Positions 1-33,865 of a stretch of 33,865 nt of DNA are shown here, in pieces (the first letter of the stretch is position 1; each line of letters starts with the position of its first letter). The DNA comes from Desulfurellales bacterium (lineage in GTDB: Bacteria; Campylobacterota_A; Desulfurellia; Desulfurellales; Hippeaceae). A program made the translations under genes and the position numbers. The notes beneath the pieces were generated by a model. That model ran no database searches and had not been told where the DNA came from. It saw only the letters and a program-made list of their open reading frames with translations. The DNA lies in contig JALVUQ010000067.1 of NCBI GenBank assembly GCA_027035575.1, positions 1-33,865 on the forward strand. Direction: 5' to 3'.

Positions 1-57
1 AAATATCAAGAAAGAAAATTGAGATATTCAGATATTATAAGAGAGGTATTTGAATAG
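1..57 (+). CDS. C-terminal end of an upstream gene (partial)
   Basis: The first frame is open from the window edge and ends at a TAG at 55-57. It reads as a charged, helical-looking tail ending in SDIIREVFE. The other two forward frames also stop early (at 20-22 and 51-53), so the frame choice rests only on it being the longest and on plausible residue use. No family can be recognised from 18 residues. It could be chance. Confidence 0.3.
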   Translation, partial: KYQERKLRYSDIIREVFE

Positions 58-276
58 AATGGAAACACTGTTCAAAAAGAGGCAATTACTAAAAAGGAGG
101 GGGTGACACAATTAAGTTGACATTACCTTGCGGAGTGAAAATCGATACTGACATTGCAACAAAATTTGATTTTCTATATATGGAGTTTGATTTGAAAATA
201 TCTCTCACCTCTGTCACGGCTTGCAATAAATGGAAGAAAAATATAAACTTGCATCAAAAAAGTGAAGGGGGGTTTT
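58..276 (+). other. Leader/intergenic region upstream of purD
   Basis: This stretch holds no convincing gene. A 15-codon ATG frame (59-106) and a TTG frame from 117 that runs into purD out of frame are both possible but unsupported. An AAGGAGG-like box lies near 94-100 with no good start after it. A weak sigma-70-like pair (TTGCAA at 154-159, TATATG at 177-182, 17-base spacer) could drive purD, but it is not strong. I see no riboswitch fold I can name. The purD ribosome binding site, a G-rich run at 265-272, closes the region. Confidence 0.3.
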
Positions 277-1557
277 ATGAAAATAGCGGTTATAGGCGGT
301 GGAGGAAGAGAGCACGCCCTTGCATATAAAATAAAAGAATCGAAGCTGTGCGGTGAACTTTTTTGTTTGCCCGGCAATGCCGGTACGTTTGAAATAGCAA
401 AGAACGAAAATATTTCTGCTGAAGATATTGAGGGTGTGGTTAGATTTGCGAAAGATAAAGAAATAGACCTCGTTGTTGTCGGACCTGAAAACCCTCTGGC
501 TTCGGGATTGGTTGATGAGCTTGAGAAAGCCGGTATAAAGGCTTTCGGACCCAAAAAGGAAGCTGCAAAAATAGAGGCGAGCAAATCTTTTGCAAAATAT
601 ATTTTTGAAAAATACGATATTGCGACGGCTCGATACAGAACATTTGACAGCTATGACGATGCAAAAAAGTATGTAGAAAAAGAGGGCGCACCCATTGTTG
701 TAAAAGCCGACGGATTGGCAGCCGGAAAGGGTGTTACGGTTGCTCAGAGTGTTGAAGAAGCTCTGAGAGCTCTTGATGAGATTTTTATTGACAAAAAGTT
801 TAAGGATGCGGGTAAAAGGGTGGTTATAGAAGAGTTTCTAAAAGGTGAAGAGGCATCCTTTCTTGTGTTTAGTGACTCTAAAAATATTCTGCCTATGATA
901 GCAGCCCAAGACCATAAGCCCGTATTTGACAACGACGAGGGTCCAAACACGGGAGGAATGGGTGTCTATGCCAAGGCTCCGATTGTTGATAAACAGATGG
1001 AGGAATACATAATAGAAAATGTTATGAAAAGGGCAATTGAGGGCTTGAGAAAAGAGGGCATAGAGTATAAAGGTGTTTTGTATGCCGGATTGATGATTGA
1101 TGAAAACAGAAATCCTTATGTTTTGGAATTTAATTGCAGGTTCGGAGACCCTGAAACTCAGGCTATTTTGCCTCTTATGGAAAGTGATATTGTTGAAATA
1201 TTCATATCGTCCATCGAAGGCACGCTTTCCAATAAATCTATAAAATGGAGAGATGCTTATGCCGTTAGTGTCGTTGCGGCTAGCGGCGGATACCCGGGAA
1301 GCTATGAAAAAGGCAAGGTTATTTACGGGTTGGAGGAGCTTAAACGGCTTGAAGATGTTTACGTATTTCACGCCGGAACCGCTCTAAAACAGGGTATGGT
1401 CGTTACTAACGGAGGCAGAGTTTTAAACGTTGTTGGAGTTGATAAAGACTTCAAGCAAGCCCAAAAAAAGGCTTACGACGCTATTAAGCTCGTTAATTTC
1501 GAAGGTATGCACTATAGAAAAGATATTGGCAATAAAGCCTATAAGTGGTTAAAATAA
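277..1557 (+). CDS. purD: Phosphoribosylamine-glycine ligase (GAR synthetase)
   Basis: This enzyme ligates glycine to phosphoribosylamine using ATP, the second step of purine synthesis in the cytoplasm. The 426-residue length is normal for the family. The N-terminal glycine-rich motif GGGGREHAL (residues 7-15) and the GPENPL motif are typical of PurD. The ATP-grasp core follows (VVKADGLAAGKGV, then FNCRFGDPETQ) and a C-terminal biotin-carboxylase-like domain. An in-frame GTG at 262 also exists, but the ATG at 277 has the G-rich ribosome binding site just upstream and starts directly at the conserved MKIAVIGGGG, so I chose it. purE follows after 12 bases, probably in the same operon. Confidence 0.95.
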   Translation: MKIAVIGGGGREHALAYKIKESKLCGELFCLPGNAGTFEIAKNENISAEDIEGVVRFAKDKEIDLVVVGPENPLASGLVDELEKAGIKAFGPKKEAAKIEASKSFAKYIFEKYDIATARYRTFDSYDDAKKYVEKEGAPIVVKADGLAAGKGVTVAQSVEEALRALDEIFIDKKFKDAGKRVVIEEFLKGEEASFLVFSDSKNILPMIAAQDHKPVFDNDEGPNTGGMGVYAKAPIVDKQMEEYIIENVMKRAIEGLRKEGIEYKGVLYAGLMIDENRNPYVLEFNCRFGDPETQAILPLMESDIVEIFISSIEGTLSNKSIKWRDAYAVSVVAASGGYPGSYEKGKVIYGLEELKRLEDVYVFHAGTALKQGMVVTNGGRVLNVVGVDKDFKQAQKKAYDAIKLVNFEGMHYRKDIGNKAYKWLK

Positions 1558-1569
1558 CCGGAGGGTAAA

Positions 1570-2046
1570 ATGAAGGTTGCAATAGTTGCGGGAAGTAAAA
1601 GTGATAAGGAAATAATGGATGCTGCAAGGGAGATTTTGGATGAATTTGGTGTTGAAAACAGTTCGTTTATAACATCCGCTCACAGGTCGCCGCATTTGAC
1701 GATTGAAGTTGCCAAAAAGGTTGATGAGGAGTACGAAGCTGCTATTGTCATAGCGGGACTGTCTGCTGCATTGCCGGGAATCTTTGCCACATATACTCAA
1801 AAACCGATTTTAGGGGTTCCTGTGGCAAGCGATTTGATGGGATTGGACGCTCTTTTTTCAATAGCTCAAATGCCGAGAGGAATCCCGGTTGCAAGTTTTG
1901 GCATAGGAAAAAAAGGAGCAAAAAATGCAGCTTTGTTTGCCATAAGGATTTTGGCTTTAAAAGATGGGGAGCTGCTTGAAAAGTTGAGAGAAAACGCAAA
2001 AAAAGAAGAGGAAGATATAAGAACTTTAAATGAGTCTGTCGGTTAA
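1570..2046 (+). CDS. purE: N5-carboxyaminoimidazole ribonucleotide mutase (PurE)
   Basis: PurE moves the carboxyl group of N5-CAIR to give CAIR in purine synthesis. The 158-residue protein has the phosphate-binding AGSKSD motif near residues 7-12, the catalytic-histidine motif TSAHRSP, and QMPRGIPVA. Its glycine-rich active-site loop reads AGLSAALPG. In E. coli PurE, recalled from memory, the matching loop is two residues longer and carries a histidine (AAHLPG). Here an alanine stands in its place, so the second active-site histidine appears to be missing. The start ATG follows a GGAGG box at 1560-1564. The 3' end overlaps the next gene by 17 bases. Identity is secure; the class (I or II chemistry) is less so. 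Confidence 0.93.
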   Translation: MKVAIVAGSKSDKEIMDAAREILDEFGVENSSFITSAHRSPHLTIEVAKKVDEEYEAAIVIAGLSAALPGIFATYTQKPILGVPVASDLMGLDALFSIAQMPRGIPVASFGIGKKGAKNAALFAIRILALKDGELLEKLRENAKKEEEDIRTLNESVG

Positions 2047-2869
2047 TATAGAAGAAGCGTTTTACGGACAAAAGGATGTCTTGAAAAATATAAAGTTCGA
2101 TTTGAACGACGGGGATATTCTCGGAATTATAGGAGAAACCGGAGCAGGAAAGACCACCGTAGCTAAAATAGTTTCGGGTTTGTATAGGCTGTATCCTTTG
2201 AACTTTAAAGGATATGTAAAAACCGACAAGAAAATTTCCTATGTTCCTCAGAATATTACGGAATCGTTAGACCCGCTTTTTAGGATTGAATATCAGATGA
2301 AGGAGATTAAAAACGACCTTAAAGCAATAAAAGATAGTCTAAAAAGGGTAGGTTTTAAGGATATTGATAGGGTGTTGGATTCCTATCCGCACAACTTGAG
2401 CGGAGGAATGAAGCAGCGTGTTTTAATAGCTATGGCTCTTCTTGGCGGAGAGATTTTAATAGCGGATGAGTTTACAAGCGCTTTGGACAGGACTACGAAA
2501 CTACAGGTCGTTGAGCTGTTTAACGAGCTTAATAAAAAACTAAAGACTACAATTATTTTTATCACGCACGACATAGAGCTGTTGAACTTTAAGGGATTTT
2601 TGATGGTTATGTTCAGGGGGGAAATTGTCGAATTCGGCGATGTTGATGAGATTAAAAATAGACCCTTGCATCCCTATATGGAATTTCTGCTTGCCTGTGT
2701 TCCGACGGAGGATATGCACTATACAAAGAATCGTTTTAAAGAGGTAAATATAAACAACGAAGCTCAATGCCCGTTTGTGGATATATGTTCAAAATCGCAA
2801 GATATATGCCGTTTAAAAAAACCTGAGTTAAAAAACAAAAACGGAAGGCTAGTCAGATGTCATTTTTGA
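2030..2869 (+). CDS. ABC transporter ATP-binding protein, oligopeptide/dipeptide type
   Basis: This is a cytoplasmic ABC ATPase of the Opp/Dpp type. Visible motifs are Walker A GETGAGKTT (35-43), Q-loop Gln74, signature LSGGMKQR (123-130), Walker B ILIADE with Asp146-Glu147, and the H-loop histidine 180. The C-terminus has the cysteine-bearing tail (CPF...C...C...VRCH) found in Opp/Dpp ATPases after the core. At 279 residues it is shorter than usual DppD (about 330). It overlaps purE by 17 bases and the next gene by 13. No permease, second ATPase or binding protein is nearby, so it looks like an orphan whose partners are encoded elsewhere. Substrate is unknown. Confidence 0.85.
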   Translation: MSLSVNIEEAFYGQKDVLKNIKFDLNDGDILGIIGETGAGKTTVAKIVSGLYRLYPLNFKGYVKTDKKISYVPQNITESLDPLFRIEYQMKEIKNDLKAIKDSLKRVGFKDIDRVLDSYPHNLSGGMKQRVLIAMALLGGEILIADEFTSALDRTTKLQVVELFNELNKKLKTTIIFITHDIELLNFKGFLMVMFRGEIVEFGDVDEIKNRPLHPYMEFLLACVPTEDMHYTKNRFKEVNINNEAQCPFVDICSKSQDICRLKKPELKNKNGRLVRCHF

Positions 2870-3684
2870 AAAATAAAAAGATTGTTGTCATTGCTTTTGT
2901 GTCTTTGTTTGTCGTTATTACGGGCTTTAAGTTTTTAAACGATAAATTCGTTATAGGTATGCAGCATCCCGAAAGTGCTTACTTCAACGGAAGGTATATA
3001 TTTGTTTCGAATATAGGTTCGTCTCCTACAAGCAAAAACAGAGACGGATTTATTACAAAGCTCGACAGATACGGAAATATTCTTGAATATAAATTTTTGG
3101 ATAACCTTCAGGCTCCAAAGGGCATTTGGGTTTCTGGGAAATTTATGTATATAGCCGATTTGGACAGGGTTTGCACGGCAAATATCGATACTAAAAGTAT
3201 GAAGTGTATAAGTATTAAAGGCTCGGAATTTTTAAACGATATTATCTATTTTAACAAAAAGATATATGTCACAGATACAATGACAAACAACGTTTATGTC
3301 ATAGACGGCAAAAAAGTTGCAGTGTTTTTTCATAAATCCGATTTTTCTCCAAACGGCATAGCTTTTTCAAAAACGCTCAATGCTTTTGTTGTTGTCTCTT
3401 TTAACAAACCTGTTGTGAATATTATATCTTTGTCGGGTAAGCTGATAAAGAGCGTTTATTTGAAAGGTTTTAGCGGGTTTGACGGTCTTGTGATTAAAAA
3501 TGGAGTGGTTTTTATTTCCGACTACAGGAGCGGAAAAATCCTAAAAACAAACCTGACATTCAAAAAGGTTTATGTCATTAAGGAGTTTAAAACGCCTGCC
3601 GCAGACATTTTTGTTTACGGTAATAAGTTGATTGCGCCTCTCCTTGAAGCCGGCAAAGTTTATATAGGCGATATAAAGCAATGA
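2857..3684 (+). CDS. Membrane-anchored SMP-30/NHL-like beta-propeller protein
   Basis: This 275-residue protein starts with an uncleaved-looking hydrophobic anchor (about residues 9-24), followed by a repetitive beta-rich region. Motifs such as YIFVSNIG, APKGIWV, FMYIADLD, IYVTDT and VFISDYRSG recur about every 40-45 residues, as in NHL or SMP-30/gluconolactonase-like propellers of five or six blades. It is probably exported and anchored in the inner membrane facing the periplasm. It overlaps the ABC ATPase by 13 bases and tgt by 4, so it is co-translated with them. The function is unknown; calling it a lactonase would go beyond the evidence, as I see no clear metal-ligand set. Confidence 0.7.
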   Translation: MSFLKNKKIVVIAFVSLFVVITGFKFLNDKFVIGMQHPESAYFNGRYIFVSNIGSSPTSKNRDGFITKLDRYGNILEYKFLDNLQAPKGIWVSGKFMYIADLDRVCTANIDTKSMKCISIKGSEFLNDIIYFNKKIYVTDTMTNNVYVIDGKKVAVFFHKSDFSPNGIAFSKTLNAFVVVSFNKPVVNIISLSGKLIKSVYLKGFSGFDGLVIKNGVVFISDYRSGKILKTNLTFKKVYVIKEFKTPAADIFVYGNKLIAPLLEAGKVYIGDIKQ

Positions 3685-4790
3685 GTTTTTTCTCACTTTT
3701 AAATAGGGACGGTTCTGCACGAGCCGGTATTATGGATTTGGGGCATATAAAAGTAGAGACGCCCGTTTTTATGCCGGTTGGGACAAACGCCACGGTTAAA
3801 GCCGTTTTGCCGTGTATGCTAAAAGCCGTAGGGGCAAAGTTGATTTTATCCAACACGTATCACCTTTATTTAAAGCCGGGCATTGAAACGATAGAGCATT
3901 TGGGCGGGCTGCATAAATTTAGCGGTTGGAACAGGGGCATTTTAACTGACAGCGGCGGTTTTCAGGTTTTCAGCTTGAGTGAATTCAGAAAGATAACAAA
4001 GGAGGGCGTGGCGTTTAAATCTCACATAGACGGCTCATCCCATTTTTTTACTCCGGAAAAGGTTGTTGAGCTTCAGTCGCGATGGGGCAGCGATATAGCT
4101 ATGGTGCTTGATGAATGTCCGCCATATACAACAGATAAAAAGTATGTTAAGGAATCCCTGGATATTACCATAGATTGGGCAAAGAGGTCTTTGAAGGCGA
4201 AGGAGGAGTTTCCTATTAAGGCTCTGTTTGGCATAGTTCAAGGCGGGATATTCGACGATTTGAGAAAAGAGGCGGCGCTTGAAATGTCAGAGCTTGATTT
4301 TGACGGATTTGCCATAGGAGGTTTGAGCGTAGGTGAACCAAAAGAAGATATGTATAGGGCTGCGAAGATAGTTGCAGAAATACTGCCTCAAAACAAGCCG
4401 AGATACGCAATGGGTGTCGGAAAGCCGCAGGATATTATAAACCTGATAGATGTCGGTGTGGATATGTTTGATTGTGTTATGCCGACAAGAAACGCAAGAA
4501 ACGGGACACTTTTTACAAAAAACGGAATAGTGAATATAAAAAGACAGGAGTATAAAAACGACGATTCTCCCATCGAAGAAGGGTGTAAGTGCTATACCTG
4601 CCGAACGTTTTCAAGGGGCTATATAAGGCATTTGTTGAAGGCGAAGGAGCTTTCGTTTTACACGCTTGCCAGCATACACAATTTGTATTATTATGTAAAT
4701 TTGGTAAAATCGGCAAGGGAGGCAATTGTAAAAGGTTCGTTTGAAGAGTTTAAGAAAAATTTTTATGAAAATTTAAAACAAGGCAGGTGA
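3681..4790 (+). CDS. tgt: tRNA-guanine transglycosylase
   Basis: Tgt swaps guanine 34 of GUN-anticodon tRNAs for preQ1 on the way to queuosine. The 369-residue length is standard. The active-site DSGGFQVFS motif places Asp90 as the general base, and DMFDCVMPTRNARNG carries the nucleophile Asp264. The zinc site is C302-x-C304-xx-C307 with His333. It begins with an ATG overlapping the stop of the propeller gene by 4 bases. In many bacteria tgt lies directly before yajC-secD-secF; here those genes come 6.9 kb later, with other genes between. Confidence 0.97.
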   Translation: MSFFSLLNRDGSARAGIMDLGHIKVETPVFMPVGTNATVKAVLPCMLKAVGAKLILSNTYHLYLKPGIETIEHLGGLHKFSGWNRGILTDSGGFQVFSLSEFRKITKEGVAFKSHIDGSSHFFTPEKVVELQSRWGSDIAMVLDECPPYTTDKKYVKESLDITIDWAKRSLKAKEEFPIKALFGIVQGGIFDDLRKEAALEMSELDFDGFAIGGLSVGEPKEDMYRAAKIVAEILPQNKPRYAMGVGKPQDIINLIDVGVDMFDCVMPTRNARNGTLFTKNGIVNIKRQEYKNDDSPIEEGCKCYTCRTFSRGYIRHLLKAKELSFYTLASIHNLYYYVNLVKSAREAIVKGSFEEFKKNFYENLKQGR

Positions 4791-4791
4791 G

Positions 4792-5457
4792 ATGGATAGA
4801 TTTGTTGAGATTTTGACAGACCACTTTAAAGATAGACTTATAAGTGTCGGGCTGCATAATGTTGGTGTAACCTCTTTTTTGGAAAATAACGGGATATTTA
4901 TAGTGCTTGATAAGGTTGATGCCGAGGATTTGCTGAGCATAAAGAGGGTCTATACGAAATATAAAAAGAAATATTCGACACCCATTGTTGTAAATAAAGA
5001 TTTTTTTAACAAGGCGGCTGATGTTTTTTGTATGGAAATACTCGAACTTAAAGAGAATGCGAAAATCGTTTACGGAAACAATCCTTTTGAGGCTTTGGAG
5101 GTAAAAAACGACGATTTGAGAAGGCAGATTGAGTACGAGTTGAGGAGCAAACTGCTTGTTTTGAAGGGTGCGTTTGTCGATTTACCGCTTGATAGAAAGG
5201 TTGTTGACAACATAGCATACCGCTCTATGTATAACTTTCTGCTTATTTTGAGAAATCTGCTTCGTCTTAAAGGAAAGCTGATAAATGACGCTACGCTGAT
5301 AGATGAATTTGAAAAGACATTTGATGTTAAACTCGAAGCGTTTAAGGTTTTAAGGGATTCTCCCAAGATGAGTTTCGATAAACTGCTCGACGTATTTAAA
5401 AAATATTTGAAAGAGGTGGAGGAGCTTGTTGAAATTTCCGATAAAATACTTTCTTAG
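4792..5457 (+). CDS. Degenerate nucleotidyltransferase-fold protein (hypothetical)
   Basis: This is a 221-residue protein with no confident family name. The N-terminal stretch from DRLISVGLHNVGVTS to IFIVLDKVD has the rhythm of a minimal nucleotidyltransferase (D-R-L-x-S-V-x-L-[YF]-G-S ... D-x-L-V-V-L), but the Gly-Ser and the metal-binding Asp pair are not there. The rest is helical and charged, with an extended helical C-terminus. It starts one base after the tgt stop and its end overlaps the TPM gene by 32 bases. I infer a catalytically dead nucleotidyltransferase-like domain joined to a helical region, linked by position to the TPM and LemA proteins. Confidence 0.55.
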   Translation: MDRFVEILTDHFKDRLISVGLHNVGVTSFLENNGIFIVLDKVDAEDLLSIKRVYTKYKKKYSTPIVVNKDFFNKAADVFCMEILELKENAKIVYGNNPFEALEVKNDDLRRQIEYELRSKLLVLKGAFVDLPLDRKVVDNIAYRSMYNFLLILRNLLRLKGKLINDATLIDEFEKTFDVKLEAFKVLRDSPKMSFDKLLDVFKKYLKEVEELVEISDKILS

Positions 5458-6175
5458 CATATTAGCAGTTCTTCTTTTTGCCGTTTTTGCAAATGCAGCG
5501 AACATTCCTAAGCCTGTAGGATATATTAATGATTTTGCTCATATTTTAAATGACAAGACGAAAGCAAAGTTAAACAGGCTTGTTCTGGAGCTGAAGCAAA
5601 AAACCGGCGTTGAGTTTGCAATTGTCACTATAAATTCAACCGACGGTGAGGATATATTCGACTACTCTATGAATATGTTCCAAAAGTGGGGTATAGGTCA
5701 AAAGGGTAAAGACAACGGACTTTTGTTTTTGATTGATGTTAAGGATAGAAAGTTAAGAGTGGATACAGGCTACGGGCTTGAGGGTATTTTGCCTGACGGA
5801 TTGTTGGGCAGAATTCGAGACAACTATATCGTACCCTATTTTAAAAAAGGCGATTACAACGCGGGAGTTTTAAGCGGGGCAATGGCTATTGCATCGATAA
5901 TCGCAAAGGCTAATCACATAAAATTAAACGGTGTGATAAAGCCTAAACCTTTAAAGAGAAAATCGCTTAGTCTTCTTGATATAGTTTTGCTTATTGCGGC
6001 TATGTTTGTTTTGGGACCGTATCTCTTTCCGTTTTTTATAGGTATGTTTTTGGGTTCTTACAGAAGCGGATGGGAAAGCCCGTTGGGCGGAGGATTCGGA
6101 GGCGGGCTTGGCGGAGGCTTCGGCGGTTTTGGCGGCGGTTCAAGCGGCGGAGGAGGCATCGGTGGCGGTTGGTAG
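5426..6175 (+). CDS. TPM-domain (YgcG-like) exported membrane protein
   Basis: This 249-residue protein has a signal peptide or anchor (about residues 7-24, ending in ANAAN), then a TPM_phosphatase domain (about 30-160) with DFAHIL, WGIGQKGKDNGLLFL and DTGYGLEGILPDG. A transmembrane segment lies near residues 185-210 and the tail is very glycine-rich, ending in GGGW. This is the usual layout of YgcG-type proteins. The start is one of two tandem TTG codons (5426 or 5429) behind GAGGTGG; no ATG fits. It overlaps the previous gene by 32 bases, and LemA follows after 24 bases. TPM and LemA proteins are often adjacent and are thought to act in the envelope, but the exact role is unknown. Confidence 0.85.
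   Translation: MLKFPIKYFLSILAVLLFAVFANAANIPKPVGYINDFAHILNDKTKAKLNRLVLELKQKTGVEFAIVTINSTDGEDIFDYSMNMFQKWGIGQKGKDNGLLFLIDVKDRKLRVDTGYGLEGILPDGLLGRIRDNYIVPYFKKGDYNAGVLSGAMAIASIIAKANHIKLNGVIKPKPLKRKSLSLLDIVLLIAAMFVLGPYLFPFFIGMFLGSYRSGWESPLGGGFGGGLGGGFGGFGGGSSGGGGIGGGW
6084..6172 (+). repeat. Glycine-codon low-complexity repeat in the TPM gene
   Basis: An irregular run of GGC/GGA/GGT codons encodes a glycine/phenylalanine tail of about 30 residues. Its GC content is clearly above the surroundings, which comes from the amino-acid composition and is not a sign of transfer. Confidence 0.7.
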
Positions 6176-6199
6176 GATAAAAATATCGGAGGTAAATAT

Positions 6200-6898
6200 A
6201 TGAAAGGCGTATTGGGTAGTATTGTGGTTATATTGTTGATAGTGATAGCTTTTGGAATGTTTTACTATTCCACCTACAACAAGTTGGTGAGATTGGACGA
6301 AAGAGCAAAGGCTGCCTGGAGCAACGTTGATGTTCAACTTAAAAGAAGGGCGGACTTGATTCCCAATCTCGTAAACAGCGTTAAGGGATATGAGAAGCAC
6401 GAAGCCGGTGTGTTTAAGTACATTGCAGATGCAAGGGCAAAACTTATGGGTGCAAAAACCCCTCAAGATGAGATAAAGGCAAACAATCAGCTTGAAGGCG
6501 CAATCTCAAGACTTCTTGTAATTGTGGAAAGGTACCCTGAGCTGAAGGCAAACGAAGAATTTACGCGCCTTATGGATAACCTTGAAGGAACGGAAAACAG
6601 GATTGCCGTTGCAAGAAAGCGGTATAACGACATCGTAACGATATACAACTCCACCATACGCTCCATTCCGTACAATTTTATAGCCGCCAAGATGGGTTTG
6701 AAGCCTATGCCATATTTTAAGGTTGAAAATCCAAAAACGAAAGAGGCGCCAAAAGTCAATTTCGGAAATACGCCACAGACGCCGAAGGTTAAGCAAAATA
6801 CGAAACAGGACAATGTGACCGACAATAAAACTGAGCATAAAGTTGATAATCAAACCGATAACAAAACATCTTTATCGTGGGAGTTTGTCTATGCGTAA
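6200..6898 (+). CDS. lemA: LemA family protein
   Basis: This is a 232-residue LemA-like protein: a short cytoplasmic start, one transmembrane helix (about residues 6-24), then long helices with the family hallmarks YNKLVRLDE, AWSNVDVQLKRRADLIPNLV and RYNDIVTIYN...IPYNFIA. It is some 30-40 residues longer than most LemA proteins because of a polar tail rich in K, T, D, N and Q, with imperfect TDNKT repeats. A GGAGG site sits before the ATG. Its stop overlaps the start of the first M16 gene by 8 bases. Function in bacteria is not settled; the TPM neighbour supports an envelope role. Confidence 0.9.
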   Translation: MKGVLGSIVVILLIVIAFGMFYYSTYNKLVRLDERAKAAWSNVDVQLKRRADLIPNLVNSVKGYEKHEAGVFKYIADARAKLMGAKTPQDEIKANNQLEGAISRLLVIVERYPELKANEEFTRLMDNLEGTENRIAVARKRYNDIVTIYNSTIRSIPYNFIAAKMGLKPMPYFKVENPKTKEAPKVNFGNTPQTPKVKQNTKQDNVTDNKTEHKVDNQTDNKTSLSWEFVYA

Positions 6899-8225
6899 AA
6901 TTGTTTTGGTCTTATTTTTCTCTATTTTTTTAAGCGTCAACTCCTTTGCCGAATATTCTCACACACAACTTAAAAACGGTCTTGATGTTTACATAGAACA
7001 AAACAACTCTCTGCCTATTGTGAATATTACCGTGCTTTATAGGGTAGGGTGCGTTGATGAGTATAACTCAATAACAGGCATATCCCATATGCTTGAACAT
7101 ATGAATTTCAGAGGCTCCAAGCATTTTCCGGACGGATACATAGATAAGCTTACATCAAAGTACGGCGGGGTTGACAATGCCCAAACCTCGTTTGATTATA
7201 CCGTTTATTTTGCAACAATAGACAAAGACGCCTGGAAAAAGGTGCTGGCTTTTTATGCGGATAATATGAACAACCTGACACTCGACAAAAGCAAGTTTTT
7301 AAAAGAAAGAAGCGTTGTTTATCAGGAACGTCTCTGGAGGATAGATAACTCGGCGGACGGCTTTTTATACTACTCATTGCACAATCTTGCCTATCTTGCA
7401 TCACCCTATAAATGGACGCCGATTGGGTATGCTTACGACATAAGGCACTATACGATAAACGAGCTTAGGAGCTACTACAAAAGATACTATGCGCCCAACA
7501 ATGCGGTTGTTGTTATTTCCGGTGATGTAAACAAAAAAAGTGCTCTTCTTGAGGTTAAAAAACTTTTTTCAAATAAAAAACCCGTAAAAATAGTCAGACA
7601 TATAACAAAAGAGCCCGTGCAAAACGGCAGAAGGATAATGTATATCAAGAAGCCGGCTTCTTTTAAGAAGTTGGCTATGGGATTTAAAATTCCGCGTGAA
7701 GGCAGCATAGACACACCGGCTTTGGATTTGATTTCGTATATGCTTTTTTTTGGAAAAAGTGCTATGGCTGAGAAAGACTTGGTGAGGGACAATCACATTT
7801 TTGCATCTATAGACGGCGGCAATGAAGGTAGAATTTACGATAAGGGGTTGTATGAAATTTTTGGCGATTTGGATAAGAATATCTCATTTGAAAAAGCCAG
7901 AAAAGCCGTTATGGGAGAGCTTGCAAAAATCAAAAACGGTAAATTCAGCAACAAGCTGTTGGAGATAGCCAAGGCGAAAGCGGTTAGTGATTATATCTTT
8001 TCCAAAGAGATGCTCTCATCTAAAAATATGAATTTCGCATTTTATGCAGGATTCGGTATGTATCAATACTATAAGGATTACTTAAAAACAATCAGGAGTA
8101 TAAAAAAGGAAGAGATAATGAGAGTTGCGGGTAAATATTTTAAATCTTCCAAAGAGAGCGATTGCTTTTTAATACCGGAAAAAGGAAAGAGTGTTAATTC
8201 ATCTTTCAGGGGTGATTTAAGATGA
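6891..8225 (+). CDS. M16-family zinc peptidase, exported, catalytic subunit
   Basis: This is an insulinase/PqqL-like protease of 444 residues with a signal peptide (about 1-20, cut after SFA). The inverted zinc motif is HMLEH (His66, Glu69, His70), and Glu146 lies 76 residues further on, the expected distance for the third zinc ligand. The ATG at 6891 was chosen over an upstream in-frame start at 6843, because it opens directly on the signal peptide and has GTGGGAG before it. It overlaps the second M16 gene by 4 bases (ATGA). The two probably form a periplasmic heterodimer, this being the zinc-bearing chain. Substrate unknown. Confidence 0.9.
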   Translation: MRKIVLVLFFSIFLSVNSFAEYSHTQLKNGLDVYIEQNNSLPIVNITVLYRVGCVDEYNSITGISHMLEHMNFRGSKHFPDGYIDKLTSKYGGVDNAQTSFDYTVYFATIDKDAWKKVLAFYADNMNNLTLDKSKFLKERSVVYQERLWRIDNSADGFLYYSLHNLAYLASPYKWTPIGYAYDIRHYTINELRSYYKRYYAPNNAVVVISGDVNKKSALLEVKKLFSNKKPVKIVRHITKEPVQNGRRIMYIKKPASFKKLAMGFKIPREGSIDTPALDLISYMLFFGKSAMAEKDLVRDNHIFASIDGGNEGRIYDKGLYEIFGDLDKNISFEKARKAVMGELAKIKNGKFSNKLLEIAKAKAVSDYIFSKEMLSSKNMNFAFYAGFGMYQYYKDYLKTIRSIKKEEIMRVAGKYFKSSKESDCFLIPEKGKSVNSSFRGDLR

Positions 8226-9544
8226 AAAAAATAGTTATAGCAGTAATATTTGTATTTCTGGGTTTTTCTTATGCATATGCTGGTAATTTGTACGAAGGTA
8301 AGCTGTCAAACGGACTTAATTATAGAATATACAAAACAAACGACCTTCCCATAATCAGTGTTGACATAAAAATCAAAGCAGGCAGCTATTTTGATAAAAA
8401 GTTCGGAGAGGCGAATATTTTGGCAAACAGCCTGGATTCTTGCGCTACCAGCAGTCTAACTGCTGACGAGTTTAGGGATATGGTTGATGCGCTCGGTGGA
8501 AGAATTTCATCATCTGCATCAAAACAATATATAGACATAACGGCAAAATTTCCTCTATCCAAAGCAGATAGGATGTTTTGTCTGCTTTCTCAAATGTTTA
8601 AGTCTAAATTCGATAAAAAAAACTTTGATTTTGTCAAACGAGAGGCTACAGATGAAATCAAATCACTGCAAAACGATAAGGACTATCTTGCCATACACTC
8701 GGCATTTGTGAACTTACTGTCTCAAAATGCCTATTCTCATACGTCTTTGGGGACGATAAAAGGCATAAAAAGCATAACGAGAAATGACATTAAAGCATTT
8801 TTTAAGAGATATTTTAACACTGACAATATGGTTATATCGGTTTCGGGCGGCAAATTTAAAGAACAAGACATAGCCGATATGATTAAAAGCCACTTTTTAT
8901 TTTTAAAAAGAGGAAAACGTGCCTCATTGGCGCCGGTTGTTTTTAAAAAAGGGCTGTTTGTTAAGGATATAATCAGAAAACAAGCCAAACAAAGCTACAT
9001 ATATATGGCTTTCCCTGCATTTTCAACTCTTGATAAGAGGCACTATGCGGCAAAAATACTTGCCTTTATACTCGGCGGCAATCTCGACTCGGTCTTGGCA
9101 AAAGATATAAGAACAAAACACGGATATGCCTATTCCGTATTTGCCTTTAATTATCAGATGAAAAAGGGTGGGATATTCGTTATAGGTCTTGAAACGCAAA
9201 ATATATTCACAACCTATGCCGTTAAGCGTGTTTTCGAGGATGTAAAGAACATAGACAATTTTATAACACCGGAGAGGGTTGAAGATGCAAAGAGATATTT
9301 GGTCGGAAGAAATGAAATTGCGCTTCAAAGTTCTCTGTCTGTTGCAGGCGCCCTCTCTTCTTCGTATATGCTGAATATTAAAGAACTGCCGTGGGTGCAT
9401 TTTAGAAAAGAGATAAACAAGGTTAGCAAAAAGGATGTCGTACAAGCCGCAAAAACAATATTTAAAAATGTGTCCATAGGCATCGTTTCAAGCGAAAATT
9501 ACGAAAAAGAGATTAAAAAAATGGCAAAAGAGTATGGATATTGA
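8222..9544 (+). CDS. M16-family protein, exported, non-catalytic partner
   Basis: This 440-residue protein has a signal peptide (about 1-20, cut near AYA) and an M16 fold throughout (GLNYRIYKTNDLPIISVDIKI, then YLVGRNEIALQSSL near the end). Where the active chain has HxxEH it reads GEANILANSLDS, so the zinc ligands are lost. In known bacterial M16B pairs one chain carries zinc and the other supplies substrate-binding residues in its C-terminal half; this gene would be the latter. It overlaps the catalytic gene by 4 bases and the recombinase gene by 11 bases, suggesting coupled translation of the pair. Confidence 0.88.
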   Translation: MKKIVIAVIFVFLGFSYAYAGNLYEGKLSNGLNYRIYKTNDLPIISVDIKIKAGSYFDKKFGEANILANSLDSCATSSLTADEFRDMVDALGGRISSSASKQYIDITAKFPLSKADRMFCLLSQMFKSKFDKKNFDFVKREATDEIKSLQNDKDYLAIHSAFVNLLSQNAYSHTSLGTIKGIKSITRNDIKAFFKRYFNTDNMVISVSGGKFKEQDIADMIKSHFLFLKRGKRASLAPVVFKKGLFVKDIIRKQAKQSYIYMAFPAFSTLDKRHYAAKILAFILGGNLDSVLAKDIRTKHGYAYSVFAFNYQMKKGGIFVIGLETQNIFTTYAVKRVFEDVKNIDNFITPERVEDAKRYLVGRNEIALQSSLSVAGALSSSYMLNIKELPWVHFRKEINKVSKKDVVQAAKTIFKNVSIGIVSSENYEKEIKKMAKEYGY

Positions 9545-10373
9545 CCTATATGTCGATAAGTTTTTAATCTTTCTTAAAATCAACAGAGGGTTGTCCGAAC
9601 ATACGATTGCAGGATATGCTGCGGATTTGTCTAAGCTGTGTGAGTTTTTCAAAGACAGGAAATTTTCGTCAAAAAATATGTATGAGTATATCGAAAGCAG
9701 TATAATGGGGAAATACAAACCGGCGACAATAAACAGAAAACTGTCTGCCATCAGGGCTTTTGTGAGATTTGTTTCAAAATATGAAGATACGGATATTACA
9801 CCCGGGGACATTAAAAATGTTAAACATAGAAGAGTTGTGCCTGAGTATATATCTTTTGCGGATATTCTGCCTGCATTTTCAAACGATAGGGACGGATTGA
9901 TTGTTCTTTTGATGTATGCAAGCGGGCTCAGGGTTAGCGAATTGGCTAATTTAAGGATTTCGGATATTTTTTTCGATGCCGGATTTATCAAGGTGAAGGG
10001 CAAAGGCTCAAAAGAGAGAGTTGTTCCTGTTGATACAAAAACGCTGAAATTGATTGATGAGTATATAAAAAATATAAGGGGTCGTTATGTTAAACAAAAC
10101 TCAAGCGATTTCCTATTTTTGTCCAACAGAGGTAAAAAATTTACAAGACAAGCTCTATGGAAGATAGTCAAAAACAGGTTTTTGGCTTTTGGAATTGAGG
10201 TGCATCCACATACATTGAGGCATCTTTTTGCTACCCATATGATTGAAAACGGTGCGTCATTGAGGGTTGTTCAGGAGATGTTAGGGCACGAAAGCATAAC
10301 TACAACACAAATTTATACGGATATTTCGGATTCGGCACTTGAGCGTGAGTTTCATAAGTCGGAGATTATTTAG
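9534..10373 (+). CDS. Tyrosine recombinase, Xer family
   Basis: The 279-residue protein has the SAM-like N-terminal DNA-binding domain (about 1-85) and a full catalytic domain with Arg133 (in SGLRVSEL), Lys157 (GKGSKER), His226-x-x-Arg229 (HTLRH), His252 (LGHESI) and nucleophile Tyr261. This is the size and layout of XerC/XerD, which resolve chromosome dimers at dif. It sits inside the housekeeping operon, overlapping the M16 gene by 11 bases and ispD by 1, and no mobile-element genes or repeats flank it. That favours a chromosomal Xer over an integrase. Whether it is XerC, XerD or a lone XerH-type enzyme cannot be decided here, and no dif site was found. Confidence 0.88.
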   Translation: MDIDLYVDKFLIFLKINRGLSEHTIAGYAADLSKLCEFFKDRKFSSKNMYEYIESSIMGKYKPATINRKLSAIRAFVRFVSKYEDTDITPGDIKNVKHRRVVPEYISFADILPAFSNDRDGLIVLLMYASGLRVSELANLRISDIFFDAGFIKVKGKGSKERVVPVDTKTLKLIDEYIKNIRGRYVKQNSSDFLFLSNRGKKFTRQALWKIVKNRFLAFGIEVHPHTLRHLFATHMIENGASLRVVQEMLGHESITTTQIYTDISDSALEREFHKSEII

Positions 10374-11011
10374 TGAGGATTGCGGGTATCATTGTGGCTG
10401 CGGGCAGCGGTAGAAGATTCGGATTTAAAAAACAGTTTGCACAACTAAACGGCAGGATGGTTTTGGAGTACAGCGTTTCCGTTTTTAGAGACGTTTGTGA
10501 CGATACGGTTATTGTTGTTCAAAAAGAAGATATGGATTTTGTGAAAAATCGGTTTGAATTTGCCAAAGTTGTTGAGGGCGGAGTAGAAAGAATGAACTCC
10601 GTTTACAACGGACTTGTAAGTGTTTCGTGCGATATCGTTTTAATTCACGATGCGGCAAGACCGTTATTGGGCAGAGAACTTGTAGATAGGGTTTTGAATA
10701 AGGCTGTTGAGTTTGAAAGCTGCGTGCCGGTTTTAAAGATAGCAGAGACTATTAAAAGAATTAAAAACGGAAAAATCGTCGGAAGTGTTGACAGGAATGA
10801 ATTGTACTTAGCTCAAACACCCCAGGCTTTTAATTATAAAAAACTTAAAATTGCTTACGATAGAGCTGTAACAAAAGGAAAAAACTATACAGATGAGGCG
10901 AGTATTTGGGAGGAGTTTTACGGTTCTGTTGAGTATGTTGAAGGAGATAAAAAAAATATTAAAATAACGACAAAAGAAGATTTGGAGTTTGCAGAATGCC
11001 TTTTAGGGTAG
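10373..11011 (+). CDS. ispD: 2-C-methyl-D-erythritol 4-phosphate cytidylyltransferase
   Basis: IspD couples MEP to CTP in the non-mevalonate isoprenoid pathway. The nucleotide-binding AAGSGRRFG motif with a following KKQF lies at residues 9-22, and IHDAARPL and LAQTPQAF are conserved. At 212 residues it is slightly short but complete. The start is a GTG whose G is the last base of the recombinase stop codon, so translation is probably coupled. It overlaps ispF by 16 bases, and the two genes are neighbours in many bacteria. Confidence 0.95.
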   Translation: MRIAGIIVAAGSGRRFGFKKQFAQLNGRMVLEYSVSVFRDVCDDTVIVVQKEDMDFVKNRFEFAKVVEGGVERMNSVYNGLVSVSCDIVLIHDAARPLLGRELVDRVLNKAVEFESCVPVLKIAETIKRIKNGKIVGSVDRNELYLAQTPQAFNYKKLKIAYDRAVTKGKNYTDEASIWEEFYGSVEYVEGDKKNIKITTKEDLEFAECLLG

Positions 11012-11478
11012 GGTTCGGATTTGATGTGCACAGGCTTGTCAAAGACAGGGCTCTTGTTCTTGGCGGTGTGAGAATAGATTATGAGTACGGATTGTTGGGG
11101 CATTCCGATGCCGATTGTTTGGTACATGCCGTATGTGACGCGCTGCTGGGTGCTCTCGGCATAGGAGATATAGGAGAGATGTTTCCCGACAGCGATACTC
11201 GATACAAAGACATAAAAAGCCTGTTTTTTTTAAGAAGAATAAAAGATATTATAAAGGAAGCCGGTTTTAGAATTTTAAATATAGACACAACGGTTGTTAT
11301 GCAGGAGCCTAAAATAGGCAAATACAAAAAGGCTATGAGAGAGAGTATGGCAAATGCCCTTGAAATAAAACCTGAGCTTGTTAATATTAAGGCTACAACA
11401 ACCGAAGGATTGGGGTTTGAGGGTGAGAAAAAGGGCGTCAGTGCCTATGCTGTTGCAACATTGATTGAGGATGTATGA
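10996..11478 (+). CDS. ispF: 2-C-methyl-D-erythritol 2,4-cyclodiphosphate synthase
   Basis: IspF forms the cyclodiphosphate in the non-mevalonate pathway. The 160-residue protein starts with the metal-binding GFGFDVHR motif (Asp10, His12) and has the second histidine in HSDADCLVHA, followed by GDIGEMFPDSD. The C-terminal TTEGLGFEG is also typical. It is separate from IspD, although fused forms exist in epsilonproteobacteria and others. It shares 4 bases with the following small gene. Confidence 0.96.
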   Translation: MPFRVGFGFDVHRLVKDRALVLGGVRIDYEYGLLGHSDADCLVHAVCDALLGALGIGDIGEMFPDSDTRYKDIKSLFFLRRIKDIIKEAGFRILNIDTTVVMQEPKIGKYKKAMRESMANALEIKPELVNIKATTTEGLGFEGEKKGVSAYAVATLIEDV

Positions 11479-11690
11479 ACGAATTTGCGAAATTTATAAT
11501 ATTTAGCGGGATTATACTCATAATTATCGGTTTGGGCATTATGTTTTTACCCAAAATCCCTTTTATCGGAAGGCTGCCGGGTGACATTATAATAAAAAAA
11601 GACAATTTTACTTTTTACTTTCCGCTTGCTTCAAGTATTATTTTAAGTATAATCCTAACAATTATTCTCTACCTTATCGGTAGGCATTAG
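11475..11690 (+). CDS. DUF2905 small membrane protein
   Basis: This 71-residue protein has two transmembrane helices (about 6-26 and 49-68) around a short loop with the family motif GRLPGDI, followed by a charged beta strand. DUF2905 proteins look like this and have no known function. It overlaps ispF by 4 bases and ends 8 bases before yajC. Confidence 0.85.
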   Translation: MNEFAKFIIFSGIILIIIGLGIMFLPKIPFIGRLPGDIIIKKDNFTFYFPLASSIILSIILTIILYLIGRH

Positions 11691-11698
11691 GAGGAAGT

Positions 11699-12001
11699 AT
11701 GTTTTCGTTGATACCAAACGCTTACGCCGCAGGAGGCGCGGGACAGCCGGGTATGCTGGCTCAGATAGTTCCACTCGCACTGATAGTGGTTGTATTTTAT
11801 CTGTTTCTTATTTTGCCGCAGCAGAAGCAGAAGAAAAAACATAAGGAGTTTATAGCATCTTTGAAAAGAGGGGATAAGGTTATAACCTCAAGCGGTATAT
11901 ACGGCACGGTTGTTAAGGTTAATGAAAGAGACCTGGTTTTGGAGATAGCCGACAATGTGCATATAAAAATCATTAAAGACAATATAATTTCAAAAGTTTA
12001 A
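11699..12001 (+). CDS. yajC: Sec translocase accessory subunit YajC
   Basis: YajC is a small inner-membrane partner of SecD/SecF. The 100-residue protein has a short N-terminus, one transmembrane helix (about 23-41) ending in LPQQKQKKKHKEF, and the KRGDKVITSSGIYGTV motif typical of the family. A GGAGGAAG site precedes the ATG. secD starts 21 bases later, which is the classic arrangement. Confidence 0.95.
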   Translation: MFSLIPNAYAAGGAGQPGMLAQIVPLALIVVVFYLFLILPQQKQKKKHKEFIASLKRGDKVITSSGIYGTVVKVNERDLVLEIADNVHIKIIKDNIISKV

Positions 12002-12022
12002 AATAAAAGGGGCTTGTATAAT

Positions 12023-13612
12023 ATGAGAACTTCAACGCTTATTAAGCTTGTTATCATCGTAGTTGTTATTGCCGTGTTCGGTTCTTACACACTGCCGACA
12101 TTTCTAGGCAAACAGAAAGCAAGACAGTTGCCAAGCTATATGCCAAAAGATAGGATAAACTTGGGGTTGGACTTAAAAGGCGGTATGTATCTTGTTCTCG
12201 GCGTTGAGACAAATAAGGCTGTTTTTGCGGTTTTATCAAGGGTTGCCGCAAATCTTAAAAAACAGTTTTTGAATGCTAAAATAGCCTACGATAAGATATA
12301 TGTTGATAAAAATAATGTTATAACGATAAGCCTTGTTGACAGCAATGATAAAGACAGGGCTTTGGATTTGATTGCAAACAATCTTCCTAACTACAAAATA
12401 GTATCCGACGGGCTGCCCATAAAAATTAAATTGAAGGATGCAATTGAACAAAAGATAAAAAAAGAGGCTGTAAATCAGGCTATTAACGTTATAAGAAACA
12501 GGGTTGACCAATTCGGCGTTACAGAACCCACGATAGTGAAATCCGGTGAAAACCATATAGTTGTGGAGCTGCCAGGTATTAAGGATGCCAACAGGGCAGT
12601 CAGGCTTATAGGTAAGACGGCAAGGCTTGAGCTGCATCTTGTTGATGATTCTGTAAGTATTGATGATGCTCTAAACGGTAAACTGCCGCCGGATGACGAG
12701 ATACTCTATGAGATAAAAAGAGACCCTACAACGGGAGAGGTCAGCAAAATTCCGTTTGTTGTAAAAAAAGACGTGGTGCTAACCGGAAATATGATAACAA
12801 ACGCAACTGTTAGATTCGGAGGAACGCTCAATCAACCTTATGTAGCCTTTGAGCTTAACTCCCAAGGAGCGAGAATATTTGCCAATTTTACGGCAAGCCA
12901 TATAGGAAAGAGATTGGCTATCGTACTTGATAATGTGGTATATTCCGCTCCGGTGATACAAAGCAGAATAGGAGGCGGAAGAGGTCAAATAACAGGAGGC
13001 TTTACGCTGCAGCAGGCTCACGATTTGGCAATTGTTCTTAGAAGCGGTTCTTTGCCGGCACCTGTGAAGGTGCTGCAGAAGGTAACAATAGGTCCTTCTT
13101 TGGGTAAAATTTCCATAGAAAAAGGCACGAAGGCTATGATTTTCGGTAGTTTGGCGGTCATACTGTTTATGATTTTCTACTACAGACTTTCAGGGCTTTT
13201 GGCTGACTTTGCTATGGCTGCAAACGTGCTTATAATTTTGGGTGCTTTGGCTATGTTTAATGCAACCCTTACACTTCCCGGTCTTGCCGGAATAGCTTTA
13301 ACCATTGGTATGGCTGTCGATGCGAACGTGCTGATATATGAGCGTATCAGGGAAGAGCTTTTGATTGGAAGAAGTATATATGATGCCGTTGAAACCGGTT
13401 ATGCGAGGGCTTTTATAACTATTTTCGATGCCAATATAACGACGCTTATCGTTGCCTTGGTATTGTATCAGTTCGGTTCGGGTCCGGTTAAAGGTTTTGC
13501 CGTTACTATGTCGATAGGTTTGCTTGCAAATATGTTTACGGCGGTTACATTTACAAAGACGATATTTGAGATTGTTCTTGATAAATTCAAACCCAAAAAG
13601 CTGAGTATTTAG
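12023..13612 (+). CDS. secD: Protein translocase subunit SecD
   Basis: SecD uses the proton-motive force to help pull proteins out of the SecYEG channel. The 529-residue protein has an N-terminal transmembrane helix, the periplasmic P1 domain with the hallmark LGLDLKGGMYLVL and IRNRVDQFGVTEP, and five more helices containing GLAGIALTIGMAVDANVLIYE. The frame extends upstream to a TTG at 12014, but the AAGGGG site at 12008-12012 is correctly spaced only for the ATG at 12023. secF follows 13 bases later. Confidence 0.96.
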   Translation: MRTSTLIKLVIIVVVIAVFGSYTLPTFLGKQKARQLPSYMPKDRINLGLDLKGGMYLVLGVETNKAVFAVLSRVAANLKKQFLNAKIAYDKIYVDKNNVITISLVDSNDKDRALDLIANNLPNYKIVSDGLPIKIKLKDAIEQKIKKEAVNQAINVIRNRVDQFGVTEPTIVKSGENHIVVELPGIKDANRAVRLIGKTARLELHLVDDSVSIDDALNGKLPPDDEILYEIKRDPTTGEVSKIPFVVKKDVVLTGNMITNATVRFGGTLNQPYVAFELNSQGARIFANFTASHIGKRLAIVLDNVVYSAPVIQSRIGGGRGQITGGFTLQQAHDLAIVLRSGSLPAPVKVLQKVTIGPSLGKISIEKGTKAMIFGSLAVILFMIFYYRLSGLLADFAMAANVLIILGALAMFNATLTLPGLAGIALTIGMAVDANVLIYERIREELLIGRSIYDAVETGYARAFITIFDANITTLIVALVLYQFGSGPVKGFAVTMSIGLLANMFTAVTFTKTIFEIVLDKFKPKKLSI

Positions 13613-13625
13613 AGAGGGGGATAGC

Positions 13626-14606
13626 GTGATACAGATTGTAAAGCCGGGAATTTTAATAGATTTTGTTTCTAAGTTTAAGATAGCTATTTCTATCTCGATT
13701 ATTTTGATATTGGCAGGAATGGCAAACCTTGTGATGCAGGGCGGTCCTAAATTGGGAATAGAATTTAAAGGCGGAACTTCCATACAGTTGAAATTCGACA
13801 AACCTGTTAATGTTGTTGAATTGAGGAATGCTATTGTTGTTTCAAAAACGTTTAAGGACGCCAAGATACAGAGTTTCGGCGGAACAAATCAACAATTTAT
13901 TATCTATACAAAAGCATCGACGTCATCCACAACAAAAAATATAGAGGATGACTTGAAACGTGTTCTAACAAAGAGGTTCGGCTCTCACTACAAGGTTATG
14001 GAAGTAAATATGGTCGGACCTAAGATTGGAAAGGAGTTTAGAGATAAGGGCATTGAGGCTATTGTTCTGGCTCTTTTTGCAATTCTTATCTATATAAGCA
14101 TAAGATTTCAATATAGATTTGCGGTAGGTGCTATTACGGCACTTTTGCACGATGTTTTGATAACAGTCGGGTTTTTATCCATTTTCGGTTATCAATTTAC
14201 TCTGGATGTTGTGGCTGCAATATTGACTGTTGTAGGCTACTCAATCAACGACACAATTGTTATTTTCGACAGAATCAGAGAGCGGGTTAAAAGCAACAGG
14301 AAGTTATCGAGAGTGGAAGCTATCAATATAGGTGTCAGCGAAACGCTCTCAAGAACCATTTTAACGGCAGGAACCACGCTGTTTGTTGTTTTGGCTTTGT
14401 TTCTGTTTGGAGGACATGCGCTTAAAGGTATGTCTTTTGCTCTGCTTGTCGGAATAGTTTCCGGAACTTACTCCTCTATTTTTATTGCATCTCCTATTCT
14501 TCTGGCATTTAAGGGTGAACTTATACCTGAGAAAAAAGAGGAGGAGTCAACAGACAGATTTAAACAGAAAGTTGAGTTTGATATGAAGAATTTGAGGGGT
14601 GGCTAA
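13626..14606 (+). CDS. secF: Protein translocase subunit SecF
   Basis: This is the 326-residue partner of SecD in the inner membrane. It has one helix, a smaller periplasmic domain with GIEFKGGTSIQLKF, and five further helices carrying the family signature VGYSINDTIVIFDRIRE. The start is a GTG preceded by a strong GAGGGGG site; no ATG fits. It ends just before the likely beginning of glnE. Confidence 0.95.
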   Translation: MIQIVKPGILIDFVSKFKIAISISIILILAGMANLVMQGGPKLGIEFKGGTSIQLKFDKPVNVVELRNAIVVSKTFKDAKIQSFGGTNQQFIIYTKASTSSTTKNIEDDLKRVLTKRFGSHYKVMEVNMVGPKIGKEFRDKGIEAIVLALFAILIYISIRFQYRFAVGAITALLHDVLITVGFLSIFGYQFTLDVVAAILTVVGYSINDTIVIFDRIRERVKSNRKLSRVEAINIGVSETLSRTILTAGTTLFVVLALFLFGGHALKGMSFALLVGIVSGTYSSIFIASPILLAFKGELIPEKKEEESTDRFKQKVEFDMKNLRGG

Positions 14607-14668
14607 GAATAGATTTAAAAGGCTTTTTATCTGTTTTTGCAGACAGAAACAGGGCTTATCGAACTGTT

Positions 14669-17308
14669 TTGCGCCTAACCTCAAAGTACGGACTGTTCAG
14701 GGAACTTGACTATGCCTTAAACGCCATATCGAGACACCTCGCACGTTGTGCGGATGCCGATATGGCTTTTTCTTATTTTGAGGACTTTGTAGTCAGCTCG
14801 ACAGCAAAATCAACCGTTTTTGAATTGATTTCATCCTTTGATGTGGTTGGAGAAATTCTTTTTGGTATTTTTTCCCAATCCAATACACTTTCCTCTTACC
14901 TGATAAACAACCCTCAAAAGCTCTTTTGGCTTATAGAAAACGATACTTTGGCAAATACCAAACAAAAGGAAGATTTTTATAAAGAGGTTTTTAATTTGAT
15001 TTCAAAAACCGACAACTTCGACAGGCGTAACTATTACATAAGGCAGTATAGAAAAAGTGAGTATTTGAGAATAGCAACAAGAGAAATAATAGGTGCCGCC
15101 GATTTTGTAACAACTATGAAAGAGCTTTCACATCTTGCGGCAGCTTTGATAGAGGCAGCTCTTTTTTGTGCCAAGGATAGGTTAAAGAGTAAATATGAAA
15201 CCGAAGAAGACGGTTTTAGCGTTATAGGTATGGGGAAGCTCGGTAATTTTGAGCTGAACTTTTCGTCGGATATAGATCTGCTTTTTGTCCATAAGGATGA
15301 GTCAAAAAGCGAATATTACAACAGACTGTCAAGAACATTAATTTCTGTTTTAAACGATAACAAAGAGGGTGGATTTGTTTATAGAGTTGATATGAGGTTA
15401 AGGCCGGGCGGAAAAACGGCAGCACTCTCTTTGAGTGTTGAAGAATATGAAGATTACTACTCCACATTCGGACAGATGTGGGAGAGAATGGCTTTAACAA
15501 AGGCATATCCGGTTGCCGGAGATAAACATCTTGGATTTGAGTTTTTGAATATGATTAAACCTTTTGTTTATAAAAAATCTCTTGATATAGAATATATAAT
15601 GGAAATACGCTCGTTGATGTTCAAGATAAAAAAATATTCCTCAAAAAACCTTCAAAGTGACCTTATTTGTCCTGAAAAGGTTGATGTAAAAAAGGGCGTT
15701 GGCGGTATAAGGGAGATAGAATTTATAGTAAACTATTTTCAGCTTGTGTATGGAGGAAGAACTCCCGAGCTGGAGCATATAAGCACTGTTGATGCTTTGG
15801 GTATTCTAAAAAAAATGAATCTGCTTGAAGGTTCGATTGCTGATTTCTTAAAAGAGGCATATCTGTTTTTAAGACGAATAGAGCACAAGATACAACTTTT
15901 AAACGAGCAGCAGACCCAGAATTTACCTACGGATTACAACGGCTTAAAACAGTTGGCTAAAAAGTTATCTATGGATGTTGAGGAATTTTTAAACAGGTAT
16001 AAATCAGTTACGGATAGGGTACATAGTGTTTTTAACGACATTTTCATCAGAGACCGTAAAATACCCGTTTTTGGCACGGTTGATGATTTGGAGGGTTTTT
16101 TAAAAGAGCATAGCTTAAAAAATGCAGAATATATAGCTGTGTTGATTAAAGAGGTTGTGAAAAAATTTTTGGCAAAGGATGTAAAAAGGGCAATAATAGA
16201 GGAAATTTTTGATTATTCATTCAAATTTGTAATAAAAGATATGTTTGAAGAGTGTGTTAAAGGGCTTTCTGCGGTTAATCCTACATATACCCTGCTTATG
16301 TTTGAAGATAAAAAGATGTTTGATGCCTTCTTGAAAATGCTCTGCGTAGGGCTCGGCGGTTTATTAGCTCAAAATGAGGAGGTGTTTGAATATTTTGCCT
16401 CTAATATGGAGTTGGAGTTCAAAACATTTGATAGGTATGAGTTTGAGAAAGCTAAATTGGTTGATACCTTTAACCTGCTTTTGAACGTATTTGATTATAT
16501 GCCGAGTGTATTTAGCCTATTTACAAAAGGGTTTATCAACTTTAGAGCCAAAAAATACGATAAAAACTCCAAACTTTGTATCGTAGGCTACGGAAAATTG
16601 GCAACAGGGGAGTTATTCATAGGAAGTGACCTTGATTTGGTATTTGTTTCGTTGGACGATTCATTTGCTCATATCGCAGAAGCCCAGAAAATTGTTAAGG
16701 AGCTAAGAAAATTCTATGATGTTGATTTGAGGTTGAGACCATACGGCGATAAAGGTTCGTTGGTCTGTGACGTGGACTATCTTAAACGCTATTTTACAAA
16801 CAGCGCTTGGGGTTGGGAGAAGCAGGCGGCGCAAAAATCAAAAGTTATTTATTGCGGATTTGAAAGCGGCATTGTTGAGGATATTTATAAAAAGTTTGTT
16901 ACCTCAAACAGTCCGAGCAAGCGTGAGATTTTGGATATGAAAAAGAAAATTGAATACTATAAAGATAAATCTTACGATATAAAGAGTTTTGAGGGCGGTA
17001 TCAGCGACATAGAATTTTTGGCACAGTCCGTTTGTTTTGAAAAGGGGTGTATAAAACTCGGAGTTTCGACATTAAATCTTTTGGATATGGCAGAAAACCT
17101 GCATTTGATATACACAGATATTTTAAAGGAGGCTTATATTTTTTATATGACGCTTCTAAATATTCACAGGCTCCATTTAAACAGCTCCAAGATAGACGAC
17201 TTTGAAACACTGGAATTTTTAACGGGCAGTAAAGGGCTGAAGGACAAGATTGAATTTTACAGAAAAGCCGTTAGAGTGGAATTTGAAAGGTGGTTCGGCG
17301 AGTGTTAA
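14669..17308 (+). CDS. glnE: Bifunctional glutamine synthetase adenylyltransferase/adenylyl-removing enzyme
   Basis: GlnE attaches and removes AMP on glutamine synthetase according to nitrogen status. The protein has both nucleotidyltransferase halves. The first holds GMGKLGNFELNFSSDIDLLF and later DMRLRPGGK; the second holds GYGKLATGELFIGSDLDLVF and VDLRLRPYG. At 879 residues it is somewhat shorter than enterobacterial GlnE (about 945). The first canonical start codon is the TTG at 14669, which has no good ribosome binding site. The frame stays open upstream to beyond the secF stop and reads like protein, with an ATA at 14609 well placed behind AGGGG (14595-14599). The true start may therefore lie up to 60 bases earlier. 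The 3' end overlaps maf. Confidence 0.92.
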   Translation: MRLTSKYGLFRELDYALNAISRHLARCADADMAFSYFEDFVVSSTAKSTVFELISSFDVVGEILFGIFSQSNTLSSYLINNPQKLFWLIENDTLANTKQKEDFYKEVFNLISKTDNFDRRNYYIRQYRKSEYLRIATREIIGAADFVTTMKELSHLAAALIEAALFCAKDRLKSKYETEEDGFSVIGMGKLGNFELNFSSDIDLLFVHKDESKSEYYNRLSRTLISVLNDNKEGGFVYRVDMRLRPGGKTAALSLSVEEYEDYYSTFGQMWERMALTKAYPVAGDKHLGFEFLNMIKPFVYKKSLDIEYIMEIRSLMFKIKKYSSKNLQSDLICPEKVDVKKGVGGIREIEFIVNYFQLVYGGRTPELEHISTVDALGILKKMNLLEGSIADFLKEAYLFLRRIEHKIQLLNEQQTQNLPTDYNGLKQLAKKLSMDVEEFLNRYKSVTDRVHSVFNDIFIRDRKIPVFGTVDDLEGFLKEHSLKNAEYIAVLIKEVVKKFLAKDVKRAIIEEIFDYSFKFVIKDMFEECVKGLSAVNPTYTLLMFEDKKMFDAFLKMLCVGLGGLLAQNEEVFEYFASNMELEFKTFDRYEFEKAKLVDTFNLLLNVFDYMPSVFSLFTKGFINFRAKKYDKNSKLCIVGYGKLATGELFIGSDLDLVFVSLDDSFAHIAEAQKIVKELRKFYDVDLRLRPYGDKGSLVCDVDYLKRYFTNSAWGWEKQAAQKSKVIYCGFESGIVEDIYKKFVTSNSPSKREILDMKKKIEYYKDKSYDIKSFEGGISDIEFLAQSVCFEKGCIKLGVSTLNLLDMAENLHLIYTDILKEAYIFYMTLLNIHRLHLNSSKIDDFETLEFLTGSKGLKDKIEFYRKAVRVEFERWFGEC

Positions 17309-17835
17309 TTTTGGCGTCTGCATCAAAAGCAAGAAGAAAACTGATAAAAATGTGCAAACGAAATGTTGTTTTAAAAAGCTCCGATGTTGATGAGACAAGA
17401 TACAACAATGAAGATATATACGATTATTTAAAAAGAGTAACCTATCTTAAAGGACTGAAATTCTTAAACAGCTGCACGAGGGTTATTTCAGCCGATACAG
17501 TAATAGTTTACAAAGATAGAATAATTGGAAAACCGAAAGACAGAAGCGATGCTTTTGGTATTTTGTCGGAGTTGTCGGGTAAGAGGCATTTCTGTTTTAG
17601 CGGAGTGACCATTCTGTCCGATTCGGAGTATAGATTTTTCGTAGATTATGCTGTTGTAGGTGTTAAAAAAATGACAGAAGAGGAAATTAATGCCTATCTT
17701 GATAGAAACGAGTATATGGGCAAAGCCTCTGCTTATGCCATACAGGGTTTTGCGTCGAAATTTGTTTATTTAATAAAGGGCGATATAACAACGGTTATCG
17801 GTTTGCCTATGAAAAAGCTGTGCAGGATTATTTGA
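17302..17835 (+). CDS. maf: Maf-family nucleoside triphosphate pyrophosphatase
   Basis: Maf enzymes hydrolyse non-standard or canonical NTPs to the monophosphate (house-cleaning). The 177-residue protein has the N-terminal ASASKARR motif, ISADTVIV, GKP and the C-terminal YAIQGFASKF and GLPM motifs. I placed the start at the GTG at 17302 because an AAGGTGG box at 17287-17293 is spaced for it. The frame also contains a GTG at 17290, which lies inside that box. It overlaps the end of glnE by 7 bases. Which Maf subtype (dTTP/UTP or m7GTP) is not resolved. Confidence 0.9.
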   Translation: MLILASASKARRKLIKMCKRNVVLKSSDVDETRYNNEDIYDYLKRVTYLKGLKFLNSCTRVISADTVIVYKDRIIGKPKDRSDAFGILSELSGKRHFCFSGVTILSDSEYRFFVDYAVVGVKKMTEEEINAYLDRNEYMGKASAYAIQGFASKFVYLIKGDITTVIGLPMKKLCRII

Positions 17836-17859
17836 TAAAAGAGTGCAAAAATGTATAAT
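17832..17859 (+). promoter_or_regulatory. Sigma-70-like promoter for the ppiD-like gene
   Basis: A TTGATA at 17832-17837 and a perfect TATAAT at 17854-17859 are separated by 16 bases. The -35 box overlaps the maf stop codon. The next gene starts 53 bases downstream. This is the best promoter match in the left half and falls at one of its few real gaps. Confidence 0.75.
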
Positions 17860-17911
17860 GTGGGCTTGAATAGTTGATGTTTTTTGAAAACTTTTGAAGG
17901 AGTGATTTGTT

Positions 17912-19813
17912 ATGATAACTTTTTTCAGGAATAATATTAGAAAGTTCGCCATTTTCTTATGGATAGCCGTAATAGCCTTTGTTATCGGCGGTGCATATCT
18001 GTTTGTCAGAGGACCTTTCAGGATGGGGAACAATACGGCGATTCAAGTTGGCGATATGAAGATTAGTATGCCTACCTATGAGCAGACCTATAACAATATT
18101 TACAAGTTTTACGTGCAACTGTTAACTCAAATTAAGGGCGGTAACGTAACGGATAGCGATATTAAGAAGCTGAATATAAAGAAAAAGACCATTGACACTT
18201 TGGTTGAGAGGGCTCTTTTACTGCAAGAGGCTCATAAAGAGGGCATAAAGGTTACGGATGAAGATGTGGAGAAGAAGATTGAGTCAAATAAGATGTTTTA
18301 TCTAAACGGTCATTTCTCCAAACGTAAATATCTTGCAATACTTAAAGCAAACGGAATCAATCCGAGAAGCTACGAGGATTCGATTAGAACGTCGTTATAC
18401 ATAGATAAGTTAAAAAGCAGGGTGTTGAAAAACGTTAAGGTTACGCCGGAAGAAATTAAAAAGTACTTTGTGGAAAATTACTCTAAGGTGGATTTGAAGT
18501 ATGTATATCTGCCGTTTAAGGAAATGCAAAAAAAAGTTAAGGTTACGGATAAAGATTTAAAAACTTTTTATAATAAACATAAAGAAGAGTTCAGAGTTCC
18601 TACACAGATAAAATTTAAATATACGCTTATAGACGTTAGTTATGCGAAGTCAAAAATCAAAGTGTCGGACAATCAATCAAAGCAGTTCTATAAAGACCAT
18701 ATTTCCTATTTTATGGTTCCTTTGAGAATTAAGGTGGCTCATATATTGATAGGCAACAACCCTAAGGATAATAAAACGGACGAACAGCTCAAAAAAGAGG
18801 CGTATAAAGTTTACAATGAGCTTAAAAATAACAAAATTACTTTTAAAGAGGCTGCAAAGAAATATTCAAGCGATACCTACACCAAAAATGTGGGTGGTGA
18901 GCTTGGATATATATCCAAAAAGATGGTTGTTCCCGGGTTTTGGGAAGGTATAAAAAACCTGAAGGTCGGAGAGATTTCCAAACCGTTTAAATCCAAATTT
19001 GGCTATCATATAGCAAAAGTGGAAGATATAAAAAAACCATATACAAAAAAATATGCAGACGTTAAGAATGAAATCGTTAATTACTTAAAAACAAGCCAGG
19101 CAAAAGAAGACCTGTTTATATATGCCAAAAAGGCATTTGTTAAGATTAGGGACTCAAAGAAAGGGTTTGAGGATGCAGTAAAATCTCTCGGGTTAAAAGT
19201 TAATGTAAGTGACTATATGAGTTTAAAATCACCTAAACCGCCCTTTAATGCTGCCATATTAAGAACAGCCCTTATGAGCCAGACGGGACAACTGCTCGGA
19301 CCCGATATGGGTGAGGGCGGATATGTGATTTATGAAATAGTTTCTAAAAAGCCTTCATATATTCCGACTTTTGACAAGATAAAGGATAAGGTTAAACAGG
19401 CATATATAAAATATAAGGCTATGGAGATTGCAAGACAGACTGCCGATAAACTTTATGAGAAATTAAAGAACAAAGAACCGTTTGATAAGGCAGCAAAAGA
19501 GTTGGGGCTAAGGGTTTACGTTGCAAAAGATATAGGTAAATTTTCACCTGATGATAAGATGAAATGTACTCAGAATTCGGTTATAATGAAGAAGATATTT
19601 GCAAGCAAGGTAGGTTTTTTTGATAAATGCTCCGTAAACGACGGCGTATATGTTTACATCCTAAGCAAGAAAACCGTTAACGAAAAAAACTTTGGTAAAT
19701 ACAAAAAGAGCATTGAAGAACAGCTAAAAAGCCAGAAAGATTTTGAGGCTATGAATAAATTTATAGCAAAACTAAAAAGAGGAGTTAAGATAAAGATTAA
19801 CCCCAAATTATGA
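17912..19813 (+). CDS. Inner-membrane-anchored peptidyl-prolyl isomerase, PpiD/SurA-like
   Basis: This 633-residue protein is anchored by one helix (about residues 11-33) and faces the periplasm. A SurA_N-like chaperone region (about 40-200) is followed by a parvulin isomerase domain at about 273-372, with VAHILI, KKYSSD, GGELGYI and FGYHIAKV. The C-terminal half looks like a second, degenerate parvulin-like or chaperone domain. The length and anchor match PpiD, which helps newly translocated proteins fold at the Sec exit, consistent with the secDF genes upstream. An AAGGAG site precedes the ATG. The stop overlaps nth by 4 bases. Confidence 0.88.
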   Translation: MITFFRNNIRKFAIFLWIAVIAFVIGGAYLFVRGPFRMGNNTAIQVGDMKISMPTYEQTYNNIYKFYVQLLTQIKGGNVTDSDIKKLNIKKKTIDTLVERALLLQEAHKEGIKVTDEDVEKKIESNKMFYLNGHFSKRKYLAILKANGINPRSYEDSIRTSLYIDKLKSRVLKNVKVTPEEIKKYFVENYSKVDLKYVYLPFKEMQKKVKVTDKDLKTFYNKHKEEFRVPTQIKFKYTLIDVSYAKSKIKVSDNQSKQFYKDHISYFMVPLRIKVAHILIGNNPKDNKTDEQLKKEAYKVYNELKNNKITFKEAAKKYSSDTYTKNVGGELGYISKKMVVPGFWEGIKNLKVGEISKPFKSKFGYHIAKVEDIKKPYTKKYADVKNEIVNYLKTSQAKEDLFIYAKKAFVKIRDSKKGFEDAVKSLGLKVNVSDYMSLKSPKPPFNAAILRTALMSQTGQLLGPDMGEGGYVIYEIVSKKPSYIPTFDKIKDKVKQAYIKYKAMEIARQTADKLYEKLKNKEPFDKAAKELGLRVYVAKDIGKFSPDDKMKCTQNSVIMKKIFASKVGFFDKCSVNDGVYVYILSKKTVNEKNFGKYKKSIEEQLKSQKDFEAMNKFIAKLKRGVKIKINPKL

Positions 19814-20463
19814 CAATTCAAGATATAGATGCGGTCATTGAAAGGCTTCGTGAAGCCTACAAAGGCTTTGTTGAACCTATAGTTACAAAGGTTGCAAAAG
19901 ATAACGACCCCTACAAGGTGTTGGTTTCGACTGTTTTAAGTTTGCGTACAAAGGATGCCACCACTATGGAGGCATCCTTTAGGTTGTTTGAAAAGGCAGA
20001 TACGGTTGAAAAACTTAACAATTTAAGCGAATCTGAAATCGAGAAGCTTATTTATCCTGTTGGATTTTATAAGACAAAAGCGAAAAACCTTAAAAAAATA
20101 GCCAAAACCATAATTGAGAAATATAATTTAAAAGTTCCTTGCGATATGGAAGAGCTTTTGAAATTACCGAATGTGGGCAGAAAAACCGCAAATCTTGTTT
20201 TGGCTAAGGGATATAATATACCTGCTGTCTGCGTGGATATACACGTGCATAGAATATCCAACAGACTTGGCTTGATAAAAACAAAAAATCCTTTGGAAAC
20301 AGAGATGAAGTTAAGAAAGATATTGCCTGAAAAATATTGGATAGAGTATAACGATTTGCTGGTTCCTTTCGGTCAAAATATTTGTAAACCGATTTCTCCT
20401 TTTTGTTCAACCTGCCCAATAATTGAATTTTGTGACAAAGTCGGCGTAAGCAGGCACAGATAA
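19810..20463 (+). CDS. nth: Endonuclease III, DNA glycosylase/AP lyase
   Basis: Nth removes oxidised pyrimidines and nicks abasic sites. The 217-residue protein has the helix-hairpin-helix LPNVGRKTAN with the catalytic Lys125, the catalytic Asp143 in CVDIHVHR, and a complete 4Fe-4S site C192-x6-C199-xx-C202-x5-C208. The active-site pocket motif reads LSLRTKD, a variant I associate with archaeal and deep-branching bacterial enzymes. It begins within the stop of the ppiD-like gene and is the last gene of the + strand block, followed by a terminator. Confidence 0.95.
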   Translation: MTIQDIDAVIERLREAYKGFVEPIVTKVAKDNDPYKVLVSTVLSLRTKDATTMEASFRLFEKADTVEKLNNLSESEIEKLIYPVGFYKTKAKNLKKIAKTIIEKYNLKVPCDMEELLKLPNVGRKTANLVLAKGYNIPAVCVDIHVHRISNRLGLIKTKNPLETEMKLRKILPEKYWIEYNDLLVPFGQNICKPISPFCSTCPIIEFCDKVGVSRHR

Positions 20464-20484
20464 AATATATTTTGTGTAATAAAA

Positions 20485-20518
20485 AAAGGCGAGCCTTCTG
20501 ATTAAAAAGCTCGCCTTT
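20485..20518. terminator. Bidirectional Rho-independent terminator
   Basis: A perfect 10-bp inverted repeat, AAAGGCGAGC (20485-20494) and GCTCGCCTTT (20509-20518), encloses a 14-base loop. An A-run precedes it (a T-run on the - strand), and T-rich sequence follows it. It lies between the convergent nth (+) and cytochrome c (-) genes and would end both transcripts. Confidence 0.9.
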
Positions 20519-20537
20519 AATGTTTAATAAATTTTTT

Positions 20538-20891
20538 CTATTTATCCTGCTGCAGAATCCACTTTGAAATGGTTTCGATTTTCTCTTTTCCAAGATAATT
20601 ATAGGGCGGCATCACGGCTGTGATTCCCAAATCTTTAAATTTGCCTTTTGAACCCTTTTCTATTGCCTTTTCTATCTCTTCAAGAGCTTTATCACCGTAG
20701 AGCTTTTTATTTCTTTGGGCAACAACTTTATATGACGGTCCCACCTTGTTCTGGTCAACTGCATGGCAGGCAAGACAACCGTTAGCCTTTACAAGCTTGT
20801 ACCCTTCGCTTTTGTCTGAAGCAGATGATATATTTGTCATAGACAGAACAAGAAGTGCGCCCGCAGCCAAAGCTATAAAACCTTTTTTCAT
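20538..20891 (-). CDS. Periplasmic monoheme cytochrome c, c551/c552-like
   Basis: This 117-residue protein has a signal peptide (about 1-24), a single heme-binding C39-LA-C42-H43 and a likely Met94 ligand in AVMPPY. Its mature size of about 93 residues is typical of class I cytochromes c551/c552. I use the ATG at 20891 because an AGGAGG site precedes it and the signal peptide starts there; an upstream in-frame start at 20939 adds a charged, unlikely leader. It follows the cytochrome b gene with a 64-base gap that holds a good promoter candidate. It probably carries electrons from the Rieske/cytochrome b complex towards NosZ. Confidence 0.92.
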   Translation of the reverse strand: MKKGFIALAAGALLVLSMTNISSASDKSEGYKLVKANGCLACHAVDQNKVGPSYKVVAQRNKKLYGDKALEEIEKAIEKGSKGKFKDLGITAVMPPYNYLGKEKIETISKWILQQDK

Positions 20892-20919
20892 AAACAACCT
20901 CCTTCTTTTTCTACTTGAA

Positions 20920-20947
20920 ATTATTCCTAAAAATTTCAATATGTCAA
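20920..20947 (-). promoter_or_regulatory. Candidate promoter with a dyad before the cytochrome c gene
   Basis: On the - strand a perfect TTGACA (20947-20942) is followed after 16 bases by AATAAT (20925-20920). The same interval carries an 8-bp inverted repeat, TTGAAATT at 20915-20922 and AATTTCAA at 20932-20939. The dyad overlaps the spacer and -10 and could be an operator or just an AT-rich hairpin. It does not match the FNR/NNR box TTGAT-N4-ATCAA. Confidence 0.5.
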
Positions 20948-20955
20948 TAAAAAAC

Positions 20956-22176
20956 TTACGCTTTACTCTTTTTTGTTAAAGATAGTGCTATTAAGAACGT
21001 TATTGTAGGAAGAGTCAAAACAAATATCCTGCAGACCCAAAGCGGAATATTAAGCTCAGCCTGATAACCCGTAATACTTAAAGCAACGAGCATAACAATA
21101 ATAGCCATACCAATGGAACTTGCAATCGGTTTATATTCCAAAGGCTCCCAATAGTGCACCGGCTCTTTTGATTTTGACAAAAACGGTGCTATGGTTACAA
21201 ATCCCATAATAATACTCGGTATAATCAGCCCGCCTATAACTTCGGGATTTATTACAACTCCTCCGGGAAGCGGTATATTCCAACTTCCGGGAATCAGCTT
21301 AATAATTCCGAATATCCACAACAGATACCAATCCGGCTTAACCATAGGTGTTTGAAGCGTGGGGGGACCGAAAATTTCTACGTTATGAACAGGCAGTACC
21401 GATGCAAGGAAGAATAAAACCGAAGCTGTAAATAGGAATACAAACATCATCAAACTAATCTGTTGAGGGTACATAGGAATACCGAGGATTTTCGTGCCTT
21501 TTGTTATTTCTTTGTTTTCTTTGGGTTGTGTGTGTTTTTGTTTAATCATTATAACCATATGTATTCCGATAGTTGCAAGCAGAAGCAGTGGCACAAGAAA
21601 TATGTGGTACATATACAGCCTTGGTATGGAGCCCGGAGCCGGAAAAGTTCCTGCGAATACAAACTTTGCTATGGCGTTTCCAATATATGGTATGGAGTTT
21701 GCAATCTCAAAGCCAATCCCCGTAGCTACTGTTGAGAGAGCATCAAACGGAAGCGAATAACCCGTAAAACCTGCCAATATTGCAAGAGTAAATAAAATCA
21801 TACCTATTACCCAATTGATTTCTCTCGGTTTTTTATACGCTCCGCTGAAGAAAACCCTTGCCATATGCAGCATTAATGCCGCAATCATCAAATGTGCAGC
21901 CCAGTGGTGAACGTATCTGACTATGAGTCCGAAAGGTTGGGAATTTATTATGAGTATGCTGTGGTATGCCATAGGCAGTTTTTTCCCGTTTACAGTGATT
22001 AACTGAGACGACGGCGTGTAGCTAAATAAAAGATATACCCCTGTTAAAACGAGAATAACAAAACTAAACAGGGCTATCTCACCAAAGAAGTATGTCGGGT
22101 GAACGGGGAATACTTTGTTTAAGTATTTTTCTTTAAACCTGTCCAAATCAAGTCTTTCATTTAACCATTTATACAT
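20956..22176 (-). CDS. Cytochrome b of a Rieske/cytochrome b (bc-type) complex
   Basis: This 406-residue, full-length inner-membrane cytochrome b has about eight helices. Heme ligands are His90/His104 (13 residues between) in helix B and His191/His206 (14 between) in helix D. The 14-residue spacing in helix D is the b6-type, while the protein is not split as in b6f. The quinol-oxidation motif PEWY appears as PDWY (281-284). Its start overlaps the Rieske stop by one base, so the two are translated together. No cytochrome c1 gene is adjacent; the small cytochrome c downstream may take over. It likely feeds menaquinol electrons into the nos pathway. Confidence 0.92.
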   Translation of the reverse strand: MYKWLNERLDLDRFKEKYLNKVFPVHPTYFFGEIALFSFVILVLTGVYLLFSYTPSSQLITVNGKKLPMAYHSILIINSQPFGLIVRYVHHWAAHLMIAALMLHMARVFFSGAYKKPREINWVIGMILFTLAILAGFTGYSLPFDALSTVATGIGFEIANSIPYIGNAIAKFVFAGTFPAPGSIPRLYMYHIFLVPLLLLATIGIHMVIMIKQKHTQPKENKEITKGTKILGIPMYPQQISLMMFVFLFTASVLFFLASVLPVHNVEIFGPPTLQTPMVKPDWYLLWIFGIIKLIPGSWNIPLPGGVVINPEVIGGLIIPSIIMGFVTIAPFLSKSKEPVHYWEPLEYKPIASSIGMAIIVMLVALSITGYQAELNIPLWVCRIFVLTLPTITFLIALSLTKKSKA

Positions 22177-22802
22177 TATTTACCTCCCGGTTGAGGACCT
22201 ATGGGTCCGTCAAAATCACCTGCGGCAACTATTTCATTGTCGGCTATCATAATGGGAAGCTGCGGAAGCGGTCTTGGTGCGGGTCCTGCCAGTACTTTGG
22301 CTCCGTGAAATATGTCAAATACCGATTGATGGCACGGACAAAACAGGTGAGGGAAATCAAAGGAGAACTGCTTTTGAGGATACCACTCAACCGTGCATCC
22401 CATATGGGTGCAGATAGCACTGTAGGCTGCAAAGCCGTTTTTTGTTATATAGTCCATTTTTGTAGGTTTTTGAAAATCCTTTACGGGTGAGTGAAACAGT
22501 AAAATAAGATTATGGTGTTCTTCCTTTCCTTTTGGGTACGCCAAAGTTCCTTTATTTAGAGGCAAATCCTCAATTTTGATGATTTGGTTTGCTTTATCAC
22601 CCACGGCAAATACAAGCTTGTCTCCTTTGGCTATTTTCTGTCTTTTTTTCTTTCCTGACTTGTTTTTTATGGTTCCAAAAGGCAGTGTCAAACCGGCAAA
22701 CACGCCTACACCGGCAGTTCCAATCAAACCCTTTATGATGTTTCTTCTTGTTATGCAGGACCTGCTTTCCTCTTCAATACTTTTCTTATCTTTCTCAGAC
22801 AT
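22176..22802 (-). CDS. Rieske 2Fe-2S protein with Tat signal
   Basis: This is the iron-sulfur subunit of the quinol-oxidising complex, 208 residues. A twin-arginine motif TRRNIIKGLIG (about 18-28) begins an anchor helix. The Rieske cluster motifs are C131-T-H133-MG-C136 and C155-P-C157-H158, giving two Cys, two His and the disulfide pair. I chose the ATG at 22802 because GGAGGAG is correctly spaced for it; an ATG at 22814 has no such site. Rieske and cytochrome b genes inside or beside clade II nos clusters have been noted before, so the linkage is known, though the exact arrangement varies. Confidence 0.93.
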   Translation of the reverse strand: MSEKDKKSIEEESRSCITRRNIIKGLIGTAGVGVFAGLTLPFGTIKNKSGKKKRQKIAKGDKLVFAVGDKANQIIKIEDLPLNKGTLAYPKGKEEHHNLILLFHSPVKDFQKPTKMDYITKNGFAAYSAICTHMGCTVEWYPQKQFSFDFPHLFCPCHQSVFDIFHGAKVLAGPAPRPLPQLPIMIADNEIVAAGDFDGPIGPQPGGK

Positions 22803-22830
22803 TTTCTCCTCCATTAGAATAACAGCATAA

Positions 22831-23841
22831 TTACCACGGCAGTTCGTCGTCCATTTCGTGCATAGTCACATTTTCGTCTATATAGTACCGTCTGTACAAA
22901 GCCGTAATAACAGCCAGTACAAAGAACGCCAACGACATAATCAAACCTCTGACCGTCGGTGTTGTTTTTGAGAAGAGCTCGACTATAAACGCCACCACAA
23001 GGAAGATGTCGAACAAACCCAAAAATACTATTGCTATAAAAGGACCGCTTCCAACATTGTCCTTTTTCTCATAAACCGGTTGTGTGGTATCTCCCTCAAT
23101 AGAGGTTGTGACAAATGCTATGAACGAAGCCATTAAAAATAAAACTCCCCATATAATTAAGGCAATCTGATACGATTTTACATCATCAACCCACATACCC
23201 AATCCTTTAGATTTTTTTCCTTTTGAAGAAGCCATAAAGTTGATTTTAGTTTGCCCTCTTGAGCCGGCTCCGTGGTATGTTGTAAAATCGGCTGCCGTTG
23301 AGTAGGCATATATAACATTCATAGGTTTGTTTTCTATGTTTTTTGCAAATTTGGAGGATACCTTCAAAGGTCTTTCAAATTCTACATAAATACCTTTTGG
23401 CGTAATCTTTCCTGCATACTTCCCAATAATCGGTTTTCCGCCCATATTTTTAATAGGAACGTGAGAAAACGGTGTATTGCCGAACTCCTCGCTGATATAT
23501 GTTTTTGAATTTTTAACATAGGCTATGTATATATCGGCATTAAGCATAGCCTTTTTTGCACCCAAACCTACAGCTACCCAGCCTTTTTTGGGAGAGTGCA
23601 TAGCAAAGTAAATCTTTTTACCCTTAATGCGCCAATAGAGACCGTATCCGTTCTTTTTGTCAAAAAAATGATGGGTATATTCTCCGGGTTGCACATTGCC
23701 GTCGATTTTAACAGCAGACAAAAGCTTTACTTGAGGCTTAGCATTTTCGGCGACCATATCAACGGCAACCAGGGTGATTATAAAGATTCCAACAAAAAGA
23801 AACCACCAACCTACTTTTCTGCCAGGTTTTTTAGAGCTCAC
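22831..23841 (-). CDS. DOMON-domain membrane protein, possible b-heme protein
   Basis: This 336-residue protein has an N-terminal helix (about 12-28), a periplasmic beta-sandwich domain (about 40-205) and three C-terminal helices (about 224-245, 266-289, 298-316). The domain has the DOMON pattern GWVAVGLG followed by AMLNADIYIAYV, then TTYHGAG near its end. In heme-binding DOMON domains such as cellobiose dehydrogenase, a Met and a His bind heme b. Met99 and His190 sit at plausible positions, so a b-heme is an inference. A GTG start follows GGAGGAAG. It lies between the second nosD and the Rieske gene in the same operon, which suggests an electron-transfer role. I know no named Nos protein of this build. 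Confidence 0.75.
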   Translation of the reverse strand: MSSKKPGRKVGWWFLFVGIFIITLVAVDMVAENAKPQVKLLSAVKIDGNVQPGEYTHHFFDKKNGYGLYWRIKGKKIYFAMHSPKKGWVAVGLGAKKAMLNADIYIAYVKNSKTYISEEFGNTPFSHVPIKNMGGKPIIGKYAGKITPKGIYVEFERPLKVSSKFAKNIENKPMNVIYAYSTAADFTTYHGAGSRGQTKINFMASSKGKKSKGLGMWVDDVKSYQIALIIWGVLFLMASFIAFVTTSIEGDTTQPVYEKKDNVGSGPFIAIVFLGLFDIFLVVAFIVELFSKTTPTVRGLIMSLAFFVLAVITALYRRYYIDENVTMHEMDDELPW

Positions 23842-23858
23842 TTCTTCCTCCCCGCTAT

Positions 23859-24839
23859 TTATTTATGCGTTTTCAATTCATCCATAAAGTTTGTTTTATT
23901 GTTTTTGTAAACGATATTTTTAAAAATATTTCTCTTTCTCTGTTTTGCTGTTGTATGTGTGTATATACCTATCTTATTATCGACTATTTTTATATTGTCA
24001 AAGTAGTTTTTTGTTCCTACCTTTACCGGTGACAAATTAATGACCAATCCTTTTGTGCAGTGCTCTATTAATCCGTTTGCAATGTGTGTATTGCTGGCTT
24101 CAATAAAAACAACACCTCTGTATTTATCGCTGCCTTTGACGTTGAAATCTTTAATTGTAGTATCGTGAGCAGAGTTAAGAAGAATGCCTACCTCATTATT
24201 TTTACTTTTGAAGCCTATAATTTTGTTTTTATTTGAATTGACAATCATTGTTCCTATATGTGAATTTTCAACCCTGTTATTTTCAAAAACCACATCGTTT
24301 GAGAACATAGAGGTTACATCCCTTGAGTTGTGTATATAGTTGTCTTTAACAAGGTTGTTCGGAGACCACCATAAACGAATAGCATCACCCATTGCTCCTT
24401 GCGTGTAACCTTTTTTAGAGGAAATTTCATTTCCGATGATTTTAACTTTTTTAGCCGTTTTTGATACAATACCGTATAGACAATTAGCTATTTTATTGTT
24501 TTTTATGATAGAATCCTTGACTTTAATCAATTTTATGCCGGAATCCATTTTCCAGCCGTGAGTTCCGGAATTTTGTAATGTGCAGCCCTGAAGTGTTACG
24601 TTTTTTGTATTTTTAATAGTTACAACATCATCCTTTGCTTGTCCGTCGATAACAGCTCCTTTTTCGCATATGACCTTTAAGGGTTTATTGATTGTTATAG
24701 CCCCTTTGTATATACCTTTTTTGATGTTTATTGTGCTGCCCGGTTGAGCTTTGTCAATTATAGCCTGGAGAGTGTTTGCTTTGGAATAAGACGAAAGACA
24801 TATAGCAAAGGCGGCAAGAAATATAATACTCCTTTTCAT
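23859..24839 (-). CDS. Second NosD-like periplasmic beta-helix protein
   Basis: This 326-residue protein has a signal peptide (about 1-21) and right-handed parallel beta-helix repeats (CASH/NosD type). It is clearly a paralogue of the nosD in this cluster: both have an IIDKAQPGS-like start, the sequence GDAIRLWWS (here 151-159), then a YIHNSRD motif. However, the NosD core RYGIHFMYS is replaced by SHIGTMIVNS (193-202), and the protein is about 110 residues shorter, lacking the C-terminal region. It lies after nosY. I infer a specialised copy for copper-centre assembly or for an operon-specific partner, with a changed binding surface. Its function is unproven. Confidence 0.82.
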   Translation of the reverse strand: MKRSIIFLAAFAICLSSYSKANTLQAIIDKAQPGSTINIKKGIYKGAITINKPLKVICEKGAVIDGQAKDDVVTIKNTKNVTLQGCTLQNSGTHGWKMDSGIKLIKVKDSIIKNNKIANCLYGIVSKTAKKVKIIGNEISSKKGYTQGAMGDAIRLWWSPNNLVKDNYIHNSRDVTSMFSNDVVFENNRVENSHIGTMIVNSNKNKIIGFKSKNNEVGILLNSAHDTTIKDFNVKGSDKYRGVVFIEASNTHIANGLIEHCTKGLVINLSPVKVGTKNYFDNIKIVDNKIGIYTHTTAKQRKRNIFKNIVYKNNKTNFMDELKTHK

Positions 24840-24861
24840 TTTTCACCTTCCTTTTTTTTAA

Positions 24862-25689
24862 TTAAAGATAATCGTTATTTTTAAAATAGATAAAACCGAT
24901 AAAGCAGATGAACAACCCAAGCAATGTAGGATATAGATAGGAAAATAGCAAAAGACCATTATTTCCTATTTTACCCAAAAGTGTCCAGGCAACAGGACCT
25001 ATAACGGCAAGCTTAGGGTCAAACAGGCTGAATGCAGCTATCCTGAACAGCTCAAGAGGATTTGCCAAAGCAAACGCTAAGACTAAATTAACGCCTATAC
25101 CGAACTGCAGAAACAGACCTAAAACTCCAACGTCCAACAGTATCACAAAGAAAAACCATATAAAAAATGCCGTAAAAATAGCCGTATCCTGTTTTTGAGA
25201 AAGAGATGAAACAAAGTATGACAAACCCAAAAAACAGAACGACAAAACAGCGACGAGTGTTGTGTATGTAAGGTAAATATTCCATGGTATGCTGAAATGT
25301 TTTATTAACCCCCAAACTATACTTGTTGCAAATGCAATATATATCGGTATTACTATGACTATAAAACGCCCTATGAATTTACCCCAAAAATATTGTGATA
25401 CCGACATTGGAAAAGACAGTATGTACTCAAGTATCGCAAGTTCTCTCTCCATAACTACAGAGCGGGAGGCACTTATAAGTATAAACAGGGGTAAGATAAC
25501 TATGGTAATCTCTATATATCCGATAAGAACCCTTGATAGACCTGTAAAACCCAATACTTGGGATTCCGTGATGCCAGACCATAAAAATCCTGCCATCATA
25601 CCGAAAAATATTATGAAATACAGATAGAACCATTTTGCTCTGAAAGCATCTTTGATTTCAAATAAAACCATAACCAAAAGGTTTTTCAC
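24862..25689 (-). CDS. nosY: NosY, ABC permease for copper-centre assembly
   Basis: NosY is the membrane part of the NosDFY transporter, which supplies sulfur or otherwise helps build the CuZ site of NosZ. The 275-residue protein has about six hydrophobic segments, and the cytoplasmic stretch RSVVMERELAILEYILSFP is typical of NosY-type ABC-2 permeases. The start is a GTG with an AGGGGTG site. It lies 51 bases after nosF. Confidence 0.88.
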   Translation of the reverse strand: MKNLLVMVLFEIKDAFRAKWFYLYFIIFFGMMAGFLWSGITESQVLGFTGLSRVLIGYIEITIVILPLFILISASRSVVMERELAILEYILSFPMSVSQYFWGKFIGRFIVIVIPIYIAFATSIVWGLIKHFSIPWNIYLTYTTLVAVLSFCFLGLSYFVSSLSQKQDTAIFTAFFIWFFFVILLDVGVLGLFLQFGIGVNLVLAFALANPLELFRIAAFSLFDPKLAVIGPVAWTLLGKIGNNGLLLFSYLYPTLLGLFICFIGFIYFKNNDYL

Positions 25690-25740
25690 GTGCTCACCCC
25701 TTCGAAAGAATTAATCTTTATTTAAGTTTTGTTTTATCGC

Positions 25741-26382
25741 TCAAGCATTGTAGTATTCTTTATCGATAATAATTTCACCGTTATCCATTTCTATGAGTCT
25801 GCTTGCCCTTATACTGCCTTTTTCTTCTCTGTGTGAGGTATATAGAACGGTTGTATCCTCAGGCATAGCATTCACAGCTTTGGATATAATTTCTCTGCTT
25901 TGCGGGTCAATGTGAGCTAACGGTTCATCGAGTATCAATAGGTCGGGAACCCTGCCTAAAGCTATTGCCATAAGCACTTTCTTTTGCATCCCGCCCGAGA
26001 GTCTTTTAAAGCTTCTGTCTATTCCGGCATCTTCAAATTTGAGTTGTTTTAACACATCATAAATAGGCTCGTCATCACTCTTTGTAACATCACAAACAAA
26101 TTCTATAAGTTGTTTAACGGTCATACTCATAGGGGGCGGCAGCTGAGGCACATACCCTATATATTTAGCCAGTTCGCTTTTATTTCTTCTTGCATCTTTA
26201 TCCATAATGACTATGTCTCCGTCATATTTGTATGAGCCTACAATACACCTCAACATAGTGGTCTTTCCACTTCCGTTGCCGCCCACAATCATAACCCGCT
26301 CACCTTTGCTTATGTGAAGGTTGACCTCTTTTAAAACATCACCTTTGCCGAAATTTTTAACAAGATTTTCTATTTCTATCAA
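25741..26382 (-). CDS. nosF: NosF, ABC ATPase
   Basis: This 213-residue cytoplasmic ATPase has Walker A GGNGSGKTT (about 34-42), the signature LSGGMQKKV and Walker B LLILDEPLAHID. It powers NosDFY and is shorter than many NosF proteins (about 300), lacking the C-terminal extension. The start is a TTG behind GAGGTG; no ATG is available near the N-terminus of the domain. Its place between nosH and nosY supports the assignment. Confidence 0.88.
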   Translation of the reverse strand: MIEIENLVKNFGKGDVLKEVNLHISKGERVMIVGGNGSGKTTMLRCIVGSYKYDGDIVIMDKDARRNKSELAKYIGYVPQLPPPMSMTVKQLIEFVCDVTKSDDEPIYDVLKQLKFEDAGIDRSFKRLSGGMQKKVLMAIALGRVPDLLILDEPLAHIDPQSREIISKAVNAMPEDTTVLYTSHREEKGSIRASRLIEMDNGEIIIDKEYYNA

Positions 26383-26394
26383 ATCAACACCTCT

Positions 26395-27315
26395 TTAAGT
26401 AATTTTATCCAAGAAGCGGAAATCAAACTTCAGTGCATCATACGGACATACATCTATACATCTTGCACAGTTTATGCAGGAGGCTCCGGTTACAAACGCA
26501 GTTTTGTCCTTTGTTGTTTTTGAGTCTTTTAAGGCATCTGTGAGCAGTGTGGGTTCTATGCAGACTTTATAGCAGTTTCCGCAATGCGTACATTTGTTTA
26601 AATCGTATCTGACTCTCAATAACGATACTTTCCCAAGCATTCCGTATGTTGTACCGGTCGGGCACACATACTTACACCAAAATCTTCTTGCATAAAAAAC
26701 CTCTATAAATAGTAGCAGCGCAACCCACAGAAGCATAACGGTGGGAACGTATATGAATGCACGGTTTAGTATGTCAACAGGGTTGAAAGACTCAAAAAAT
26801 ATTGTTCCCGTTATAAGCGGTATCAAAAGGAATGTAACCCAAAAGGCATATCTGATTTTTTCAGAATACATTCTTCTTTTTTTAATGACGCCTTTTTTTC
26901 TTAGGTATTCATGGAGTATTTCTCCCAACTCAGCCAACAGGTTATAGGGGCAAACCCAAGCACAGAAAGTTCTTCCTCCTACAACGAAATAAAAGATGAG
27001 AATCGTTAGAAAACCGATTACGGCATTCATAGTAAGAGCTTTGTGTGCCGCAACATACTCCAATCCCGTATATAGGTCTATTAGGAAGAAGCTCATTAAC
27101 CTTGAGCCGTTTAAGCTGCCGGCTAAAAAATCCAAAGCCCATCTGAACGAGAGGGCAAATGTTGCCGTCAGAACAATTATTGTAAACCATCTGACACATC
27201 TATAAGAAATACGTCCGGGTCTCAGTTTTCTTGTGTTAATGAACAGCTCGTAAAAGTTACCCCTTTTCAATTTTTCTTTTTTTCCGGTTGTGTTCGAGTT
27301 TAAATCCTTATGCAT
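26395..27315 (-). CDS. nosH: NosH, membrane iron-sulfur protein (NapH-like)
   Basis: NosH is a NapH-type membrane protein thought to oxidise menaquinol for clade II NosZ. The 306-residue protein has about four helices, two CxxxCP motifs (C118-C122 and C214-C218) and two 4Fe-4S motifs (C242/245/248/252 and C280/283/286/290) on the cytoplasmic side. I chose the ATG at 27315 over an in-frame GTG at 27324, because the TGGGGTG site is correctly spaced for the ATG. It overlaps the end of nosG by 8 bases. Naming follows the Wolinella-type nos genes. Confidence 0.88.
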   Translation of the reverse strand: MHKDLNSNTTGKKEKLKRGNFYELFINTRKLRPGRISYRCVRWFTIIVLTATFALSFRWALDFLAGSLNGSRLMSFFLIDLYTGLEYVAAHKALTMNAVIGFLTILIFYFVVGGRTFCAWVCPYNLLAELGEILHEYLRKKGVIKKRRMYSEKIRYAFWVTFLLIPLITGTIFFESFNPVDILNRAFIYVPTVMLLWVALLLFIEVFYARRFWCKYVCPTGTTYGMLGKVSLLRVRYDLNKCTHCGNCYKVCIEPTLLTDALKDSKTTKDKTAFVTGASCINCARCIDVCPYDALKFDFRFLDKIT

Positions 27316-28003
27316 TTTTTTCACCCCACTTCTTGCCTGGAATTATAACAATAGCCGATGGTTCCACAGGACATACCATCTCACACACACCGCAGCCGGT
27401 GCAGCCCTGTAAAACAACCGGAACCTGATATTCTTTTCCCGTTTTTTTGTCCTTTTTTGTTTCAATAGTTATTGCTCCCGGTCCTATAGGACATTTGTCG
27501 GCGCATAAATTACACACCTCTTTCATATATTCTGCGGGATTAACCTTCCATTTGTATTTCTTTTCATCCCACTTATGTTTGGATACGGTTTTAAGTTTCT
27601 CGTTTTTAACCGCCAAACATCTATCCGGTATAACTTTGGCTATGCCCATCCTAACGCTCTCTGCATTTTCTGCGAGTTCGTGCACCAAAGCGTATGTAGG
27701 GCAAACCAAAACACACTGAATACCTTTGCAGGAAAAATCGCAGGCGTTTGTCCGTGCATCTATATACGGTGTTTGATAAGCAAGCCCTTTGTCAATGTCG
27801 GCTAATTTGATGCAGTCAACAGGACAGATTTGAACGCACAATCCGCATTTGATACAAGCTCCGAGAAAGTCTTTTTCATTTATTGCTCCCGGTGGCCTCA
27901 ACATAGTTTGTTGTTCTTCTTTTAACAGGGGTGTTACACCAACACCAACCGCAGTACCCACGGCTGTTACGCCCAAGTACTTGAAAAACTGGCGTCTTTC
28001 CAT
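27308..28003 (-). CDS. nosG: NosG, periplasmic ferredoxin-type protein (NapG-like)
   Basis: NosG is a NapG homologue that receives electrons from NosH. The 231-residue protein has a Tat motif ERRQFFKYLG at the start and four 4Fe-4S cysteine groups: C50/53/56/60, C88-C101 with the irregular spacing typical of NapG, C164/167/171, and C201/204/207/211. It follows nosD by 2 bases and overlaps nosH, so G and H are coupled. No nosR gene is present in the window, which fits use of NosGH instead. Confidence 0.9.
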   Translation of the reverse strand: MERRQFFKYLGVTAVGTAVGVGVTPLLKEEQQTMLRPPGAINEKDFLGACIKCGLCVQICPVDCIKLADIDKGLAYQTPYIDARTNACDFSCKGIQCVLVCPTYALVHELAENAESVRMGIAKVIPDRCLAVKNEKLKTVSKHKWDEKKYKWKVNPAEYMKEVCNLCADKCPIGPGAITIETKKDKKTGKEYQVPVVLQGCTGCGVCEMVCPVEPSAIVIIPGKKWGEKNA

Positions 28004-28005
28004 AC

Positions 28006-29319
28006 TCAGTTATCTCCTTTTTTGTGTAGTTTTGGCAGATATAAATGCATAAGCGGTTTTCTGTCAACCAGCAGTATGCTCGGTTGTGAAAAAGGTACGA
28101 GTTTTTCTATAAATTTAATAAATGTGAATATAGGAGAACCGTTAAAAAGCATAACGGAGGGGTTATCCTCGGCTATAATGCCCGAGTATTTCATTTCAAA
28201 ATAGGGCAAATCACCTATGCCGTCACCGTTTCTGTCGAATCCTTCATACCTGTCCCAGTAATTTTTATACCAAATTCCCCTTTTTTTATCCAACATTCCT
28301 CCGCTAACCCTAATGTCTTTGAAATTTCCTACGAAGTCATCATGAGTGAATATGTTTTTGTTTCTGTTAATATCTGTGTTGAAATCCATTGCTATGGTGT
28401 TGTAGTAGAATCTGTCATTTATAAACTTACAGCTCATCCCGGGCTCGTACGGAGATTCGTCTATAAATACACCTCTCGTACAGTGTTCTACGGTTACGTT
28501 TTTTGCAACAAGGTTGCTTGCGTCTTTTAAGCCCAGACCAATTGCCGTTACCGTAGTGTTATTTGTAATCAAAGCACCGTCTATTTCAACGTGTGTTGTG
28601 TACATATCGTACATCCCTACCATATTATGGTCTCCGCGGTAGTTTATAACTTTGTCGTAGTTGGAATACATAAAGTGGATGCCGTATCTTGACCTTACGG
28701 TTGTTTGGTCTTGGATAGTGTCGTGGCGGCAAAACCAGACAATCAGGTCTCTTGAATCGTGTATGTAATTACCTTTTAATAAATCGTGGTGGCTCCACCA
28801 GAGTCTAATTGCATCTCCTCTCAAGCCAACCTGTTTATATGGTTTTGAGGATATATCGTTATATGCAATTAAACTATGGTTCATATATTTCGTCTGTATC
28901 CCATACAAACAGTTCTTTATAGTATTGTGGAGTATCTTGATATGGTTGGCTTTTTTTACAGCAATGCCTGCATCCATTTCCCAGCCTTGGTCACCTGAGT
29001 TTTGTATTATCAAGTTCTTTATAGTTACGTTATCGGAGTGCACGGTTATAACATTTCCTTTACCTTCTCCGTCTATTATGGCTTCGTTATGACCGTCAAT
29101 AGTGAGGGGTTTTTTTATAACAACATCCCCGTAGTATATGTCTTTTGGCAAATTTATGACACTACCCGGTTTAGCCTTGTCTATCATATCCTGAAGTCTG
29201 TTTGAAGCCCTTGACGAACTTGATAATAAGAGGAAAATTGACAAAACGGCTGTAAAAATAAGTGCAAAACTATCCGACAAATTTAGCTTGAGTGTTGAAG
29301 CCGTATAAAGCTTTTTCAA
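28006..29319 (-). CDS. nosD: NosD, periplasmic copper-centre maturation protein
   Basis: NosD is the periplasmic beta-helix part of NosDFY. The 437-residue protein has a hydrophobic signal segment (about 17-38), beta-helix repeats, GDAIRLWWS (168-176), DSRD (188-191) and the NosD core RYGIHFMYS (211-219). The C-terminus is full length. The start is a TTG at 29319: on the - strand an AAGGAG lies 7 bases before it, while upstream in-frame starts (to 29382) have no such site. It overlaps the 3' end of nosL by 50 bases. A shorter paralogue lies downstream in the same operon. Confidence 0.92.
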   Translation of the reverse strand: MKKLYTASTLKLNLSDSFALIFTAVLSIFLLLSSSSRASNRLQDMIDKAKPGSVINLPKDIYYGDVVIKKPLTIDGHNEAIIDGEGKGNVITVHSDNVTIKNLIIQNSGDQGWEMDAGIAVKKANHIKILHNTIKNCLYGIQTKYMNHSLIAYNDISSKPYKQVGLRGDAIRLWWSHHDLLKGNYIHDSRDLIVWFCRHDTIQDQTTVRSRYGIHFMYSNYDKVINYRGDHNMVGMYDMYTTHVEIDGALITNNTTVTAIGLGLKDASNLVAKNVTVEHCTRGVFIDESPYEPGMSCKFINDRFYYNTIAMDFNTDINRNKNIFTHDDFVGNFKDIRVSGGMLDKKRGIWYKNYWDRYEGFDRNGDGIGDLPYFEMKYSGIIAEDNPSVMLFNGSPIFTFIKFIEKLVPFSQPSILLVDRKPLMHLYLPKLHKKGDN

Positions 29320-29791
29320 ATTTTTTCTCCTTTTTGAAGATGCTTTTAACAACGTCTTTCCAGGGAATACACTGTTTGACATCTTTGGGTTTGGTTTCGT
29401 AAGCTCCTAAGCCAAAACCCATAGGTGTAATCTGCCCGCTTACCCAGCAGGCTTTTTTTGCGTTAAGCCATTTTCCGTTTTTAGCGCTTGTAACCCAGAT
29501 AACCGCTTTTTTTGCCCACTTGAATTTATGGTCTTTTAGAAGCCATAAAACAGCACATCCTATATCGTCGAATTTATAGGTTTTTTTTGTTATCGGGTTG
29601 ATTATCTCAGCTGCGTGGTATCCGTCAACTATGCTCATATCACAACGTACACAGGTGTCTTCACCCCACCTGATCGGCACGGGTTTCATAGCTGTATTTT
29701 TTTTGTTCACACCGAATATTCCGATAAATATGACTGCCATTATAGCAATGGGTATAAATATGGGTAGTGCTATTTTGAGAAATCTTTTCAT
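29270..29791 (-). CDS. nosL: NosL, copper chaperone for NosZ
   Basis: NosL carries Cu(I) to apo-NosZ. The 173-residue protein shows the family motif C47-VR-C50-D-M52 and the KFDDIGC motif at about 73-79. NosL is normally a lipoprotein, but here no lipobox cysteine follows the hydrophobic N-terminal segment (about 7-27); the first cysteine is Cys47. It is therefore either held by an uncleaved helix or released by signal peptidase I. The 3' end overlaps nosD by 50 bases, so nosD translation may be coupled. Confidence 0.88.
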   Translation of the reverse strand: MKRFLKIALPIFIPIAIMAVIFIGIFGVNKKNTAMKPVPIRWGEDTCVRCDMSIVDGYHAAEIINPITKKTYKFDDIGCAVLWLLKDHKFKWAKKAVIWVTSAKNGKWLNAKKACWVSGQITPMGFGLGAYETKPKDVKQCIPWKDVVKSIFKKEKKFEKALYGFNTQAKFVG

Positions 29792-29804
29792 TTTTGCTCC
29801 TTAA

Positions 29805-30200
29805 TTACTCCCCTTCCAATTCTTTGAGGTTATCCTGGGCTTTTTTTCCTTTGACGGCTATATTGTTTAAATGTTCCCACTCCTGTTTGGAAAATTTATA
29901 GGCTTTTTCCCAATTTTGTTTTGCAGCGAACTCCTTTGCGTTTTTGTGTGCTTCTTTGGCTTTATCTAATTCGTCATAAAGATATTTTACCTTATCGGCA
30001 ATTGATTGATATTTTTTGTAGTCATTATGCTGTTTGAACCAAGTAAATATCATAGCATCAGTTGCAATCATTCCCCTGTTGACACCTATTTGCCTTTCGT
30101 ATTTAGCTTTATAATTGGTATTTCCATTTTCAACAGCAAAGGATGTTACGGAAAATACAACTATAAAAACAAATGCTATGGCAGCATAAAAAGTCCTCAC
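29805..30200 (-). CDS. Small helical periplasmic protein B (paralogue of the protein at 31486-31878)
   Basis: This 131-residue protein has a signal peptide (about 1-22) and a charged, all-helical mature part without any cysteine or heme motif. It shares a layout and short blocks with the other small nos protein: NYKAKYERQIG... against NYKALYQKTIK..., and an AKQNWEKAYKFSKQEWEHL block against AKKGKYKAAYLWAYQEFQYL. The last block has the spacing of a single TPR-like helix pair. The start is a GTG sharing 4 bases with the nosB-like stop, behind AAGGAG. I do not recognise the family; a role in NosZ maturation or electron transfer is inferred only from position. Confidence 0.7.
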   Translation of the reverse strand: MRTFYAAIAFVFIVVFSVTSFAVENGNTNYKAKYERQIGVNRGMIATDAMIFTWFKQHNDYKKYQSIADKVKYLYDELDKAKEAHKNAKEFAAKQNWEKAYKFSKQEWEHLNNIAVKGKKAQDNLKELEGE

Positions 30201-30970
30201 TGCAAAACTCCTTGATTTTTAAGGTACTTTCTCTTGGACAGGTAGGAAAGAGATATAAAAACAAACGCAATCATAAGCAGTGTAAAGCCGTAAGCAGGTC
30301 TGTTGTGAGTCGAAAACTGCGCTACCTTACCTATGCCGTAGAGAATGGGTGTAAAAGAGTGAACCTTAAAAGATGCCCAAGGGTTTAGGTGGTATCCTAT
30401 CCAGTGCGTCCAATAAGAAAACACCACAATAAAAATAAAAGGGGTAACAAGCGGCAGTATCACCAGCCAACCCAGAAGTTTCTTTTTAACAAAGACAAAT
30501 ACAAGAAGAGAAAGGAACATAAAAAATGCAAGATAGCCGCCTACTTTGCTGAGTACAGGTGCCGATGTTCTCAAAGATTGCATACCGATGTAGTGATTTA
30601 TCGTGTCTATTTCGTGCAGGCAATCAACATTGCGGCATCCGTTAGCAGGACCGTTTATATGTATATTCACAAGCAGTCCGTCTGGGAATGCAGTTCTCGG
30701 ATATTGTGGTGCGTCGAGAATGATTCTCCAAAGCGGTGCGCCTTGAGGAACAATAACTTTGCCGTCAACAGGGATAACAAAATCCGAAATTTGCGTTCCG
30801 AGATGCTCCCATTTTTTAACAAAACCTTTTAGTCCGAAAACTCTCTCTACCCTGCTTGCCTCCATTTTGCTCGTATATACGTCTTTGTTATATACTTTAG
30901 GCCACAGCAAAGCTACGAAGAAAAAAGCAGCACCGATTAATCCGTATATTTGATATTTTTCAAGTTTCAC
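30197..30970 (-). CDS. NosB-like membrane protein
   Basis: This 257-residue protein has an N-terminal helix (about 7-23), a periplasmic region of about 110 residues, and three or four C-terminal helices. It resembles the NosB membrane protein of Wolinella-type nos clusters in build and position. The periplasmic region has a C112-x4-C117-x-H119 group followed by DTINHYIGM (122-130), which looks like a metal- or heme-interacting patch. The start is a GTG (30970) with an AAGGAG 11 bases upstream, a loose spacing. The nosB name is from memory of that cluster and is not certain. Confidence 0.6.
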   Translation of the reverse strand: MKLEKYQIYGLIGAAFFFVALLWPKVYNKDVYTSKMEASRVERVFGLKGFVKKWEHLGTQISDFVIPVDGKVIVPQGAPLWRIILDAPQYPRTAFPDGLLVNIHINGPANGCRNVDCLHEIDTINHYIGMQSLRTSAPVLSKVGGYLAFFMFLSLLVFVFVKKKLLGWLVILPLVTPFIFIVVFSYWTHWIGYHLNPWASFKVHSFTPILYGIGKVAQFSTHNRPAYGFTLLMIAFVFISLSYLSKRKYLKNQGVLQ

Positions 30971-30995
30971 TGTTATGCTATCTCCTTATAAGAAT

Positions 30996-31403
30996 TTACT
31001 TTGCATCTCCGTTGGCAACAGCCATAAGATAATCGTATAATTTCTTAGCGTCTTTTTTTGTCACTCCGTTATTGGGCATATATTGAACGTATTGATTGAT
31101 TAGAGCTTTTACATCCGGTTCCGCATAGTGAGGTTTTGGGTTCATTATCCAACTTATAACCCACTTTTCGGGTTTTGCTTTTGCCAATGCTGCAATAACC
31201 GCAACGGCAGGTCCTGATGTCGAATCTTTGTGCATATACATATGGCATCCGCTGCATCCGTAGTTATCAAAGACATCCCTGAGTTTCTTAACCTCCTGTT
31301 TCGTAAGTTTTTTGGGTGCGGCAGATGTATTCCCGGCGGCAAAAGACATAGATGTCAATCCAAATACAATTGCTACAGCCAAACTTGCAACAGCTTTTTT
31401 CAT
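30996..31403 (-). CDS. Periplasmic monoheme cytochrome c (NosC-like)
   Basis: This 135-residue cytochrome has a signal peptide (about 1-22), the heme motif C50-SG-C53-H54 and a probable Met109 ligand in QYMPNN. It sits near nosZ, as NosC1/NosC2 do in Wolinella, and is the likely direct electron donor to the CuA site of NosZ. It differs from the second cytochrome c at the far end of the cluster (CLACH, MPPY). A GGAGGAG site precedes the ATG, and a hairpin with a T-run lies upstream. Confidence 0.88.
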   Translation of the reverse strand: MKKAVASLAVAIVFGLTSMSFAAGNTSAAPKKLTKQEVKKLRDVFDNYGCSGCHMYMHKDSTSGPAVAVIAALAKAKPEKWVISWIMNPKPHYAEPDVKALINQYVQYMPNNGVTKKDAKKLYDYLMAVANGDAK

Positions 31404-31426
31404 AACAAACTCCTCCTTGTAAAAAC

Positions 31427-31455
31427 GGGGGTAAAACCTTTTAAGCTCTACCCCC
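31427..31455 (-). terminator. Intra-operon hairpin with T-run (possible attenuator)
   Basis: On the - strand GGGGGTA (31455-31449) pairs with TACCCCC (31433-31427) around a 15-base loop and is followed by GTTTTTA. It lies between protein A and the cytochrome c gene. This is the form of a Rho-independent terminator. It would leave nosZ and gene A more abundant than the downstream genes, or protect the 3' end of a processed nosZ-A message. Confidence 0.6.
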
Positions 31456-31485
31456 TAAAATTAAAGTAAAATAAACGTGTGAATA

Positions 31486-31878
31486 TTACTTGGGCTGTGA
31501 AGTTATCAAGTTATTAATAACGTTAAGCTTAACAACAGCCTTGACCAGATATTGAAATTCCTGATATGCCCAAAGATAAGCAGCTTTATATTTGCCCTTT
31601 TTTGCCAATTTTTCAGCTTTTGCTCTAACTTCGTTTGCATATTTTATCTGGTCGTTTGCATCGCTCATAATTCCTGCTGCGGTTTTGTTCTTTTCATAGC
31701 CGGCTTTAGCCAATTTTTTCTTTACAACCTTTATCTGGTGTCTGATTCCGTCGTTTGTTTTAATTGTCTTTTGGTAGAGAGCCTTGTAATTTTCGCCTGC
31801 CATTGAAGGAATTGCTCCCATAGCAACAAACGATGCAAGTACAAAAAGTATCACATTAAATTTGAATAATTTTCTCAT
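31486..31878 (-). CDS. Small helical periplasmic protein A
   Basis: This 130-residue protein follows nosZ by 23 bases. It has a signal peptide (about 1-27) and a lysine/alanine-rich helical mature part with no cysteines or heme motif. It is a paralogue of the protein at 29805-30200, judged by the matching NYKALYQ start of the mature part and the AKKGKYKAAYLWAYQEFQYL block near the C-terminus. An AAGGAG site precedes the ATG. I do not recognise the family and give no function. Its position next to nosZ, before a likely attenuator, suggests it is made at NosZ-like levels. Confidence 0.75.
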   Translation of the reverse strand: MRKLFKFNVILFVLASFVAMGAIPSMAGENYKALYQKTIKTNDGIRHQIKVVKKKLAKAGYEKNKTAAGIMSDANDQIKYANEVRAKAEKLAKKGKYKAAYLWAYQEFQYLVKAVVKLNVINNLITSQPK

Positions 31879-31901
31879 AACTCACTCCTTTCTTTAGGTT
31901 T

Positions 31902-33865
31902 TTATCCTTCACTATTGAAAAATGCGCCTTCGGGGAACTTGCCGTCTTTCGGAAGAACGGCAATATAACCGAACATTTCAAGGTGAAGGGCTGAACAGAA
32001 TTCCTGGCAGTAGAACGGATAGATTCCCTCTTTGTCTGCAACAAATTCTACCGTTGCCGTTTTGCCCGGTTCCAGAGAGGTTGTTACGTTGAAGTAGTAA
32101 ACACCGAAATCGTGCGTTTCATCCTCTGCTCTTTCCAAGTTAGTGATATGAATAGTAACTTTATCTCCAACCTTGCAGTAAATATGCTCAGGATTGAAGT
32201 GACTCCTGATTGCTGTAGCCCAAACCTCAACGTGATTGCCCTTTCTGACAACCTTTTCACGACCGGCAAGTGTTCTGTTTGGTGACCTTGCCATAGTAAT
32301 TGCGTCCGTACCCAAAGGATAAACCTTCCAGGCTCTCTTTTCGAGAATCTTTGTGTCTATAATTTGGGCATAGTGCGGTTCTCCAAGCGGGAAAGGCATA
32401 GCATAGAGCATTCTCATATTCTTGTGCAGCGGGTCGGATATGTCTATAAGCTCGTGATTTTGAGGATGAAGAGGTCCTACCTCGACAAATCTATCAATAG
32501 CCAATTTGTTTAGAGAAATCAGATAATTTCCTCTTGGGTTTACCGTATCGCCGTGAACGGCAGTTAAGTGTCCGACGTTGTAGTGGATAGGAATTCTATC
32601 GAGAACCTTAAGCTTGATGTAGTCATATTTAACCACAGCAGAGTCAACAAAGAGTGAGTTGTATGCAATATGAGAATCGGCAACGTCAAATTGGTTATGC
32701 AGAGGTCCGAGACCTGTTTGAACCATACCGTGCAGAGTCCTTCTCATAGAAAGAATAGGAATGCCGTATGGGTCTTTGCCGTCGTATATCTTGTTTTCAA
32801 TCAGATGCATAATCTTTTTGAAATCATATACCGATACGTGCGTGTCAAGTTTTCCGGATGCAAGTATATATCTTCCGTCAGGGCTGACCGTTATTCCGTG
32901 AGGGCTCTTCATAACAGGAATTAGATAGACAAGCCCGTTTTCCACGGCAGCCTTAATAGGTATAACCTTATGTCCGTTTACAGTTTTATAATTACCTTTC
33001 TTTATAACCTCTTCAGCCTTTTTCCAGTTTGTCATATGGATAAAGTCTGTGTCGTTTGCGGAGCATCCGGCTTCAAAGGGAGGATTGCCTCTTTCGATAC
33101 CACCTATATATCTTTCGGTATTGAAAGAGTTTGAGAATCCCCAGTCAGCGCTCATCAATTTTCCGCAGTCGTTAATATCCTGCATATAGGGAGGAAGTTC
33201 AATGGTGAAGGAGTTTTCCATATCTATTCTGCCCTTTTTTCTGTCGAACTTCCAGTATGTATGTCCGCCTCTATAGACAGTATTGTAAACCTCCTGATCC
33301 ATCGGGTCGTGATATTTTTCATCATACGGAGCGGCATACTGACAGGCTGTAAATACATATTCCGTATTCTGAGTAACGCTTGTTCCGCCGTGAGTTGATT
33401 TTAGTACGGGGTTTTTAACAATTTGTTTTGTCTGCCAGTCACGTGTGTCTATAACTGCCAATCTTCCCTGGCTTTTGTCGTTTATAAATGCGTATTCGCC
33501 GTCGTAATCACCTTTGGTTTCAGAAAATCCGGGGTGGTGGGTGTCGCCTGTGTAAACAGGTCTTCCCTGAACAGAACCTTCTTCCAAGACCTTTTGGGAT
33601 TCTTTATCAAAACCCCATCCCTGCCATGTTTCTTTGCCAAAAACCGCAACAGTTTTTATAAGCCTCATAGAAGGAACGCCGTATAGGAATATGTGTCCGC
33701 TTTGACCGCCTGAGGATAAACATACATACGGGTCGTGCACACCTTCCGGTACATAAGTTTTTGCGGCAGCTAAAACGTTGTCCGGGGTTAATCCCCTTTC
33801 TTTCATTACCTTGGCAAGTTCCCCTGAAATTCCGGCTGCATCAGCCTTAGGGGTTTTGGTTGTAC
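31902..33865 (-). CDS. nosZ: Nitrous oxide reductase, clade II type (5' end cut by the window)
   Basis: NosZ reduces N2O to N2 in the periplasm. The frame is open to the window edge, so the start codon and signal peptide are not visible; about 650 residues are seen. The CuZ region shows the histidine-rich GDTHHPGFSET, GPLHNQFD, IHYNVGHLTAVHG and SPHGITVSPDGR motifs. The CuA site is complete: CQEFCSALHLEM at 31974-32009 plus a histidine in ETHDFG. The sequence style (for example GGQSGHIFLYGVPSMR) and the accompanying genes fit clade II. There is no fused C-terminal cytochrome c domain as in Wolinella, so a free cytochrome must donate electrons. Confidence 0.96.
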   Translation of the reverse strand, partial: TTKTPKADAAGISGELAKVMKERGLTPDNVLAAAKTYVPEGVHDPYVCLSSGGQSGHIFLYGVPSMRLIKTVAVFGKETWQGWGFDKESQKVLEEGSVQGRPVYTGDTHHPGFSETKGDYDGEYAFINDKSQGRLAVIDTRDWQTKQIVKNPVLKSTHGGTSVTQNTEYVFTACQYAAPYDEKYHDPMDQEVYNTVYRGGHTYWKFDRKKGRIDMENSFTIELPPYMQDINDCGKLMSADWGFSNSFNTERYIGGIERGNPPFEAGCSANDTDFIHMTNWKKAEEVIKKGNYKTVNGHKVIPIKAAVENGLVYLIPVMKSPHGITVSPDGRYILASGKLDTHVSVYDFKKIMHLIENKIYDGKDPYGIPILSMRRTLHGMVQTGLGPLHNQFDVADSHIAYNSLFVDSAVVKYDYIKLKVLDRIPIHYNVGHLTAVHGDTVNPRGNYLISLNKLAIDRFVEVGPLHPQNHELIDISDPLHKNMRMLYAMPFPLGEPHYAQIIDTKILEKRAWKVYPLGTDAITMARSPNRTLAGREKVVRKGNHVEVWATAIRSHFNPEHIYCKVGDKVTIHITNLERAEDETHDFGVYYFNVTTSLEPGKTATVEFVADKEGIYPFYCQEFCSALHLEMFGYIAVLPKDGKFPEGAFFNSEG

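Follow-up and report, generated by a model that had tools for sequence, protein, structure and literature searches.

N2O is a strong greenhouse gas whose main known biological sink is NosZ, and the clade II nos clusters hold accessory genes of unknown function. Two small genes in one such cluster, here called A and B, raise the question of whether their products are partners of NosZ and, if so, at which step they act. An earlier note had proposed that they encode a duplicated, otherwise undescribed partner of NosZ or of its cytochromes. The window, that is, the whole stretch of DNA analysed (33,865 nucleotides), is one whole contig of a 1.7-Mb genome, and its closest named relatives are metagenome-assembled genomes of Desulfurellaceae/Hippea.

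The nos cluster

The clade II nos cluster of the window is complete, with nosZ running past the contig end (33865). The gene order is nosZ-A-cytochrome c-nosB-B-nosL-nosD-nosG-nosH-nosF-nosY-nosD2-DOMON protein-Rieske-cytochrome b, and the features are as follows:

31902..33865, minus strand: nosZ, clade II (Sec-type), with the N-terminus lost at the contig end (TIGR04246, E 4.5e-231)
31486..31878, minus strand: protein A, predicted exported three-helix bundle and candidate partner, first gene after nosZ
31798..31878, minus strand: predicted signal peptide of A at about residues 1-27, modelled with low confidence (sequence, AlphaFold2 model)
31427..31455, minus strand: terminator-like hairpin 3' of A, 13 pairs followed by GTTTTT (z -3.6)
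30996..31403, minus strand: mono-haem cytochrome c, candidate NosZ electron donor (CSGCH motif; synteny; Cytochrom_C, E 0.0016, slightly under the gathering score)
30197..30970, minus strand: nosB, membrane protein typical of clade II clusters (position; homologues in seven relatives and in distant nos clusters)
29805..30200, minus strand: protein B, predicted exported three-helix-bundle paralogue of A, overlapping the end of nosB
29270..29791, minus strand: nosL-like copper chaperone (NosL, E 0.006, under the gathering score; synteny)
28006..29382, minus strand: nosD, first copy (TIGR04247, E 4e-106)
27308..28003, minus strand: nosG, ferredoxin-like
26395..27324, minus strand: nosH, polyferredoxin membrane protein
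25741..26382, minus strand: nosF, ABC ATPase
24862..25689, minus strand: nosY, ABC membrane protein
23859..24839, minus strand: second nosD-like gene (TIGR04247, 190.7 bits, cut-off 300)
22831..23841, minus strand: DOMON-domain membrane protein (DOMON, E 3.5e-18; synteny)
22176..22814, minus strand: Rieske iron-sulfur protein
20956..22176, minus strand: cytochrome b

The NosZ of the window looks functional, because all seven CuZ histidines and every CuA ligand are kept (ligand columns HHHHHHH / HCCHM). The order nosZ-A-cytochrome c-nosB-B-nosL-nosD was common to seven Desulfurellaceae/Hippea genomes (the window and six relatives, within contig reach), and a class-level relative had A and lacked B. 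Members of this family are known as sulfur reducers; nosZ is patchy among them (7 of 16 genomes), and our search found no paper discussing a clade II nos cluster in Desulfurellaceae/Hippea.

Three further features of the cluster were recorded. The second NosD-like protein is a shorter beta-helix, kept downstream of nosY across the family. The DOMON protein keeps its place, after this second nosD and before the Rieske gene, in the family members with contigs long enough. A second nosL-like gene lies between nosF and nosY at five loci (L045, L047, L048, L049 and L050), and is absent from the window (25690-25740) and from L046.

The 13-pair hairpin and its GTTTTT tract, located between A and the cytochrome gene, separate nosZ and A from the other genes of the cluster. 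Hairpins were found at a like position in 6 of 12 loci, with stem sequences that differed except between the two closest genomes, which suggests that nosZ and A may form one transcription unit; some of the 12 loci had no hairpin, and in L126 the hairpin sat between nosZ and the gene. As the count of terminator-like sites over the whole region was not above that of shuffled sequences, the argument depends on the strength and place of one hairpin. Where present, this hairpin would set nosZ and A apart from the maturation genes, which favours a stoichiometric role for A.

Proteins A and B are distant paralogues

A (130 aa) starts with ATG 23 bases past the nosZ stop codon and is preceded by a good ribosome-binding site, AAAGGAGTGAGTTATG; B (131 aa) starts with GTG. 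Both genes are on the minus strand, and each product has an N-terminal hydrophobic export signal and no cysteine. The open reading frames and the AlphaFold2 models agree with the earlier description of two Cys-free, signal-bearing helical proteins of about 130 residues at these positions. Values of dN/dS were 0.05-0.10 among the A sequences of the family and 0.08 between B and its nearest relative, indicating that both are genuine constrained proteins under purifying selection. The mature part opens with NYKA-x-Y in both proteins (ENYKALY in A, TNYKAKY in B), just as first noticed. The second shared block that had been described, A-x-x-L/F-A-K with a following spacer, does exist (AEKLAKKGKYKAAY in A, AKEFAAKQNWEKAY in B), but the lysine after L/F-A is not common to the two proteins and the spacer has one more residue.

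BLASTP aligned A and B with 27% identity over 122 aa (E 2e-6). Sequences from relatives were assembled into family alignments for A (A1, 8 sequences) and for B (A2, 7 sequences), and the profile comparison of the pair that had been suggested, run with hhalign, gave significant similarity (probability 97.6, E 4e-12). With the signal peptides removed, the E-value was 3.7e-9 and the score 52.8, against a maximum of 18.1 among 60 column-shuffled controls. A and B are, thus, distant paralogues. Column shuffles do not keep helical periodicity, and the genome-wide search with a profile of A and B, described below, is therefore the stronger control.

In the AlphaFold2 models, which were built on shallow alignments, the mature parts of A and B share a three-helix bundle (pLDDT about 97), with the helices of A at residues 31-58, 65-93 and 97-126. 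A Foldseek search with both models against the PDB yielded no match below E 0.5, and sequence searches of A and B against Pfam, NCBIfam and the PDB returned nothing over cut-off. The view that neither protein matches a nameable Nos protein was borne out, as no Pfam or NCBIfam Nos model (NosL, NosX, NosR or NosD) fitted. A role as c-type cytochrome or haem donor was ruled out for both, since they have no cysteine and hence no CxxCH, as was identity with the NosL copper chaperone (no PF05573 match, no Cys ligand). A is strongly basic and helical, without cofactor motifs, and a copper or haem role for it was dropped in the absence of a shared Met, His or Cys ligand. In B, M44, M50, H58 and H85 are invariant in the seven-sequence alignment and are not found in A or in the fused domains described below; B may still bind copper or haem.

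Several weak profile matches were rejected. The HEPN model (PF05168) gave 16.2 bits with A and 17.3 bits with a G094 protein, against a gathering score of 22 (best E among alignment members, 2.4e-4); the A alignment has no invariant histidine that could be the conserved catalytic one of the R-x4-6-H motif, and the proteins are exported. The SoxAX-binding protein model (SAXB, NF052674) weakly matched three proteins of another phylum, the best of them at 19.7 bits against a cut-off of 95, which does not surpass the scores of ATP synthase b coiled coils, and it did not match A or B. The HEPN, SAXB and ATP-synthase-b matches were all attributed to helical background.

In the genomes searched, the domain is confined to nos loci and, in three lineages, fused to NosZ

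A joint profile of A and B only, with no other sequences (A3), was run over 386 genomes (about 320 genera, six-frame), and NosZ was searched for in the same genomes. A3 matched 13 of the 386 genomes, all 13 of them NosZ-positive, and 44 genomes were NosZ-positive overall. Related genomes are not independent, so that the 13 matches correspond to about five separate occurrences; five of the 13 genomes fall outside the window's class, where lineages were counted by family labels.

The three best A3 matches outside this class (E 1e-13 to 1e-17), from three unrelated lineages (G264, G278 and G361), all lie inside the NosZ ORF, in a C-terminal extension of 128-134 residues located right after the CuA motif. 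The other complete NosZ proteins examined have tails of 7-41 residues, except for a haem c-bearing paralogue in G264. The two remaining matches outside the class are to a separate small exported protein, encoded directly after nosZ. In a small phylum other than that of the window, all five genomes have this stand-alone form, located immediately 3' of nosZ in four of them; in the fifth, the two genes lie at the ends of two contigs. The clusters of this phylum have no cytochrome c gene adjoining nosZ, save a possible three-haem ORF in two of them, and the partner of the domain need not, therefore, be a cytochrome. This possible donor would be encoded by a small ORF that lies upstream of nosB and contains CxxCH three times (L119:12753-13142 and L122:4873-5253).

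Profiles of the mature domains tied together A, B, the fused domain (F) and the stand-alone form of the other phylum (S), with none of 60 shuffles equal in each case. In hhalign comparisons of mature parts, E was 2.8e-15 for A and F and 2.7e-11 for B and F (0/60 shuffles for both), and A and B are each nearer F than each other. The deep nodes of a tree of this short domain were too poorly supported to date the A/B duplication. The most widely shared stretch is in helix 3, near Q-Y-L/Q-V-K-x-A in A, F and S. The pI is about 10 for A and 4.3-5.9 for the fused domains, and no metal or haem ligand common to all groups was found; with charge not conserved and no such ligand, no single docking chemistry is evident.

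The A3 search of the 386 genomes identified no credible homologue beyond nos loci. The search for homologues and their neighbourhoods, which the earlier note had called for, thus showed them not to be widespread outside nos clusters. Among the 25 genomes of the window's phylum, homologues of A over its full length were present only in the eight that are NosZ-positive, the other matches being B itself or partial matches within larger ORFs; B was found here only in the Desulfurellaceae/Hippea family. A second run over 386 genomes (apparently mostly the same) with a later profile gave one further significant match (G187, E 6e-4), rejected as part of an HlyD-type coiled coil. A G042 match and partial matches in G012, G011 and G015 were also set aside, as borderline and inside larger ORFs. 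Phylum-centred searches on G361, G264 and G278, all tiny groups, added nothing and, save for borderline partial matches in larger ORFs, agreed with confinement to nos loci. A pattern scan of genome contigs reached only Desulfurellaceae/Hippea and one class-level relative, and tblastn of the fused tail against plasmids was discarded because it matched mainly the CuA motif, not the whole helical domain.

The domain was not detected at E <= 0.001 in 31 of the 44 NosZ-positive genomes (28 if the extra genome of the small phylum and two weak lipoprotein cases are included), and is not, therefore, universally needed. A more sensitive profile run over the remaining NosZ-positive genomes recovered only one weak candidate, a lipoprotein of about 166 aa encoded between nosB and nosD in one lineage (f10; L052:4165-4665 and L142:8064-8567), with a helical C-terminal domain and the helix-3 motif in common (EVWQLLVKT). 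Its whole-genome matches were weak (E 0.008 and 0.03), and its profile exceeded shuffles when compared with the fused group and with f74, though not when compared with A or with B. It is possibly a membrane-anchored member of the family.

A split NosZ pair carrying the domain

One of the fused domains is part of an unusual pair. G264 has two adjacent nosZ paralogues with a one-base overlap (TAATG; L123:7264-11903, G264:C81). The first product keeps CuA (H, C, C, H, M) and has lost six of the seven CuZ histidines (the seven positions read R Y H K D E Y); this is the chain with the A-type domain. In the second, the seven CuZ histidines are all present and the CuA positions read Y L H G L; it bears a C-terminal haem c domain and is an apparent lipoprotein. 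Wholesale copper-site loss was limited to this pair among the 47 NosZ sequences or fragments compared, and no further NosZ was found in G264 at E <= 1e-100; the pair is known from a single draft genome.

In known NosZ dimers, the CuA of one chain faces the CuZ of the other and the enzyme works across the dimer interface, so that the two chains, as a heterodimer, could hold one complete electron path. The A-type domain stayed on the CuA-keeping chain, which suggests that it belongs with the electron-entry half. We advance with considerable reserve, as a possibility on the less likely side, a broader model in which the A-type domain is a structural NosZ subunit that several phyla have on the CuA side and that accompanied a split of NosZ, with, in one lineage, an obligate heterodimer whose CuA and A-type chain would pass electrons to the CuZ and haem c chain. 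We found no description of a NosZ with separated copper sites in the open-licence literature, which is weak evidence. If functional, this CuA-only/CuZ-only pair would mean that the copper sites need not share a chain and can be divided between two.

Role of A and B

On the grounds of fusion, of linkage and of restriction to nos loci, A is very probably a NosZ partner, and the case goes beyond gene neighbourhood: in three lineages, the C-terminus of NosZ itself carries a homologous domain. From fusion and linkage, we infer that stand-alone A would bind NosZ physically. The earlier proposal of a duplicated partner therefore gained support as regards A; the case is weaker for B, a candidate partner, which is a nos-locus paralogue of A limited in our searches to the Desulfurellaceae/Hippea family.

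The explanation that we favour by a little is that A is a NosZ-specific accessory subunit on the CuA domain, and B a diverged paralogue at the same locus. The small exported bundle, encoded directly 3' of nosZ, would rest on the C-terminal CuA (cupredoxin) domain, the position at which the same domain is covalently joined to NosZ in other lineages, and would take the place where other NosZ enzymes bear a C-terminal haem c domain. It would most likely serve as a docking or stabilising platform by CuA, on the electron-entry side. Participation of A in electron entry at the CuA side, or in its protection, is the best single mechanism, with roughly even chances of being correct. B, encoded next to nosB and nosL, would probably do a related docking job for the membrane or copper-delivery part.

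The main rival is that A (and B) are assembly helpers, periplasmic chaperones that would hold Sec-exported, unfolded NosZ during CuA/CuZ loading, the fused form being an intramolecular chaperone. Clade II NosZ is exported unfolded via Sec (PMC11096178), and a folding helper is therefore plausible; the strongly basic, helical, motif-free character of A would suit such a role, as would the position of B between nosB and nosL and its invariant M44, M50, H58 and H85. However, there is no need for a maturation factor to stay attached to the enzyme, or to lie with nosZ in one terminator-bounded unit, and these residues of B are missing from A and the fused domains. We consider a folding or copper-loading helper rather unlikely. 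A third reading, to which we give a lower probability still, makes the domain a dimer or scaffold clamp that steadies the NosZ dimer (in G264, a possible heterodimer) or tethers NosZ to the membrane, with no direct redox role. It draws on the work of NosZ across the dimer interface, the complementary, half-dead G264 chains and the possible lipoprotein form between nosB and nosD, but the lipoprotein link is weak (E 0.008 and 0.03, with the comparison with A not over shuffles).

It might also be supposed that A and B are generic small helical periplasmic proteins, of a coiled-coil or HEPN/SAXB-like kind, present in nos operons by chance and alike only in amphipathic composition. The HEPN, ATP synthase b and SAXB matches, all under their cut-offs, and the absence of a significant Foldseek match are what such proteins might show. 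Nevertheless, the profile of A and B had no matches outside nos loci in 386 six-frame genomes, its three best matches outside the class fell on the NosZ C-terminus, and the sole extra match with the later profile was an HlyD-type coiled coil (E 6e-4). The NosZ fusions and the confinement to nos loci largely refute this reading, which we regard as very improbable.

Relationship to known systems

The three-helix domain family is previously unnamed, without a Pfam or NCBIfam entry, and no description of the A-type domain was found in the open-licence literature (weak evidence). A family located beside nosZ and repeatedly fused to it is likely to be an enzyme subunit, although annotation pipelines would label it hypothetical. 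It could influence electron acceptance by NosZ or NosZ maturation, and the fusions open its role to direct testing.

NosL, NosX, NosR and NosD are, like A and B, accessory Nos proteins of the periplasmic side, although their models do not match A or B. NosB, NosC1/NosC2, NosG and NosH share with them the same cluster and an accessory electron-transfer role in N2O respiration, but are membrane, haem or Fe-S proteins, whereas A and B, soluble bundles that are exported, carry no cofactor motif and do not match them in sequence. The top structural look-alikes of B include DUF4398 (PA2901, 4fm3) and FAT-domain bundles, at Foldseek E-values that are not significant (0.5-4). SAXB, or SoxK, which is small, helical and exported and binds a redox enzyme of the periplasm, resembles the A-type family by analogy only. 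A parallel in position is the haem c domain found in some NosZ of clade II (the Wolinella-type cytochrome c N2O reductase). It differs from A, B and the fused domain, all of which lack CxxCH, and A and B are predicted to form a three-helix bundle instead, but the haem c domain likewise sits on the NosZ C-terminus beside CuA, and the two paralogues of G264 bear one domain of each type.
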